Origin: Candidatus Zixiibacteriota bacterium
GTDB lineage: Bacteria > Zixibacteria > MSB-5A5 > GN15 > FEB-12
Length of the DNA stretch: 64,000 nucleotides
Assembly (NCBI GenBank): GCA_029860345.1
Contig: JAOUBJ010000006.1
Span: 124,001 to 188,000, forward strand
Direction of reading: 5' to 3'
The position numbers were made by a program, and so were the translations under genes. The notes under the pieces are model-generated. The model was not told where the DNA came from. It ran no database searches and saw only the letters and a program-made list of their open reading frames with translations. Positions 1 through 64,000 of this stretch are shown in pieces (the stretch's first letter is position 1; every line of letters starts with the position of its first letter).

Positions 1-6
1 GCACCG

Positions 7-540
7 CTACCCCGCGCTCGGCCTGACGAACTCCTTAAGCTTCTCCTCCGATACTTTGTGGAACGAATACTTGTATCCGTAATACAAAGCCAGCCCGTAG
101 AACAAAATATCGAGCGGGCTGAAAGTGTCAATCAGCAACTCCATAGTGATCTGAAGATCGAGATGTGAGATAACTTCGGATACCTGAACACCTTCTTCTT
201 TCGCGATGAAGATACAGTAGGTGAGGATGTTGCCGGACAAACAACCGATCAGCGACAGCACCGCCCCGGCAATCCCAAAACTGACATCGACCCCGGCTCC
301 AAATTGACGTATCGCCAAGCCAACCAGGAAACCGATCCCAACTGCCATCCAGGCGATCTGGTATTCGGTAGCATAAGTGACTCCTGCCCAGATCAAAGCG
401 CCAACGGCCGCAGCCGCCAACCCGGCCATCACCCCCATACCAAGGTTCTGGTTGTCGCGCACTTCCTGCATGTACATCTCCAGTTTCATCTGGTCGATTT
501 CGACCGGAACACTCGCCTGCCCGCTTTCTGATGGTTCCAT
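7..540 (-). CDS. Small multi-pass membrane protein, function unknown
   Basis: About 177 residues. The N-terminal ~35 residues are polar and acidic; then four hydrophobic segments follow (roughly residues 35-57, 60-80, 83-105 and 138-157), with a short basic C-terminus. I do not recognise the family. Start choice: an AGGAG box lies directly against the ATG at 549 but 9 bases before the ATG at 540, so 540 is the better start. It lies downstream of the secreted protein ending at 679 on the same strand, with a 138-base gap. Inner-membrane location is inferred from hydrophobicity only. Confidence 0.6.
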   Translation of the reverse strand: MEPSESGQASVPVEIDQMKLEMYMQEVRDNQNLGMGVMAGLAAAAVGALIWAGVTYATEYQIAWMAVGIGFLVGLAIRQFGAGVDVSFGIAGAVLSLIGCLSGNILTYCIFIAKEEGVQVSEVISHLDLQITMELLIDTFSPLDILFYGLALYYGYKYSFHKVSEEKLKEFVRPSAG

Positions 541-678
541 ACGATGCATCTCCTAGGATTCGATTTTTCTCTCTGCCCTGCCTGTCGAATCTGGATTTTG
601 GGGGGGTGTGTCGGCGGTCGATTTAGTCCCCCCGCACCGCTGCAATATAGTCGTGGCTGGTTTGGGGTGCAAGAAGAA

Positions 679-1551
679 TCAGAGCGAGTCTGTCGTCCGG
701 CCGCCGCTAGTATCCGGCAATGGTTTGGGCATCAGGCGCAACTCGAACTCAACGCCGCCGTTGTGGAAGTCAATCCGCCGGATCGGTAGGTTCCTGGCCG
801 CGGGGTCCACACATTGTTTCGGTGCACCGAGACGGGTGGGAAAGATACTCTCGGTTTCATGGTCAGGTACCGGGTAATAGTCATATAGTTGACTTGACAT
901 CGATAGAGTATCTCCTCTTACACCGGAGATACTGTTGTCCGAGCATCGTTCCCAAAAGAAGTAAACGGCCGCCGTAGTGTCGGGGACCAGCTCAACATGC
1001 TCGCTTGAGACTATCAGCCGCACCAGCGAGGCCGGTCGTTTGAATCCGAAACAGGCCGGCCTGGTTTCGTCCGGAATAACTTCGGCCAGCGCCACCACGT
1101 GCCATACCGATCGGGGACAGTTCTCACGCTGGGCCGGTTCGACCATTTTGGCATTGAAGAACTCCCATGAACAGGAATCCAGAATCTCACCCGGCAGAAT
1201 GTTGAGAATCTCTATGAACTCGCTTTCGACGCCCACCCGAAAATCGAAGCCGGCCATAAGATTGTTGCCGGGTTCCAGGACAATTTCCAGCGTGTCCATA
1301 ATCCGACCGGTGTGGATGGTTACACGTTCGATAGAAACCACAAAATTCCGGCTTGAGTCGACCGACGCCGAAGACTCTTGAGTGCTATCTTCGGACAAGA
1401 CTCTATTGCTGTCCAACTCTTGGGCGGCCGTGCCATCCTGGTGAAAGGCATTCAGTGACAAGAATAGTAGACCAATCAGGCACAAGCCTGTGCCTTGACG
1501 GAAACCACATCTTGGCTTGGCAATAATCATATCGACACAAAAAAAGCCCAC
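679..1551 (-). CDS. Secreted protein with cohesin-like domain
   Basis: About 290 residues with an N-terminal hydrophobic segment (about residues 21-36) consistent with a signal peptide, then a Ser/Glu-rich linker and one beta-rich domain (about 68-240). The domain carries the pattern L-E-I-V-L-E...A-G-F-D-F-R-V, then I-L-D-S-C-S-W-E-F-F, and later F-F-W-E-R-C-S-D-N-S-I-S. I recall this pattern from cohesin-like modules in FCB-group secreted proteins, but have not confirmed it by search. Conserved cysteines suggest an exported, disulfide-bonded domain. Start is uncertain: GTG at 1551 or ATG at 1530, neither with a good Shine-Dalgarno. If truly cohesin-like, it could be a partner for the dockerin-tagged proteins elsewhere in the window (inference). 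Confidence 0.6.
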   Translation of the reverse strand: MGFFCVDMIIAKPRCGFRQGTGLCLIGLLFLSLNAFHQDGTAAQELDSNRVLSEDSTQESSASVDSSRNFVVSIERVTIHTGRIMDTLEIVLEPGNNLMAGFDFRVGVESEFIEILNILPGEILDSCSWEFFNAKMVEPAQRENCPRSVWHVVALAEVIPDETRPACFGFKRPASLVRLIVSSEHVELVPDTTAAVYFFWERCSDNSISGVRGDTLSMSSQLYDYYPVPDHETESIFPTRLGAPKQCVDPAARNLPIRRIDFHNGGVEFELRLMPKPLPDTSGGRTTDSL

Positions 1552-1739
1552 CGGTTAGGGTGTATTGACAAACCCTGTGCGTCGCCAGGTGCAGCGCGTT
1601 GCGGTGGCGGTGCTGTCAGGCGACTCGCCTGACAGCCGACGGGTTTGACGGCAGGTGTCGGGCGGGGTCGCCCAACACCACCCCGCGATCCAGGGGTTTA
1701 TCAACAAGCCCGGTAGGGTGGGCTTTCAGATTCGGTGGC
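1552..1739. repeat. Intergenic repeat block with perfect 25-bp palindrome
   Basis: 1612-1636 is a perfect inverted repeat (12-base arms, one central base). Together with 1655-1676 it forms a 65-bp unit that recurs in inverted orientation at 28684-28748 with the same internal spacing of 18 bases. A second hairpin, AAGCCC/GGGCTT at 1706-1725, lies just past the stop of the minus-strand gene above and may be a weak terminator. No gene seen here. Confidence 0.7.
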
Positions 1740-2327
1740 TTATTTGACCACTTTGAATTTGTACGGTCCACCCCAGCTCGGTGAGGTCGAAACACCCAGC
1801 CTGGCCGGTGCTGAGTATAACCACTTACCGCCCGGCGGGAAAAAAGCTGAATCGATTACGATGGTACCGGCCTGAGGCACCATGACGTCGAAAGACAGTT
1901 TCTTTTCGGCTTTGTGAGCGGTGTATTTCTTCTTCACCGACAGACCACCAAAACCGAGCGTGTCCGGAAGCTTGCCGTCCCAGTCCGTCTCACGCACAAA
2001 GACGCCGTTGAGGTCCCAGACCGACTCATCCTGCCAGCCGTTGTACCCTTTGATGTCCCCGGCTTCATTAAGGCCGTTACCTGAGTCGGCCACATGAACG
2101 ACATTCTCCAAATCGGGCGAGGTGATCTTGAAGCCCATGGTGAAACCGGTGAAAATGGTGTCGTTTTCGATTACAATGTCCACCGAAACCGGCTGCCCAG
2201 CTTTGATCGTGGCTTCACCAGCCGCCCCCGGGCCGGATAGTTTCAGCGTTATGTCGGTGGCCCCGGCTGAGCCAACGGCAACAACCAGTAAAAAGCCAGT
2301 GACGACAAGTAGGGTGTTCGTCCGCAT
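1740..2327 (-). CDS. Secreted protein, probable cohesin-like fold
   Basis: About 195 residues. A clear signal peptide (about residues 1-23, ending A-G-A) is followed by a single domain opening with K-A-G-Q-P-V-S-V-D-I-V-I-E-N and T-G-F-T-M-G-F-K-I, the strand pattern of cohesin or related immunoglobulin-like modules that bind other surface proteins. No catalytic motif seen. Start: the ATG at 2327 has GGAGAG six bases upstream, while the longer reading from 2357 has none. Transcription very likely starts at the consensus promoter at 2405-2433. Family assignment is tentative. Confidence 0.7.
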   Translation of the reverse strand: MRTNTLLVVTGFLLVVAVGSAGATDITLKLSGPGAAGEATIKAGQPVSVDIVIENDTIFTGFTMGFKITSPDLENVVHVADSGNGLNEAGDIKGYNGWQDESVWDLNGVFVRETDWDGKLPDTLGFGGLSVKKKYTAHKAEKKLSFDVMVPQAGTIVIDSAFFPPGGKWLYSAPARLGVSTSPSWGGPYKFKVVK

Positions 2328-2404
2328 ATTTCTCTCCTGATGCTTATACATCAACAACTTATTCTCTCGCTTATTCCGTAAGTATCGACAATTTAGCGGC
2401 TTAG

Positions 2405-2433
2405 ATTATACCAGCAGAGCCGAAGATTGTCAA
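2405..2433 (-). promoter_or_regulatory. Perfect sigma70 promoter of the secreted protein gene
   Basis: On the minus strand TTGACA (2428-2433), 17-bp spacer, TATAAT (2405-2410): a full match to consensus. Predicted transcription start near 2397, giving a leader of about 70 bases before the ATG at 2327. Confidence 0.8.
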
Positions 2434-2578
2434 CCGAATTCTCTTGATAGAGGACTGGATCGGGCTGCGGGACTATCCTTGCCAAATAGACTTTGATTCC
2501 TCATTCACTGGTTTCTTATACCCACGATCTGATTCGGCGACCAAATAGAACCCACAAAGTCCGCAAAATCAATTTCTG

Positions 2579-2606
2579 TTGACATGTTCTTGCAGCCCTG
2601 TTTATT
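2579..2606 (+). promoter_or_regulatory. Candidate promoter of sdhCAB
   Basis: TTGACA (2579-2584), 16-bp spacer, TTTATT (2601-2606), just ahead of the sdhC Shine-Dalgarno at 2621. It implies a short leader and argues against the longer sdhC reading that begins at 2579. Confidence 0.5.
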
Positions 2607-2629
2607 ACCTCGATAAACTTGGAGAGAGT

Positions 2630-3349
2630 ATGACAACTGCTGCAAAAACACCGGTTTCCCAATCAGTTCGGGGATCGGGTTATTCGTCGATTGGTAAGAA
2701 AATCTGGATGGCGGTCACGGGAGTCACGTTTATCGGCTTTGTGGCCGGCCACCTGATTGGTAACCTTCAAATCTTCCTGGGGCAGGAGAAACTAAACGCT
2801 TACGCCCTTTTTCTGCACGACTTGGGCAAGCTCCTGTGGATAGTCCGCGGGACGATGGCCCTGTTCTTGGTGATCCACGTTTGGACGGGTGTACGGCTAT
2901 ACCTGCAGAACAAATCGGCCCGACCGATTTCTTACCGGCGCATGGATCCTGTCGAAACCGGCCTGACGTCGAGAACGATGATCTGGTCGGGGCTAGGGAT
3001 CTTTCTTTATCTGTTGTACCATCTGTTGCACTTCACTTTCATCACGACTAATCCGGAGTATGCCTCGTTGACCGATGCGGCCGGACGCTTTGATGTTTAC
3101 TCGATGGTCATTCTCGGTTTTCAGAATTATCTGATCTCTATAGTCTACCTGGTGGCTATGTTTGCTTTGGCCTTTCACATCAATCACGCCTTGCCGAGTT
3201 TGCTTCAGACTTTCGGATTGACCCGACCATCATGCCGCACCTGCCTGAAGCGGGTTGGTAACATTGCGGCTATCTTGTTCTTTGTTGGTTATGCATCGAT
3301 GCCGGTAGCCGTCCTGTTGAACCTCATCAGCCTGCCGGGAGGACACTAA
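2630..3349 (+). CDS. sdhC: Succinate dehydrogenase/fumarate reductase cytochrome b subunit
   Basis: About 239 residues with five predicted membrane helices (roughly 24-46, 69-91, 117-138, 161-183, 208-231), as in the single-subunit b558-type anchor of B. subtilis, Bacteroidetes and epsilonproteobacterial enzymes. Candidate heme-ligand histidines lie in the helices: H41, H83, H131/H134, H183/H186. It anchors SdhAB to the inner membrane and passes electrons to or from quinone. Start: the ATG at 2630 is preceded by GGAGAG; the upstream in-frame start at 2579 overlaps the predicted promoter. It is first gene of sdhCAB; the sdhA ATG follows after one base. Confidence 0.93.
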
Positions 3350-3350
3350 T

Positions 3351-5264
3351 ATGACACTCGATCCCAAGATTCCCTCCGGCCCGCTGGCAGAAAAGTGGGA
3401 CAAACACAAATTCGACATGAAGCTGGTCAACCCGGCCAACAAAAGGAAGTACTCTATAATAGTCGTAGGTTCCGGACTGGCCGGCGCCTCGGCTGCGGCT
3501 TCGCTGGCTGAGCTTGGTTATAACGTTTCCTGTTTCTGCTATCAGGACAGCCCGCGCCGCGCCCACAGTATCGCCGCCCAGGGTGGGATCAATGCCAGCA
3601 AGAACTATCAAAACGACGGTGACAGCACCTACCGTCTTTTCTATGACACCATCAAAGGCGGCGACTTCCGGTCTCGCGAGGCCAACGTCTACCGTCTGGC
3701 CGAGGTTTCCGGTAACATCATCGACCAGTGCGTCGCCCAGGGTGTGCCGTTCGCGCGTGACTACGGCGGCTTGCTGGACAACCGCTCGTTCGGCGGGGCG
3801 CAGGTATCCCGAACCTTCTATGCCCGCGGTCAGACCGGCCAGCAGCTTCTGTTGGGTGCCTACTCGGCCCTGGTCCGCCAGATCGGCAAGGGTCAGGTAG
3901 CTATGTACAACCGCGCCGAGATGCTTGACCTGGTCGTGGCAGACGGACGGGCCCGCGGTATCGTCGTGCGCGACATGGTCTCAGGCGCTGTCAGTTCGCA
4001 TGCCGCCGATGCTGTCGTGCTGGCCACCGGTGGATACTCAAACGTCTTCTATCTGTCCACCAACGCCAAAGGCTGCAACGTTACCGCTGCCTATCGCGCC
4101 TACAAAAAGGGTGCCTTTTTTGCCAATCCCTGTTACACGCAGATTCATCCGACTTGCATCCCGGTAAGCGGCGACTATCAATCAAAGTTGACCCTTATGT
4201 CCGAATCATTGCGCAATGACGGACGCATTTGGGTTCCCACAAGCGCCGACGACAAAAGAGCGGCCAACGATATCCCGGAATCGGATCGCGACTACTATCT
4301 CGAACGGAAGTATCCCAGTTTCGGTAATCTGGCGCCACGGGACATTTCATCACGCTCGGCTAAAGAAGCGTGCGATGAAGGTCGCGGAATCGGTGAAACC
4401 GGTCTGGGTGTCTATCTTGATTTTGCCGATGCTATCGGACGGCTGGGTGAGAATGTTATCCGCGAACGATATGGCAACCTCTTCCACATGTACGAGAAGA
4501 TCACCGGCGAGAATCCGTACCAGGTTCCGATGCGCATCTACCCCGCGCTGCATTACACAATGGGCGGCTTGTGGGTGGATTACAATCTTGAGAGCAACCT
4601 GCCGGGACTGTTCGTGCTGGGTGAAGCCAACTTCTCCGATCACGGCGCCAACCGGCTGGGTGCCTCGGCCTTGATGCAGGGACTGGCCGATGGATACTTC
4701 GTGGTACCTTACACGATGGGCAACTGGCTGGCACGGTCGGGAGTGAGTGACGTGAAAGCCGACCATACCGAATTCAAAAAAGCCGAACAGGAAGTATCCG
4801 ACCGCACCAAGAAACTGCTCGGTGTCAACGGTAAGCGCACGGTCGATTCGTTCCACCGTGAACTGGGCAAAATCATGTGGGAAAACTGCGGCATGGCGCG
4901 CAACGATGCCGGCTTGCGAAAAGCAATCGAAGAGATACCCAAACTCCGTGAAGAGTTCTGGCAGAATGTTCTCGTGCCGGGCGACAACAACGAACTGAAC
5001 CAGTCGCTCGAACGGGCCGGACGGGTGGCGGACTTCTTGGAGTTCGGTGAAGTGGTCTGTCAGGATGCACTTACCCGAACCGAGTCGTGCGGTGGACATT
5101 TCCGCGAGGAAAGTCAGACGGCCGAAGGTGAGGCGATGCGCAACGATGCCGAGTTTACGCACGTCACTGCCTGGGAGTATCAGGGAGTCGGCAAAACACC
5201 CACCGAGCACAAGGAAACACTGGAATTCGAAAATGTGGAACTGGCCACGAGGAGTTACAAGTAA
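3351..5264 (+). CDS. sdhA: Succinate dehydrogenase/fumarate reductase flavoprotein subunit
   Basis: 637 residues, the usual length. The FAD-binding Rossmann motif G-S-G-L-A-G is at 40-45, and the motif [10 protein letters not shown] places the covalent-FAD histidine at H72. The Q-I-H-P-T segment (about 264) and the R-D-I-S-S-R segment (about 327) form the dicarboxylate site, and L-H-Y-T-M-G-G lies near 400. It interconverts succinate and fumarate, passing electrons to SdhB. The Shine-Dalgarno GGGAGG sits at the end of sdhC; the stop overlaps the sdhB start by one base (TAATG), suggesting translational coupling. Direction (oxidation or fumarate reduction) cannot be told from sequence. Confidence 0.97.
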
Positions 5265-6013
5265 TGAACCTGACTCTCTTGGTTTGGCGGCAGAAGAACG
5301 CTTCGGACAAGGGGAAGATGGAGCGTTACGATGCAAGGGACATTAGCACGCACATGTCCTTTCTGGAGATGCTCGATGTGGCCAACGAGGACCTGACCGA
5401 AAAAGGCATCGACCCGATCGCCTTCGATCATGATTGTCGTGAAGGTATCTGCGGTATGTGTTCGCTGATGATTAACGGTATCGCGCACGGCCCAGAGCCG
5501 GGCACGACTGTTTGTCAGTTGCACATGCGACACTTCAAAGACGGCGACTCGATCTACATAGAACCCTGGCGCGCACGCGCATTTCCCGTGGTCAAGGACT
5601 TGATCGTTGACCGCTCAGCTTTTGAACGTATCCAACAGGTGGGTGGATTTGTTTCTATTAACACCGGCGGCACACCCGACGCCAACGCTATCCCGATCTC
5701 GAAGGAGAAAGCCGAACTGGCTATGGACGCAGCTTCCTGTATCGGGTGTGGCGCTTGCGTGGCGGCTTGTCCGAACGCATCGGCGATGTTGTTCGTGTCG
5801 GCCAAGGTCACGCAGTACGCCAACCTTCCTCAGGGACAGGTTGAGGCATCCGACCGTGTCGAGAAAATGGTAGCGCAGATGGACGCTGAGGGTTTCGGCA
5901 ACTGCACCAATCATTATGAGTGCGAGGCTGTCTGTCCGAAGGAGATCAACATCCGTTTCATCGGCCAGCTAAACCGCGAGTTCATGAAAGCCAAGACGGG
6001 GCTCGGCAGCTAA
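5264..6013 (+). CDS. sdhB: Succinate dehydrogenase/fumarate reductase iron-sulfur subunit
   Basis: 249 residues. N-terminal [2Fe-2S] ligands C58, C63, C66, C84; the [4Fe-4S] motif C159-x2-C162-x2-C165-x3-C169; and a [3Fe-4S] set C214, C220, C224. This is the full three-cluster wire between the SdhA flavin and the SdhC heme/quinone site. Its start overlaps the sdhA stop by one base. The spacing of the [2Fe-2S] ligands fits the B-type enzymes with one membrane subunit. No convincing intrinsic terminator follows; a repeat-rich gap does. Confidence 0.96.
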
Positions 6014-6391
6014 GCCACGATTCAGGGCGCGCGCAGCGCGAAAGACCCATTTATGGGTGTCATTCCCGCGAAGGCGGGAATCCATCTTCCTAGTGTCACC
6101 CTGAGCGCAGTCGAAGGGTGACACGGTCAAGCCGTGGGTGACATAGTACGTGGCGCACGAGGACGTACACCACGCACGAAACAAGACTGGATGCCGGATC
6201 AAGTCCGGCATGACCGATAAATCGGTTCCTCGCGCTTCGCGCCCCCTTCGCTTTCCCCCCGCCCAGACACAACTGGCGGGTTCACGGTACGGCGCGCAGG
6301 CGAAGACGGATCCGACATGCTCACCGAGAACGAGCACTGGAACCCAAAACTCACTTGATATGAAAGACAGTCGCTACATGCCTGACCCGTG
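6014..6391. repeat. Repeat-filled gap after sdhB
   Basis: Holds a palindrome of the cattcccgcg/cgcgggaatc type (about 6060-6085), an inverted repeat built on CCTGAGCGCAGTCGAAGG (about 6094-6124), a copy of the cacgaggacgtaca element (about 6152-6175) and part of the facing proline-rich-looking GGCGGGTTCACGG element (about 6277-6310). Reading frames here are translations of repeats, not genes. Confidence 0.6.
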
Positions 6392-7267
6392 CTATTTGTG
6401 CTCGTGATCGGTAGGGTCCACCTCGTCGTTCATCCGCTTAGCCAGGTTTCTGGCTTCGGAAAGCGTAGGGACGTTCCATTTGCGACGTTCATCATCGGTT
6501 ATCACGGTGGTGTCAATCGGCTCAATCGTCCACACCCCATCGACCGGCTTGCGCTGGGTGCCAAACCATTGCGGTTGGCCAACGTGCCATAGATATCTAT
6601 CCTTGGCCGCCGCCGCCAGCCAGAGGTAACTGCTCAGTGTAGAATCAAGCTCGGCGGCTTTAAGGGACAACTCATGGGCCAGCAAATAGTGGCTGCTGTC
6701 ATCCCCGTGCTGAAGTATCAAGGCGGCATTGAAGTGGTCCGAGGCTGAGATGACCTGACCGTCCTTGAGCATTTCCATCACACGCGATCGACGTCGAGCG
6801 TCTCGAACATCCATACCCTCCCAACGCTCCAGTTGTCGGTCCGCCTGATCCTCATCACAGAGCCAAGCCAATTCCCGGTTGTTGACCCGAAAGAACTCTT
6901 CGGCAGCAGCTTCGCACTTCTTGATGATCTCCTGCCACCGATCATCAGTGTGCAGTGACGTCAGATCGGCGTCCTTTTGGAGCCAGGTCACATCTCGGTA
7001 GCCTATGGCTATGGCTGTATCCAGGTAGAGGAAGGCCTGATCCAGACCGTCGGACTGAGCACAACAGCAGGCGGCGTTGTAGAAAGTGAGCGGGTTGCGA
7101 GCGCCGATCTCAATGATAGCTCGATAGTGCTCGGCACATTTGTCGAACTCTTTGGCTTGCATGGCCGCGTTGGCCATCTCCAAGAGTTCCAGTTGCTTGT
7201 CGGTGGCTGCAGAAACCGCGGCAACGCTGAGCGAGATTAGACAGAACCAGCAGACAAATCGTCGCAT
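6392..7267 (-). CDS. Exported TPR-like repeat protein
   Basis: 291 residues with a signal peptide (residues 1-21, ending V-S-A-A). Residues 25-110 show helix-turn-helix repeats of TPR type, including a segment A-N-A-A-M-Q-A-K-E-F-D-K-C-A-E-H-Y and an F-Y-N-A-A-C-C-C-A-Q-S-D-G segment typical of TPR proteins that count tasks. The C-terminal half (about 150-285) is helical with no motif I recognise. AGGAG stands 8 bases before the ATG. Probably periplasmic and protein-binding; specific role unknown. It is followed downstream only by repeats. Confidence 0.7.
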   Translation of the reverse strand: MRRFVCWFCLISLSVAAVSAATDKQLELLEMANAAMQAKEFDKCAEHYRAIIEIGARNPLTFYNAACCCAQSDGLDQAFLYLDTAIAIGYRDVTWLQKDADLTSLHTDDRWQEIIKKCEAAAEEFFRVNNRELAWLCDEDQADRQLERWEGMDVRDARRRSRVMEMLKDGQVISASDHFNAALILQHGDDSSHYLLAHELSLKAAELDSTLSSYLWLAAAAKDRYLWHVGQPQWFGTQRKPVDGVWTIEPIDTTVITDDERRKWNVPTLSEARNLAKRMNDEVDPTDHEHK

Positions 7268-7394
7268 TCCAAGACTCCTTTGTTTTCAATGGGTGCGTAG
7301 TGCACGAGGACGTACAATACGCACGGAAAGGCGGGTTCACGCCACGGCGCGCGGGCGAAGACGGACCCGCCCTACGAATCACTCGGTCAATCGT
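7268..7394. repeat. Short gap with two repeat-family elements
   Basis: Contains the gtgcacgaggacgtacaata element (about 7299-7320) joined to the inverted form of the gggtccgtcttcg family (about 7325-7375). The same pair of families is adjacent at 6150-6310 and at 59990-60070. Confidence 0.55.
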
Positions 7395-7892
7395 TCAGTG
7401 ATCATGTCCTTCGTGTTCATCAGAATCGTCATCATGCTCACTATCCGCAGAGTCCGGCGGCGGTGCGAACTCTGTAGACCATTGATGGATCAGTGCTTTG
7501 TCATCGTCCGATAGCCTAGCCTCGGAGTGCAGCATCAGGTAGCCGGTCATCGGCATCTCACCCTCCTCGACCTCCTCCCATATTTCCTCGCGAGCGTGTG
7601 CTTGCTTGTCGGCCGGCAGAGCCTTCCAGGTGGAGAAGTTGAGATGCTCGCGCGCCTCTCCAACATGGTCAGCCACGACCCACGACACCGGCGCTACCAC
7701 CGAGTACCACGGCCAGACGGTAGTATTGGAATGGCAATCATAGCACGACCGCTGGAAGACCTTCTGTACCTCCGAATTCTCATCGAACTCCCCGGTCACC
7801 GGCGGGTTGTCGCGAGTTACGGGGACGAACTGAATCAGGATCAACAAGCCGAATATGCCGAACACTATGAGACTCTTCTTTGATCGTTTCAT
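7395..7892 (-). CDS. Heme-binding domain (Haem_bd-like) protein
   Basis: About 165 residues from the ATG at 7892, which has GGAG 8 bases upstream; the ORF can be read 9 codons longer without a ribosome site. An N-terminal membrane/signal segment (about 8-22) is followed by one c-type heme motif C-Y-D-C-H, then P-W-Y-S-V-V-A-P-V-S-W and E-M-P-M-T-G-Y-L, the landmarks of the Haem_bd family of cytochrome-like periplasmic proteins. The last 20 residues are almost all Asp, Glu, His and Ser, a likely metal-binding tail. An electron-transfer or redox-sensing role is inferred from the family. Confidence 0.85.
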   Translation of the reverse strand: MKRSKKSLIVFGIFGLLILIQFVPVTRDNPPVTGEFDENSEVQKVFQRSCYDCHSNTTVWPWYSVVAPVSWVVADHVGEAREHLNFSTWKALPADKQAHAREEIWEEVEEGEMPMTGYLMLHSEARLSDDDKALIHQWSTEFAPPPDSADSEHDDDSDEHEGHDH

Positions 7893-8302
7893 GTCAAGCG
7901 CTCCGCCGTTTCTTGTCAATTGCCTCAGTCACACCGGATACTAATGAATGCCAGTGCGTATGAGCAAGATTTTTCACAGGCAAGGCGACAAGTCGCTTCT
8001 TTGTGCGTCGCGGTATAAATCACCTTTGTGCGCTCCGCGCTTTGTAGCCTCAAAGTGGGTGCTCCCAACCTCACCTTGAGCGGAGTCGAAGGGTGAACCT
8101 ATTGTGCCAATAACCGTCCCAAACCTTGTGTGAGACGGCGAGTGGGTGGCACCCTCAAACCCGGTTTGGGGGTGATCTTCTGCCTAACACGCACCCGTCC
8201 CAAACAAAGTTCGAGACGACCACCCAACCGAAGACTGGATTCCAGTTTTGGCGCCGTAATGACAGTTGGGGAAGTCGTCGCACAAAAAAAACAAAAAAGT
8301 GT
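7893..8302. repeat. Repeat-rich gap before the ABC exporter locus
   Basis: Contains a variant of the CCTGAGCGNAGTCGAAGG inverted repeat (about 8066-8096) and a long element gtgggtggcaccctcaaacc...tttgggggt with a following cccaaac...gagacgaccaccc part (about 8138-8232). The latter recurs in inverted form at about 14896-14975 and 20310-20400. No plausible gene. Confidence 0.6.
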
Positions 8303-8330
8303 TTGACATCGATTAAGAAATCCATAAATT
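8303..8330 (+). promoter_or_regulatory. Promoter of the leader peptide/ABC exporter operon
   Basis: TTGACA (8303-8308), 16-bp spacer, TAAATT (8325-8330). Predicted start near 8337, so the transcript would carry about 270 bases before the first ABC gene at 8609, including the leader ORF and terminator. Confidence 0.65.
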
Positions 8331-8412
8331 AGTCGAAACATTCGCCAAATAGAAACGTCAAGTATTGGAATGAAACGCTAATCCGCCGCGAAACTGTTAC
8401 GAGGAGAGTTTG

Positions 8413-8490
8413 ATGTTGAATCAAATGAATAACTATATCTCGAATGGCGTACCGAAATTTCGCGGCGGGTGGTGTATGAATCGCTTGTGA
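8413..8490 (+). CDS. Leader peptide of ABC exporter operon (25 residues)
   Basis: A 25-codon ORF from ATG 8413 to TGA 8488-8490, with the strong Shine-Dalgarno GAGGAGAG at 8401-8408. It ends in F-R-G-G-W-C-M-N-R-L and is rich in Asn in its first half. Codons 16-20 coincide with segment B of the attenuator. It stands between a good promoter and an intrinsic terminator, 118 bases ahead of the exporter genes, the position expected for a regulatory leader rather than a functional peptide. There is no run of one amino acid, so stalling by an inhibitor of translation seems likelier than amino-acid starvation (inference). Confidence 0.55.
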   Translation: MLNQMNNYISNGVPKFRGGWCMNRL

Positions 8491-8511
8491 ACAGATTCAC
8501 ATAAAGATTTC

Positions 8512-8551
8512 AACCCGCCGCAACCGAAAAGGTCCGGCGGGTTTCTTTTTT
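8512..8551 (+). terminator. Intrinsic terminator in the ABC exporter leader
   Basis: Stem AACCCGCCG (8512-8520) with CGGCGGGTT (8535-8543), an inner ACC/GGT pairing around a GAAAA loop, then TTTCTTTTTT (8542-8551). It lies before, not after, a structural gene, which is why attenuation is suspected. Confidence 0.85.
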
Positions 8552-8608
8552 GAGCTAAGTCCCGTCGAGCCTTCAACATAAACGACTGAATGAAAAGAAG
8601 GTGAGAAA

Positions 8609-10420
8609 ATGACCGCTGAATTCTATGAAGATGAGAAAGCAACCGCCGAGGAAAAAGATATAGGCTCCAAAAAGGCGTTCGGCCGGCTGCTCCCCCTGTT
8701 AAAAGAACACACCAAGGGTCTGTTGTTCTGTCTCGGTCTCCTGGCCGGTGCCACTTTGCTGTCGATTTACTGGCCGATTCTGATCAAAACAGCGGTCGAT
8801 ACCGACATCAAAAGCGGCGACTTCGACGGCCTTCTGTGGACCGCTCTGGCCATCGGCGGGCTCCAGGTTGCTACCATCCTGTTTCAGTATATTCAGCGCA
8901 TTCGTCTGGAAACTATCGGACAGGATGTGATGGTTGCCCTGAAACGCAAACTATACCACCATATTCTGTCGCTGGATGTTTCGTTCTTCGACAAGAACCC
9001 GGTAGGTCGACTGCTGGCCCGGGTCGAGTCGGACACGGAAGCGCTTAGGATGCTTTTCACCAACACTGTGGTGCTGGTGGTGGGTGACTTTCTTTTGGTG
9101 GCCGGAATCTACGCGGTCATGTTCTATTACAGTTGGCGGCTGGCCTCGCTTCTGTTGATCGTGGTGCCGATAGTTGCGCTGCTGGTAGTGATTTTCGAAC
9201 GTAAGACGACCAAGCGGTTCTTGAACGTTCGCAAGAAAATGGCCGAAGTGACAGCTACCTTGACGGAGTTTTTGCACGGCATGTCGATTGTGCAGATATT
9301 CCATCGCGGCGCCTATGCGCAGCAGCGGGTGAGTACGGCCAACCGGGAGAAGTTCGCCGAAGATACCTATGTCAATATTGCCGTAGTGCTGTTCTTCAAC
9401 ACTGTCTTCTTCTTTGAATCGGTGATGTTAGCGCTGGTTTTGTTTTTTGGCGATCAATGGCGCCAAGCGCACCTGATCACGTCCGGCACGTTCATCATGT
9501 TCATTGTATTGATTTGGAAGTCGTTCGAGCCTATCTGGCGCGTTTCGGAACAGTTGTCGACCATTCAAAAAGCTGTGGCCGGCGCCAAGCGGATCTTTGC
9601 CCTGCTGTCCACACCACAAAGACTGCTGGACCCGGCCAACCCGGTGCGCCTGACCGGTCTCAAAAAATCGATCCGGTTTGAGAAGGTGTGGTTTTCGTAC
9701 ACCGACGATGACAATTATGCGTTGAAGGACGTCAGTTTCGAGATTCCGGTCGGCAAGCGGTTCGCGCTGGTCGGCGTAACCGGTGGCGGCAAGAGCACGG
9801 TGATATCGTTGCTGCTCAGGCTGTACGATCCACAAAAGGGTCGCATCACCATCGACGGCGTTGACATACGCGACATCCGCAAAGCCGACCTGCGCGGCCA
9901 GTTTGCCCTGGTGTTACAGGATATCTTTCTCTTCCCCGGCGATGTGACGTCGAACATCTCGCTGGATTCAGATGAGATGGAAGCTGCAACCATCGAGGAT
10001 GCAGCCCGAACAGTCGAAGCCGACCGGTTCATCGACAAGTTGCCGGACAAGTACGGCACCGAGGTCTCCGAGAAAGGGTCCAATTTCAGCCGCGGTGAAC
10101 GTCAGCTACTATCGTTCGCGCGCGCGTTGGCATCCGAGCCGGATATCCTTCTGCTCGATGAAGCGACCAGCTCGGTCGACCCGGAGACGGAGCGGACTAT
10201 TCAGAGTTCGCTTAAGAAACTGATGGCCGATCGTACTTCGATAATCGTGGCCCACCGGTTGTCGACGATTCTCGATGTCGATCAGATTCTGGTCATCCGC
10301 CGCGGAGAAATAATCGAACGCGGTTCACACACAGAATTGTTACTGCAGGACGGTTACTACTCGAAACTGTTCCACTTGCAGTTCAAGCATAGAAACGGAG
10401 TGTTAGCAGATGCTGGATAA
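8609..10420 (+). CDS. Heterodimeric ABC exporter subunit (catalytic-Glu half)
   Basis: 603 residues: about six membrane helices (roughly 35-345), then an ATPase domain. Walker A G-V-T-G-G-G-K-S-T is near 388-396, Q-loop L-V-L-Q-D near 435. The signature is degenerate, F-S-R-G-E-R in place of L-S-G-G-Q (about 491-497). Walker B has D517 and an intact catalytic Glu E518; the H-loop is A-H-R-L-S-T. It pairs with the next gene, whose reading frame overlaps by 11 bases. The layout matches heterodimeric multidrug exporters such as BmrCD/YheIH, TM287/288 and LmrCD; this half corresponds to the one with the full Walker B. Substrate unknown. GGTGAG precedes the ATG. Confidence 0.92.
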   Translation: MTAEFYEDEKATAEEKDIGSKKAFGRLLPLLKEHTKGLLFCLGLLAGATLLSIYWPILIKTAVDTDIKSGDFDGLLWTALAIGGLQVATILFQYIQRIRLETIGQDVMVALKRKLYHHILSLDVSFFDKNPVGRLLARVESDTEALRMLFTNTVVLVVGDFLLVAGIYAVMFYYSWRLASLLLIVVPIVALLVVIFERKTTKRFLNVRKKMAEVTATLTEFLHGMSIVQIFHRGAYAQQRVSTANREKFAEDTYVNIAVVLFFNTVFFFESVMLALVLFFGDQWRQAHLITSGTFIMFIVLIWKSFEPIWRVSEQLSTIQKAVAGAKRIFALLSTPQRLLDPANPVRLTGLKKSIRFEKVWFSYTDDDNYALKDVSFEIPVGKRFALVGVTGGGKSTVISLLLRLYDPQKGRITIDGVDIRDIRKADLRGQFALVLQDIFLFPGDVTSNISLDSDEMEAATIEDAARTVEADRFIDKLPDKYGTEVSEKGSNFSRGERQLLSFARALASEPDILLLDEATSSVDPETERTIQSSLKKLMADRTSIIVAHRLSTILDVDQILVIRRGEIIERGSHTELLLQDGYYSKLFHLQFKHRNGVLADAG

Positions 10421-12206
10421 AATAAGATGGTTCTGGCGATATTATCGCCGTTACAAGTATGTACTGGCATTGTTGATTATACTGACGCCAATCCAGGCGG
10501 CTTTCCAGGTGTCGATTCCGAGAACGATCGAATTCAGTATCGACTACTTCGAAAGCGGTCAAGTTTCCGATCACTGGGCGGCGCACCTGATAGATGACGC
10601 GGCGCATAGTTATGGTCTGTCGACCGCCGCCGGACTGGCCCTTACTCTGGTCATACTCGGTCTAACGGCCGGGATTCTGTATTCAGTGGTACAATCGCAT
10701 CGAGCCTGGATGAACCTGAAACTGGAGTGGCTGTTTCGCCAGGATGCGTTCGACCGGATCACACTGAAGGGACCGAATTTCTTCAACGACTTTCGAACCG
10801 GTGATCTGGTAACCCGCATGACCGACGATGTGGCCGAGAAACTGTCGTGGTTTGCTTGTAGTGGTATATTCCGGCTATACGAGGCTTTGGCTTTCGTAGC
10901 TTTCACGATCTACATGATGACCACAATCGATCCGACGTTGACCTTGTGGACGGCCGGTCCGTTGCCTATTTTGATTGTAATCTTCTTCGTGAGCGCATCG
11001 GTTTTGGACAAACGTTATGACCATCTGCAAACACGCATTTCGCGTTTCAACGATGTCATGGAAGCCTGTTTCTCGGGCATCCGCGTAGTCAAGGCGTATG
11101 TCAAAGAGCCGGCTCAGAAGAAGAGTTTCGAGACGGCGGTGCAGGATCGCCGGAATGCGGAGATTTCAACGATCAAAGCGATGACTGTCGTTGAGTCGAT
11201 GTACCATTACATCTGGCAGCTCGGCATCATCATTGTGATAGTCGGTGGCGGATACCTCGCTATCAACAGTAATCTGTCGGTCGGCAAGCTCAGCGCCTTT
11301 GTCTATTTGACGGTCTACCTGATTTTCCCGATGTTCGACATCGGTCAGTTCCTGGTCAAATCGCGCCAGTCGGCGGTGTCTATCAACCGGCTGGTCGAGC
11401 TTGAGAAGGTAGCTCCGATGGTGGCCGACAACGGTCATCAAGGCGCCAACGGCAATGTGGTCGGACGATTGACCTTTGAGAACGTTCGGTTCAGGTTCCC
11501 CGATGGTGAGCGGGATATCCTTGATGACATTTCGCTTGAGATCGAAGCCGGTCAAACTGTGGCCGTCGTCGGTCGGGTTGGTTCCGGCAAGAGCTGGTTG
11601 ATAAACATGATCCCGCGCCTGGTCGAACCGACCGGTGGTGTGGTCAAGCTCGACGGCAATGATCTGAAGATGTTCCGACTTGAGGACCTGCGCAGCAATA
11701 TCGGCTACGTACCACAGGAGCCGACGCTGTTCTCGGACACGGTGAAGAACAACATTCTGTTCGGACGCGAGAGTGTCTCCGATGCCGTGCTGGAGTGGGC
11801 GATCGATGTCGCGCAGCTCAAAGACGAAATCGCTACCTTTCCCAAAGGTATCGAAACTGCAATTGGGACACGCGGCATGTCGATCTCGGGTGGTCAGAAA
11901 CAGCGACTGGCTCTGGCCCGGGCGCTGGTGGCCAAACCGAAGATATTGATCCTCGACGATTGCACTTCGGCCTTGGACTCGCGCACCGAGACCGCTCTTT
12001 GGCAGCGGTTGCACGAAGTGATGCCGGGTATGACGGCGATCCTGATCACGCATCGTCCGGACACCCTTGAGAGCGCGGATAATATTTTCGTGCTGGACAA
12101 CGGACGGGTGGTCGAAACCGGTAGGCATCATCAGTTGATCGCCGGTGACGGGCATTACGCTCGGATTTACAAACGGTATCGCCTGGCCGAAGAGGTCGGC
12201 GCGTAG
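10410..12206 (+). CDS. Heterodimeric ABC exporter subunit (degenerate Walker B half)
   Basis: 598 residues with the same order: six membrane helices (roughly 20-320), then ATPase. Walker A G-R-V-G-S-G-K-S is near 388-395; the canonical signature S-I-S-G-G-Q-K-Q-R is present. Walker B reads I-L-I-L-D516-D517: Asp replaces the catalytic Glu. H-loop T-H-R-P-D-T. Thus this subunit supplies the good signature to the partner's active site, and its own site is non-catalytic, the known asymmetry of heterodimeric exporters. Its start overlaps the upstream gene by 11 bases with GGAG at about 10397. Likely exports drugs, lipids or peptides from the inner membrane (family inference). Confidence 0.92.
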   Translation: MLDKIRWFWRYYRRYKYVLALLIILTPIQAAFQVSIPRTIEFSIDYFESGQVSDHWAAHLIDDAAHSYGLSTAAGLALTLVILGLTAGILYSVVQSHRAWMNLKLEWLFRQDAFDRITLKGPNFFNDFRTGDLVTRMTDDVAEKLSWFACSGIFRLYEALAFVAFTIYMMTTIDPTLTLWTAGPLPILIVIFFVSASVLDKRYDHLQTRISRFNDVMEACFSGIRVVKAYVKEPAQKKSFETAVQDRRNAEISTIKAMTVVESMYHYIWQLGIIIVIVGGGYLAINSNLSVGKLSAFVYLTVYLIFPMFDIGQFLVKSRQSAVSINRLVELEKVAPMVADNGHQGANGNVVGRLTFENVRFRFPDGERDILDDISLEIEAGQTVAVVGRVGSGKSWLINMIPRLVEPTGGVVKLDGNDLKMFRLEDLRSNIGYVPQEPTLFSDTVKNNILFGRESVSDAVLEWAIDVAQLKDEIATFPKGIETAIGTRGMSISGGQKQRLALARALVAKPKILILDDCTSALDSRTETALWQRLHEVMPGMTAILITHRPDTLESADNIFVLDNGRVVETGRHHQLIAGDGHYARIYKRYRLAEEVGA

Positions 12207-12406
12207 CTGCCGGTTGACACAACGAGATCGCGCGGCTAAGAGGACTGTGAAATCTCAACGAGTAGGGTGGGTCCGTCTTCGGACCCGCCTTCTTTACTGT
12301 GGCCGGTGTACGTCCTCGTGCACCGGCCTGTCTTACGGGCCATGACGGGCGGGAACGTACGCCTCCACTGAGCCGCGCCATTGCTCTGGCGGTTCTCACA
12401 ATAGCC
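12207..12406. repeat. Repeat pair ahead of LVIVD gene 1
   Basis: Contains gtagggtgggtccgtcttcg with its complement (about 12261-12290), joined to the hairpin gtggccggtgtacgtcctcg...caccggc (about 12298-12328). The same second element, in the same order and distance, precedes the paralogous gene at 15271. Confidence 0.65.
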
Positions 12407-12434
12407 TTGCCAGCAAAGAGATATGCCCTATATC
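12407..12434 (+). promoter_or_regulatory. Promoter of LVIVD protein gene 1
   Basis: TTGCCA (12407-12412), 16-bp spacer, TATATC (12429-12434). Closely resembles the promoter of the paralog at 15199-15226. It places transcription start near 12441, so the start codon at 12423 cannot be used. Confidence 0.5.
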
Positions 12435-12464
12435 GAAATGATGCACAAAGACTTGGGTGCATCG

Positions 12465-14705
12465 ATGGGAAGAACTGTTTTGAAACTAATATCTATCATC
12501 ATTACTGTTTCACTTGGGCTGTGTGCGACGGCTCACTGTTCGGAGTATGATCGGCAGTCTGACTTTGAGGATTCGCTGGAGTTGAAGTATGCGGGAAGCA
12601 CGGCATGGTCCCATTTTAGTGACATGATTGTGGACGGTCACTTATTGTATGCAGCGATGGTGTTCGGCGTTAAGATTCTGGATCTATCAAACCCTGAAAA
12701 ACCTTCCCTGGTTAGCCAAGTGTATATGAACGGCAGCCTCACATACTCCTTGGCGCTCCAAAAGCCCTACCTGTACGGTCGTACGGTCGACGGATTGAGC
12801 GTATTCGACGTTACCGAGCCAGCAGCGCCTGAGCTTTTAGGCCGACTCGATCATTCGTGTGATGAGGGGGGCATGGCCGTGGCGGGTGACTACGCCTATC
12901 TCAGTTGCGGCACACGCCTCGTCACGGTTGATATCTCGATTCCGACGTACCCTGTCATAACGAGTGACATGATCCTGCCAAGGAACGGGGGTGATGCCAG
13001 ATTCTACGTCGCCGATACCCTCATGTACCTTGCCGCACAGAGATTCTTTGTTGTCAGTATCGCCGATCCCGCACATCCGGAGGTAGTATCTACCATCGGG
13101 TGGCCGGATATAGACTGCGCCAAGGATCTCGCCGTGGTGGACAGTCTCGTGTTCATCGCTAACCATCCATGCGGTGAACCGCCGGGTCGTTCCAAGTTCA
13201 ACATTGTGAATGTTGCGAATCCACTCCTGCCTGAGATCATTGCGACTCACGAGATTGGCGCTGGCGTTTATCACATGGCGAGGAGTTCCCAGAACGTATT
13301 TGTCAGTTGTGGTATGACCGGCATAGTCTCATTCGACGTGACCGATCCGACGTCACCGGTGATTGCCGGGTGCTACATGGGTCCAGGAATAGCCGGCCCC
13401 ATAGTTATGTGCGGCGACCATCTAATCGTTTCCGACGATATGCCTGCGTGGACTCAGTCGCCTGGTCGGATTTGTGATCCGGATTCCACTTCCAGGGCCG
13501 ATTCTCTGACTCGCCCCGGTGATCTCCAGATTGTCAACGTGTCCGATCCACCGTCACTAACCCTGATCGGACGTGTTCCCACAGGCGCTTTGCACCGCTA
13601 TCTAGCGGTCTCCGACTCACACGTCTATGTGTCTGAGTTGTCAGGCGATATTGTAGTAGTGGACAACTCGAATTCAGACACCGTGACGAGGAAGCGCAGC
13701 ATAGAATTGCCACAACTAGCGGGAAAACAATGTGTCTCAGGTGACTACCTATACGTTCCCCTTGGTCCACGAGGGCTGCACATTATGGATGTGTCCAACC
13801 TCGACAGTGTCGTGACTGTTGGGGAGGTAGTCACTCAAAGTTCCGCCGGCGCCGTCGATGTGCAGGGCAATTATGCCTACGTCACAGAGAGCCAGTACGG
13901 ACTTGAGATCGTTGAGATTACCGACCCAAACGCACCGCACGTGGTCGGCTCGATTTTTCTGGAAGGTGGTTTGATAATGGACGTCGCTGTTCACGGTAGT
14001 CATGCCTATGTCGCAGCCAGCGACCGCATGCTTGTTGTGGATGTTGCGAACGCCGCCAGTCCCAGTGTTATCGGGGTCTTCATGGGATCATACATCCTCA
14101 ATCTTGCAGTACAAGACACCTTAGTGTACGCGGGCGGAGGCGCGCGACTCCATGCCATCAGCGTCTCCGACCCTATGAATCCCGTTGGAGTGAGTGAGTG
14201 GAATGGAGCCGAGATTAGAGATGTCGCTACCAACGGCGACTATCTGTATACTGCATCAGCGGAAGCGGGGGCACTTATCTTTGACGTGTCCGATCCGGGC
14301 CAGATTGTATTGGCGAGTCAGATTCACACACCGCTGTTTGCTGTCGCGGTGTGCGCCACGCATGAATACGTTTGGGTAGGAGACACATACGGGATTCTCA
14401 GATATGTGTCACCCGGCAGCAATAACGGTCTCGATCTGCCGACCACATTCACGCTCCATCAGAACTTCCCGAACCCGTTCAACCACTCGACAACCATTTC
14501 TTTTTACCTAACCGGCAGCGCGCATACCACGCTGGAGGTGCTGAACATCCTTGGCCAACGGGTTGAGACCCTTCTGGATCGAACTGTACCGAGTGGAACA
14601 GTCACTGCAGGGTGGGATGCATCGGGTCACGCTTCCGGGGTATACCTTTATCGATTGACGGTTGGAGATTCACAGCAGACCAAAAAGATGCTACTGCTGA
14701 AGTAG
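12465..14705 (+). CDS. Secreted LVIVD beta-propeller protein with C-terminal sorting tag (copy 1)
   Basis: About 746 residues. A signal peptide is followed by at least a dozen LVIVD-type repeats (patterns such as V-F-D-V-T-E-P-A-A-P, L-V-V-D-V-A-N-A-A-S-P, I-F-D-V-S-D-P-G), predicted to form beta-propellers. The last ~85 residues start with N-F-P-N-P-F-N-H-S-T-T-I and end in K-K-M-L-L-L-K, the FlgD-like/type IX secretion sorting module. Start: ATG 12465 lacks a ribosome site; the TTG at 12480 has GGGAAGA upstream and aligns exactly with the TTG start of the paralog, so it may be the true start. Surface-exposed or secreted; ligand unknown. Confidence 0.85.
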   Translation: MGRTVLKLISIIITVSLGLCATAHCSEYDRQSDFEDSLELKYAGSTAWSHFSDMIVDGHLLYAAMVFGVKILDLSNPEKPSLVSQVYMNGSLTYSLALQKPYLYGRTVDGLSVFDVTEPAAPELLGRLDHSCDEGGMAVAGDYAYLSCGTRLVTVDISIPTYPVITSDMILPRNGGDARFYVADTLMYLAAQRFFVVSIADPAHPEVVSTIGWPDIDCAKDLAVVDSLVFIANHPCGEPPGRSKFNIVNVANPLLPEIIATHEIGAGVYHMARSSQNVFVSCGMTGIVSFDVTDPTSPVIAGCYMGPGIAGPIVMCGDHLIVSDDMPAWTQSPGRICDPDSTSRADSLTRPGDLQIVNVSDPPSLTLIGRVPTGALHRYLAVSDSHVYVSELSGDIVVVDNSNSDTVTRKRSIELPQLAGKQCVSGDYLYVPLGPRGLHIMDVSNLDSVVTVGEVVTQSSAGAVDVQGNYAYVTESQYGLEIVEITDPNAPHVVGSIFLEGGLIMDVAVHGSHAYVAASDRMLVVDVANAASPSVIGVFMGSYILNLAVQDTLVYAGGGARLHAISVSDPMNPVGVSEWNGAEIRDVATNGDYLYTASAEAGALIFDVSDPGQIVLASQIHTPLFAVAVCATHEYVWVGDTYGILRYVSPGSNNGLDLPTTFTLHQNFPNPFNHSTTISFYLTGSAHTTLEVLNILGQRVETLLDRTVPSGTVTAGWDASGHASGVYLYRLTVGDSQQTKKMLLLK

Positions 14706-15198
14706 GTGTCACCAGGGCAATAAGAGAACCACGTTCTGCATAGCTTTAGGTGGGGGATTGAAGAACTGGATTCCGTGTCAAAGCCCGGAATGACTGGAAT
14801 TCATAATCCCCTCCGGTATGAAGTCCGGGCCACGTCCAGAGAAGAATCTCGCCAAGCGCGTGATGTCGAAACCCGCCTGCGGCGGTCCCACGGACCGGTG
14901 GCCGTCTCAAACCTTGTTTGGGACGGAGAATAGAAAAGCCACCTCCAAACCGGGTTTGAGGGTGCCACCCAATGTGAGCGGCAGATGTCCACATCTGCCG
15001 CTTTGTTGTGCCCGCGTGATTATCAGATCGCGCGGGTGATCGTGGCCGAGTCTGAAAACTCGACAACCACAACCCGCCTTCTTCATTGTGGCCGGTGTAC
15101 GTCCTCGTGCACCGGCGTATTCTTGTCAACACGGGGGGCGCTAAACGGTAGCGGAGAGTACTGTGCGCCCGCAGTCCTATGAACCTCAAAAAACGGCC
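14706..15198. repeat. Repeat-filled gap between the LVIVD paralogs
   Basis: Holds the inverted gtggccgtctcaaaccttgt...gggtgccaccca element (about 14896-14975), a cagatgtccacatctg hairpin (about 14983-15000) and the gtggccggtgtacgtcctcg...caccggc hairpin (about 15086-15117) that also precedes copy 1. No gene. Confidence 0.6.
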
Positions 15199-15226
15199 TT
15201 GCAAACAGTACGAAACGTCCTATATT
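15199..15226 (+). promoter_or_regulatory. Promoter of LVIVD protein gene 2
   Basis: TTGCAA (15199-15204), 16-bp spacer, TATATT (15221-15226). Predicted transcription start near 15233 rules out the GTG at 15232 and supports the downstream TTG start. Confidence 0.55.
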
Positions 15227-15270
15227 AGTAAGTGTACAAAGGGAAAGAGTGTTTCTGGAGAGGCTTGATC

Positions 15271-17556
15271 TTGCGGCTGTTGTCAGTCATTACAATAGCT
15301 TGTCTTGGGCTGTGTGCGGAAGAGACGCAGGCTGAGCAAAACTTCTATTCTGCCGAAGTAGATTCGGTCCAATTGCAATATGCGGGGAGTGCTCTGTGGA
15401 GTGGTCGTCACGACATTCTGGTTGATGGAGATTACATCTATTGCGCGATGACTAACGGCTTGATGGTTATTGACGCGAGCGACCCAACACTGCCCACAAT
15501 GATCTCCCAAACCTATTTGAATACCCGGGTTAACTGTCTGGCCAAGTCAGGATCGACGGTCTTCTGTGGGACCACATACTCCGGCCTTCTTGTGGTGGAC
15601 GTATCAAATCCCAGTAGATCGCAGCTAGTGGGGTCAGCCCCACTTGATGGCTGGATCGCCAATCTTGCCTTTGACGACGGATTTGTCTACGCCATTTGCT
15701 TGGACTCAATGCACGTTATCGACGTGACGAACCCCCATTCCCCGTCGGCTGTCGCCAGTGTAGTCATTCCCGTCAATTCCAGCATGACGTTTCGAGGCAT
15801 TGTCGTTTCAGGTGGAGTTGCATTTATCGCGGCAAACGACCTCTACTTGGTCGACATATCCACACCTGCCACACCGCTCCAGATTGCCCGTATCACAGTT
15901 CCCCAGATTGCTATTGATGTTGATCTGGGCGATACACTTGCGCTCGTTGCCGGGTTGTCGAGTCGACAGCCGTCTTACCAATCTGTTTTAAGTGTCATCA
16001 ATGTCCGGGATATCAACTCTCCCTCGATTATTTCGAGCTACGATGTCTGGGGTGATCTGATGAGCGTCACCGTTCGAGGCAGCTATGCATACTTGGCAGC
16101 CGGTGAGTCAGGCGTGGCTGTATTTGACATAACAGATCGCTTGGCAATGCAACCAACAGGTTGTTTTCCCCCGTTGGGTCGGGCTTATGAAGTGAATGTG
16201 CATGAGGCACTCGCTTTTGTTGATAATTCGGCTCCATTGCTATTCAATGAATCCGAGTTCAATCAGGTTCTGTGTGCGCAGGCGGGAAGGGGCTTTTTAC
16301 CAGCATCAAATCTTACGCAATCGCCCGATACGGGCGATCTATTGATCCTTGATGTCTCAGATGAATCGTCGTTGGTTGCCGTGGGCGCCTATCCGCACCC
16401 TGGTTACGCCACTTCGGTAAAGGTAGTGGGGCAACACGCATTTGTAGCAGATGAAACTGGGGGCGTATCTATCGTCGATGTATCCGGATCAGACACGCTC
16501 ATTGCGGTCTCAGAAATCGAAGGACCTGAATCGCCGCGCGGTATGGACGTCGCGGGGAACATACTGCTGATAGCGGATCAGCTAACCGGTTTGTTGATTG
16601 CTGATGTTTCTGACATTGCCCATCCCCGCATTGTAGGCAGTGCCTCGATAAATGGTTGGACTTCGGATGTCGCAACTGACGGTGAATATGCCTTCGTCGC
16701 CGGCGGCAGCCAGGGTCTATTGGTCTTCGACATTTCAGAGCCAACTGTGCCAACAGTCGTCGGACGATCTAACACCAACGATTTCGCTATTGAGGTCATC
16801 GTTTCCGAACAGTATGCCTATGTATCGGATCGATACGCAGGCCTACGGGTTTTCGACCTGTCTGATCCGACCCAACCTGTCGCGGTAGGGAAGTATCCGG
16901 CTAATGATGAGCCCCTGTGGGTCATTTACCTGGCAAAATGGGGGAACACTCTTGTCCTGGCCGCCGATTTCGAAGTTTTCATTCTGGATGTCACGAACCC
17001 ACTCGAACCGAAGCAAATCGGCTCGTACGTTTCCTCGAGAATCCAAGACATATCACTGGCAGGTGATCTTCTCTTCCTGGCGACGGCACGGAATGGGATC
17101 GAAGTGGTTGACATCTCTGACCCCGTTGCTACTAAGAAAGTATGCACATACGACACTGAAGGCGCGGCGATGGGCGTTGCCTCAAGGGACTCTATGCTCT
17201 TTGTTGCCGATCACAACAGCCTTCTCAGGTTTCAATGGCGGGGGTCATCAGACCCGAACGGTCATGGCGTTGTACCAGACGATCTCAGAATCGATCCCGG
17301 TTACCCCAACCCGTTCAACCCTTCCACGACCATAGAGTACTCAATTCCGCGAACCTCAAGGCTGAGCCTGTCTGTTTATAATATATTGGGCCAGAAAGTT
17401 GCCACGTTGGTTGATGACGTCAAACCGGCCGGATCATACACAGCAAGATGGGGTGGCACAGATGCTGCCGGTAACTCTGTCGCAAGTGGTGTATACCTTT
17501 GCACAATCAAAGCAGGAGGTGCTTATCGAACTATCAAGTTAGTCAAAGCGAAGTGA
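15271..17556 (+). CDS. Secreted LVIVD beta-propeller protein with C-terminal sorting tag (copy 2)
   Basis: About 761 residues, paralog of the preceding gene with the same architecture: signal peptide (L-L-S-V-I-T-I-A-C-L-G-L-C-A), tandem LVIVD repeats (V-I-D-V-T-N-P-H-S-P, L-V-F-D-I-S-E-P-T-V-P, V-V-D-I-S-D-P), and a C-terminal G-Y-P-N-P-F-N-P-S-T-T-I module ending T-I-K-L-V-K-A-K. Start: TTG 15271 lies 7 bases after GGAGAGG (15257-15263) and gives a clean signal peptide; a GTG at 15232 would lie upstream of the predicted transcript start. The pair arose by tandem duplication that included the upstream repeat and promoter. Confidence 0.85.
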   Translation: MRLLSVITIACLGLCAEETQAEQNFYSAEVDSVQLQYAGSALWSGRHDILVDGDYIYCAMTNGLMVIDASDPTLPTMISQTYLNTRVNCLAKSGSTVFCGTTYSGLLVVDVSNPSRSQLVGSAPLDGWIANLAFDDGFVYAICLDSMHVIDVTNPHSPSAVASVVIPVNSSMTFRGIVVSGGVAFIAANDLYLVDISTPATPLQIARITVPQIAIDVDLGDTLALVAGLSSRQPSYQSVLSVINVRDINSPSIISSYDVWGDLMSVTVRGSYAYLAAGESGVAVFDITDRLAMQPTGCFPPLGRAYEVNVHEALAFVDNSAPLLFNESEFNQVLCAQAGRGFLPASNLTQSPDTGDLLILDVSDESSLVAVGAYPHPGYATSVKVVGQHAFVADETGGVSIVDVSGSDTLIAVSEIEGPESPRGMDVAGNILLIADQLTGLLIADVSDIAHPRIVGSASINGWTSDVATDGEYAFVAGGSQGLLVFDISEPTVPTVVGRSNTNDFAIEVIVSEQYAYVSDRYAGLRVFDLSDPTQPVAVGKYPANDEPLWVIYLAKWGNTLVLAADFEVFILDVTNPLEPKQIGSYVSSRIQDISLAGDLLFLATARNGIEVVDISDPVATKKVCTYDTEGAAMGVASRDSMLFVADHNSLLRFQWRGSSDPNGHGVVPDDLRIDPGYPNPFNPSTTIEYSIPRTSRLSLSVYNILGQKVATLVDDVKPAGSYTARWGGTDAAGNSVASGVYLCTIKAGGAYRTIKLVKAK

Positions 17557-17724
17557 AGCTCGACACACATTACGGTTCACCTTTCTACGAATAATGTCCT
17601 GGTGTTCACTCCTTCCTAAACAAATACTTCTCCAATTCGTCTAATTAACCAAACCCCACACCCTCACCGCTGTGCTGTATAAAACGCAGAGTTTGCCTTC
17701 CCCATAGGGGCGGGCGTATGTGCA

Positions 17725-17752
17725 TTGACAAAAACGAACAAACCGGTATCTT
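17725..17752 (+). promoter_or_regulatory. Promoter of Asp-box/dockerin protein gene
   Basis: TTGACA (17725-17730), 16-bp spacer, TATCTT (17747-17752). Identical hexamers and spacer occur upstream of the M6 protease gene (40859-40886). The stretch 17557-17724 before it shows nothing recognisable. Confidence 0.65.
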
Positions 17753-17824
17753 GCAGAAACTCGGTTACCTCAGACCGTACTCGCAAAATGCCGACCAGTC
17801 GGCCCACGACAAAGGAGAGCCAAA

Positions 17825-20077
17825 ATGACACGTCAATTGCTAACGGCAACCCTCATCATCACCCTATTGCTGATCGGCGTCGCCGCTTTTGCCGACAGCA
17901 GCCTGCCACCCCCTGCCAACATCCGCCTGACCTACGTCGAAAACTGGCTCAACAACGAGCAGCAAGTATGGATCTGCCCGACCGATAGCAACGTGATAAT
18001 AGCCAACTGGCGCGACTTTCGTCTCGGATACCGTCAGGTAGGAATCGGTCGTTCCGACGACGGCGGCTTGACCTGGACCGACTCGCTGATCAACAAACCG
18101 TGGATGCAGATGTTCGGCTTTGACTCCAAGCAATCCGACCCAACCATGAATGCCGACCGTCAGGGGAATTTCATCATGTCGTCAATGGACTGGGACGGTT
18201 TCGGCTTTTCCGGACTCAATACGATTGTGTTTTACAAATCGACCGACAAAGGTATCTCCTGGACCGGACCGGTGCCGTGTGTTTGGAGCGGCAGCGCCGT
18301 CACCTTTGAAGACAAGCAGTTTGTGGCCGTCGACCGCACCGGTGGCATCCATGACGGTAATATCTATTGCATCTGGGCTCGCTTCTATGATGGTCCCAAC
18401 CGTCTGCAGTTCGTTCGTTCCACCGATGGCGCTCAGACTTTTGAGGACACTATAGTGGTCGGACCGCAGCAGTTTCCATCGGGCTGCGGAGTTCGTGATG
18501 CCGGGCAGTTTGCCTTTCCGCTGGTCAACTCAAACGGCGATGTGCATTGTTTCTGGCAGGGGTGGGCCTATGACTCTTCCGGCAATTGTACCGGAAACCA
18601 GTCTATCAAGCATGCTATCTCAACTGATGGCGGTCAGAGTTTCACCTACCCGGACACCGTGCTTGGCGTCAGCGGCTATCAGTATGCCAACGGCGGCGTC
18701 AATACGTACTCGGCGCCGGCGGCTGACGCCGACATTACCGGCGGACCGTTCGACGGCAACATCTATATGTCGTTTACCAATATCGGACCTGAAGATACCG
18801 ACAGAAGTGACGTTGATTTCGTTCGGTCATTGGACAACGGCGCTACCTGGTCGGAACGGATTCAGATCAACGACGCGCTTGAATCTGACTTGATCGACAG
18901 TTTCCATCCCTGGTTGATCGTCAACCAGGAAGGTGTCATCATGGTGATATTCTATGACCAGCGCTATGACTCGCCCAACTACTACCTGTTTGATCTGATG
19001 GCGGCCTACTCGTTCGACGGCGGCTTGACTTTCACCAGCAATCACCGAATCACCACGGCTTCGTCGTCACCCGGCGATCTAAAGTTCGACGAGGAGAACG
19101 GACCGATCATAGATCCCGAGACCGGATGGTTGCGCCCGCTGTCCGATTCGCGCGCCGGGTTGATCGGTGAGTATATCGGCGTCACCGCCTACCACGACAA
19201 AACCAACGCCGTCTGGACCGACTCGCGCGACGGCAACTCAGAAACCTACACGGCCAACTGGTACCTGCCTTTGTTGGAACCGCGACTCGCGGCGCCGGAG
19301 CTAGGGTCCTATCCGCCCAGCGCGCCCTCGTTCGCATGGGCAACATCGTGGAAACATGATCAAGACCGCTATCGTCTGGAAATCTCAACCGATGAAACCT
19401 TCGGTGTGGATGTGACCTCCCGAACAGTCGACACCAATCTGTACACGCTGGACATCAGCCTGGACGAAGGGAACTACTTCTGGCGGGTCAAGTCGCTCAA
19501 GACGACAAACGCAGACTCCTCGGAATACTCGGCTGTGTGGTCATTCACGCTCGATACAACGCCACCCGATCCGCCGCAACTTTCGGAACCGGCCGATGAG
19601 ACAGTGACTTTAGAGCCACAGCCTTTCTTTGATTGGAGCGATGAGACCAAGGCCGGAGCCCCGGTCACCTATTCGCTGTATGTCTCCACCGACCCGGCCT
19701 TCACGCCCGGTCCAAACACAGTCACATACAGCGGTCTGACCACGTCGGAATTGGCTCTTCCCAATCCGTTGCAACCCGACATTCTGACATACTGGAAAGT
19801 CGAGGCTATCGACGGTGCTTCGAACAGTTCCGAGTCGGTTGTCTTCACGGTGACCAATTCCAGTCTGGCCTGTGGTGACGTTGACGGTGACGGTGGTCCG
19901 GATGTCACCATTGCCGATCTCGTTTACATGGTCGATTACATGTTCAACGACGGCCCGCCACCGCCGGTGATGGCGGCGGCCGATGTCGATGGCTCGGGCG
20001 GTGATATTGACATCGCCGATTTGGTGTACATGGTGGACTATATGTTCAACGGCGGCCCGGCGCCGATTTGTAGATAA
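17825..20077 (+). CDS. Secreted Asp-box (BNR) propeller protein with dockerin-like tag
   Basis: 750 residues. Signal peptide 1-23 (ends A-F-A-D). Residues about 30-490 form a sialidase-type propeller with at least six Asp-boxes: S-D-D-G-G-L-T-W, S-T-D-K-G-I-S-W, S-T-D-G-A-Q-T-F, S-T-D-G-G-Q-S-F, S-L-D-N-G-A-T-W, S-F-D-G-G-L-T-F. Residues 500-680 look like two fibronectin-III-like domains. The C-terminus (about 684-748) is a paired dockerin-like repeat with two D-V-D-G calcium loops and two D-L-V-Y-M-V-D-Y-M-F helices. The sialidase catalytic arginine triad was not verified, so glycan hydrolysis is not claimed. AGGAGA precedes the ATG. Confidence 0.85.
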   Translation: MTRQLLTATLIITLLLIGVAAFADSSLPPPANIRLTYVENWLNNEQQVWICPTDSNVIIANWRDFRLGYRQVGIGRSDDGGLTWTDSLINKPWMQMFGFDSKQSDPTMNADRQGNFIMSSMDWDGFGFSGLNTIVFYKSTDKGISWTGPVPCVWSGSAVTFEDKQFVAVDRTGGIHDGNIYCIWARFYDGPNRLQFVRSTDGAQTFEDTIVVGPQQFPSGCGVRDAGQFAFPLVNSNGDVHCFWQGWAYDSSGNCTGNQSIKHAISTDGGQSFTYPDTVLGVSGYQYANGGVNTYSAPAADADITGGPFDGNIYMSFTNIGPEDTDRSDVDFVRSLDNGATWSERIQINDALESDLIDSFHPWLIVNQEGVIMVIFYDQRYDSPNYYLFDLMAAYSFDGGLTFTSNHRITTASSSPGDLKFDEENGPIIDPETGWLRPLSDSRAGLIGEYIGVTAYHDKTNAVWTDSRDGNSETYTANWYLPLLEPRLAAPELGSYPPSAPSFAWATSWKHDQDRYRLEISTDETFGVDVTSRTVDTNLYTLDISLDEGNYFWRVKSLKTTNADSSEYSAVWSFTLDTTPPDPPQLSEPADETVTLEPQPFFDWSDETKAGAPVTYSLYVSTDPAFTPGPNTVTYSGLTTSELALPNPLQPDILTYWKVEAIDGASNSSESVVFTVTNSSLACGDVDGDGGPDVTIADLVYMVDYMFNDGPPPPVMAAADVDGSGGDIDIADLVYMVDYMFNGGPAPICR

Positions 20078-20499
20078 CGCGCAGGATTCACCCTTCGACT
20101 GCGCTCAGGGTGACACGGGATGGGCGCACGGTTGGGTGGCAAGGTCTATACCACACAAACGAGCCGCGCCTATGTCATTCCCGCGAAGGCGGGAATCTAT
20201 CTTCACTTGTAGGTCGAAACCCCTGACCCGGAGGGTCGTCCTGAGCGGAGTCGAAGGACGGGTTTCGACATCCGGGGCTCACGGATGCTCTTCTGCCAAA
20301 AAGAGCAGCGGGTGGCCGTCTCAGACCTTGTTTGGGACGGAGACATTTCAGCGGAAGAGTCACCCCCAAAGAGACTTTGAGGGTGCCACCCACCGATGCC
20401 ATGCCGAGCGGAGTCGACACATGAACAAATCACAACAACGAAAAGCCGGGACCTGTGAGAGTCCCGGCTGAAATCACCCATCTCCGTCTCGACGAGAAA
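20078..20499. repeat. Repeat-filled gap, at least five elements
   Basis: Contains an inverted copy of the CCTGAGCGCAGTCGAAGG family (about 20088-20117), a cattcccgcg/cgcgggaatc palindrome (about 20174-20199), gtaggtcgaaacccctgacc (about 20208), another CCTGAGCGGAGTCGAAGG copy (about 20240-20265), and the ggtggccgtctcagaccttg...gggtgccaccca element (about 20312-20393). The gaaagccgggac/gtcccggct hairpin at about 20440-20470 lies between convergent genes and may terminate one of them. No gene. Confidence 0.6.
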
Positions 20500-20841
20500 C
20501 TAACTTACGCCATTCCGGTCGGCCTTGTCATCCTTGCTAGCGACCGCATAGTACACTAAGAACGCGAGCCCGGCCAGAACACACATAAGCCCCAGCGTCC
20601 CCTCCTCAGAGACAACATCAGTGAAGAAACTAACCATCGCACCCAAACCTACGCCCAACAGCACCAAACCCCATTTGAGATTCGACAGTGCGGGTGAGGT
20701 CTGTCGGGGATAGAGATTCTTGACTCCCTCCTCAACCAAGCCCTTTTCAATCAGGCGGTTACGCGTTCGCGCATCGGAGACGATTTTCACGATCGCCACA
20801 CACGCTAAGAACATCGCGGGTACTATCACTATTTCCGGCAT
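20500..20841 (-). CDS. Small membrane protein, DUF6249-like
   Basis: About 113 residues: an N-terminal membrane helix (about 3-20), a charged segment with R-N-R-L-I-E-K-G-L, then two membrane helices (about 55-75 and 84-103) and a charged tail. Layout and the L-I-E-K-G motif resemble DUF6249 membrane proteins often found next to ECF sigma factors; assignment from memory. Start: an AGGAG lies 6 bases before the ATG at 20841, whereas the TTG at 20847 abuts it. It is transcribed divergently from the sigma factor gene, with 139 bases between start codons. Confidence 0.75.
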   Translation of the reverse strand: MPEIVIVPAMFLACVAIVKIVSDARTRNRLIEKGLVEEGVKNLYPRQTSPALSNLKWGLVLLGVGLGAMVSFFTDVVSEEGTLGLMCVLAGLAFLVYYAVASKDDKADRNGVS

Positions 20842-20923
20842 CTTCAACTCCTTTGCTTGGACTTCTCAATCGTTTCTATATCCATCGGACCGGTTAGCCT
20901 GCCCGAAGTTGCAGCGAAAAGCC

Positions 20924-20949
20924 GAAACTTCTGCAACATATTCTTCGTC
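20924..20949 (+). promoter_or_regulatory. Candidate ECF-type promoter (autoregulation)
   Basis: GAAAC (20924-20928), 17 bases, CGTC (20946-20949), followed by TATAC. This resembles ECF sigma promoters (for example the GAAAC-N16/17-CGTC class) and lies 32 bases before the sigma factor ATG. Suggests that the sigma factor drives its own operon; not proven. Confidence 0.35.
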
Positions 20950-20980
20950 TATACTGTCAAACCCAATAAGAAATGGAAAT

Positions 20981-21547
20981 ATGGCCGAAAGACCACCGCA
21001 AATTGAACGAATTCTCGCAGGAGATCACAAGGCGTTTGAGGAATTCGTCAAAGAGCATCAGCGATTGGTGAGTCATATCGTGTTTAGGATGGTTTCAAAC
21101 GATGAAGATCGCAAGGACATCTGCCAGGATGTGTTCCTTAAAGTGCATCAGAATCTGGCCGGTTTTCGCAATGAGTCCAAGCTGTCGACCTGGGTTGGCC
21201 GAGTAGCCTATAATCGATGCCTGAATCACCTGGAGAAGAAAAAGGTCCCGCTGTTTGAGGACCATTGCGCTGAGGGCAGCACGATCGATAGTGTCATCGG
21301 AGAGGCCGTTCAGCCGGACGAGTATACAGAACATCAGGACATGGCCATGCGGCTGCGGGCTGAGATTCAAGAATTGCCCGCACAATACCGGGCCATCGTG
21401 TCGCTCTATCATCTCGATGAAATGACCTACAAAGAGATCGGCGAAATCACCAAACTGCCCGAAGGCACCGTCAAAAGCTATCTCTTTCGCGCCCGCAAAC
21501 TGCTGAAGGAACGGCTGGCTGCAAAGTATCAGCCGGAGGAATTATGA
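20981..21547 (+). CDS. ECF-type RNA polymerase sigma factor
   Basis: 188 residues. Region 2 (about 22-90) has R-K-D-I-C-Q-D-V-F-L-K-V (the polymerase-binding helix pattern) and S-K-L-S-T-W-V-G-R-V-A-Y-N-R. Region 4 (about 128-180) has the helix-turn-helix with M-T-Y-K-E-I-G-E-I, L-P-E-G-T-V-K-S-Y-L-F-R-A-R-K. The open frame extends upstream to 20720, but ATG 20981 gives the normal family start. Its stop overlaps the next start by 4 bases (ATGA). It directs polymerase to stress or envelope genes under control of the adjacent anti-sigma factor. Confidence 0.93.
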   Translation: MAERPPQIERILAGDHKAFEEFVKEHQRLVSHIVFRMVSNDEDRKDICQDVFLKVHQNLAGFRNESKLSTWVGRVAYNRCLNHLEKKKVPLFEDHCAEGSTIDSVIGEAVQPDEYTEHQDMAMRLRAEIQELPAQYRAIVSLYHLDEMTYKEIGEITKLPEGTVKSYLFRARKLLKERLAAKYQPEEL

Positions 21548-22068
21548 GATACGAACACGCCAACGAGCAACAGTTACAAAAATATGTCGATGAACGCCAC
21601 CGGCTGGAACGGCCATTAGTCGATCATATCGAACATTGCGGTCTGTGTCAGGAAGCAGTCGCTCAATATCAAATGCTGTTCGATGGCCTGGCCGATGAGC
21701 ACGATATCCGGCTTCCGGCCGATTTTGCGGCTACCGTAGCTGCTCAGCTACCCGCCACAAAGCCGGTCGAGACAACCGCTGAACGCTGGTCCATGAGCAC
21801 TGTCCTGGGCGTAGCCGGTCCGCTGTTAATGATTGCAGTTACGATCTATATCCTGGGCTATCAGTCGCTGCTTACCGGGTTCGACGGTTTCAGCACGGGC
21901 GCTGTTGGCCTTCTGACCGGTCTGTTCACCGCGGCCGGAGAGTTCCTGCTTCGTTACGGACTACGGGCCGATCTTATCGGCTTTGCCGCCCTTTTGTTGG
22001 TGACAATCGGCCTCACCGACAGGCTGCTTCGTGCCCTCCGTCACGGAAAAGCCATGCTGATGGCGTAA
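21544..22068 (+). CDS. Zinc-finger-type anti-sigma factor, membrane-bound
   Basis: 174 residues. The N-terminal domain carries the ZAS motif H-x3-C-x2-C (H-I-E-H-C-G-L-C, about residues 28-35), typical of anti-sigma domains that bind region 2/4 of their partner. Two or three membrane segments follow (about 88-106, 116-138, 142-160). It is translationally coupled to the sigma gene, so it most likely sequesters that sigma factor at the inner membrane until a signal arrives. The periplasmic or membrane part has no recognised sensor domain. Confidence 0.88.
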   Translation: MRYEHANEQQLQKYVDERHRLERPLVDHIEHCGLCQEAVAQYQMLFDGLADEHDIRLPADFAATVAAQLPATKPVETTAERWSMSTVLGVAGPLLMIAVTIYILGYQSLLTGFDGFSTGAVGLLTGLFTAAGEFLLRYGLRADLIGFAALLLVTIGLTDRLLRALRHGKAMLMA

Positions 22069-22437
22069 GGCCCCAAGCAGAGCCCTTGCTCTTTCCAAGC
22101 CTCAAATGTAAGTAGGTCGTCCGCCCCGGCGGATTAGCGGTTCCGACAAGTTTCTTAGGGCAGGTCCGTCTCCGCCCCGCCTTCTTTGTCTGTCATTCTG
22201 GCGAAGGCCAGAATCCAGTCCCGGAATCGAAGAGTGGATTCCGGGTCAAAGCCCGAAATGACGGAACGAAGCGTCTTGTAGGTCGAAACCACAAGTGACT
22301 TCCAACCGTCCGATCCAAGGCCGCCCCCTACGCTATGAAGCACGGAACAAATCTCTCCCACCACGGTTAAACAATTACAGAAAAGTAGATTCTAACCGTC
22401 CATTATGAGTCCATGGACACGCAGGAGAAGTCTTGAC
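22069..22437. repeat. Repeat-containing gap upstream of sodA
   Basis: Holds a gtaggtcgtccgc...gcggttccgac element (about 22110-22150), a gggcaggtccgtctccgccc variant (about 22157-22180), a gtcattctggcgaaggccag palindrome variant (about 22193-22216) and gtaggtcgaaaccacaag (about 22276). The last ~110 bases before sodA show no repeat; no convincing promoter was found there. Confidence 0.5.
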
Positions 22438-23061
22438 ATGATGTATACCTTACCCGAACTCGGATATGAGTACGATGCCCTGGAGTCGTTTATCGACGCC
22501 CAAACGATGGAAATCCATCACTCCAAACACCACGCTGCTTACGTGGCCAAGTTGAACGCCGCCCTGGAGGGTCACGGAGAGTTGGCCACCAAGAGCGCCG
22601 AACAGATCATTTGCAAGCTGGACCAGGTGCCGGAAGATATCCGCACCGCGGTTCGAAACAACGGCGGTGGCCATGTCAACCACAGTTTCTTCTGGCAAAT
22701 CCTCAAGCCGAATGTCGCTTTCAAAGGTGAGATTGCTGAAGCGATCAATGCCAAGTTCGGCGGGCTAGACAAATTCAAGGAAGAGTTTTTGAAAACGGCC
22801 GTGGGTGTCTTTGGCAGCGGCTGGGCCTGGCTGGTGATTGATAGTGGCGGTGATCTCAGCCTGATGGGCACACCGAATCAGGACAACCCAATCAGTTCCG
22901 GCTATACGCCGGTGATGGGTGTCGATGTTTGGGAGCACGCTTACTATCTCAAGTATCAGAACCGCCGCCCCGATTATGTTCAGGCGATTTTCAACGTGAT
23001 GAACTGGGAGAAGATCAACGAGTTCTACGTAATGACGCGCCAGACGGCGAAGTCGATGTAA
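22438..23061 (+). CDS. sodA: Superoxide dismutase, Mn-type signature
   Basis: About 207 residues. Metal ligands by comparison with E. coli SodA: H27 (M-E-I-H-H), H82 (G-G-G-H-V-N-H), D163 and H167 (D-V-W-E-H-A-Y-Y). The second-sphere glutamine lies in P-N-Q148-D-N and Gly stands at position 78, the pattern of Mn-dependent rather than Fe-dependent enzymes. It converts superoxide to peroxide and oxygen; no signal peptide, so cytoplasmic. Start: GGAG lies 10 bases before the ATG at 22438 (ATG 22441 is also possible); the frame stays open to 22405. A strong terminator follows the stop. Confidence 0.96.
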
Positions 23062-23091
23062 AACATCTCTGACATTTCAACGTTGTCGAAG

Positions 23092-23119
23092 CCCCGGACC
23101 TTTGGTTCGGGGTTTTTGT
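23092..23119 (+). terminator. Intrinsic terminator of sodA
   Basis: Stem CCCCGGACC (23092-23100) pairs with GGTTCGGGG (23104-23112), with one G-T wobble, around a three-base loop; TTTTTGTT follows. It begins 30 bases after the sodA stop. Confidence 0.88.
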
Positions 23120-23705
23120 TGGGCTGAATCACTTCACTGGCGTAGCGGCGGGGCTTGTCTCCGCCGATCACCCATCTTGTAGGGCGGGTCTTCTGCGATC
23201 CCGCAATGATTGGCTGGGCTGAAGTAGGTCGGAACCCTCTTAGCGGTTCCGACAAGAAGAGTCGGCACAACCAGAAGTGGTTCTGCCCTACAATCAGTCC
23301 GTGTCACCCTGAGCGCAGTCGAAGGGTGAAACTTACTGATAGTTCATGGTTCGACTCCGCTCACCATGAGGTGTTGTAGTTCCGACATAACGAAACGACA
23401 GTACCAGAAGCGGTCCTGCCCTACGAGTTGAAGATCATGCGGGCACATGATCCGACATCAAGCCGGGGGCCACCGGACTAGTCGCAAACGTGAGCCAGTA
23501 GTATCCTACATGCCCTAAGTTCAAATACTCTGGCTTTCTCAAACAGGGTTGCTTGGAGCTTTTGCGGCCCGCTCTTCAACCTGAACCAGCGTAACGTCCA
23601 ACCACACTTCCGAGAGCCGGCGTGGTGGAATAGTAGACACGGGGCAGCCCAGGTAGAACCGTCAGGGCGCCCGTTGTGAATCCTTGATATCCTATGACAC
23701 CGCCG
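23120..23705. repeat. Repeat-filled gap after sodA
   Basis: Holds gtaggtcggaaccctcttag...gttccgac (about 23224-23254), a CCTGAGCGCAGTCGAAGG copy (about 23301-23330), and a ttcgactccgctcaccatga variant (about 23349-23372). 23470-23705 holds no repeat I recognise and no supported gene. Confidence 0.5.
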
Positions 23706-25019
23706 CTACTGGTCGTCGCTATAGAAGAACACGACAGCCCGGCCAGCCTTCCTCGCCTGAGTGGCGGTATATTTGACTCGGTCGATCTGCCGATCCTTGT
23801 CATCGTACAGTATGATCGTGCCCCCTCGCTTATTGGACAGTACGATCGGTTTCAAAGGCTTCACGGTCAGCGCTTCTCCGGGCTGCAAAACTAGTTTCTC
23901 TGCCTTAAACAGATTGTCCAGCATCAGTTCCTTTTCCCCCCAACCTCGGTCTTTCTCGTCCCAAGTTTGCCAGGCCACCAGGCGCCACCCTTTGAGACTG
24001 ATCTTCTTGGCCCCGAGGTTAATAAGTGATATCCACTCCTTGCCTTTGTCCCGGCCCCTGGGATTCACCAGCACCGCGGCAATATAAACATCGACTTCTT
24101 CGTCGGCATAGTGGATGCGCGTCTTTCTCTCCTTTAAGTCCCTGATTTCTTCGGGGTGATCCACGAAGATTCTCTCGGGGTAATGACTCGCCTTGACCCT
24201 TTTCTTCTTGGCTGAATCCTCACTCCAGAACATCGGGTTCGCCTTTGCCACTTCCTTGGGGAATTTGAGTCCGGTGCGCTCCTCGATTTCTTTCACCGTG
24301 GCCTGATACACCTGGGCGCTGTACATCCCCTTCGCATCATTGTCACGCAAGGCAATTTCGTCCTGCCAGGATATGAAGGCTCGCACATCCAGTTTATTAG
24401 TGTGTTTGTTGATAAAGCATACAACCTTGAAGAAGCCGGCCGGTACCTCTGCGCTGTCCTTCCCAGGGACTTTGACGATTCGCGGATCGTCGCCGTGTAT
24501 TGGTCCCGAGATCGAAGTGATTTTTCCACCTTGAGCGAGGTCCAGCTTATTCACCCACATCTCAATCGAGACCCACTCATCCCGGTTGAAATTGTTGTGT
24601 TGCAGAGTAGCATTCGTGTACCAGAATGTATCGTCACCGGCTTTCTTGGCTGCGTTTCTGGTTTTGCCCCAAGTGGCGTTAGCACGCATGGCCACATGAC
24701 CGCGGTCCCATGGATTGTCTCCGCGTTCGTGCCTGTCCTTGTAGTAGTCGTTGTCCAACTGGAAGCCTTTGTCGATTCTTGGATCGACCTTCCACGCCTT
24801 GTGTTTCTTGATCTTCTTGAACAACTTCTGATCGATGTTCAAGGCCGCGAAAATCGGGCAACGCCTCTCATGGTCAATCAACATCGTGTAGTTTACGTAG
24901 TCGGCGTACACATCATCCCTCAGATCCGGATCGCCGAGCACATATGAGCGCAGTTGTCCTCTCGGCTGAGGCAATGGAATAGTCACGCCTTTAAGGAATT
25001 TCTCATCATATCCTGGCAT
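23706..25019 (-). CDS. DNA/RNA non-specific endonuclease fused to lamin-tail domain, no signal peptide
   Basis: 437 residues. Residues about 40-260 match the NucA/Serratia nuclease fold: D-R-G-H at 105-108 with catalytic H108, and N145 and E153 in the F-N-R-D-E-W-V-S-I-E segment at the Mg-binding positions. Residues about 310-430 look like a lamin-tail immunoglobulin-like domain (V-L-V-N-P-R-G-R-D-K-G-K-E-W-I-S-L-I-N-L-G). Predicted to cut DNA and RNA. The start is firm: AGGAGG stands 8 bases before the ATG at 25019. The N-terminus is hydrophilic, so no secretion signal is visible, unusual for this nuclease family; no immunity gene is adjacent. Confidence 0.85.
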   Translation of the reverse strand: MPGYDEKFLKGVTIPLPQPRGQLRSYVLGDPDLRDDVYADYVNYTMLIDHERRCPIFAALNIDQKLFKKIKKHKAWKVDPRIDKGFQLDNDYYKDRHERGDNPWDRGHVAMRANATWGKTRNAAKKAGDDTFWYTNATLQHNNFNRDEWVSIEMWVNKLDLAQGGKITSISGPIHGDDPRIVKVPGKDSAEVPAGFFKVVCFINKHTNKLDVRAFISWQDEIALRDNDAKGMYSAQVYQATVKEIEERTGLKFPKEVAKANPMFWSEDSAKKKRVKASHYPERIFVDHPEEIRDLKERKTRIHYADEEVDVYIAAVLVNPRGRDKGKEWISLINLGAKKISLKGWRLVAWQTWDEKDRGWGEKELMLDNLFKAEKLVLQPGEALTVKPLKPIVLSNKRGGTIILYDDKDRQIDRVKYTATQARKAGRAVVFFYSDDQ

Positions 25020-25647
25020 TTTTAGATCCTCCTAATTGGATTGTTAATATTCTCAACCAGACTGCCCACACAGTTCTCATCAAACCAAGTGCGCTCATGC
25101 CGATCAATCACTCGCCAAGTCCACGACTTACCCTGCGTCTATCACGTATCCGAGGAGATGTCGCTTAGCCTTACGCTTTCATAACCGCTCTTGAGCAACT
25201 GATTATAATTCAGAGGAACCTATCTGTCAACCTGTAACCAACACTCGCTCTGAGAAACATAAGGTCCGGAGAGTCCTCCATTCATGGCTAGTTCCGTCTT
25301 CGATCATCGCTCGTCTGCGCAGTTACGGACAGGGCCAATCGATACAACGCAGGAGGCCTATAAACTGACCCGGAGGATTCGGCACGCGATTGAACCGCAA
25401 CAGTCTTAAATGTTCTTCTCAGTAGCAGGACTTGTTAAAAGTGTCGGGCTGGGTCGCCTGGCTTTACTCGAAGATGTCGAAACCTCGCTTCGCGACGCCT
25501 TCGGCGCAGGGGTTTCGACCTACAGGAGAAGGCTAGATTCTGGCCTTCGCCAGAATGACTCAATCCTACATGAAACATCGATCACATAAACCACGTATCT
25601 ACGACCATGTATTCTGGTTTACAGAAGATATCAAGCAGGAAGTATCT
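25020..25647. repeat. Mostly unassigned gap with repeats near the right end
   Basis: 25020-25280 shows no gene or repeat. 25284-25409 is a possible 41-codon ORF (listed separately). 25470-25565 holds gtcgaaacctcgcttcgcga...ggggtttcgacctac and an inverted gattctggccttcgccagaatgac palindrome matching the one at about 22194. Confidence 0.45.
25284..25409 (+). CDS. Possible small ORF, 41 residues
   Basis: ATG 25284 to TAA 25407-25409 in an otherwise empty gap. It is hydrophilic, with a basic segment K-L-T-R-R-I-R-H-A-I. A GGAGAG sits 12 bases before the ATG, a little far. No similarity recognised; it may be chance. Confidence 0.2.
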   Translation: MASSVFDHRSSAQLRTGPIDTTQEAYKLTRRIRHAIEPQQS

Positions 25648-25980
25648 ATGAAATGGTTGTCGCGAAAAGAAGAACTGCTGTTGCTCTCAATCTGGAAGCT
25701 CCAGGGTAACGCCTACGGTGTTACGATCCGTAGGCAACTAGCTAAAACCACCGACAAATACTGGTCGATAGGGGCCATCTACGACGTACTGGATCGGTTG
25801 GCCCGCAAAGGACTGGTGACTACCAAAATCACCTCTCCCCTGCCGGAACGGGGCGGTCGCAGCAAGAGAATGTACCAGGTCACCAACAAAGGATTCAAGG
25901 CTCTTGATACAGTCCGTCAAATCCAGACGGCTATGTGGGCCGATCTACCCAAGGCGTCCGTGCTGGGCGAAGAAGCATGA
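25648..25980 (+). CDS. PadR-family transcriptional regulator
   Basis: About 110 residues: the short PadR winged helix-turn-helix form. L-S-R-K-E-E-L-L-L-L-S-I-W begins the domain, followed by G-N-A-Y-G-V-T-I-R, W-S-I-G-A-I-Y-D-V-L-D-R-L and the wing G-G-R-S-K-R-M-Y-Q-V-T. Start: AGGAAG before ATG 25648; the frame is open upstream to 25555 through repeat DNA. Its stop overlaps the start of the permease gene by 4 bases, a PadR-permease pairing common in Acidobacteria and FCB genomes. Likely represses this two-gene operon. Confidence 0.9.
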   Translation: MKWLSRKEELLLLSIWKLQGNAYGVTIRRQLAKTTDKYWSIGAIYDVLDRLARKGLVTTKITSPLPERGGRSKRMYQVTNKGFKALDTVRQIQTAMWADLPKASVLGEEA

Positions 25981-28520
25981 ACAAGTCTCGACCGAACGAT
26001 CCGCCTTCACTCGCGATCCGGTTGCTGAAAGCCGCCGCCCGCTCGGAGGAGTTTCACTACGCCGCCGGTGATCTGGTTGAAATCTATAGGTCTATCGCTC
26101 AAGACAGAAGCATCACGGCCGCCCAATGTTGGCTTTGGTGGGAGGTCATAAGGTCGCTACCCAGATTCGCAAAGAACTCACTCTATTGGGGACTAGTTAT
26201 GTTCAAGAGTTATCTTAAAACAGCAGGGCGCAATATTCTGCGACAGAAGGGCTATTCGTTCATTAATATCACCGGCTTGGCCATCGGCATGGCTTGCTGT
26301 TTGTTGTTGGCCGTGTGGATTCTCGACGAACTCAGCTACGACACGTTTTTTGCCGAGTCCGAACGCATAATGAACATCCGGGTACTGGACGCCAATGAAT
26401 CCACGCCGAACCTGCTGGGGCCCGCCCTCCAAGAGCAGATTTCGGAGATCGAACAGGCCACGCGAACGGACTGGTTGGGTCAATCGCTGATAACGAGCAA
26501 AAGCGATACATCATTTCAGTGGATCATGGCGGTTGATCCAACCTTTTTCGATGTGTTTTCATTCTCATTCGTGACCGGCAACGGCGCCACCGCGCTGGAT
26601 GATGTAAGTTCTGTGGTTATATCGAAGAGTCTGGCCGATAGATTCTTCCCAAATGAAAACGCGGTCGGTCAGGTGCTCACTTTGGATAATCGTCACGACC
26701 ACGTGGTCACCGGCGTCATCGAAAACGTGCCGCACAATTCCACGCTACAGTTCAATATGCTGGTGCCAATCGAGAACCTGATCCAGTCTCGTCGGGAACG
26801 AGATGAGGATTGGGCGAGTTGGGGCTGGTGGAGCGCGATTACCTATGTCAAGGTCCAGCCTGGGTGTTCGGTCGAACGGTTGACCGACAGGATTCGGACC
26901 TTCCTGCCGGAGCAGTCCGAAAAGGACCGGGAGCTCTTCGCCATCGGACTGTCGGACCTGCACTTTTTCGGTACCGGAGTAAAGGGATACGTTTACGCGT
27001 TCTCCCTTTTGGCCGCCGTTGTTCTGATCATGGCCTGTATCAACTTCGTGAATTTGTCGATCGCCCGATCATCGCGCCGGGCAAAAGAGACCGGGATCAG
27101 AAAGGTATCCGGTGCGCACCGCGGGAATTTGATCGCGCAGTATCTCGGTGAGTCGATTCTCATGTCAGCAGCGGCGTCGCTACTGGCGCTGGGGCTTCTG
27201 CGTTTTGTGCTGCCCTACTTCAACGATATGACCTCGGGTTATCTCAGTATCGATCTGCTTTTCGACGGTCCGGTCATTGCCGGACTGATTGTTTTCACTC
27301 TGGTAACGGGAATCGCCGCCGGCACCTATCCTGCCCTGTATCTAAGCGCCTTTCGACCGGTGGCTGTCCTTAAGGGCGACCTCGGCCTGGGCTCCGGCGC
27401 CTCCCGACTTAGAAAGTCGCTGGTGGTGGTTCAGTTTGCGGCTTCGATCATTCTGATAATAGCCACCACCACCGTCTACACCCAGGTGAATTATCTGAAA
27501 ACCAAAAACGTCGGTTACGATAAGGAACAGATTGTCAACCTACTGTTGCGAGGCGACAGCCGACACCATTACAATAGTCTCAAGAACGATCTTTTGCAGG
27601 ATTCGAGGATTCAGTCCGTCACCGCCAACGCCGCCGGGCTGCCCTATTGGCGTTGGACCACCGGAGCTGTCCACTGGCCGGGCAAGGCATCTGACGATGA
27701 CCTACACATAGCCATGAACATGGTTGACTATGATTTCACCAAAACATTTGGCATTGATCTGATCGAAGGAAGAGACTTCAGCCGTGACTTTCCTTCAGAC
27801 TCCATAACCTCCTATCTGATTAACGAAGAGATGATGAAGGCAATGGGGCTTGAGTCTGCCGTAGACGCCGAACTCAGTATCTGGGATAAGCCCGGTCGGG
27901 TTATTGGTGTGATGAAGAACTTTCACTTTCGGCCGCTCAACGACCAGATCCAACCGTTGGCCTTCGTGCTCAACCCGGAAAAAGCCGGTCAGGTGGCCAT
28001 CAGAATAGGTCCGGGCGATGTATCTTCGACATTGGGATACATAGAACAGGCGTGGGGACGAAACGTGCCGGGCTATCCGTTTGACTATAGTTTTCTCGAT
28101 CAGAGGTTCGCGGCCGGTTTTCGATCCATCGAAAGGATCGGCGACTTAGCCGGCGGCTTCGCTCTGCTGGCGGTGTTTATCGCTTCGTTGGGTCTGCTCG
28201 GGCTGGCCTCGTTTACGGCCGAGCAGCGAACCAAAGAGATAGGTATCCGCAAAGTGCTGGGTGCATCCGTCACCGGCGTCGTGCGGTTGTTGCTGCGCGA
28301 GTTCGTCATTCTGGTGACAATCGCCAACCTCGTGGCCTGGCCGCTGGCCTGGCTGGCGATGAGGAGCTGGCTTGAAGAGTTCGCATATCGTGTCGACCTG
28401 GGTATCAGCACTTTCGTTCTTGCCGGCGGACTCGCTCTGGTCATCGCGATTGTCACCGTTGGCTCCCAGGCTCTGAGAGCGGCTCGTGCCAACCCGGTGG
28501 ATTCTCTGAAGTACGAGTGA
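25977..28520 (+). CDS. FtsX/MacB-type ABC permease with N-terminal prefix domain
   Basis: About 847 residues. A soluble prefix (about 1-85, with E-E-F-H-Y-A-A-G-D-L-V-E-I-Y) is followed by a first membrane helix (about 100-125), a MacB-like periplasmic core, a three-helix FtsX unit (about 335-480), a linking helix near 485-510, a second periplasmic core and a second FtsX unit at the C-terminus (about 715-845, containing E-Q-R-T-K-E-I-G-I-R-K-V-L-G-A). It needs a separate ATPase; none lies next to it. Role in export or envelope stress is inferred from the family. Translationally coupled to the PadR gene; ATGA overlap. Confidence 0.9.
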   Translation: MNKSRPNDPPSLAIRLLKAAARSEEFHYAAGDLVEIYRSIAQDRSITAAQCWLWWEVIRSLPRFAKNSLYWGLVMFKSYLKTAGRNILRQKGYSFINITGLAIGMACCLLLAVWILDELSYDTFFAESERIMNIRVLDANESTPNLLGPALQEQISEIEQATRTDWLGQSLITSKSDTSFQWIMAVDPTFFDVFSFSFVTGNGATALDDVSSVVISKSLADRFFPNENAVGQVLTLDNRHDHVVTGVIENVPHNSTLQFNMLVPIENLIQSRRERDEDWASWGWWSAITYVKVQPGCSVERLTDRIRTFLPEQSEKDRELFAIGLSDLHFFGTGVKGYVYAFSLLAAVVLIMACINFVNLSIARSSRRAKETGIRKVSGAHRGNLIAQYLGESILMSAAASLLALGLLRFVLPYFNDMTSGYLSIDLLFDGPVIAGLIVFTLVTGIAAGTYPALYLSAFRPVAVLKGDLGLGSGASRLRKSLVVVQFAASIILIIATTTVYTQVNYLKTKNVGYDKEQIVNLLLRGDSRHHYNSLKNDLLQDSRIQSVTANAAGLPYWRWTTGAVHWPGKASDDDLHIAMNMVDYDFTKTFGIDLIEGRDFSRDFPSDSITSYLINEEMMKAMGLESAVDAELSIWDKPGRVIGVMKNFHFRPLNDQIQPLAFVLNPEKAGQVAIRIGPGDVSSTLGYIEQAWGRNVPGYPFDYSFLDQRFAAGFRSIERIGDLAGGFALLAVFIASLGLLGLASFTAEQRTKEIGIRKVLGASVTGVVRLLLREFVILVTIANLVAWPLAWLAMRSWLEEFAYRVDLGISTFVLAGGLALVIAIVTVGSQALRAARANPVDSLKYE

Positions 28521-29105
28521 GGTGACAAATCAGCCATAAATGGGTTCCTGCCGATTCGCGCGAACCGCACGTCATGCTGAGCGCAGTCGAAGCATGAGCC
28601 GCACCAACGTCACCCTGAGCGGAATCGAAGGGTGATTAGGTCAAGCCACTTCCAGGGCGTCCACCGCCCACAGACCTGGTGGCGTTGGGCGACCCCGCCC
28701 GACACCGGCCGCCCAAACCACTGGCTGTCAGGCGAGTCACCTGACAGCACCTGCACAATGTGGTTTCGCAGGGTCCTGATCTCGACGAAGTCGGGATTGT
28801 GACCCTGCGACTCTCACTAAAGCGTTGTGTTAGAGCAGCCTTTGAAACCCGGCCTGAACGGCTTGTTGAAAAAGCCTCTGTAGCCTGTTGCGGTGGGTCC
28901 TGTCCGCCGCGGCGGACGTAAGCGAATTCGTGTGACCCGCCGCCACTGTGTCACATTGAGTTAGGTGTCGGGTCACCACTACGCCTTCGGCGCGTTCAGG
29001 ACCCGACACAACAAACCACGAACTTTATCAACACTCCCTGGAGTCCGGGCCACTCGAATCTACATTTGCAGGCCGCATAGCGGCAAGAAGCACAGCTTGG
29101 CTGCG
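28521..29105. repeat. Repeat-filled gap between the permease and guaA
   Basis: Holds two CCTGAGCG-type inverted repeats in sequence (about 28572-28600 and 28608-28636) and the 65-bp unit 28684-28748, inverted copy of 1612-1676. Around 28855-29030 gttgaaaaagcctctgtagc and gtcgggtcaccactacg/gacccgacac motifs form further inverted repeats. No gene; lies between convergent genes. Confidence 0.6.
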
Positions 29106-30656
29106 TCACTCCCACTCGATGGTGGCGGGTGGTTTGGATGATATGTCGTAGGTGACCCGGTTGACACCCTTCACATTGCGGATTATTCGGTTGGAGATGT
29201 GGGCCAGAATATCGTAGTCGATGCGCGCCCAGTCGGCGGTCATGGCGTCGGTCGAGGTGACGGCGCGGAGGGCCACCACGTTTTCATAGGTCCGTTCATC
29301 CCCCATGACTCCGACCGCTTTCACAGGCAACAATACTGCGAAGGCCTGCCAGATGTCGTCATAGATGTTGTGGTTGTGCAATTCGTCAATGTAGATAGCG
29401 TCCACCTCGCGCAGCAGGTCGCAACGTTCTTTGGTAACCTCACCCAGGATGCGCACGGCCAGTCCCGGACCCGGAAAGGGATGCCGCCCGATGAATTGAT
29501 CCGGTAAACCGAGCACACGACCCAGCGCCCGCACTTCATCCTTGAACAGTTCTCTCAGCGGTTCGACCAGTTTCAGTTTCATTCGATCCTTCAGCCCGCC
29601 GACATTGTGATGCGACTTGATAGTCACCGAAGGTCCCTTGAACGACACCGATTCGATAACGTCCGGATATAGCGTGCCCTGGGCCAGGAAGTCGACCTGA
29701 CCGATTTTCTCTGCCTCAGCCTCGAAAACATCGATGAAAGTGGGGCCGATTACTTTGCGCTTCTTCTCAGGATCGGTGATGCCGGCCAGACGTTCAAGGA
29801 ACAGATCAGATGCATCGACCGGGTGCAGGTTAATGCCCAGACCATTGAGCATCTCGATCACATCGGTGTACTCGTTCTTACGCAGAAGTCCGTTGTTGAC
29901 AAAGACAGCGTGCAACTTGTCACCAATTGCTCTGTGAAGCAACATGGCCGCGACCGTGGAGTCGACACCGCCGGAGATACCTAACAGAACCTTCCCATCA
30001 CCCACCTGCGTTTTAATCCTGGCCACGGCCATCTCCACCAGCGATTCCGGCGTCCAATCCCCTTTCAGTTTACAGATATCAAAGAGAAAGCTCGCCAGCA
30101 TCTTCTTGCCTTCCTCGGTGTGGTGAACCTCGGGATGAAACTGCAAACCATAGATTTTTCGTCGATGATCGGCGATAGCCGCAACCGGCAGCGACTCAGT
30201 AGATGCGATTTGGTCGAAGCCTTCAGGCATTTGTGTTACCGAGTCACCGTGCGACATCCAGACCTGACTTCGATCCGGCATCCCGGCAAATATAGCCTGC
30301 CTGTCCGACACCTCCAAATGAGCCCGTCCATATTCACGATTGTGCGACGGCACAAGCTCTCCCCCATAGTGCTCGGCCACCAGCATCATACCATAACAGA
30401 TGCCCAGCATGGGCAAATCGGTTTCAAAGAAGGCCGGGTCCAACCGCGGGGCGTCTTCATCACTGAGCGAGGAGGGTCCACCCGAGAGCACGTAACCGCG
30501 CACGTTGCGATCGGCATACTTTGAACGGTCAACGTTGTAAGGTGCAATCTCGCAGTAGACCCTGGCTTCTCTGATACGGCGTGCGATCAATTGTGTGTAC
30601 TGCGATCCGAAATCAAGTATCAGGATCATCTCATTCTTTTGGACGTTGTCGTTCAT
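29106..30656 (-). CDS. guaA: GMP synthase (glutamine-hydrolysing)
   Basis: 516 residues, full length. The class I glutamine amidotransferase domain has nucleophile C87 (M-L-G-I-C-Y-G) and H174/E176 (Q-F-H-P-E-V). The ATP pyrophosphatase loop S-G-G-V-D-S is at 228-233, and the dimerisation domain contains [10 protein letters not shown] and ends in P-A-T-I-E-W-E. It makes GMP from XMP, ATP and glutamine. Start: GAGGG lies 11 bases before the ATG at 30656; the alternative M10 begins the conserved [10 protein letters not shown]. It overlaps the nadB end by 26 bases and is last gene of the lipid A/NAD operon. Confidence 0.97.
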
Positions 30657-32247
30657 CGGTCGACTTTCCCTCGATAATGGTGTCCCTGGCTTCGCCTTCG
30701 ATCATGCCCGGATAGTCTTCATTATAATGCAGCCCGCGCGACTCTTCTCGACTCAAGGCCGAGCCGACGATCAGTTCCGCTACCGTGGTCATGTTGCGAA
30801 GTTCCACGACGCCGTAAGTAGCCGGTGTAGCCAGATAGTAATCTTCCACTGCCTGGTCCAACTGTTTGATTCGTTGGTGGGCCAGTTTGAGATGCTTGGT
30901 GGTTCGCACTATGCCGACAAAGTCCGACATAATGCGATTCAGTTCCCGTCGATCATGAGCAATCAGTATCGATTCTCGGGGCGGTTTCAGTGACGAATAC
31001 GGAGAGTTATCGGTGGGCACGTTTTCCGGTAGCGGTGCCTGGCCGCAGTAGTCTGCTGATGCCGAGGCCGCAAAGCGCGCCATCACCACCGCTTCCAACA
31101 GCGAGTTGGAGGCCAGCCGGTTGGCGCCGTGCATACCGGTCATAGCCAACTCGCCGGCCGTGTACAGCCCCGGCAGTTCCGTCTCGCCGTTAATTGTAGA
31201 CACGATGCCGCCGCAAGAATAATGAGCCGACGGCACGACCGGAATGGGACGTTCGGTCATATCAAAACCTCTACGCAGACAGCGGCGATAAATATTCGGG
31301 AAGCGCTCTTTTACGAAACCTGAGTCGAGATGGCTGACGTCGAGCAATACGTACTCCTCACCGCTGGCCTTCAATTCTCGATCAATCGTTCGAGCCACGA
31401 TATCGCGCGGGGCCAGGTCTTTGTCGGGATGCGTTCCCTTCATGAACTCTCGACCATCGACCGACTTGAGGATACCGCCTTCGCCTCTGACCGCCTCTGA
31501 AATGAGAAAAGGCCAGCGACCGGGGTTGTACAGAGCCGTTGGATGAAACTGAATGAACTCCAGGTTGGCCACCGTGACACCGGCACGATAGGCGATGGCC
31601 AATCCATCACCGGTGGCAATGAGAGGATTGGTGGTGTGGAAATAGACCTGCCCCAGACCACCCGTGGCCAACATGGTGACCGGAGCCAGAAAGAGATCAA
31701 ACTGACGGGTGGGATCACAGTAGACAAACACACCCGCGCACACTTCCTGTCCACCGCTTGTGTAAGTGATCAGATCCATGGCCATGTGATCACGAAATAT
31801 ATCGATAGTCGGCACACTGCGACAAGCCTTGAGCAAGGCGCGCTCGATCTCGCGACCGGTAAGGTCCCGAGCATGTACAACCCTCGGCTTGGAGTGCCCT
31901 CCCTCGCGACCAAGATGGAGTTGGTTGTCGGTCTGAGTGAATCTGACGCCGAGTTCAATCAACTCCTCAATCACCCTGGGCGCGTTCTCGACAATCTTCT
32001 CAACAACCTCTTGTCGGCACAGCCCGCCGCCAACCGCCATAGTATCGTTAACATGATCCTCGAACGAATCAGTCCCGGCCAGCACCGCGGCAATACCACC
32101 TTGCGCCCGATTGGTTGAGGAGTCCGTCTCCCCCTTCTTGGTCAAGATGGCCACCGTTGCTTTGGGATTGTGCTCGACAACCTTCAGGGCATAGAACAAC
32201 CCGGCAATACCGGAACCAATTACCAGATAATCATAGCGCCGTTCCAT
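30631..32247 (-). CDS. nadB: L-aspartate oxidase
   Basis: 538 residues. FAD motif V-I-G-S-G-I-A-G-L near 9-17; [12 protein letters not shown], the aspartate oxidase form of the segment that in SdhA carries the covalent-FAD His (absent here, as expected); [10 protein letters not shown] and R-G-E-G-G-I-L in the capping region; C-terminal helical domain with the H-Y-N-E-D-Y-P tail. First step of de novo NAD synthesis, aspartate to iminoaspartate. Start codon overlaps the lpxK stop by one base (TGATG). No nadA or nadC is visible in the window. Confidence 0.95.
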
Positions 32248-33332
32248 CAGTCAGAAGGCCTCTTCAAATTCAACCGCTCTATTATATACCGAACCAGTTT
32301 CTCTTCTCCCGGATCGAGGTCAATTGACTGAACAAGATAGTATATTTCGCGTCCGAACGCAAAGTCGCCCAATTTGACCCAGTCTTTGCCCGTGGTGAGG
32401 AGTAGGTCGGAGTCATGACTATCGGCCGCAGTTTTGATTTTTTGCAGCACTGTCTGGTCGTACCGCTGATGGTCACTCAGTTCAATTGCCTGATCCAAAT
32501 CGGCGCATAGCGTTGTCACCTGTCGGGACATGGCTCGGAAATTACCAATACCGGCAAAGAGCAGGACCGACTTGTCCTCAAGGTACTTGATGGGCCATCG
32601 CCGATCACGACCGACCAACTCGGAGGGGAGAAACTGTGCACGATAGATCTTCGCCTGCGGGAACAACGACGCAAACTGAGTCTGCCGGGCACCCGGGTCG
32701 TCGGCCAGGTTCGCCCGCGTGACGAGTATTACATCGGCACGGGTCAGCGCACTCAGGGGTTCACGAAGGACACCCAACGGGAATGGTTTGAGGAACTGGT
32801 CAGCAACCGAAGCATCGAAGGTGACGATTTCAAGATCACGATGGAGCTTAATGTGTTGCATACCGTCATCGACAATGATAACGTCGACCCCGCCGCCGGC
32901 ACCTAATCGTAGCGCCGCCTCAGATTTCGAACGGTCGACCGAAAACAGCGCCTCCGGCAATAACCCGGCCAGATGCTTGACTTCGTCACCGGTCAGGCGA
33001 CTATCCATCGTTTGAACACGATAGCCCGGCTCAAGGAACGACGTTTGGTCGGCACGACCATAGCCCGAGGAAACAATCCCCACTCGGATGTCCTCCTGCA
33101 GCAAAAGTCGTCCAAGCATGCCGACACTGGTGGTCTTGCCGCTGCCGCCGACTGTGATGTTACCGACTGAGATTACAGGTACCCCGGCGTCGACCTGCGC
33201 CCCTGCCGTTAGTCGGTGAATGACTCGGGCCAGTCGATAGGCCAGCGAAACCAGCCATAGCAAAGCAGCCGGTAGGATCAACCACGAAAGTGAACCTCGA
33301 CGCAGTACCTTCTTCCACAGTTGCTCAAGCAT
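32247..33332 (-). CDS. lpxK: Tetraacyldisaccharide 4'-kinase
   Basis: About 361 residues. An N-terminal membrane helix (about 17-37) anchors it to the inner membrane. The unusual P-loop V-G-N-I-T-V-G-G-S-G-K-T-T is at about 56-68 and V-D-D-G-M-Q-H, the LpxK fingerprint, near 150. It phosphorylates the lipid A disaccharide at the 4' position. Start: ATG 33332 with GAGG 10 bases upstream; a TTG at 33338 is also in frame. It overlaps the waaA stop by 8 bases. Confidence 0.95.
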   Translation of the reverse strand: MLEQLWKKVLRRGSLSWLILPAALLWLVSLAYRLARVIHRLTAGAQVDAGVPVISVGNITVGGSGKTTSVGMLGRLLLQEDIRVGIVSSGYGRADQTSFLEPGYRVQTMDSRLTGDEVKHLAGLLPEALFSVDRSKSEAALRLGAGGGVDVIIVDDGMQHIKLHRDLEIVTFDASVADQFLKPFPLGVLREPLSALTRADVILVTRANLADDPGARQTQFASLFPQAKIYRAQFLPSELVGRDRRWPIKYLEDKSVLLFAGIGNFRAMSRQVTTLCADLDQAIELSDHQRYDQTVLQKIKTAADSHDSDLLLTTGKDWVKLGDFAFGREIYYLVQSIDLDPGEEKLVRYIIERLNLKRPSD

Positions 33333-34590
33333 CACCAAGCATCCTCAGAAGATAGGTCCCAACCTGGGCCGTGGTGGAATTACTCAGATCGGAATCCTGC
33401 TTGAGCGCGAACTTCGTGCGTCCCTGGTACACACTCTCAACCACGTCGATAAGCTGTTCAGCACTGTCGACCTGCATTCCATAATCGTGTTTCTTGATAT
33501 AAGCGGTCGCCTCCCGAACGTTGTCGGTGTAGGGACCAAACAGGACCGGCGTCTGTGCCCACACCGGTTCCAATAGATTGTGTCCTCCTATCGGCACCAT
33601 GGTACCGCCGACAAAGGCAAGATCGGCAATTTGATACAGGTCGTTCAACTGACCCAGGGTATCTACAAGAACCAGCCCGCCGTCGGAAACTGGAGTGCTG
33701 CCCGAATCACCCGCCGAGAATCGATACCAGCGAACACCGGCTCTATCGAACAGATTGATGACCTCGCCCACTCGTTCGATGTGTCGAGGGGCCATGATCA
33801 TTCGGAAACCGTCGTACCTTTCGCGCAGTTTTGCGTATGCTTCGACCAACATCTGTTCCTCGCCCGGCCTGGTCGATCCCGCTATCCAGACAAAATCGGA
33901 CGGCGCCACACCAGCACGGGACCGGGTCTCACTTTGCCTCGCCTCGGATTGTCGCGTCAGAGGAGCATCAAACTTCATGTCGCCCGCCACGGTGATAAGC
34001 TCCCGGCGTAATCCCAGATGTGAGTATCTCTCGGCATCCTGGTCGGTCTTGATGAACCAATGCCTGTAGTTGCTTACGAGCTTGCCAATCAGAAAGCGAA
34101 TCAGTTTGTAACGATTGAAAGCACGTGGCGACATTCGTCCGTTGATCTGCACCATGGGAATCCCACGACGAGCCGCCTGGCAAATCAGATTCGGCCAGAT
34201 TTCCGTCTCGGCGATGACCACCACTTGCGGCTTTATCCTGTCGAGTGTGCGACCGATGGCCGGTGGAGCATCGAGTGGAAAATACGTCAGCGTGACCGAG
34301 TCGCCCATCTGGGCTACGGCGGTGCGATAACCGGCCGGTGTCATCGTGGTGACATGTATCCTGACCGAAGGTTGTCGTTTATGAATGTAATCGACCAGGT
34401 ATCCGACTATGCGGATTTCTCCGACCGAGGCGGCATGGATCCACAGGTGCACAGGACCCCGAACATCAATCAAGCCAAGTCGACCACGCCACAGTTGATG
34501 ACCCGACGCCGCCTTGAAACGTCCTACGATGACAAAAGCCAGGTAAGTGAGATAGGAAAATATCCGGTAAATAGCCAACATCGCAGTCAC
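33325..34590 (-). CDS. waaA: 3-deoxy-D-manno-octulosonic acid (Kdo) transferase
   Basis: 421 residues from a GTG at 34590; ATG 34581 is an alternative and no strong ribosome site separates them. N-terminal membrane anchor, then H-L-W-I-H-A-A-S-V-G-E, whose Glu (about residue 58) is the catalytic base of family GT30, and E-T-E-I-W-P-N-L. The C-terminal half has the nucleotide-sugar motif G-G-H-N-L-L-E-P. It adds Kdo to the lipid A precursor. Between lpxB (47-base gap) and lpxK (overlap). Confidence 0.95.
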   Translation of the reverse strand: MTAMLAIYRIFSYLTYLAFVIVGRFKAASGHQLWRGRLGLIDVRGPVHLWIHAASVGEIRIVGYLVDYIHKRQPSVRIHVTTMTPAGYRTAVAQMGDSVTLTYFPLDAPPAIGRTLDRIKPQVVVIAETEIWPNLICQAARRGIPMVQINGRMSPRAFNRYKLIRFLIGKLVSNYRHWFIKTDQDAERYSHLGLRRELITVAGDMKFDAPLTRQSEARQSETRSRAGVAPSDFVWIAGSTRPGEEQMLVEAYAKLRERYDGFRMIMAPRHIERVGEVINLFDRAGVRWYRFSAGDSGSTPVSDGGLVLVDTLGQLNDLYQIADLAFVGGTMVPIGGHNLLEPVWAQTPVLFGPYTDNVREATAYIKKHDYGMQVDSAEQLIDVVESVYQGRTKFALKQDSDLSNSTTAQVGTYLLRMLGDA

Positions 34591-34637
34591 ACCGATTGTC
34601 TTTGGCCGGATGTCAGGAGTTGTGTTATCACGCTCAC

Positions 34638-35762
34638 TTAGCGACCGCCTGGTTTTTCGAGCAATTCATGTATCATCGACGCCGCCCTGGCCGATGCACC
34701 GGTACCGCCCAGGAGCCCCGGCGCTTCGTTAAACCGGAGACAAGTGGCATCATACCGTTCCTCGTCGGTATAGAGCTGCGATAGTGCCGCCAGCATCTTT
34801 TCCGGAGTGGCGTCGTGCTGAATCAACTCAGGCGCCACTTTGTCATTTAGAACAAGGTTCACCAGCGCAATCTTGTCAATCTTTATCAGGCGGCGAGCGA
34901 TCTGATATGTGATGTTACCGGTCTTGTACACTACCACCATTGGTCTTCCGATTATGGCCGCTTCCAGCGTGGCCGTGCCGGAGGCGCTGAGCACAAGCGT
35001 GCTTTGGTGGATAACGCGGCGCGCATCGTCGTAAACAAGCTCCACGTCTTCGCTCTGGAAATCACTCAGCGCAGCGTCATAGTCATAACCATTGCCGGCC
35101 GCCGCAACGACGGCGCGAGTGCCGTGGCGCTCTTTGAATTTCTGCGCCGTCTTCAGCATGACGGGCAGCATACGCTCAACTTCCTGCCGTCGTGATCCGG
35201 GCAACAGGGCGAGAGTACCATCGACCGGTGGTCGCGATGAGATATACTCGGCCGGGATGTCTTCAAGCAGATAGTGTCCGACGAACTTACTGTTCACGCC
35301 GGTGTTTGCATAGAACCGTTGCTCGAACGGCAATATGAGCAGCATTAAGTCAACGCACTGCCGAATCAGCGGCAGCCGTCGGTGACCCCAGGCCCAGATT
35401 TGCGGCGATATATAGTATATGACAGGTATCCCCAGGGTGCGAATCCTCTTGGCCAAACGCAGGTTGAAACCGGGATAGTCGACCAGTATGACACAGTCGG
35501 GGCGACGGGTGCGAATCTCTGAGACGCAGCACGCCATCAGTTTTTGAAAGAACCGAAACCGCTTGGCCACCTCCCAGAAGCCAAGCACGGCCAGGTCGGC
35601 GGGCAGGGCCAGTTGTTCCTGACCGCGTTGTCGCAGTCCGGGCCCACCCAACCCGAAGACGGCCAACCCCGGCATTCTGCGGGCGAGTTCGTCGACCAGT
35701 CGGGCCGAGGCGTTGTCACCGGAGGGGTCTCCGGCGGAGAGAAAAAGCGTGGGCGACGACAT
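34638..35762 (-). CDS. lpxB: Lipid-A-disaccharide synthase
   Basis: 374 residues, typical length. Opens with L-F-L-S-A-G-D-P-S-G-D-N, the family's N-terminal fingerprint; also Y-I-S-P-Q-I-W-A-W, L-P-G-S-R-R-Q-E-V and A-S-G-T-A-T-L-E-A. It condenses UDP-diacylglucosamine with lipid X. The start codon follows directly on the stop of the oxidoreductase gene with no gap, so the two are almost surely co-translated. Confidence 0.97.
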   Translation of the reverse strand: MSSPTLFLSAGDPSGDNASARLVDELARRMPGLAVFGLGGPGLRQRGQEQLALPADLAVLGFWEVAKRFRFFQKLMACCVSEIRTRRPDCVILVDYPGFNLRLAKRIRTLGIPVIYYISPQIWAWGHRRLPLIRQCVDLMLLILPFEQRFYANTGVNSKFVGHYLLEDIPAEYISSRPPVDGTLALLPGSRRQEVERMLPVMLKTAQKFKERHGTRAVVAAAGNGYDYDAALSDFQSEDVELVYDDARRVIHQSTLVLSASGTATLEAAIIGRPMVVVYKTGNITYQIARRLIKIDKIALVNLVLNDKVAPELIQHDATPEKMLAALSQLYTDEERYDATCLRFNEAPGLLGGTGASARAASMIHELLEKPGGR

Positions 35763-36758
35763 TCAGCCTGATTCCCGCGCCAACACGCGTTCGGCCGACT
35801 CACGGCCGATCCGCTCCACCTCCAAGGCCACTCGTAGCGCCTCGACTCCCTCTGATAGCGGTACCGCCACTGCCGTATCGTCAAGGATTGCATCCAGAAA
35901 CCGCCCCAGTTCACACCCGAGCATGTCCTCGCCTGAGTCCTGTTTCTTTTGATAGATCACATCGCGACCGGATTTGCCGAGCGGTAATCTGAGTCCCTCA
36001 GCCGGTTCGTCTTTAGCCGCCAGCCGATACAGGTCGGCCTGTTTGGCGGCCAGATCGAGCGAGTAGTAGCCGGACTTTTGGAACAGTCGCAACTTGCGCA
36101 TGGCTTGCAAAGAGATCCGAGACGCTGTCAGGTTGGCCACAGCGCCGTTCTCAAAAGTCAGCCGGGCGTTGGCGATATCCGGCTTCTCTGATATCACCGC
36201 GACGGCCGAAGCCTGGATGTTGACGATCGGTGACCTGATAAACATCAGGGCCAGATCGATGTCGTGGATCATCAAGTCGAGCACAACGGCAACATCGGTA
36301 CCACGCGGATCGAAAGCAGCCAGGCGATGGGCCTCAATAAACGATGGGTGCAACTCGATTCCTTCAAGCGCCTGCACGGCCGGGTTGAATCGTTCGATCT
36401 GTCCCACGGTCAGCTTGACCGAGTGATCTGCCGCCAGCGCCATCAGCTTGTTGGCCTCGTCAATAGTTGAGGTGACCGGTTTCTCGATCAGGCAATGAAC
36501 CGAACGTTCGATAAGTTCCACCGCGACTGCGTAATGGTCGGTGGTGGGCACCACAATGGAAACAGCCTCGGCTTGTTCGGCCAATTGTTGTAATGAATCA
36601 AACGCGGTCACGTTGTATTCGGCCGCAAACTTGTGGGCTTTGTCCGAGTCGGTATCGTACAGCCCGATCAGTTCGCTATTGTCCAGCTGCGCGTACCATT
36701 TGAGATGGTGCCGACCCAGCGACCCGACACCGACCACGGCGGTCTTTAGCTTGGGCAT
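35763..36758 (-). CDS. Gfo/Idh/MocA oxidoreductase, possible UDP-GlcNAc 3-dehydrogenase (GnnA-like)
   Basis: 331 residues. N-terminal NAD fold with G-V-G-S-L-G at 10-15, the family E-K-P motif at 92-94, I-E-R-F-N-P-A-V at 121-128, and catalytic-region M-I-H-D-I-D-L (H165, D168). It heads an operon of lipid A genes. GnnA, the Gfo/Idh enzyme that oxidises the 3-OH of UDP-GlcNAc so that GnnB can aminate it, is known to lie near lpx genes in bacteria with 3-amino lipid A; that function here is inference from context. No aminotransferase partner is in the window. Ribosome site before ATG 36758 is weak. Confidence 0.88.
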   Translation of the reverse strand: MPKLKTAVVGVGSLGRHHLKWYAQLDNSELIGLYDTDSDKAHKFAAEYNVTAFDSLQQLAEQAEAVSIVVPTTDHYAVAVELIERSVHCLIEKPVTSTIDEANKLMALAADHSVKLTVGQIERFNPAVQALEGIELHPSFIEAHRLAAFDPRGTDVAVVLDLMIHDIDLALMFIRSPIVNIQASAVAVISEKPDIANARLTFENGAVANLTASRISLQAMRKLRLFQKSGYYSLDLAAKQADLYRLAAKDEPAEGLRLPLGKSGRDVIYQKKQDSGEDMLGCELGRFLDAILDDTAVAVPLSEGVEALRVALEVERIGRESAERVLARESG

Positions 36759-36805
36759 TTTTGCATGCTCGCTTTCGTTCGTGACTCTGACATTGTCAAG
36801 CTGGC

Positions 36806-36834
36806 AAGATAGTGAGTCGGTCGCTCCAGAGCAA
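36806..36834 (-). promoter_or_regulatory. Candidate promoter of the lipid A-nadB-guaA operon
   Basis: On the minus strand TTGCTC (36829-36834), 17-bp spacer, TATCTT (36806-36811). A predicted start near 36799 gives a ~40-base leader before the ATG at 36758. Confidence 0.45.
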
Positions 36835-37197
36835 GCGGGTACTCCGTCATTCCCGCGCCTCTGTCATTCCCGCGCCTCTGTCATTCCCGCGCCTCTGTCA
36901 TTCCCGCGCAGGCGGGAATCCATCTTCTCCGTTGGGTGGCCGTCTCAAACCTTGTTTGCGGCAGAAGGTCATGCTTCGACTTCGCTCAGCATGAGGTTGA
37001 GGAGAGCCGTGCACACCGAAGACGTGTGTGACCAATCGACAAGTGTGGCAGAACCAGAGGCGGTTCTGCCCTACTGCGCCCAGAAGAAGAGACGACCAAG
37101 CCGGAACTCCCCGTAGGGTGGGGGCCGTCTTCGCCTGCGCGCCGCGGCGTGGACCCGCCTTTGTTGGCAGGTCTGAAGACAGACCTGCCCTACAAGA
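36835..37197. repeat. Tandem 17-bp repeat plus dispersed elements
   Basis: Three exact tandem copies of tcattcccgcgcctctg (36847-36863, 36864-36880, 36881-36897), followed at 36898 by a full palindrome of the cattcccgcg...gcgggaatc family. Then part of ggtggccgtctcaaaccttg (about 36940), an inverted catgcttcgacttcgctcag copy (about 36968-36995) and gtagggtgggggccgtcttc with ggacccgcc (about 37113-37160). No gene. Confidence 0.7.
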
Positions 37198-40100
37198 TCA
37201 GAAGCACGGCGTTGGGGGTGCGCCGGAGTTGAACATGTAATCGACCAGGTAAACCAGGTCGGCAATGTCGATCGGCTCAACGTCACTGGCGTCGACGTCA
37301 CCTTCATCGAAACAGATTGGCGCCGGTCCACCGGTAAACATGAAGTCCACCATGTAAACCAAATCACCGATGTCGATTTGTCCGGTCGGGTCGTGGTCTA
37401 CATTCCCGCGCGCGATACAGCAGGTAACATGCTCGGTGAAGAATATAAAAGTCTCCGTCGACCAGGTTGCACTGTCACCGAGATCGACCGCCTGGACACG
37501 CCAAAAATAAGAACCGTCAAGTTCAGCGAGTATCGGCATGACTACAGAAGTATCGTACATCACCGTGACCTCGTCGTAGCTGCCAAATGTGGAGTCGGCC
37601 GATATTTGCATAACGTAATGAACGGCATCGCCAGGGTCGCCATCGTCGGTCGGGTGCCAGTAGAGAGTTGGATAGTTTTCAAAGACCGTGTCCTTGTCAG
37701 CCGGCGCCGCGAGGCTGAACGGATTAGGTGGCTGGTTGACGGCGTTGACGATGAACGAGGCTTGCACAAGGTATTCGCTGTACTCGTATCCATCATGGGA
37801 TCGACCGTGCCACCAAAAACGAGTGTCTTCATCCAGCGGCGTATCAACGGTCCAGACGGTGGTAGGATCACCTTCGGCATGTCCCGCTACCGATGCAGCC
37901 AGATTGGTCAGGGCTGAGTCTGAGTATACTTCGAAGTCGTAAGTCAGCACATCGCCGTCGGGATCATCGGAGTTCGCCCTGTTCAGGGAAGGCGTGGCAG
38001 AGTAAACCAGTTCGTCATCGACCGGCACGATAGCGTAACCTGCCGAAGGCGTGGCGTTCATGTGGAAGTCGAGTTCGTACCACCGCGACCAGGTAACGCC
38101 GTTGTTGGCGCGCACTCTAAACACATAGCTCGCGCCGTCCTGAAGGGCGGCACCGGCATAGGTGATATTGGTGTCGCTACCTGCAATGACGGCAGGCGAC
38201 CACATGTTGTCGTTGTTGTAACAAAGGTTGCCGGTACCAACCGATACCTGGTACTCAGTAATCGGGTTGGCGGTGGTGTCCACGATGCTCCAATGAAACG
38301 CAGGAGTATGATCGATCATGTTTTGTTGGGCGCCACCTTCGACTCCGATAGCAGCAACGGTCGGGTTGATCGAAGAAGTGTCAACAGTGAAGAAGTCGAG
38401 AATCCGTCCAAAGACCGTGTCCTGATTGGCGTATGCTCCAAACTGATCGGAGATGGCTTCGAAACCGAAACTGAACAGGACAACTTTGTAACTGCTGTCG
38501 AAACTAATCCCGGTTGCCTCCCCGCTGGGGATCACGAACTCAGCCAGGGCGCTACCGGTTGGGAACATGATCTGCGGGTTGGTCTGGTTGGTGGTGGTGT
38601 TGTAGCGGATTTTGATTCCGTCGCCGACAGGTGAATCGTCAACTCCGAACATGAGCGGGTACAGCAGGTCGGAGTCGAATGAGGCGTGCAGGTAATCGTT
38701 CAAAAACGTCGGGTCATCGGTGTCCAGTTCGTGGACGAGCCCCTGCCCGGTAAGAAAGAGGTTGCCACCATTGTCCAGAAATGTCTCCATGGCAGCGATA
38801 TCGGCGGCCGACATGATGTCTGCCCGGTCATCGCCGGTGAGCCACAAAACACTGGAGTAGTTGGAGAGTTGGCCGCCGGTCGGAGAACCGGCCGACGATT
38901 TGTCATGAAGCTCAAACGGTATCCGACGGTCGTACAATTGGGCCGCAATGGACTGCTCCCAGTCGGCGCCGTTGTCGTCATCGACCAGCAGGATCGAAGG
39001 TGTACCGATATGCAACTCGAAACCGAAGGTCTCACCACCCAGAGGATTGTCCGAAGTCATCTCCAGGTAGAATGAATCGATGCACGGCGCGAAACCGGCC
39101 GGGATAGTGAACACGATCAGAGATGACTGGTTGTCACCATATCCGCCGTCGCCCGGCACCGTTCCGATGTTGACCGTCGGCACGTCGAAGGTGATATCGT
39201 TGTTGTCCGAGGTCATGGTTGCCGTCACGTTGGTTGCTTCCAGCCAGAGGTTCTGGGCCAGGAATTCGAAAGTGATACTCTCCCCTTCTTCAGCGATACC
39301 GTTGCTGTTGCCGAAGGCGGTATCCGAAAAAGTACCCAGCCACATTACAAAGCGGGGACGGGAGTAGCTGATATCAAAATTGGCGTACATCACGGAATCC
39401 GAAGCTGAGATATCCCACACAGCAGCTTTGGTGCTGGTAGTAGAATACCTACGAGTATTGGGTGTCGACAGATCATCAAAGTCGGTTTTCGTTGCGGTCG
39501 ACCAGACATCGAATTGATCTCCCGACGACGTGCCTGCTTCCAGTTCGAACAGACCGTCGGCTTGCTCAACGGCAACTTTGGGGTGGGCTTCGTTTGAGTT
39601 GCCGCCGACCGACTCGTCGATGTGCCATATTAGCAGACCGGAGCCGGGAATGAAATTGTCGAAACCCACCGAGCGCCTGTTCTCAACGAGAAAGTACTCC
39701 GATCCCATCTGACCGTTTTGCCACACGCGGTAGGCGATAGGATTGTGATAGCTCGATGGTAATTCCACGTTCACCGAGTTGGTGGTAATGTTGAACACGT
39801 TGGTAAACCCAAGGGTCGACTTGCACCAGGCATCAAAGAAGGCCGGGCGATTGCCATTGTTGTTCCAACTCCCACCGGCCATCAGAGACCAACGACCGAT
39901 ACCGGATGATGAGCCGTCGGTGTCGTACAAGTCCGGCAGGCCCAAAAAGTGTCCGTACTCGTGGGCATAGACACCAAAAGTAGACAAACCAGACGAGGTG
40001 TTCTCCTCCGGTTCGGTAGTGTAGCTGCGAATGTTGGTTCCATCGAGCGTAACCGTGAACGGTATCGACGAAGCGTGCGACCAAATGTGATCATCTGATC

Positions 40101-40770
40101 CGGTCTGTTCGGCGCCGGGACCGGCATGGACAGAAAAAACACCATCGATCCAACCGTTGCCGTCATTGTCGTACAGCGAGTAGTCAACATCGTCATCAGC
40201 GGCCAGGATCAGGTGGTAGGTCATTCCTGAGGCGCTGGTGGGATATGGTCCGAAGCCGTTGTTGCCGTTGCAATAGTAGGCATAAGTTTCGGGCATGCGG
40301 TACCATCCGGCCACATCGCCTAACAGGATGAACCCTCCGTAGGAGTTGTCAAAAAAGAACTCACGCATCGAGTAGACGCCGTCGGTAGAGTCGCTGGAAA
40401 AGAGCATCTGCTCAAAGTCTGCGACGGTTCCATAAACCAATCCACCGGTAGCCGGGTTGTCATCAAAATCTGCCAGCAGGACCAGCACGCGAAAAGTGTC
40501 GACCACATCCGGGTTGAAAAGCGCGTCCTTAGAATACGGATCACGGACCATGCCGTTCATGTTCGGTGGGTTGAACATACCCTGTGCCCGAGCCTCGTTC
40601 AGTCGCTCAATCAGTCGGTCCCACTGAGCGGTTCCTTTGAGTCGTTCGACAAGTTCGGGCGATGGCGGGCTGGCCACGACGGCCGAGCTCAGAACCAGGG
40701 TGAGGAACAATGTCATGGCGGCGGCGATAATGGTCAGGCCCGTATTTTGGGTGCGAGTGATTGCTGTCAA
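37198..40770 (-). CDS. Secreted M6-family metalloprotease with dockerin-like tag
   Basis: About 1190 residues from a TTG start. Signal helix about 14-33. Zinc site H270-E271-Y-G-H274 with D280 two turns later (H-E-Y-G-H-F-L-G-L-P-D), then the Met-turn W-S-L-M-A-G-G: immune inhibitor A (M6) type. Middle: beta domains including I-L-L-V-D-D-D-N-G-A-D (about 615) and fibronectin-III-like segments. C-terminal ~70 residues: paired dockerin-like repeats with D-L-V-Y-M-V-D-F-M-F and D-L-V-Y-L-V-D-Y-M-F. Start choice: GGAG stands 8 bases before TTG 40770; the frame runs open to 41019 but across the promoter at 40859-40886. Predicted secreted protease. Confidence 0.88.
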   Translation of the reverse strand: MTAITRTQNTGLTIIAAAMTLFLTLVLSSAVVASPPSPELVERLKGTAQWDRLIERLNEARAQGMFNPPNMNGMVRDPYSKDALFNPDVVDTFRVLVLLADFDDNPATGGLVYGTVADFEQMLFSSDSTDGVYSMREFFFDNSYGGFILLGDVAGWYRMPETYAYYCNGNNGFGPYPTSASGMTYHLILAADDDVDYSLYDNDGNGWIDGVFSVHAGPGAEQTGSDDHIWSHASSIPFTVTLDGTNIRSYTTEPEENTSSGLSTFGVYAHEYGHFLGLPDLYDTDGSSSGIGRWSLMAGGSWNNNGNRPAFFDAWCKSTLGFTNVFNITTNSVNVELPSSYHNPIAYRVWQNGQMGSEYFLVENRRSVGFDNFIPGSGLLIWHIDESVGGNSNEAHPKVAVEQADGLFELEAGTSSGDQFDVWSTATKTDFDDLSTPNTRRYSTTSTKAAVWDISASDSVMYANFDISYSRPRFVMWLGTFSDTAFGNSNGIAEEGESITFEFLAQNLWLEATNVTATMTSDNNDITFDVPTVNIGTVPGDGGYGDNQSSLIVFTIPAGFAPCIDSFYLEMTSDNPLGGETFGFELHIGTPSILLVDDDNGADWEQSIAAQLYDRRIPFELHDKSSAGSPTGGQLSNYSSVLWLTGDDRADIMSAADIAAMETFLDNGGNLFLTGQGLVHELDTDDPTFLNDYLHASFDSDLLYPLMFGVDDSPVGDGIKIRYNTTTNQTNPQIMFPTGSALAEFVIPSGEATGISFDSSYKVVLFSFGFEAISDQFGAYANQDTVFGRILDFFTVDTSSINPTVAAIGVEGGAQQNMIDHTPAFHWSIVDTTANPITEYQVSVGTGNLCYNNDNMWSPAVIAGSDTNITYAGAALQDGASYVFRVRANNGVTWSRWYELDFHMNATPSAGYAIVPVDDELVYSATPSLNRANSDDPDGDVLTYDFEVYSDSALTNLAASVAGHAEGDPTTVWTVDTPLDEDTRFWWHGRSHDGYEYSEYLVQASFIVNAVNQPPNPFSLAAPADKDTVFENYPTLYWHPTDDGDPGDAVHYVMQISADSTFGSYDEVTVMYDTSVVMPILAELDGSYFWRVQAVDLGDSATWSTETFIFFTEHVTCCIARGNVDHDPTGQIDIGDLVYMVDFMFTGGPAPICFDEGDVDASDVEPIDIADLVYLVDYMFNSGAPPTPCF

Positions 40771-40858
40771 CTTTGCTTCTCCTATCAGCGATAAGTACTT
40801 CCGGTGAGTGTCCGGCTGGAATAGGCTGGACCGACCGGACAATGTTTGAACCGTCCGC

Positions 40859-40886
40859 AAGATAGCGCAAAACGGCTTTTTGTCAA
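40859..40886 (-). promoter_or_regulatory. Promoter of the M6 protease gene
   Basis: On the minus strand TTGACA (40881-40886), 16-bp spacer, TATCTT (40859-40864). It fixes the start codon downstream, at the TTG of 40770. Confidence 0.65.
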
Positions 40887-41184
40887 TTGTAAACCCCGGT
40901 GCAGACGCAGGGCAAATCCATATCCTGCAACGTGCTGGCGCGGATAAGGTTCCCGTAATTGGGGCGTCATGGACCGAGATGAGGTCTTTTCGGCGGGGCG
41001 GCATTGTAGCGTTTAACAATGAAACCCACCCGACGCAAAGCCTCTGGGTGGGGTACCGTGTGAACGAAGAAGTAGGGTGGGTCCGTCTTCGGACCCGCCT
41101 AATTGTCGGAACCGCTAAGAGGGTTCCGACCTACAGGAGGCCTGCGCCAGTATGACAGTGTATAGAAGTCTTCACTCCCCTTTA
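40887..41184. repeat. Repeat cluster between M6 protease and VTT gene
   Basis: Contains cccacccgacgcaaagcctc...gggtggggtacc (about 41028-41060; two more copies near 59727 and 60001), gtagggtgggtccgtcttcg...acccgcc (about 41072-41100) and gtcggaaccgctaagagggttccgacctac (about 41104-41134). No gene. Confidence 0.65.
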
Positions 41185-41847
41185 CTACTTGATCATACCA
41201 ATGGCCAGAAAACCCAAGACCAAAAGGACAACAAAGGCGATGGCCAGAAGATTGAAATACTTGTCTATGAACAGTTGAATCCGGTTGCCGTACTTTCTGT
41301 AAAGCAGACCGATCAATCCGGCTACCACAAAAAAGCGCAATGAACGACTGATTGCCGAAGCTACCAAAAAGGGCACAAAGGCCATCTCAAAGAAGCCGGC
41401 TGCGATGGTGAAGACTTTATATGGAATGGGTGTGAATCCGGCGATGCCGACCGCGAAAGCTCCGACATGCATCCCCCATACTTCTTTTTCATTGAACCAG
41501 TAGCGCGCCGTTTCCAACAGCTGCTCCGGATCGGTGCCCGATAACGAACCGGTTATTACCAGCATTTTCTCGCCGACCAGATCGAAAGCGTAAGAACCGA
41601 TCAAGTATCCCAGGACGCCGCCGACAACCGATCCCACCGAGCAGACCAAGGCAAAACGTTTCCACTTGCGATAGGCACCCATACATAAGGCGATCAACAA
41701 AGCGTCCGGCGGGACCGGGAAGAAAGAGGCCTCGGCCATGGAGAGCAAAAACAGCGCGGTCAGTCCGTGTCGCGACTCACCCCAGCTAAGCACCCAGTCG
41801 TAGAGAGCCCGTGACCACCTGAGCGGCGCGGAGAGTGTTTTAAGCAT
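41185..41847 (-). CDS. VTT-domain (YqaA/DedA-like) membrane protein
   Basis: About 220 residues. Several membrane segments: a re-entrant N-terminal region F-F-P-V-P-P-D-A-L-L-I-A-L (about 42-54), helices near 63-87, 125-147 and 150-175, and a C-terminal helix near 195-217. The F-P-V-P-P-D and G-F-T-P-I-P-Y-K motifs are typical of YqaA-type SNARE-associated (VTT) proteins, linked in other bacteria to lipid-carrier transport or membrane homeostasis. Start: ATG 41847, overlapping the previous stop by 8 bases; a TTG at 41880 is the longer option. Co-transcribed with the CNNM gene. Confidence 0.88.
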   Translation of the reverse strand: MLKTLSAPLRWSRALYDWVLSWGESRHGLTALFLLSMAEASFFPVPPDALLIALCMGAYRKWKRFALVCSVGSVVGGVLGYLIGSYAFDLVGEKMLVITGSLSGTDPEQLLETARYWFNEKEVWGMHVGAFAVGIAGFTPIPYKVFTIAAGFFEMAFVPFLVASAISRSLRFFVVAGLIGLLYRKYGNRIQLFIDKYFNLLAIAFVVLLVLGFLAIGMIK

Positions 41848-43186
41848 CCGGTTCTGCGCCTCTCTCTTTGATCGGTTCAACCGAAGGGCCGGAGGTGCGT
41901 TCCAGTTTCAATCGGGCCAGACGGTTGGCTGTTTGTTCCAGTACGGTGATTTTCATGTCGGCAATTGTCAGCGACTCCTTCTCCTGGGGCAACCGTCCCA
42001 AAACTTCGTTGACCAGCCCGGCCAATGTTTCGAACTGTTCCTCAGGAAGGTGGCTATCCATCAACTCGTTGATGGCGCCAGGCCAGACGGAACCATCGGC
42101 AAAAGCGACCCGGTCGGAATGTCTGACCAGTTCCGGGGCGCCGTCGTCGTCTTCGTCTTGTATTTCACCCACCAGCTCCTCCAGCACATCCTGCAACGTG
42201 ACAATCCCGGCCGTGCCGCCGAACTCGTCGAGCACGATGGCCAATCGATATTTCTTGCGCTGAAAGTCCTGAAGTAACCGTGAAGCGGGCAGCGAGTCGG
42301 GCACGAATGAAGGACGGCGCAGAATGTCGTTCAGGTGGATCAACTCCGGATTAAGTTTCTGCAACACCAAGTCCTTGGTATAGATAATACCAACAATCTT
42401 GTCGATAGTGCCGTCAAAGACCGGGAATCGCGTGTGTCCGTGTCGGATGACGGTAGAGATAATTTCATCCGAGGTGGCCCGCTTATCAATGGCCACCACA
42501 TCGGTGCGCGGCGTCATGGCCCTGCGTACAGTGGAATCGGCAAAGTCGAAGACCGATTTAATAAGCCGCTCCTCGGTCTCATCAAAGACCCCCTTCTGCC
42601 GCCCTTCGAAGATCATCAGATTGATTTCTTCTTCTGTTACGGCGCTGCGATTGGGGTCCGAGCGAACACCGAACAAACGGACAACCATCCCGGCCGTGCT
42701 GCTGAGAACATGAGAGAAAAACGAAGTAACCCAAATGAAAACCGAGATCGGGCGGGCGGAGTATCGGGCGTAGCGTTCGGGGAAGGAAAGAGCCAGATAC
42801 TTGGGCACAAGCTCACCGAGAACCACAGCGAAGACGGTAATGCCGACCGTGACCAGCCCAACCGACAAAGGTGTGGCCCACTCCGAGAGATAGCCAATCG
42901 ACGATCGGCTGAGCATGGAGTGAAGATGGGCGACGATGGTAGCGCCACCAAAAACGCCGGCCAGCGTACTGAAGAGGGTGATGCCAACCTGGATTGTGGC
43001 CAGGAATCTCTCCGGGTTTCGATGGAGTTTCTCGGCGGCTGCGGCGCCCGGCTTGCCCTGCTGAGCCTTATGACGAAGTCGGCTGCTGCGACTGGCAATA
43101 ATCGAAAACTCGGCCAGGGCAAAAAACCCGTTGGCCAAAATCAAAACCAGTATGGCCACCAACTCCAGGAGAACTGATCCCGTCAC
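41840..43186 (-). CDS. CNNM/CorC-HlyC family transporter (DUF21-CBS-CorC)
   Basis: 448 residues: an N-terminal DUF21 membrane domain with four helices (about 1-185, with A-N-G-F-F-A-L-A-E-F), two CBS domains (about 205-330, first with M-T-P-R-T-D-V-V-A-I-D), and a CorC/HlyC C-terminal domain (about 350-430). The family is associated with Mg2+ or Co2+ efflux; the older name hemolysin C is historical. The E-F-G-G-T-A-G-I-V-T motif at the end of the CBS pair is the family hallmark. Confidence 0.93.
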   Translation of the reverse strand: MTGSVLLELVAILVLILANGFFALAEFSIIASRSSRLRHKAQQGKPGAAAAEKLHRNPERFLATIQVGITLFSTLAGVFGGATIVAHLHSMLSRSSIGYLSEWATPLSVGLVTVGITVFAVVLGELVPKYLALSFPERYARYSARPISVFIWVTSFFSHVLSSTAGMVVRLFGVRSDPNRSAVTEEEINLMIFEGRQKGVFDETEERLIKSVFDFADSTVRRAMTPRTDVVAIDKRATSDEIISTVIRHGHTRFPVFDGTIDKIVGIIYTKDLVLQKLNPELIHLNDILRRPSFVPDSLPASRLLQDFQRKKYRLAIVLDEFGGTAGIVTLQDVLEELVGEIQDEDDDGAPELVRHSDRVAFADGSVWPGAINELMDSHLPEEQFETLAGLVNEVLGRLPQEKESLTIADMKITVLEQTANRLARLKLERTSGPSVEPIKERGAEPDA

Positions 43187-43237
43187 ACCTGCTCCCTGTC
43201 TAAGACAGCCGGCAACGGATCAGGCTGGTCGTCTTGA

Positions 43238-44110
43238 TCAAATTCCATCATAACCCTGGTAGGGTAACTCCTCGGCCAGTGTGTGCAGCCTGTCAATACG
43301 TTCTTCCACCGGTGGGTGGGTCGAGAACCAAGAGCTCATCCCTCGTCCGGACAGCGGATTGATTATCATCAGATTAGCTGTGGCCGGCCGCTGGTCCAGA
43401 TTCATGCGGGTTGGCGACCGGTGCAACTTTTCCAGAGCTGAGGCCAGAGCCTGAGGTTTGCGAGTGATCGTACCTCCACGGGCGTCGGCCTTGTATTCGC
43501 GTTGCCGAGAAATTGCTGTTTGCAACACGACAGCCACCAACGGCGCTACGATGCCTGCGATCAGAAGCCCGAAGACGCCGCCACGATTAGAATCACCACG
43601 GCTGTACCCGCCGAATATGGCGCCCCATCTGGCGATAGAAGCCAATATGCCGATGGCGCCTGCGAATGTGGCCGCGATGGTGCCGATCAGCATGTCTTTA
43701 TTAATTATGTGTGCGACTTCGTGTCCGATCACACCTTCAAGCTCGTCCTCAGTCAGGATTCCCAGCAATCCTTCGGTAACCGCCACCGCTGCGTGTTCGG
43801 CGTTGCGACCGGTGGCAAAAGCATTGGGAGCTTTGGACGGCACGATGCAGACTTTTGGCATCGGAATCATTGCTTGCGTTGCCACCCGCTGGACGACCCG
43901 AAACAAACGCGGGTGGTCAGCCTCGGTGATCTGACGCGCTCGATACATACGAAGTATTATTTTGTCCGAGTACCAATAGGTGCAAAGGTTTATGGTACAG
44001 GCGAACACAAAGGCTATGGCCATTCCCGACGGGCCACGTACATAATAGCCTACCTGCATAAAAACCGCCACCAGGACGAGCATCATGACTGTGGTTTTAA
44101 GTGCGTTCAT
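43238..44110 (-). CDS. htpX: HtpX-type membrane zinc metalloprotease (M48)
   Basis: 290 residues. Two N-terminal membrane helices (about 8-23 and 28-48), zinc site H130-E131-V-A-H134 (G-H-E-V-A-H), third ligand E205 in R-E-Y-K-A-D, two further helices between (about 142-163 and 178-200). N-A-F-A-T-G-R near 96 is conserved in the family. It degrades misfolded inner-membrane proteins. Ends with the T-H-P-P-V-E-E-R-I motif usual in HtpX. Separated from the CNNM gene by 51 bases, so possibly co-transcribed. Confidence 0.95.
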   Translation of the reverse strand: MNALKTTVMMLVLVAVFMQVGYYVRGPSGMAIAFVFACTINLCTYWYSDKIILRMYRARQITEADHPRLFRVVQRVATQAMIPMPKVCIVPSKAPNAFATGRNAEHAAVAVTEGLLGILTEDELEGVIGHEVAHIINKDMLIGTIAATFAGAIGILASIARWGAIFGGYSRGDSNRGGVFGLLIAGIVAPLVAVVLQTAISRQREYKADARGGTITRKPQALASALEKLHRSPTRMNLDQRPATANLMIINPLSGRGMSSWFSTHPPVEERIDRLHTLAEELPYQGYDGI

Positions 44111-44186
44111 CTTCTTGGCCTCATCATCCTATTCTACGCAGTCCGAACGCATTGGGTCAACAATTTTGACGGCCGTACATACTGAT

Positions 44187-44711
44187 TTATCGAAAGTAGA
44201 AAGTAGCGGCCACCGCCGCCGCCGTATTAATATTGGTTCCGTTGGGATTGCCGAACATAAACGAATTGACATCGGAAAACACAGCGTTAACCTGCGCTTC
44301 TACTCCAACACTGAATCTATCGGCCAGAAAACACTCGCCACCGAACATGAGCCCGGCCAAATAGTCGGTGGTACCTTCGCCGGCTTCAGGTGTTCGATGC
44401 AAAAAACCGCCACGAACACCGACATAGGGTATGGCACGACCGGTGCCTCGATTCAGGCGCAGACCCAGTCCGACGCCAACATCGGTAGCTTTTTCGCTGA
44501 CATGCACCAGGCTCAAAGAAGGTATCACCACCCACTGCCGAGAGATCCACAAGGGGAGCAGAATGTCGCTCTGATTGCCCTGCCAGGAGGCCGACAAACC
44601 GACCGAGCCGGAATGACTGTCTTCCTCCCCGGCAGCATCGGCCGCCATTGCACATATCAGGACGGTTAGGCATAGGCTCCAAATCAGCCGTTGCGCAGTG
44701 GTCTGAAACAT
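44187..44711 (-). CDS. Exported beta-barrel-like protein, unknown
   Basis: About 174 residues. Signal peptide about 1-26 (ends A-D-A-A), then alternating polar and hydrophobic strands with G-V-G-L-G-L-R-L and Y-V-G-V-R-G-G-F, ending in A-A-T-F-Y-F-R: C-terminal aromatic residues as in outer membrane barrels. Probably a small 8-strand porin-like protein; no family named. Start: ATG 44711 with GGAGGAGATA just upstream; the ATG at 44723 overlaps that ribosome site. Confidence 0.72.
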   Translation of the reverse strand: MFQTTAQRLIWSLCLTVLICAMAADAAGEEDSHSGSVGLSASWQGNQSDILLPLWISRQWVVIPSLSLVHVSEKATDVGVGLGLRLNRGTGRAIPYVGVRGGFLHRTPEAGEGTTDYLAGLMFGGECFLADRFSVGVEAQVNAVFSDVNSFMFGNPNGTNINTAAAVAATFYFR

Positions 44712-44777
44712 TATCTCCTCCATACTTGCCGGTCAACTTAGTGATCGGTGCGGTTCTGTTTTCAGCGGCAATCTCCC

Positions 44778-45287
44778 TCAGGGCGAATACCGGGCCGGGT
44801 CTTTGCCTAAATAGATATCAGTGTAGGTAATGTCCGCACCGATGGCCAGCCATATCCGGTAAAATCCATCGGGGACATCGGTGCCACCCCAGGTGATGAC
44901 ATAGCGACCCGGGAACTGGATGGTTTGGACAAGCACCGCTATTGGTGCGCCTGAAGCCGATGTGACCTCGGCTCCGCCCCAAACCACCATTTCTTCTTCA
45001 GTCTCCAGAGGCCCCAGAGCCCGCACCAGCCACAGGGTAACCGGCGCTTCCTTTGGAACATGGTAAGCGATATCGATCGGCGGCAGCGATGGGTTAGGGT
45101 AAGCGATGATTGAATCGGTGGGCTTTCCCCAGGTGCCGATAATGAAACCCTCGTCGTCGGTGAGCCACATCCCTTCAGCACGCGGAGTGTTACCATGCTG
45201 TGCGCCGATCGGATTGAATTGATCCCACTCATTGCAACCCTGACTCAACAAAAGGACCAACCCGGCCAGAAATGCCACCCGGAGCAT
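44778..45287 (-). CDS. Small lipoprotein made of a single FlgD-like module
   Basis: 169 residues. Signal peptide with possible lipobox ending at C18 (L-S-Q-G-C, not canonical at -2). Residues about 60-168 carry A-Y-P-N-P-S, I-A-Y-H-V-P-K, V-T-L-W-L-V-R and, later, W-G-G-T-D-V-P-D-G-F-Y-R-I-W, which reproduce in order the landmarks of FlgD Ig-like or type IX sorting modules (Y-P-N-P-F-N ... W-x-G-x-D ... G-x-Y). Usually this module is a C-terminal tag of large proteins; here it is nearly the whole protein. Function unknown. Confidence 0.68.
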   Translation of the reverse strand: MLRVAFLAGLVLLLSQGCNEWDQFNPIGAQHGNTPRAEGMWLTDDEGFIIGTWGKPTDSIIAYPNPSLPPIDIAYHVPKEAPVTLWLVRALGPLETEEEMVVWGGAEVTSASGAPIAVLVQTIQFPGRYVITWGGTDVPDGFYRIWLAIGADITYTDIYLGKDPARYSP

Positions 45288-45659
45288 GAGAGCCCGAAAA
45301 AAAACGACATACCTCCAGTTTCAAAGCTTGTCGGCAACCTGGCCGGCTCACCGGCGGCGGCTGCCGTGTTGACGCCTCAATATGAAACCTGCCGGCTGCT
45401 GAGTCAAGACCGTTCGTCTGTCACATTGTATGGCGCAGCAGGGCCGCTCAGTGGACACAAAGGCAGTTTTGCCGCTGGAAAACAGGGAAAGAAACCGACT
45501 GAGACTCTGCCGCTGGGCTGCTCGAATCCAGAATTGGAAAGACCGCTATGGCGACAACGGGACCCCTGATGTCTCGTTGGTACAAGCTCCAGCCTTCCCG
45601 GTAAGCTATTGTGTCGTTGTTAGTTACAAAAAACTATAGAGCGTGTGAGGATTATTACC
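45288..45659. other. Gap without supported gene
   Basis: No member of the dispersed repeat families and no ORF with a plausible start was found. A reading frame from 45195 to 45569 on the plus strand overlaps the lipoprotein gene antisense and lacks a ribosome site. The right edge is the rex promoter. Confidence 0.5.
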
Positions 45660-45688
45660 TTGACACAATTCCAGATCAATTGTATAAT
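45660..45688 (+). promoter_or_regulatory. Consensus promoter of rex
   Basis: TTGACA (45660-45665), 17-bp spacer, TATAAT (45683-45688): perfect sigma70 consensus. The Rex-like operator follows immediately downstream. Confidence 0.85.
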
Positions 45689-45694
45689 CAAGCA

Positions 45695-45712
45695 TTGTGA
45701 AGCATTTCACAT
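45695..45712 (+). promoter_or_regulatory. Rex operator
   Basis: TTGTGAA-GCAT-TTCACAT matches the Rex consensus TTGTGAA-N4-TTCACAA in 17 of 18 positions (the last base differs). It covers the expected transcription start, 6 bases after the -10 box, so Rex bound here would block its own promoter when NADH is low. Confidence 0.85.
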
Positions 45713-45750
45713 GTAAAGGGACCTATTTACTGACCGAATGAGGATAATTG

Positions 45751-46425
45751 ATGGATGAGATTTTAGAACCGACGCCTCGAAAGAGAATTTCAGAATCTAC
45801 GATTCATCGCTTGTCGCTGTACTTCCGAGCGCTTTCTATTCTTGAGAAAGAGAACTACGAGACTGTTTCCTCCAAGGAGTTGGCCCGACGTGAGAAACTC
45901 ACACCGGCTCAGGTGCGCAAGGACCTGTCATTCTTCGGATCATTCGGCACGCGCGGACTGGGCTACCCGGTGGCTGATCTCAAAGCCAAAGTGTCTCGGA
46001 TTCTGGGCATCGATCGCGTCTGGCGGGTGGCTCTGATCGGCATCGGCAACATTGGATCGGCTCTGGTCAGTTACAAGGAATTCATCAAACAGGGGTTCCA
46101 TATCGTCAAGCTGTTCGACAACGATCAACGCAAGATCGGATCGAACCATAAAGGGATTATTGTATCGGATATCAAGAACCTCAAAGAGGAGCTGTTGGAA
46201 GATCGTATCGAAATGGTCGTCATCGCAGTGCCGGCTACGGTGGCGCAGTATATGGTCGATGATGTGGTTCGGGCCGATGTCAAGGCGATCCTGAATTTCG
46301 CCCCGATAAACCTGAAAGTGCCCGTCGATGTTCACGTTCGCAACGAGAACATGGCCATGGAACTTGAGTATCTGTCTTTTGCGATGGTCAACAACCATTT
46401 GCCAAAAGGAGCCGGCAAAAGTTAA
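45751..46425 (+). CDS. rex: Redox-sensing transcriptional repressor Rex
   Basis: About 224 residues. N-terminal winged helix (S-E-S-T-I-H-R-L-S-L-Y-F-R and T-P-A-Q-V-R-K-D-L-S-F-F-G-S-F-G-T-R-G-L-G-Y), then a Rossmann domain with G-I-G-N-I-G-S-A-L (about 98-106) that binds NAD(H), and a C-terminal domain-swapped helix. Rex reads the NADH/NAD ratio and represses fermentative and respiratory genes. Start: ATG 45751 has AGGA six bases upstream; a TTG at 45748 is next to it. Its own promoter carries the Rex box at 45695-45712. No other Rex box was noticed in the window. Confidence 0.96.
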   Translation: MDEILEPTPRKRISESTIHRLSLYFRALSILEKENYETVSSKELARREKLTPAQVRKDLSFFGSFGTRGLGYPVADLKAKVSRILGIDRVWRVALIGIGNIGSALVSYKEFIKQGFHIVKLFDNDQRKIGSNHKGIIVSDIKNLKEELLEDRIEMVVIAVPATVAQYMVDDVVRADVKAILNFAPINLKVPVDVHVRNENMAMELEYLSFAMVNNHLPKGAGKS

Positions 46426-46465
46426 ACCGCTTCAGGGATGGAGCGGTTGGTACCTCTTTTAAGCG

Positions 46466-46512
46466 TCCTCGCGCTTAGGAGTGGACGGCCTGCGAAAGTG
46501 GGCCGTCCGTTA
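46466..46512 (+). terminator. Paired hairpins after rex, possible terminator
   Basis: A small hairpin TAAGCG/CGCTTA (about 46460-46478) is followed by GGACGGCC (46483-46490) pairing with GGCCGTCC (46501-46508). No clear T-run follows (GTTATAAT), so an intrinsic terminator is only possible. Confidence 0.35.
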
Positions 46513-46592
46513 TAATGAGCAATCCCCTGAGTTTGTAATAAAGATGATTCTGTTTGAATCGGCGCGAGAGCGCAAGGGTATAAGGTGACCAG

Positions 46593-47543
46593 ATGATGAA
46601 CAGACGGAAATACAGCAGGCCGTTGGCAGTTTGGTTGTTGGCCGTGCTTGTCTTGACCGGCGCAAGCCTCTATGGACAGGACTCGCTTCAGATATACCTG
46701 GATAAAGGGGCAGAACTGTTGGCCGAACGGAATTACCAGGGGGGCATGGACGCTTACCAGAATGCGCTGCGGCTTGATCCCAACAACTATATCGCAATCA
46801 AGAACATTGGCCGAAGTTTCGCCCAGCTTGACGACACGAAACAAGCTCAGGCGTTTCTGGAACGGGCCTACAAGATCGACCCGCTCGACCCCCAGGTGTG
46901 CAACAATCTGGGCGCGGTGTTTGCCGCCAATGCTAACTCCGGCGAAGCTATTCGGTACTTCGAACAAGCGGTGGCTATCGACTCCACCAACGAAATGTAC
47001 ATCACCAATCTGGGCCAGGAGTACTCGCGCCTGGGGCGGATCGGCAAAGCTCTGCCGCTGATGCGACAAGCCTGGGCGCTCAATCAGAAAAACTCCATGA
47101 TTCCCTACACTCTGGGCAACTGTTTCGCTGCCACTCAAACCTACGACTCAGCCGAATACTATTACCTACGCTCAGCCAGTTTGGGTGGTCGCCCGGCTGA
47201 ATTGTATTATCGTCTTGGCACGGTTCAGAACCGCTTGGGCAAAACATTGAAGGCTTCGGAAGCGTTTGTCGAGGCGCTGAAACGTCAGCCCGATTTCAGG
47301 GAATGTCGTCAGTCGTTGGCTATGCTATTCCTGGCCGATAAACAATACAAGGCGGCGGTTCAGGAGTTCGGAGTTCTTTGCGATGCCGACAGCGCTTTCT
47401 ACCCGGCCTGGATCGGCTACGGCACGGCCTTGGCCATGGATGGACGGCCCGAGGAATCAGACCAGGTGTTGTCGCATCTGTTTGCCGTTGATTCCTCACT
47501 CGGTTACAAGATGCTTGAGGTCATCAACCTCCAGCGGCAGTAA
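46593..47543 (+). CDS. Exported TPR-repeat protein
   Basis: 316 residues. Signal peptide about 1-29 (ends S-L-Y-G-Q-D), then about seven to eight TPR units (from residue 34 on), e.g. N-Y-Q-G-G-M-D-A-Y-Q-N-A-L-R-L-D-P-N-N-Y, K-Q-A-Q-A-F-L-E-R-A-Y-K-I-D-P and G-E-A-I-R-Y-F-E-Q-A-V-A-I-D. A periplasmic protein-protein interaction scaffold; partner unknown. AAGGTGA lies 5-6 bases before the ATG at 46593. It follows rex with 167 bases between, and its stop is 29 bases from the convergent subtilase stop. Confidence 0.85.
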   Translation: MMNRRKYSRPLAVWLLAVLVLTGASLYGQDSLQIYLDKGAELLAERNYQGGMDAYQNALRLDPNNYIAIKNIGRSFAQLDDTKQAQAFLERAYKIDPLDPQVCNNLGAVFAANANSGEAIRYFEQAVAIDSTNEMYITNLGQEYSRLGRIGKALPLMRQAWALNQKNSMIPYTLGNCFAATQTYDSAEYYYLRSASLGGRPAELYYRLGTVQNRLGKTLKASEAFVEALKRQPDFRECRQSLAMLFLADKQYKAAVQEFGVLCDADSAFYPAWIGYGTALAMDGRPEESDQVLSHLFAVDSSLGYKMLEVINLQRQ

Positions 47544-47571
47544 TGCTGTTCCTCACCGTTCGTAACTAAAC

Positions 47572-49491
47572 TCACTCGAACACGTAGCACGGGTTTACTA
47601 TTTCTGGTCCGCCTGTGAACATCCAATCGATCAAGTAGGTGGCGTCGTCCATATCAATCACGCCACCACTGCAATCCATATCAGCCAACCGAACCGATGG
47701 AAATGGCGCTGGACCTTCGGTAAACATATAGTCGACCAGGTACACCAGGTCGCCGATGTCGACCTGCATGTCGGCACTGTTGTCGACATTACCATGAGAG
47801 ATCGACAGCACGGCCCGAAAGGCATCCACCCGCCCCCAACCATAGTTAGAGTCGGGCCTAAAACCTGTCCAACCCCACTCAGGCATCCAAACAGCCGAAC
47901 TACAAAGTATCTGGTAAACCGTATCAACGGTGAGGGTGGAGTCGCGTGATAACAACAACGCGGCTGTGCCGGATACAAGGGGTACCGCCATAGACGTCCC
48001 GCCCGCTTGACAGTTGTAGTTGTTATCATTGGTGGCTGGAGGGCCCGGCGGCCCACATAGCCACGTGTGGTTAGTGTCCTTGAAATACCCGCCGTCATTT
48101 AGGCCAAGTGTGTCCATCTGATCCAGTGTCCAAACATCGCCATAGATTGTGTCTTCCGGATCGAACACACCTTTGCCCGCACTGGGAGCTACTATATCCA
48201 AGACCACAATGGTATCGTCGCCATAGAAATCCGGGCCAGACCCACTCCAAGGATAGTGATCGTCATCAAGATCAATGGCTCCTACGGCGAAACACTTTTC
48301 ATATCGGGCCGGGTAGCTGACTGCATAACGCTGTTCCCCCTTGTTGCCGGAGGAGAATATGTGCGGGCAGCCACGTCCGTTGCGGCCAAACTCATAGGCG
48401 CTGTCAAGGGCCCAATTGATGGCCACTCTGTCAGTGTCTTTCACAGTAGCAGTCCAACCAAAACTCCAGCTACATGACAGAATATCAGCGCCCTGCTTGT
48501 AGGCATAGGTGATAGCCTCGGCCCGGCCCATATCGTCAATAACACAATCGAAAATGTCACCGGGTCCGTTACATAACATTTTCACGTTGAGAATGCTGAC
48601 AAATGGATCCATTGATATCATTCCGCTGGATCGCACAAACTGCGAGATACTATCCGTAGAGTGTGAAGCAGCTATTATTCCAGCACAGGCCATTCCGTGT
48701 CCGGTAAACCACTCCGGTGTTGGAGTGCTATCTTTATGGGCGAAGTCGTAGCCGTGAATGATTCTCTCCGATGGCAGGTCTTCATGCTCATCCACACCCC
48801 TGTCCAGCACGGCAACTACAACGTCGCGGTTCATTCCGGCGAAGTCCCAGACAGAGGCGCTGTCGAAGGTCCCGATTACCTTCTTCAAGTGCGGCTGGAA
48901 GTCATGGTAGTAGTCATACAATCTGTAGCCGTCAGCCTCGACTCCCGGGCCGTAGTTTGGTTGGACAAAAGCGAGGCCGGGCAGGGTTAGGAAAGTATCG
49001 ACAAGCTGCCAGAGACGCAGGTTTGATGAATCGGTATTAATAATCTCTGCCACATTGGTCATCGGCTGTCGGCCTAGTTCAAGGTCGTAGTGGGCAATCA
49101 GGCTGTCCACGAATTCAAGAGTAGTTCCAGGCTGCAACCCGACACAGAAGCTGGCCCCGACGAGACTGGGCGTGCCGATTTCGGATATGTAGTATGGTTC
49201 CACCAGAGATATCTCTTCGATACCACGTAGCGAGTCTAGGAAGTTGATGTACCCGTTTCCGGTTGTCAGAGAGCAGGCCATGAAGCCGTGATAAACGTGG
49301 TAGTCGTCAAGAACATCCGCTATCCTGCCAATGGCAGCCACTATGCTATCTTGTTGATCAACCGAGACTGTCTGGTCAAATCTGATTGTAATCTTCAGCG
49401 AATCGTAGCCAGGCTCGCGCGCTCCGGCAATCAAGGGCATAGCCAAAAGCAAGAGGCCAGCGTAAACTAGTACTGTCCGAGATGTGAGCAC
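47572..49491 (-). CDS. Secreted subtilase (S8) with dockerin-like tag
   Basis: 639 residues from a GTG with GGGGGAG five bases upstream. Signal peptide about 1-24. A prodomain-like region (about 30-190) is followed by the catalytic triad D230 (V-A-V-L-D-R-G-V-D), H265 (G-H-G-M-A-C-A-G) and S500 (G-G-T-S-M-A-V-P), with oxyanion-hole N383 (S-S-G-N-K-G). C-terminal paired dockerin-like repeats begin about 570: D-L-V-Y-L-V-D-Y-M-F and, in the second, D-A-T-Y-L-I-D-W-M-F, which departs from the usual form. A secreted serine protease; target unknown. Confidence 0.93.
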   Translation of the reverse strand: MLTSRTVLVYAGLLLLAMPLIAGAREPGYDSLKITIRFDQTVSVDQQDSIVAAIGRIADVLDDYHVYHGFMACSLTTGNGYINFLDSLRGIEEISLVEPYYISEIGTPSLVGASFCVGLQPGTTLEFVDSLIAHYDLELGRQPMTNVAEIINTDSSNLRLWQLVDTFLTLPGLAFVQPNYGPGVEADGYRLYDYYHDFQPHLKKVIGTFDSASVWDFAGMNRDVVVAVLDRGVDEHEDLPSERIIHGYDFAHKDSTPTPEWFTGHGMACAGIIAASHSTDSISQFVRSSGMISMDPFVSILNVKMLCNGPGDIFDCVIDDMGRAEAITYAYKQGADILSCSWSFGWTATVKDTDRVAINWALDSAYEFGRNGRGCPHIFSSGNKGEQRYAVSYPARYEKCFAVGAIDLDDDHYPWSGSGPDFYGDDTIVVLDIVAPSAGKGVFDPEDTIYGDVWTLDQMDTLGLNDGGYFKDTNHTWLCGPPGPPATNDNNYNCQAGGTSMAVPLVSGTAALLLSRDSTLTVDTVYQILCSSAVWMPEWGWTGFRPDSNYGWGRVDAFRAVLSISHGNVDNSADMQVDIGDLVYLVDYMFTEGPAPFPSVRLADMDCSGGVIDMDDATYLIDWMFTGGPEIVNPCYVFE

Positions 49492-49523
49492 CGCATCTCC
49501 CCCATAAGTTTAGAGAGTTTTTG

Positions 49524-50591
49524 TTACGGTGAGTTCTGAATTGTCAGATAATTAACATTTTTCCCCTCCAACAATACATGGTTCGATAATTCAAAAGTAT
49601 TTGCATTGACAACAGCTACCAGCCCACCGGCTGACAGTACAATCCATGTATCATCCGGTGTCACCTCGACATCTCGCATCGCATGGTACTGTACTCCACC
49701 CTCATGCACCACGTCAACTGGGTGCACCTCATTCGTTGTTATGTCATAGACACTGAACGAAGAACCACCTCCGCCACAGACACCGACCAACTCGCCTGGA
49801 TGGGTGTATGGAATGTAGCGACCATTTGGAAGGAGCTCAATCTCGCCGTATCCTGCGAAAACAGACCGGTGTATGACGGAATCAGCATTCACGTCATAGA
49901 CCTCCACTGCAGCATCGCATTCAGCATGAGCAGTCAGAAGATACCACTGACTGTCATCGGGAGATGGGATCACCTGACCTAAGCGCCAGGGAGTACAAAC
50001 CCGTCGTTGAACATTGAAACCGCCTTCAATCTGCAACCGATAAGCATAGTCAGGCCAATGAGAGGCAAGGAACACTCTACTATCCGCAGAGAACCCACCG
50101 AACAGAACGCGGTCGGTGTCATGAAATAATAACGAGTACCCATCGGTGGAGAGGATATTCAGACCCTCCCGGTTGAGGACGGCCAAGTATTGACCATTGG
50201 GTGACACAGAGACCCCAAATTCAGCTGCATATGGTAGTACCTCTACTTGTTGAGGGTTAGCTATCTCAACCGCCAAAACGGAGTCTTCTAAAGCGAGATA
50301 GATACTCTCCCCACCGGGAGACACAACCATTCTCGGCTCCGGCACGCCGAGTGACGGCGTTCGAGGTGTTGGCAGGGCCGGCACCTGGAAAGAGTCCAGT
50401 TGCCCCGATAGAATGTGGTATCCAAAGACCCAGTTGTCGCTGTTTACGTCCGCGAAGTAGGCAATGTAGTCAGTTGGATCCGGTGGTTCCGGATCGGTCG
50501 GTGAGCGGTCGCACCCCCCTGTTCCCAGATAGTATAGCACACACGTCAAGAGCAGTATACTATGCCGCTGCACTCTCCCTGCTTGATTCAT
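49524..50591 (-). CDS. Lipoprotein with propeller-like repeats
   Basis: 355 residues. Signal peptide with lipobox L-G-T-G-G-C (C27), then a Pro/Asp linker. The rest contains recurring V-S-P-G-G-E-S-I-Y, V-S-P-N-G-Q-Y-L-A-V, S-P-D-D-S-Q-W-Y-L-L and T-P-D-D-T-W-I-V-L-S segments, spaced 40-60 residues, the pattern of WD40/YVTN-type propellers. Surface or periplasmic location inferred. AAGGGGA precedes the ATG. It may be co-transcribed with the subtilase (33-base gap), giving a two-gene unit. Confidence 0.78.
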   Translation of the reverse strand: MNQAGRVQRHSILLLTCVLYYLGTGGCDRSPTDPEPPDPTDYIAYFADVNSDNWVFGYHILSGQLDSFQVPALPTPRTPSLGVPEPRMVVSPGGESIYLALEDSVLAVEIANPQQVEVLPYAAEFGVSVSPNGQYLAVLNREGLNILSTDGYSLLFHDTDRVLFGGFSADSRVFLASHWPDYAYRLQIEGGFNVQRRVCTPWRLGQVIPSPDDSQWYLLTAHAECDAAVEVYDVNADSVIHRSVFAGYGEIELLPNGRYIPYTHPGELVGVCGGGGSSFSVYDITTNEVHPVDVVHEGGVQYHAMRDVEVTPDDTWIVLSAGGLVAVVNANTFELSNHVLLEGKNVNYLTIQNSP

Positions 50592-50794
50592 GTCGATCCC
50601 CTTATCTGAGGTTTCCCACCACCTACCATAACAAACGAGCCAACCTCAATTTCTGTCAAGACATTTTTATCCATCATATCCACTATTCTTGCGCGCGCCG
50701 GGCGCCCGATTTCACACCTAATCCGATAGCAGCCCCTCTTGTGCCCACATGTTTTTAGTTGAAAGGCCCCGGCAAAAGATGCATCCATGCGCCC
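50592..50794. other. Divergent intergenic region
   Basis: Lies between two genes transcribed away from each other. On the minus strand a TTGACA (rc of 50654-50659) with a weak TTTGTT 18 bases downstream may serve the lipoprotein gene. No strong plus-strand promoter is seen. Confidence 0.3.
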
Positions 50795-52009
50795 ATGAGA
50801 TTGCGATGGACACTCATTCTGACTCTGGCCGTCGGCATCTGTGCCGGTGCGGCCAACAGCCGGGCCGAGACAGAGGTCGGGTATCTCTTTGTCGAATCGG
50901 AACCTAAACATGCACGCGTGGTGATCGATGGTGATGACAAGTTGATTGTGGTGTCACCGCTGTTATGTACGCTGTCGGTAGGACCCCACAAGCTCACTCT
51001 TTATTCTGACGATCACCTGCCCAACACGATCGGAGTCTACATTACAGCCGGAAAGATACTTCGCAAAAAGATTCGGTTCCTTGGTCCGCAACAGATAGAG
51101 CAGCTATCCGATGCCGGTTCTTATATGTCTGCGGTCAACGGCAATCTGTCCATTGTCACCGACATTTTCGGCGGTGTTGTGTTTCTGGATAGTGCGCGGA
51201 TGAATGTCGCCCTGCCTGCGACCTTACGCTCGATTCCCTCTGGCGTGCATCATGTACGAGTCGAGCACAGTGGGCTGGGATTTGACACCACTGTGATAAT
51301 CCATGCCGGTGTGACCGAGACGCTCAATCTCAGTCTGCTTCAACTGTGGGAGCTGCCGCCGCTTGATGTACTGCCGCCACCTGCAGAACTTTCACCGCCT
51401 ACGGCTGCGGAGGTGCCACCACCGCCACCTGAACTGGTAACAGTTGTGGTCAACATGGAACTCCCCGGCTGCCGCTACCAGCGTGCCCTGGCACCAGAGA
51501 ATGATACACCGTTCGACAGCTTTCAGATCGCCCTGCCGGGTGAATATGACACCGAGCCTGCGCCCGAAACGCCCGAAGTCGGCAACCAATCCGACGGCGA
51601 CATGCGCACTTTGGCCTACCATCGAAACCGCTTGCCGGTCTGGGATGATGAGCGGATATCCATGCGGGGCGTCGATGCCGTGGTCAGTATACTAACTGAA
51701 GACTCGGTGATTGTCGTCTCGCATCGATTCGCAGTCGACAGCACCATGTCGCTCAGACCCCAGTCGGCTGATCTCGAAGTTGGCATGCCGGTGCGCTTGG
51801 CCAAACGCTATTCACAAACTTCCAAAGGTAGTGAGGTATCTTTCGAGGTTGAGTTATTCGTCAACCAGTCGATGAAATTTGCGGGCTTTGCCAATCTGCT
51901 GCCAATCCGCAAACGGTTCAGGCTCAATACCGATCTAAACGGCGGCGACGATATCAATGTTCGAATACGCATCGACACCCAAGGTGAAGTGTTCTTCAGA
52001 TACTGGTAG
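50795..52009 (+). CDS. Exported PEGA-like domain protein
   Basis: About 404 residues from ATG 50795; the frame runs open to a TTG at 50759, and no strong ribosome site decides. Signal peptide about 1-24. Two PEGA-like beta modules follow: G-Y-L-F-V-E-S-E-P-K-H-A-R-V-V-I-D-G-D (about 30-95) and a second with G-G-V-V-F-L-D-S-A-R-M (about 120-175). Then a Pro-rich linker (about 190-215) and a C-terminal domain of unknown type (about 260-400). PEGA modules are surface-associated. Function unknown. Confidence 0.72.
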   Translation: MRLRWTLILTLAVGICAGAANSRAETEVGYLFVESEPKHARVVIDGDDKLIVVSPLLCTLSVGPHKLTLYSDDHLPNTIGVYITAGKILRKKIRFLGPQQIEQLSDAGSYMSAVNGNLSIVTDIFGGVVFLDSARMNVALPATLRSIPSGVHHVRVEHSGLGFDTTVIIHAGVTETLNLSLLQLWELPPLDVLPPPAELSPPTAAEVPPPPPELVTVVVNMELPGCRYQRALAPENDTPFDSFQIALPGEYDTEPAPETPEVGNQSDGDMRTLAYHRNRLPVWDDERISMRGVDAVVSILTEDSVIVVSHRFAVDSTMSLRPQSADLEVGMPVRLAKRYSQTSKGSEVSFEVELFVNQSMKFAGFANLLPIRKRFRLNTDLNGGDDINVRIRIDTQGEVFFRYW

Positions 52010-52159
52010 CCAACGCGCCAGGTGCACAGGGCTGCTGACCTCAAACCGCTTACACTCTTTTGCAACACGTTACTTCCCTGTAGGGTGGGTCCGTCTTCGC
52101 CTGCGCGCCGAGGCGTGGACCCGCCGGATCGTCAGTGGTGCACGACATGAGGCCGCCCA
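52010..52159. repeat. Single repeat copy after the PEGA gene
   Basis: Contains gtagggtgggtccgtcttcg...cctgcgcgccgaggcg...ggacccgcc (about 52080-52126), the same family as at 37113, 41072 and 59818. Confidence 0.6.
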
Positions 52160-52194
52160 CAAAAAAAAACCGGCCTGCGCCCAGCAAGCCGGTT
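52160..52194 (-). terminator. Intrinsic terminator of the lipoprotein gene at 52220
   Basis: On the minus strand AACCGGC(TTG) pairs with (CAG)GCCGGTT around CTGGGCG, followed by a run of T (plus-strand A-run 52161-52169). It begins about 25 bases after the lipoprotein stop. Confidence 0.85.
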
Positions 52195-52219
52195 GTGAAT
52201 TGAACTATCGATCTATCGA

Positions 52220-52765
52220 TCAGGTCCCGGCTGTCAGAGTAACAACCACCTTGATCGAATCTACCGTGAACGAGCTGGTGGTAACATCGGCCATAGCCCA
52301 AAATTTGAACTGGCCGGTTTCCCCAAGCGTCTTCAAAGTAGACAGATTGGTAATGTGGCTGAACGACGCAGCGTATCCAATGAACGACTTACCGGCCGGC
52401 ATCGGTACATCGACCAGAACGTGAGTAGCACCGGCAATGACCGCACTCTTGGACGAGGCGCCACCGAGCGACGACGCCAGAGCGTCAACGTAGCAGTTGA
52501 AATTATTGGCCGAGGCCGCCGAACTGTTCAGCCAGATTTCAAAACCGATGTTGTCGATATCTTTGATGTCATCCTTATGGTCCTGCCAGACGGAGTTATC
52601 AGTGATATCGAGGGCTTCATAGTAGTAGTCACCGGTGCCGTTGGGAGTGAGGTCGTAGAAGGTCTCCTCCACGACATAGGTGCCGCTGACGATTTTGCAG
52701 CCGGAGGGAACCAACAGGGCCAGGGCGACGGCAGCAACTATAGCTGTATGCAGTAGTTTTTTCAT
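52220..52765 (-). CDS. Small lipoprotein, unknown
   Basis: 181 residues. Signal peptide with lipobox L-V-P-S-G-C (C23). The mature part (about 24-181) is beta-rich, with A-S-A-N-N-F-N-C-Y-V-D-A-L-A-S-S and a closing F-T-V-D-S-I-K-V-V-V-T-L strand. No known domain recognised. GGGAGAG lies 9 bases before the ATG. It follows the beta-barrel gene by 12 bases and ends in its own terminator, so the two form a probable two-gene operon. Confidence 0.78.
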   Translation of the reverse strand: MKKLLHTAIVAAVALALLVPSGCKIVSGTYVVEETFYDLTPNGTGDYYYEALDITDNSVWQDHKDDIKDIDNIGFEIWLNSSAASANNFNCYVDALASSLGGASSKSAVIAGATHVLVDVPMPAGKSFIGYAASFSHITNLSTLKTLGETGQFKFWAMADVTTSSFTVDSIKVVVTLTAGT

Positions 52766-52777
52766 GACTGTCTCTCC

Positions 52778-53320
52778 CTATAATCCGAAGTGGTAGTTAA
52801 CGCCGGCTGTTATCAGCGCAGCTTTCTTGGACCCGCCACCCTCGGTGCCGATTACATCGAAACGACCACGAACTTCCAAACCGAGCGAGGGTCCCACACC
52901 GATCTCTACACCCAGACCACCGGAGAGTCCGGTGTTGCTCTCATCGATCTGTAGATCATCGTTTTTGACCTTGTAGGTGCCGATACCGACAAAAAAGAAC
53001 GGTGACAATCCGGGTCCGGCCAGAGAACCCAGGCGCGCATCGACTCCGAATCCGTTCACCTTGGCGCCGGTAGGATCGTCAATGATTTCATCAACATCCG
53101 GGTCACCATACTTCAGAAAGGTGACGTGCGGTTCCAGCGAGATCACCGAAAATGCCTTCACACTCGCCCTTATTCCAAAAACCGTCCCCTGCGACTGGTC
53201 ATCCTGCGCCACCGGGATACCGACCCCGCCAAAGGCGCCGACACCGGCCGACAGACCGGCCGCCGATGCCGACTGAAGCATCAGTAACAAGCCAAGCGTT
53301 ACCATTACTAACTTCTTCAT
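52778..53320 (-). CDS. Outer membrane beta-barrel-like protein
   Basis: About 180 residues from ATG 53320, which has GGAGG four bases upstream; the frame is open to 53377. Signal peptide about 1-20 (ends A-S-A-A), followed by repeated amphipathic strands (G-L-S-A-G-V-G-A-F-G-G-V-G, L-G-L-E-V-R-G-R-F-D-V-I-G) and a final strand A-G-V-N-Y-H-F-G-L with terminal aromatic/Leu. Likely an outer membrane barrel of about eight strands. Driven by the promoter at 53381-53409 together with the downstream lipoprotein. Confidence 0.8.
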   Translation of the reverse strand: MKKLVMVTLGLLLMLQSASAAGLSAGVGAFGGVGIPVAQDDQSQGTVFGIRASVKAFSVISLEPHVTFLKYGDPDVDEIIDDPTGAKVNGFGVDARLGSLAGPGLSPFFFVGIGTYKVKNDDLQIDESNTGLSGGLGVEIGVGPSLGLEVRGRFDVIGTEGGGSKKAALITAGVNYHFGL

Positions 53321-53380
53321 AAATCCTCCAGGATTGATTCGGGAGGGCCATGCCTCCCACGAATTAGTTTCAAACACATA

Positions 53381-53409
53381 AGTCTACCTCTGCAACTATT
53401 CGTTGTCAA
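53381..53409 (-). promoter_or_regulatory. Promoter of the barrel-lipoprotein operon
   Basis: On the minus strand TTGACA (53404-53409), 17-bp spacer, TAGACT (53381-53386). Gives a ~50-base leader before the ATG at 53320. Confidence 0.65.
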
Positions 53410-53557
53410 GACTGAATACATCTACATTTCAATAATCTGAATACGTGCATAACTGCTATTTCTGTTGACCTTATACCCAGTCTGTATGTACTTTTCGCGA
53501 TACGCTATGCCGCCGTTAGCCGAAGCAGCGCCGGCGGAACGAGGACAGAGAGTGAAC

Positions 53558-54736
53558 ATGAACGATGAGAACTGTCGAATGAGCCGGTCACATGCCTTGG
53601 GTTTCTTCGAGCGCTACCTGACCGCGTGGGTGCTTATCTGTATTGTGTCAGGCATCGTTCTCGGCAAGATCGCTCCGTCGGTGGCACATTTCCTGGACGG
53701 CCTGGCCATAGAGTCCGGCGGCGCGCCGGTGGTATCGATCCCGATCGCCGTTTGCCTGTTTTTCATGATGTATCCGATAATGGTCAAGATCGATTTTGCC
53801 GAGGTCCTCTCGGCCGGTCGGAACATGAAGCCGGTACTGTTGACGTTGTTCGTAAACTGGGGCATCAAACCGTTCACTATGTACGGCATCGCCACGTTTT
53901 TTCTGGGGACACTGTTCCTGGGGCTGATCGGACCGGAGGCAGTCGATCATGTCAAAATGCCGCTGGGCTTGAATCTGGAGGTCGGGACGACTTACGGTTC
54001 CGGGACGGTGGTCTTGATCGACGGCATTCGGATGCTTGAGGTGCCGCTATGGCGCAGCTACCTGGCCGGATGCATCCTGCTGGGCATAGCGCCCTGCACC
54101 GCTATGGTGTTGGTGTGGGGCGACCTTTCGCACGGCAACGCCGGACATACGCTGGTTATGGTCGCTATAAACTCGCTCACCATGTTGGTCCTGTACGGCC
54201 TGCTGGGTGGATTCCTTCTCGGTGTGGGCAGACTGCCGGTTCCCTGGCAGGCATTATTGCTCTCGATTGCCGCCTATGTCGCTCTGCCGTTGGTCGCCGG
54301 TTACCTCTCGCGGCGATGGCTTATCGCGGCAATGGGTGACCGGTGGTTTAAGGACAAGTTCCTGCCGGTGTTGTCACCGGTGACCATCACCGCCCTGTTG
54401 GTTACGCTGGTGCTTTTGTTTTCCTTCAAGGGGGAAGTCATCCTGGGAAACCCGCTAACTATTCTATGGATCGCCATACCGTTGTCCGTGCAAACCATCC
54501 TGATCTTTGCCGTCGCTTTCGGACTTACACGGGTATTACGTTTGAAGTATGAAGACGCCGCACCATCGGCCTTGATAGGTGCATCCAATCATTTCGAGGT
54601 CGCCATCGCTACGTCCACGATGCTCTTCGGTTTGTCCTCCGGCGCCGCGCTGGCTACCGTGGTCGGCGTGTTGATTGAGGTTCCGTTGATGCTCTGGCTG
54701 GTGCGTATCTGTTTACGCGCGCGGGCGCGCTTTTAA
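53558..54736 (+). CDS. acr3: ACR3-family arsenite efflux permease
   Basis: About 392 residues, ten predicted membrane helices. The key Cys is in [12 protein letters not shown], the conserved arsenite-binding cysteine of ACR3 transporters. Also [11 protein letters not shown] near 215 and [17 protein letters not shown] near the C-terminus, both family hallmarks. It exports As(III)/Sb(III). Odd: about 30-40 extra residues between helices near 110-150 ([14 protein letters not shown]...). No arsR or arsC lies adjacent. Start: ATG 53558 with a weak ribosome site; the frame is open to 53465. Confidence 0.9.
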
Positions 54737-54762
54737 CTCGGCTTCAGCCCACGGACACTGTC

Positions 54763-55986
54763 TCAAGCCGAAGGTTCTTCGATCGGATCAGTCTGCTCTC
54801 TCTGCCGAAACTGTTCACACACGTCGGTAACGCCGATCTTATCCAAATAGGACTGATTGGCCAACGAAGATTCGTCGCCGACATTAAAAGGATTGCGCTC
54901 GTGATGGAGCGCATCGGCCATGTGTACGGCCGTGAGGATCGTGCGTTGGGGAATTGGCATCCGCTCCGGATCGTGGTGCAGCGCTACCGGTTCGAGAATT
55001 GAATCCGGCAGACCCCACAACGACAAGAGATGGGTGCCGATTTCAGCGTGAGTGACATTAAGGACTTTTCTTTCAGCCTCGTGGAAAGGAATCGACTTCT
55101 CGTCGGCCAGTTCGAGCGCCTCCTGTAACTCGGCCCGGAAATGAGTCAACATCACCAGTTTGCCTATATCGTGTAACATCCCGGCCATCAACGCCTCATC
55201 GCACTCCGGCCGTGGCAAACCGATGGCTTCGGCTATCTTCTGAGACTGAGACCCCACGGCCATACTGTGACCGTAGATGCTCTCGATGGAAATCTTGTGT
55301 AAGGCGGGAAAATCAAATTGGCTGAACGCCCCAGCCGTCAAAACCAACCCTCGGACCGCCTCCAATCCAAGCAGGTTGACTGCCTGCGTGACGTTGTCGA
55401 CGTGCCGGCTGAGTCCAAAATAGGCCGAGTTGATCATTTGAAGGAGTTTTGCCGTTAGACTGATATCCTCTGAGATAAGGGCGGCGATTCTCCCTATCGA
55501 CACAGTGTCCGATTGGATTTCATTCATCAGTCGATTGTACATTTCCGGAGGACTGGGCAGAGTGCCGATGGCTGCAATTCGTATATGCAACTCCTCCATG
55601 GCCAGGACTTCCCTGAGCCCCAAAGAAGTTGTCAGGAAACCGCGCAATGTCTCCGGGTTGCACGGCTTGCTGATCAAGCGGTGCGCGATAGAGGTGGACT
55701 CAAGCATGACCTTTCGATCGCTGGCATCGGTCTGGATAAAACGAATTGTACCAGGATAAAGGTCACTGATCTGTTTGAGCAGTTCCACCCCGGTCATTGT
55801 CGGCATATCGAGGTCGGTGAGGACTATGTCCGAGGGGCACCGTTTCATTGCCCTTAAAGCCTCAGCCCCGTTTGTTACGAATTCGACTTCCCATTCATTC
55901 TGCCGTCTGGCAAGGATCTGACGGATGCCTTCAATTGTGGCCGACTGTTCATTTGCGAAAACAAAAAGGATTCGCTTGCGGGACAT
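54763..55986 (-). CDS. REC-HDOD protein (response regulator with HDOD output)
   Basis: 407 residues: REC domain (about 1-120) and HDOD domain (about 140-340). REC phospho-acceptor D58 (L-T-D-L-D-M-P), T86 and K107 are present, but the acidic pair after the first strand is replaced by F-A-N-E (residues 10-13), so Mg2+ binding may be weak or absent. The HDOD domain has P-S-P-P-E-M-Y and A-G-M-L-H-D-I-G-K-L. HDOD proteins connect to signalling, often c-di-GMP or stress, by binding other proteins; partner unknown. AGGAGA stands 6 bases before the ATG. Confidence 0.92.
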   Translation of the reverse strand: MSRKRILFVFANEQSATIEGIRQILARRQNEWEVEFVTNGAEALRAMKRCPSDIVLTDLDMPTMTGVELLKQISDLYPGTIRFIQTDASDRKVMLESTSIAHRLISKPCNPETLRGFLTTSLGLREVLAMEELHIRIAAIGTLPSPPEMYNRLMNEIQSDTVSIGRIAALISEDISLTAKLLQMINSAYFGLSRHVDNVTQAVNLLGLEAVRGLVLTAGAFSQFDFPALHKISIESIYGHSMAVGSQSQKIAEAIGLPRPECDEALMAGMLHDIGKLVMLTHFRAELQEALELADEKSIPFHEAERKVLNVTHAEIGTHLLSLWGLPDSILEPVALHHDPERMPIPQRTILTAVHMADALHHERNPFNVGDESSLANQSYLDKIGVTDVCEQFRQREQTDPIEEPSA

Positions 55987-56177
55987 GGATGTTCTCCTTC
56001 TGTGGTTTTCGTTTCTCGGACTAAGACTTTTTGGACTAAAGCAGGTTCGTGCCTGTTGGGGGAATATCCCAGAATAAGCTGCCTGGACCCTGCTATAGTA
56101 TCTCTATCGGTTTTTTGCGGAAGGTCTGAATGAAGATGGGTAAAAATACGGTAGTAATCAGGTAGGCCGAGCTGTCG
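55987..56177. other. Intergenic region, possible promoter
   Basis: No repeat family member. On the minus strand a TTCCGC-16-TACTAT pair (about 56098-56125) may be a weak promoter for the REC-HDOD gene. A near-palindrome AGGCACGAACCTGC (rc of 56041-56054) is discussed under rejected items. Confidence 0.3.
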
Positions 56178-57728
56178 TCACGTACCCATTCGGTGACGGC
56201 CGGCTGCAAACATGATCGGAATCAACAGCGCAGTTGCCCCGGCATAATACAGCGGTACGCCGGTCGTGATGGCCTCCGGGGAAGCGGCCAGGAAATCCAA
56301 CGGCACGATATGGTTCATCGGCCCGACATACCAAAGAGTCATGTAAACAACCTCAAACAGCTTGTTGGTTCCGCTTACTTTTCCCAGAGTCATGGCCAGG
56401 GTGGGAATAAAGAGGGCCGCCGTCAGCCACGCCGCAAGATAGGAAAACTGACCCAGGATGAGAGCCTTGATAGCGATTCCACCTCCAGCGACGAGAGCGA
56501 CAGTAATTCCGGCCAGCCAGGCGACCGGCAATTGACGCGACACCGGGTACGGACAGCTGACCATAATCTGCGACGTGTTCCACCTGAGTTCACGCGTCCC
56601 CATTTTCGACCAGACTAACAGCGGCCACACCCATGCCACCGGCAAAATATAAGTTCGGGCAATCTCGAAGGGCGCAGCCAGCGAGGCAACGATCAAGCCC
56701 AGCTGCACAACGTACCAGGACCAGTGAAAGCCCTTGAGCATCACCCTGAGTTCGGCCAACAAAAGTGCAACCGGGCTGAACACCGAACGCACCGCGGCCA
56801 AATGACTGAGATGGTAAGGTGTGGTCTCGGCAAGAGAACGAACCATACCGTTGTTGGAATCCACGGGAGTCTTTTTGACCCGGCGCTTTGTTTTCGATGG
56901 ATCGAATCGGTCAAAGAACGGCACCGCCAGCATGGTAATAAAGAAGGCCAACCCGACACAGAAGAAGTGCGGCTGCACCACCGCCCAGGTCCACTCGATA
57001 CCGTCCCATTGGAACTGTTCCAAACCGGGGAAGAACTCCGGATTGAGATTGAAATTCAGTTTGGCCCCCGGAAACTGAGCCAAGGCCGCTGTTTTCATGC
57101 TTGTCTCAAAAAGGTTGAGCCCAACAAAGTCGAAAATTGGACGCTTGGTCTCCATGGCCAGCGGCAGGCTCATCGTTATCATGATCAGGTAGACGGCATT
57201 CCCCAGCCCACCGCGCAGCCACCGGATCGATTCGAACAGTATTGCAAAGGCGGCCGTGAGCAGCATAGTCGGCAGCCCGATGTACACAAACGGCGCCAGC
57301 AAATGCCACAGATCAAAGCTGCCGGAACCGGGGTCGACAAGTTGCATGACCGCTCCTGATGCCGCTACAATCATCAACATCGAGGTCAAAACTGCAAAGT
57401 TACTGAGGAGCTTGCCGAACAGATAGCCTATTCGCGTGAGCGGTGTAGTGGCGAGTATCTCGCCAACGCCGGTGGTCCGGTCGCGATCGATAGCGTTTTT
57501 GATCACGTAGAATCCGAACATCATCAACAGTAGCGTGCAGGTCATGGTCATGGTGCTGCCGACCCAGGCTGAGTTACCGACACCTCGATAGTTGCCCAGT
57601 CGAGCCGTGAACTTTCCCACGTAGACCAGGTATCCCAGGTAGAGATTGAGTCCGAGCACGACCAGAAAGCTGTAACGCCTGGTGCGTTCACGGAAGTCGG
57701 CCAGCACGGTGTGGTAAAGAGCAGTCAT
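56178..57728 (-). CDS. ABC-2-type transporter permease (paired with CPBP and ATPase genes)
   Basis: About 516 residues from ATG 57728, which has GAGAGG seven bases upstream; the frame runs open to 57824 inside the CPBP gene. Twelve or so membrane helices in two halves (about 20-260 and 330-510), with D-R-D-R-T-T-G-V-G-E-I-L-A-T-T-P-L-T-R near 85, the ABC-2 hallmark. It forms the membrane part of an exporter whose ATPase is encoded two genes upstream (58707). Substrate unknown. The CPBP gene lies between them, 19 bases away. Confidence 0.85.
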   Translation of the reverse strand: MTALYHTVLADFRERTRRYSFLVVLGLNLYLGYLVYVGKFTARLGNYRGVGNSAWVGSTMTMTCTLLLMMFGFYVIKNAIDRDRTTGVGEILATTPLTRIGYLFGKLLSNFAVLTSMLMIVAASGAVMQLVDPGSGSFDLWHLLAPFVYIGLPTMLLTAAFAILFESIRWLRGGLGNAVYLIMITMSLPLAMETKRPIFDFVGLNLFETSMKTAALAQFPGAKLNFNLNPEFFPGLEQFQWDGIEWTWAVVQPHFFCVGLAFFITMLAVPFFDRFDPSKTKRRVKKTPVDSNNGMVRSLAETTPYHLSHLAAVRSVFSPVALLLAELRVMLKGFHWSWYVVQLGLIVASLAAPFEIARTYILPVAWVWPLLVWSKMGTRELRWNTSQIMVSCPYPVSRQLPVAWLAGITVALVAGGGIAIKALILGQFSYLAAWLTAALFIPTLAMTLGKVSGTNKLFEVVYMTLWYVGPMNHIVPLDFLAASPEAITTGVPLYYAGATALLIPIMFAAGRHRMGT

Positions 57729-57747
57729 TGCCGGACCTCTCCGTATC

Positions 57748-58710
57748 TCAGGGTACATCGGCTGGGAATAGGGATGGCTTTTTGGAGCGTCGCCAGACCG
57801 GCTGCACGGTTCGCCCGACACCAACGACTCTCTTGAGCATGACCAAGCCGACCATCAGGCAAAGTCCCACCGCCAACCATGAAGCCTCGACCCCAAAGGC
57901 ACCGCCGGTCAGCCACTCTGGTCCGGTGACTGAAGGCCTCACCAATCCCTCCACCGTGTGGCCCGAAACGGTCAGGCCGAAGACTGTAGACTGTATGAAA
58001 TTCCAGGCCAGATGCAGCCCGAAGATCATCCAAATGCGACGTGTATACATAAAGGCCGCGGCCAACAGAACTCCGGCCTCGACCATGATGGCTACCGAGC
58101 TGAACCAGGTGGCGTTTGGATTGCCGGCATGCACCAGACCGAACAAAGCGGCTTGCACTACCAAAGCCAACCAGCTACCCAGAGCCTCCTCGGTGATTTT
58201 GAAGACGATCAGCCGAAAGACCATTTCTTCCAGAAAGGCAGCGGAGAACATCCGCAGGAATCCCTGGACTGCGATGGCCGGGTTCGGATCGAACGACTCA
58301 ATACGGTAGTATCCGCCGACGGCCAGCACGGCCACGACCGTTACCATTAGAGCAGTACCTATTCCAAAACCGCGTCCGAATTCGGCAACGCTGCCCCTCA
58401 AGGCCAACTCCGATGCTTTGCGTCGTTCGATCAAACGTGTGTAGAGGCAGTAGACAGCGTACATAAGAATGGAGGCGGCGAGGGCAAGAAGAAGCTTCGC
58501 CCAGCCGCTTGAGTCGGTCAATGACTGGTCCAATGCCATTCCGGCCAGATTCACCGGCGACAGAAAAGCCAGCACCAGTACAAATCGACATAGTGGGAAT
58601 TGAATAATCTTACCCGGGACCGTTGTCGGCTGGACGGTCGTGAACAATTGCGCAGGCTCAGGATAGGTTGAGACCTCTTGGCCGATGGGCTCTTGATGAT
58701 TCGGCATCAT
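57748..58710 (-). CDS. CPBP-family intramembrane protease (CAAX-like)
   Basis: 320 residues with about seven to eight membrane helices. All three CPBP/Abi motifs are intact: E161-E162-x3-R166 (L-E-E-M-V-F-R), F190-x3-H194 (F-G-L-V-H) and H233-x3-N237 (H-L-A-W-N). Such proteases process membrane peptides or prenylated substrates and some give self-immunity to bacteriocins. Its start overlaps the ATPase stop by 4 bases (ATGA) and its end is followed closely by the permease, so this is a three-gene operon. Function in transport maturation or immunity is inference. Confidence 0.9.
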   Translation of the reverse strand: MMPNHQEPIGQEVSTYPEPAQLFTTVQPTTVPGKIIQFPLCRFVLVLAFLSPVNLAGMALDQSLTDSSGWAKLLLALAASILMYAVYCLYTRLIERRKASELALRGSVAEFGRGFGIGTALMVTVVAVLAVGGYYRIESFDPNPAIAVQGFLRMFSAAFLEEMVFRLIVFKITEEALGSWLALVVQAALFGLVHAGNPNATWFSSVAIMVEAGVLLAAAFMYTRRIWMIFGLHLAWNFIQSTVFGLTVSGHTVEGLVRPSVTGPEWLTGGAFGVEASWLAVGLCLMVGLVMLKRVVGVGRTVQPVWRRSKKPSLFPADVP

Positions 58711-59609
58711 GAACGCTCGCTCGGTTGTCGGGCTGAGTTACCGTTGTTTCGGTCATGGGCCAGTATATAAAGATAGGCATCTTCGAGCGTCGGAGACGCA
58801 GCCTCTGCGCTCTCATCGGGGCAGCTTTCTTCGACGACGCGAATGCGCACCCCCTGATCGGTTCGGATACTGGAGGAAATAAGCAGCCGTTGCTGCAACT
58901 TGGGCAGCTCCGTTGACGGGACCACCCACTCCCAGACTTTTCCATGCACCGACCTGAGCAACTCCTCCGGAGTGGCCTGGGCAATGAGTCGTCCGCGGTT
59001 AATAATAGCCACTCTGGTGGCTATGGCGGCAACATCGGAAACAATGTGCGAGGACAAAATCACAATCCTCTCCCCGGCCAACTCCGACAGCGAATTCCGA
59101 AAGCGAACCCGCTCCTCCGGGTCGAGACCGACCGTTGGTTCATCGACAATCAGCAATTTGGGGTCATTTAACAGAGCTTGGGCGATCCCAACCCGCTGCT
59201 TCATACCGCCGGATAGAGAACCCAGAGGACGTTTACGGGCTTCGGTCAGGTTGACCAGCTCCAATAGCTGATCGATCCGCTGCCCGGCGCCACCGATCCC
59301 TTTGGCTGCGGCAAGATAAGTCAGGAATTCGACCGCGTTCAGGTGTGGGTAGACACCGAAATCCTGCGGTAGATAGCCCAGCACGGTACGCACGTTGTTT
59401 GGTGAACGCTCGATGTCGACATCGTTGAAAGTTACGCTGCCCTCGGTCGCCCTGGTGACTGTGGCCAGGATACGCATCAGGGTAGATTTGCCGGCGCCGT
59501 TAGGTCCCAGAAGGCCGAGCAACCCCGGCTGGACATTTAGACTGAACTTCCTCAGACCCCAGACATTGCCTCGATAACGTTTTCCGAGTGATTCGATGTT
59601 TAGATTCAA
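58707..59609 (-). CDS. ABC transporter ATPase subunit
   Basis: 300 residues: Walker A G-P-N-G-A-G-K-S-T (35-43), Q-loop, signature L-S-G-G-M-K-Q-R, Walker B L-L-I-V-D-E-P-T-V-G (about 157-166), H-loop L-S-S-H. The last ~80 residues (about 220-300) are a C-terminal extension without a known domain. It belongs to the class of ATPases serving ABC-2 permeases (drug or antibiotic type). Start: TTG 59609 with GGAG six bases upstream; no ATG nearby fits. First gene of the ATPase-CPBP-permease operon. Confidence 0.92.
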   Translation of the reverse strand: MNLNIESLGKRYRGNVWGLRKFSLNVQPGLLGLLGPNGAGKSTLMRILATVTRATEGSVTFNDVDIERSPNNVRTVLGYLPQDFGVYPHLNAVEFLTYLAAAKGIGGAGQRIDQLLELVNLTEARKRPLGSLSGGMKQRVGIAQALLNDPKLLIVDEPTVGLDPEERVRFRNSLSELAGERIVILSSHIVSDVAAIATRVAIINRGRLIAQATPEELLRSVHGKVWEWVVPSTELPKLQQRLLISSSIRTDQGVRIRVVEESCPDESAEAASPTLEDAYLYILAHDRNNGNSARQPSERS

Positions 59610-60082
59610 GAGTCTCTCCTCTGTTCACCCTGCCGTTGGCGCTGCCGGCTTTTGCGGGCAAAGTCTCATCTCGCCATACCATTAGACGGCTCAGGCAGCA
59701 AAATGTTGCTGGCGGCAAAAATCCCACCCGACGCAGAGCCTCTGGGTGGGGTACCGAAGATTGAGATTGCCGCGGCCCCTCTGGTCGCTCGCAATGACGC
59801 CGACGGTGCATAGTCCGGTAGGGCGGGTCCGTCTTCGCCTGCGCGCCGCGGCGTGAACCCGCCAGTCCTGTAGGTCGAAACCCCTGGTCCGAATGTGAGA
59901 ACCATGGCTTGACCGTGTCGTCCTGAGCGCAGTCGAAGGACGAATCTTGTACCCCACCTAAAGCGAAGCGCCAGGTGGGTTACCTTGCGTACTCACCGAA
60001 TCCCACCCGACGCAAAGCCTCTGGGTGGGGTACCGCCTGGCGCACGACGACGCATACCACGCACGGAGAACCGCCGATTTGC
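59610..60082. repeat. Dense repeat cluster before the beta-helix gene
   Basis: Two copies of cccacccgacgcaaagcctc-type (about 59727-59757 and 60001-60033), gtagggcgggtccgtcttcg...acccgcc (about 59818-59863), gtaggtcgaaacccctggtc (about 59871), a CCTGAGCGCAGTCGAAGG copy (about 59921-59942) and cgcacgacgacgcataccac (about 60041-60062). This is the highest density of repeat families in the window. Confidence 0.7.
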
Positions 60083-60110
60083 TTGACAGATTCCGCCTTT
60101 CCGATATATT
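60083..60110 (+). promoter_or_regulatory. Promoter of the beta-helix/dockerin gene
   Basis: TTGACA (60083-60088), 16-bp spacer, TATATT (60105-60110). Predicted start near 60117, so the in-frame reading from 59975 cannot be used. Confidence 0.65.
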
Positions 60111-60151
60111 GTATACTGAAGTCTACGATGACTCATGACAGGAGGTCTCGT

Positions 60152-62533
60152 TTGAAGGCATTTCCGCTTGGCCTGACCCTGGCTTTAGCTCTTGCGGCCA
60201 AAACCAATTCAACTGTAATCTATGTCCCCGCCGATCAGCCAACGGTCCAGGCCGGGGTCGATGTAGCGTCGGTAGGCGACACCGTCCAGGTCGCCCCCGG
60301 CAGGTATTACGAACATGTTGCCATTACTGAGGCCGTCACGTTGCTCGGTGAGACTCGCAACAGCACTGTCATCGACGCTTCGGACAGTGGTGATTGCATT
60401 CTGGTTTCGGCTGCGGGAGTTGTGATCAAGAACCTGTCCGTTCAGCACGGCGGACCGCTGGGGCCATACGAAGGTGCCTGGGATTCCGGTATCAGGATCG
60501 TGGAGACAGAAAACGTGCTTGTAGAAGACTGCTTCGTTTACGACAACGGCGCGGCGGGGATATCTCTGACGGCATCTTCTTTCTGCACCATTCGAGGCTG
60601 TTATATTTGGGATAACGTTACCGGCGTATACTTCTATGAGGATGTCTACGGTAGTTTTAGCAACAATGCCGACAATCAGATAATCGGTAACGTAGTTGGC
60701 CTCAACAGTTCGATCGGAATACATTTCGAACATTCGGTCAGTCTCTACCACTCCGATAATATCGTGCGCAGCAACTTCGTTGTCGGCAACGGTGTCGGCA
60801 TGTCTATGCTCATGTCCCAGTACAATGATGTTGTCTTCAACCATTTCTACTGGAACGTCGGTCGGGCGCTTGTACTTGGCATGTGTATGGGTGGCGGGGA
60901 GAACAATACTTTCCACCACAATAGTTTCCATAACAACAACGCCGGCGACACTCAGGCGCAGGACTATGGCGACGGAACCGACTATTGGTACTCCGTCTAT
61001 CAACAAGAGGGTAACTACTGGTCGGACTATACAGGCGTCGACAACAATGGCGACGGCATTGGGGACACGCCCTATACTATCGAGGAGGGTGAGACCTATG
61101 ATCTTTATCCGCTGATGGTCCCCGAGGACTCCGACGGCGATGGTTTTATCGACAGTGTCGACAATTGCCCGGGACTGTATCACTCAAACCTGGCCGATGC
61201 TGACCACGACTTTATCGGCGACGAGTGTGATGATTGCACCGACTTCGATGGCGACGGCTACGGCAATCCCGGTTTGCCCAACAACACCTGCCCGGACGAT
61301 AACTGCCCCAATGTGTACAATCCTGCCCAGGAGGATTTCGATGGCGACGGGATGGGTGACTCCTGTGATTACTACGCACCGGCTATCGATCAAATCTGGA
61401 CTACTTGCCTGGGCCTGGCGGTAGACAACGACGGCAATTTCGGTGTCAAGGGCAATGATGCCGACGGTGGCTGCAACCTCGACTACACCCAGTACGGCGG
61501 CGACTGTGACCCGGGGGCGGATGTATACCTGTATGACGGCTCACCATTTGTATTGCGTATCAACGGCGATGATACACTGCTTTGTCAAGCCCTCCACAAC
61601 ACCCACAATTATCTTCGCGTTGGATGGGGTCGTCCTTATGAAGGGGTCATCACCACACCCTGGTTCGACTTGTACCGAAGCGGGACATTTGTAACCAACG
61701 ACTATTCAATCGGCCTCGAACAGTGGTTCTGGGTCCCCAAGGACCCGGAGTATTGCACCTTTATCATAAAGGCCCTGAAAGTCTATTCGTTCGACGGCCA
61801 GCAGCACGACAACGTTAGTGTCGGTAATGGCATTGATTGGGATATACCGGGCGACGGCGGTGGCAACGAAGGTGGATTTGACACCACGCATCGATTGATC
61901 TATATACGCGGCCTGGAGAGCGACGGCGCAGGCTGCCAGGACAACGATGCCCGCTACGGCGGGGAGGCGCTCCTGAGTTTCCACAGTAATGACACCTGCG
62001 CCGACGCCTGGGGTACCCAGCCCTACAGCGCCTATGTTGCCACTAATCCGGACTACCTATGGCCCGAAGGCGGATTGGTGGCATCTGAGCTGGACAGCAT
62101 GATACACCTACCGGGGTACAAGATAGAGCACGACACCGTCGACCTGCACGCCGTAATGACTTACTTCGTTGACCAGACGCTCATGCCCGGCGATACCGTC
62201 ACGGTTTACTCGGCGCTTACAACTGTTCGCGAAGGTTCTCTGCCGATCCTGTTCAACAACGTATCATTGGCGCAATTCTGGTTGTCGGCCTTTGTCACCC
62301 AGGACTGTTACTGTTGCCGGGGACTTCGAGGGAATATCGACAACGATCCACTCAACCAGATCGATATTTCGGATTTGGTCGCTTTGGTCGATTACATGTT
62401 CACCGGTGGCCCGGGTCCGGAGTGTCCCGAAGAAGCCGACATGAACGCCGATGGTGGCTGGGACATAGCCGATCTGGTATACCTGGTGGACTTTATGTTC
62501 AACGGCGGCCCGCCGCCGGTTGCCTGCCCGTAA
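60152..62533 (+). CDS. Secreted beta-helix protein with thrombospondin-3-like and dockerin-like regions
   Basis: About 793 residues from TTG 60152, which has a perfect AGGAGG six bases upstream. Signal peptide about 1-17. Right-handed beta-helix (about 22-330) with repeated N-V-L-V-E-D-C and I-R-G-C-Y-I-W-D-N type coils, similar to NosD/pectate-lyase folds. Then thrombospondin-3-like calcium repeats (D-S-D-G-D-G-F-I-D, D-F-D-G-D-G-Y-G-N, D-F-D-G-D-G-M-G-D; about 331-415), a beta domain of unknown type (about 420-725) and a C-terminal dockerin-like pair (D-L-V-A-L-V-D-Y-M-F, D-L-V-Y-L-V-D-F-M-F). Predicted surface adhesin or carbohydrate-binding protein; no catalytic residues identified. Confidence 0.87.
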   Translation: MKAFPLGLTLALALAAKTNSTVIYVPADQPTVQAGVDVASVGDTVQVAPGRYYEHVAITEAVTLLGETRNSTVIDASDSGDCILVSAAGVVIKNLSVQHGGPLGPYEGAWDSGIRIVETENVLVEDCFVYDNGAAGISLTASSFCTIRGCYIWDNVTGVYFYEDVYGSFSNNADNQIIGNVVGLNSSIGIHFEHSVSLYHSDNIVRSNFVVGNGVGMSMLMSQYNDVVFNHFYWNVGRALVLGMCMGGGENNTFHHNSFHNNNAGDTQAQDYGDGTDYWYSVYQQEGNYWSDYTGVDNNGDGIGDTPYTIEEGETYDLYPLMVPEDSDGDGFIDSVDNCPGLYHSNLADADHDFIGDECDDCTDFDGDGYGNPGLPNNTCPDDNCPNVYNPAQEDFDGDGMGDSCDYYAPAIDQIWTTCLGLAVDNDGNFGVKGNDADGGCNLDYTQYGGDCDPGADVYLYDGSPFVLRINGDDTLLCQALHNTHNYLRVGWGRPYEGVITTPWFDLYRSGTFVTNDYSIGLEQWFWVPKDPEYCTFIIKALKVYSFDGQQHDNVSVGNGIDWDIPGDGGGNEGGFDTTHRLIYIRGLESDGAGCQDNDARYGGEALLSFHSNDTCADAWGTQPYSAYVATNPDYLWPEGGLVASELDSMIHLPGYKIEHDTVDLHAVMTYFVDQTLMPGDTVTVYSALTTVREGSLPILFNNVSLAQFWLSAFVTQDCYCCRGLRGNIDNDPLNQIDISDLVALVDYMFTGGPGPECPEEADMNADGGWDIADLVYLVDFMFNGGPPPVACP

Positions 62534-62673
62534 TCGTGAGATCGCGCCGACTTGTACCGTGGCGTCCACCGATTGCGTCGTGTACCGTGAGGTACACCTC
62601 CACAGCGCAGTCTTCCGAGACGCCGATAACACAACCCCGAATGAGGTAACCAGTTAACTTAAGCCGCCCGTTT

Positions 62674-62689
62674 TGGCACGCTTTCTGTT
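62674..62689 (+). promoter_or_regulatory. Possible sigma54 promoter
   Basis: TGGCACG (62674-62680) and CTGTT (62685-62689): a perfect -24 element at the correct distance from a degenerate -12 element (GT in place of GC). Lies about 60 bases before the lipoprotein start. Only a candidate. Confidence 0.25.
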
Positions 62690-62745
62690 TGTCTCTGTGT
62701 AAGAAACAGAAACAAACGGCACCCCTTGATAAGGAGAGACAAAAG

Positions 62746-63843
62746 GTGTTGAAAAAACTACTTACAATCTCAATGCTAACTGCGCTGCTGGTCTGGGCGG
62801 TCGGCTGTTCGGAGAGTCCCACCGAAACAAACAATCTGACTGAGAACCTTAACCTCAATGACGCCACCGGCGGCTACCGGGCCACCGATGAGGCGCCCGG
62901 TTTTGGCGATTCCGACCTGATGGCCGACAGCGACGAATCAGAAGAGTATGACGACCCCATCCTGTTGAGCGGCGCGCTCGATTCGATCATCGAGGACCCA
63001 GCTTCGGGCTACTACCATCTGCGCATCCTCTGGGGTCAGATGGAGTTGGATACCAGTGTTACGGAACTAACTGACTGGACAGGGTCGCTGACGGTGACAC
63101 GAGGCGGATTGGCTATACGGCAGGTGATCAGGTTCGAACGAGGCCAGGACGCAATTCTGGAGCGCACCGACCGTAATCTGATCGAATGGGAGTCGTTCAC
63201 CAATGTCCACCACGACGGTATCGGCGTAGACATTTTTGTCCCACCGGCTGCGACTGATTCAACAGACTCCGCCACGGTGGACGAACTGGTTTCGGTAACA
63301 TTCGAGACCGGTCCCTACAGCCGCACCTTTGACATGGCCGAACTGATGGCGCTGGATACCGTGGTCTACCTGGACGACGCCGATTCGAACGCCGTGGCCT
63401 TTCATGCCTTCCGGCTCGATAAAGTCCCTTGCGCGCGTGGATTCCTGGCCGGTCGCTGGGGTTACAACGATGAGGGCCACGGTATCTTCCGTGGTTTCTG
63501 GATATCCAAGAAGGGTCGGATCTCCGGGTTCCTTCGCGGGCATTTCGGTGTCAACGATGAGGGCAAAAACGTATTCTTCGGAAAGTGGATCGGCGAAAGA
63601 GGTCGCTTCCGTGGATTTATCCGCGGCCATTGGAAGCAGCATCCCAACCACCACGCCAACCCCAACGCCGTGCGCCACGCCGGCGGCCGCTTCGAAGGTG
63701 AGATCATCGATGCCAACCGCCGGAAGATAGGCGTCATGGGTGGCAAGTACAAATCTCACCCACAGTTCAAAAGAGGCTTCTTCCAGGGTCGCTGGAAACT
63801 GGATTGCGATGAAGAAGAAGAGTCCCGCGACGAAGGACTGTAG
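62746..63843 (+). CDS. Lipoprotein with repeated G-F-x-x-G-x-W motif
   Basis: About 365 residues from GTG 62746, with AGGAG nine bases upstream (TTG 62749 also possible; the frame is open to 62689). Lipobox A-V-G-C. The acidic N-terminal region (about 30-75) precedes a beta domain (about 80-230). The C-terminal ~130 residues contain at least three tandem units: G-F-L-A-G-R-W-G-Y-N-D-E-G, G-F-L-R-G-H-F-G-V-N-D-E-G and G-F-I-R-G-H-W, separated by I-F-R-G-F-W-I and V-F-F-G-K-W-I segments, ending with G-F-F-Q-G-R-W. They look like MORN or ice-binding-style beta repeats but match neither exactly. Anchored in the outer membrane (inferred). Confidence 0.75.
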   Translation: MLKKLLTISMLTALLVWAVGCSESPTETNNLTENLNLNDATGGYRATDEAPGFGDSDLMADSDESEEYDDPILLSGALDSIIEDPASGYYHLRILWGQMELDTSVTELTDWTGSLTVTRGGLAIRQVIRFERGQDAILERTDRNLIEWESFTNVHHDGIGVDIFVPPAATDSTDSATVDELVSVTFETGPYSRTFDMAELMALDTVVYLDDADSNAVAFHAFRLDKVPCARGFLAGRWGYNDEGHGIFRGFWISKKGRISGFLRGHFGVNDEGKNVFFGKWIGERGRFRGFIRGHWKQHPNHHANPNAVRHAGGRFEGEIIDANRRKIGVMGGKYKSHPQFKRGFFQGRWKLDCDEEEESRDEGL

Positions 63844-64000
63844 GTCAAACAGTGGCAAAATGCAACGAAATGTCATCTGAGTGTCATAGAATTAACCAGG
63901 ACGTGCCGATCGTTTCCAAACGGTCGGGCGTCCGCTCAAATACACCTGAAATAGGACGAAAAGCGCAACCTTTGCGGCAACTTTTTTAGGAATAACCTGA
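63844..64000. other. Intergenic tail
   Basis: Contains the hairpin CCGATCGTTtccAAACGGTCGG (about 63906-63928) and CGCAA-cct-TTGCG followed by TTTTTT (63964-63988), which together may terminate the lipoprotein gene. Otherwise empty. Confidence 0.35.

Follow-up and report, generated by a model that had tools for sequence, protein, structure and literature searches.

The region ahead of a heterodimeric ABC exporter in an uncultured Zixibacteria species (Candidatus Zixiibacteriota) is very likely a ribosome-mediated transcription attenuator (vmlR/bmrB/ermK/trp type), in which a ribosome stalled early in a short leader open reading frame (ORF) would give read-through into the exporter genes. Five lines of observation bear on this explanation, which fits them best: the sequence itself, its conservation, the covariation of three helices, the kept reading frame of the leader ORF, and the behaviour of the folds under ribosome masking. 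The attenuation proposed in the initial annotation is supported, and the response to antibiotics is putative. The element was analysed in a window of 64,000 nt (the whole stretch of DNA under study), and its features are collected in Table 1.

The two exporter genes overlap by 11 nt, and each product is a complete ABC half-transporter with the Pfam domains ABC_membrane and ABC_tran. Their relatives by sequence are TmrA/TmrB, TM0288/TM0287 and YheH/YheI (BmrD/BmrC); among the NCBIfam families shown, the exporter proteins reached no curated cut-off. Chain 1 combines a non-canonical signature with a catalytic Glu, and chain 2 a canonical signature with Asp, which predicts one degenerate ATP site. 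Such an asymmetry of the ATP sites is typical of heterodimeric exporters (BmrCD, TM287/288). With adjacent half-transporter genes and a degenerate site, the pair belongs to the heterodimeric type IV ABC exporters (BmrCD, TmrAB, TM287/288), and its family resemblance suggests that the substrates may be drugs.

The promoter, the 25-codon ORF led by a Shine–Dalgarno sequence (SD) and the intrinsic terminator could be read directly in the order in which the initial annotation had placed them: positions 8303–8551 carry a sigma-70-type promoter, segment A, the SD, the ORF with segment B inside it, the ORF stop codon, segment C, segment D and a T-run. The promoter matches the consensus at 10 of 12 positions and is one of two promoter-like sites in 7900–8700, where shuffled sequences give 0.9. 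TTGACA and a TATATT-like hexamer are kept at the same position in relatives, and transcription is predicted to start near 8337. At the 5′ end of the transcript, 31 of 42 loci have a GAAAC-like motif and CGT(A/C)A spaced by exactly 16 or 17 nt; this conserved 5′ element was part of no helix found among the loci compared.

Table 1. Features of the exporter leader and operon (window positions)
Feature	Position	Strand	Basis
Promoter TTGACA-16-TAAATT, sigma-70-type	8303..8330	+	TTGACA 8303-8308, 16-nt spacer, TAAATT 8325-8330
Conserved 5′ element, GAAAC 8335-8339 ... CGTCA 8356-8360	8335..8360	+	spacing conservation
Segment A, 5′ arm of the anti-antiterminator A:B	8383..8393	+	11/11 pairs with 8458-8468
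Shine–Dalgarno AGGAG of the leader ORF, 6 nt 5′ of ATG	8402..8406	+	sequence reading
Leader ORF, 25 codons + TGA, MLNQMNNYISNGVPKFRGGWCMNRL then stop	8413..8490	+	same-place ORF in 40/42 loci
Segment B, within the ORF, partner of A or C	8458..8470	+	pairing and covariation
Hairpin P3, TGTGAA/TTCACA, contains the ORF stop codon, apex of B:C	8486..8501	+	fold z in 40 loci
Segment C, partner of B (antiterminator) or D (terminator)	8512..8521	+	pairing and covariation
Segment D, 3′ arm of the intrinsic terminator	8535..8543	+	C:D pairing in 40 loci
Terminator T-run	8542..8551	+	sequence reading
Half-transporter 1, BmrD/TmrA/TM0288-like; signature FSRGERQ, Walker B ...LLLDE	8609..10420	+	sequence, homology
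Half-transporter 2, BmrC/TmrB/TM0287-like; signature ISGGQ, Walker B ...LILDD	10410..12206	+	sequence, homology

The pairings proposed earlier, A:B (11/11), B:C (8462–8470 with 8513–8521, 9/9) and C:D (8512–8520 with 8535–8543, 9/9, then TTTCTTTTTT), are all exact in the sequence, and the folds beat those of shuffled sequences. The four-segment description holds in that A, B, C and D are all present, but A:B is longer than the 11 pairs first noted (about 13 continuous pairs), and a hairpin between B and C, P3 (8486–8491 with 8496–8501), had been missed. The 212-nt transcript (8340–8551) folds into A:B, the small hairpin P3 and C:D at −68.4 kcal/mol (z −3.85; none of 200 shuffles folded as well); folded alone, B-P3-C has a z of −3.81 and C:D of −3.80. 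C:D escaped a simple terminator scan because that scan allows loops of no more than 8 nt. The antiterminator B:C and the intrinsic terminator C:D are mutually exclusive, as both use C, and both covary. An earlier third structure that would block the antiterminator is present as A:B, weak in 8 of 40 loci (L028, L029, L043, L046, L047, L048, L049 and L053), and a short ORF with a ribosome-binding site, predicted to be translated, overlaps the switching structures.

Two repeats were also observed in the window. A dispersed motif close to TTGAGCGGAGTCGAAGG occurs at 8076–8092 and at six other places (seven copies, at most two mismatches; none in shuffles), and an imperfect 24-nt direct repeat, CCGTCCCAAACCTTGTGTGAGACG, lies at 8114–8137 and 8195–8218 in the gap 5′ of the promoter.

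Relatives were collected by searching genome contigs with the protein of the first exporter gene, which gave 60 loci from metagenome-assembled genomes; 42 upstream regions, including that of the window, were aligned. An SD-led ORF of 22–30 codons was found in 40 of the 42 loci, with its start between A and B and its end 17–27 nt 3′ of the start of the B core. In these 40 loci, the distance from the start codon to B takes ten values (46–64 nt), which are equal modulo 3 in 37 loci, the distance from B to the stop codon likewise keeps one frame in 37, and the stop-to-C and B-to-C lengths take all remainders, with no 3-periodicity. The leader peptides differ almost completely except for the residues encoded by B, and no conserved arrest motif was seen in those compared. 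A frame that is kept together with a peptide that is not conserved is the pattern expected if what counts is translation of the ORF and not its product, and it argues that the ORF is not incidental; we infer that the leader ORF is translated. The initial annotation had named as the telling counter-example a relative that keeps the exporter and loses both the ORF and the pairing. This was clearly seen in no locus, a statement outside which family f17 (L173–L176) stands; the sister loci L031 and L041 have a remodelled version, with a 16-codon ORF that ends before B and without a canonical terminator after the ORF.

These results bear directly on the least improbable alternative, namely that the terminator is under the control of a ligand-binding riboswitch or an RNA–protein switch, with the ORF merely incidental. 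In its favour are the conserved 5′ element (GAAAC-16/17-CGT), which precedes A, and the conservation of P3 (mean z −1.44 in the 40 loci; −0.24 to +0.08 on average in control stretches from these leaders). However, the SD and ORF in 40 of 42 loci argue against it, as does the frame kept from start to B and from B to stop between flanking lengths that are not 3-periodic. In addition, no aptamer-like block of invariant unpaired bases was seen in the loci, and no Rfam 15 family reached its gathering score (the three matches listed have 16.6–19.6 bits vs cut-offs of 35–49.5), which together make a riboswitch improbable.

The distribution of the element was explored with a covariance model of B-P3-C-D, R1, which was run on 132 Zixibacteria genomes. 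R1 matched at E <= 0.01 in 85 of the 132 genomes and gave 71 strong matches (E < 1e-5), counts that are partly non-independent since many of these genomes had supplied training loci. Two of the strong matches are located at contig ends, and 68 of the 69 that were assessable lie directly 5′ of the exporter gene, an orthologue of which is present in 97 of the 132 genomes. In families f2, f3 and f5, which match R1 poorly, the leaders retain a sequence resembling a promoter, a short ORF, and either a terminator or a hairpin, whose stem letters differ from those of R1; B:C complementarity is kept in several poorly matching loci (L166, L171, L172, L177 and L178). All four f2 exporter leaders (L166, L167, L177 and L178) appear to carry two tandem short ORFs, which in L177 read MSKFIHNLTISGILG and then MTNMITYLSGVSCSNGVVQRLRRLLS, each closed by a stop codon. 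Behind the leader, L098 (G013) and L116 (G017) show an exporter gene that is either duplicated or split; these cases may be assembly or masking effects, because both run into masked N stretches. A scan of the phylum with the pattern TGGTGGTGGTGG was discarded, as its matches mostly look like ordinary coding sequence. The presence of the element in Bacteroidota was likewise rejected: three marginal matches in 296 genomes (E 1.4e-4 to 7e-4 per genome) were treated as chance, and no exporter homologue was found in the stretches around them. In the genomes of other phyla that were checked, no exporter homologue exceeds 40% identity, and none was seen to follow a comparable leader, with several starts uncertain.

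The sole strong R1 match that is not before an exporter, L141 (G131:C8:2236–2341, minus strand), precedes, together with a terminator, a gene read from its sequence as a chorismate mutase–prephenate dehydratase–DAHP synthase fusion. Its leader, MNRFATTADVYYYQYFGLFTQPRAGVNPPH, is rich in Tyr and Phe (VYYYQYFGLF), and L141 is likely a classical aromatic amino-acid (Tyr/Phe) attenuator. Two weak R1 matches, L155 (G064:C126) and L159 (G065:C114), are located just 5′ of putative trpE-trpG-trpD genes; their leaders, which belong to family f2, have four consecutive Trp codons (RNWWWWSIP and QYWWWWPMS, respectively) and are likely trp attenuators. Based on these three leaders, classical ribosome-mediated attenuators very probably exist in Zixibacteria, and the exporter leaders differ from them by lacking a codon run. 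At the trpE of the window's own genome, no leader ORF was seen, and another gene lies directly upstream.

That the exporter leader is itself an amino-acid-specific attenuator of the trp type, sensing one uncharged tRNA, is less probable still than a riboswitch. It shares with trp and phe attenuators the 1:2, 2:3 and 3:4 pairing, a leader ORF and a terminator, Rfam Trp_leader gives a weak, sub-threshold match, and the phylum has the Trp and Tyr/Phe leaders just described. In contrast to those attenuators, B lies within the ORF, and no run of one amino acid's codons was found in the window leader or in its relatives; the composition of codons 2–14 largely follows base composition, with a moderate excess of Asn only, and the operon is one for export rather than for biosynthesis.

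The pairing was further examined by a swap test, in which the fit of a locus's own arms was compared with that of arms exchanged with loci less than 75% identical. Own partners were better than swapped ones in 37 of 40 loci for B:C, 37 of 40 for C:D and 29 of 40 for A:B, and three pairs of non-partner arms, used as controls, gave 24, 18 and 20 of 40. In a retest of A:B, with the whole 5′ leader allowed as the source of A and the 40 loci clustered at 65% identity, the own fit exceeded the swapped fit in 23 of 28 clusters (Wilcoxon p 1.5e-4). Among the helices, conservation is highest for C:D, with 94.7% of cells paired in 40 loci and a covariation score of 0.266 vs 0.138 in shuffles; B:C plus P3 scores 0.202 vs 0.137, and A:B has 68.9% of cells paired vs 63.9%. 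None of 500 shuffles reached the observed values of C:D, B:C plus P3 or A:B, and all slid versions of the helices were lower in percentage paired. Since the shuffles do not preserve relatedness, single-locus cases weigh more. All four segments have changed together in L052 (A cgtcgcg, B cgcgacggg, C cccgtcgcg, D cgacggg) and in L061 (A acgtcgt, B acgacggg, C cccgtcgt, D cgacgggc), and A, B and C have done so in L051 (ccattgcga, tcgcagtgg and cccgctg, respectively). In L030 and L062, A is located about 30 nt upstream instead of beside the SD, and it still matches B there. The search for compensatory changes in relatives, a check put forward with the original proposal, was positive for A:B, B:C and C:D. 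A further hairpin just 5′ of B, P2, was dismissed as a general part of the element, being absent in the window and having a mean z of −0.63, though it is clear in many relatives (L017, L038, L042, L052).

The least probable alternative, a fixed intrinsic terminator that merely lowers exporter expression, with A:B and B:C as by-products of a repeated GC-rich motif, would agree with the high conservation of C:D and with equilibrium folding, which favours C:D, but not with the covariation of A:B and B:C beyond swapped and slid controls, with the A that has moved and still matches B (L030, L062), or with the persistence of B:C in distant families with clearly different stem sequences (L171, L172). 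Each of the three alternatives, riboswitch, amino-acid sensor and fixed terminator, conflicts with at least one test result.

The attenuator was then modelled by masking, that is, by folding the RNA downstream of a ribosome placed at each codon, with pairs across the ribosome forbidden; the results are equilibrium calculations on partial transcripts, not kinetics. In 37 of the 40 loci, the untranslated leader has at least 5 expected A:B pairs before C is made. Once C but not D has emerged, B:C forms in all 40 loci with the ribosome at codons 1–11, in 33 at codon 12, in 1 at codon 17, and in none from codon 19 onwards. In the complete RNA, C:D is dominant with late ribosomes and without translation; with early ribosomes, B:C and C:D compete, and equilibrium still favours C:D for most early stalls. 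Induction therefore relies on B:C forming before D, which is a kinetic assumption. When pairs were allowed to enclose the ribosome, the long A:B of the window survived most stalls before codon 12. In many relatives, A adjoins or overlaps the SD, and there an initiating ribosome would cover A.

In the mechanism proposed for the attenuator, A:B would form first and act as an anti-antiterminator, so that in an untranslated transcript B would be held away from C and C:D would terminate. A ribosome moving at normal speed would sit on B or on the stop codon in P3 while C and D are made; B:C would not form, and the transcript would end near 8551. If the ribosome stalled or crawled within about the first 12 codons, A:B would be prevented and B left free, and B could then pair with C, with P3 at the apex, before D is made, allowing read-through into both exporter genes. 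The signal would most likely be a slowing of translation by antibiotics that target the ribosome and that the exporter would remove; antibiotics as the cause of stalling are suggested by the exporter family and by analogy with bmrBCD and vmlR. Termination in the cell, the kinetic order of folding and the inducing drugs are thus predicted parts of the scheme.

A wider reading is possible, and is advanced tentatively, as it is somewhat more doubtful than not. The element may be a phylum-wide drug-sensing attenuator of a chromosomal multidrug exporter, with a leader peptide that carries no signal of its own, so that only the place of the ribosome in the first ~12 codons would count and general translation stress would be reported. 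Its arms would have been rewritten letter by letter, with A relocated in some lineages, and f2 would appear to have gained a second tandem short ORF.

Most of the transcription attenuators known to respond to antibiotics are from Gram-positive bacteria. In B. subtilis, bmrBCD is induced by ribosome-targeting drugs and requires translation of its leader (PMC4191407). The comparison with bmrBCD drawn in the initial annotation is apt in two respects: translation of a leader is predicted to attenuate transcription into a heterodimeric ABC exporter of the same multidrug type, and the leader is not recognisably BmrB, as no BmrB-like peptide was found in the window leader. Unlike the ORF described here, which has 25 codons and ends about 21 nt before the terminator stem, the BmrB ORF encodes 53 residues and contains the terminator, and the gene order bmrC-bmrD is reversed in the window, where the BmrD-like gene is first. 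The closer mechanistic match is vmlR, which encodes an ABCF resistance factor of B. subtilis: drug-induced stalling on an upstream ORF (uORF) in the anti-antiterminator frees an antiterminator with an apex hairpin, and sequence variants of the uORF are tolerated (PMC9226507). The two leaders share a uORF inside the anti-antiterminator, an antiterminator with an apex hairpin and an intrinsic terminator after it. The vmlR uORF has 3 codons, an extra hairpin hides the vmlR SD and the gene is of the ABCF type, whereas here the ORF has 25 codons with B inside it, its stop lies inside the apex hairpin, and the gene encodes a membrane exporter in another phylum. No sequence relation was seen between the window leader and the vmlR leader.

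The statement that no such control had been reported in FCB bacteria was too strong. Translational attenuation of tetQ in Bacteroides is cited in one source (PMC5418344), and leader-peptide attenuation of amino-acid operons has been inferred in Flavobacterium psychrophilum (PMC9723704). The tetQ leader resembles the exporter leader as a drug-responsive attenuator of an FCB bacterium, the drug response being putative here, but tetQ is a ribosome-protection gene and the control acts on translation, not on transcription termination. In the literature searched, no report was found of transcription attenuation of a drug exporter in the FCB group, or of an attenuator in Zixibacteria. The exporter leader would be a known kind of device with its own geometry (B inside the ORF, stop codon in P3) and wide conservation.

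The leader constitutes a defined RNA family that is absent from Rfam, and it offers a case in which to study how a switch based on a leader peptide persists through near-complete sequence change. In this uncultured phylum, the attenuator is intrinsic to a chromosomal exporter, and many families have retained it, its four RNA segments coevolving strongly; such conservation suggests a long-standing environmental exposure of these bacteria to translation inhibitors.
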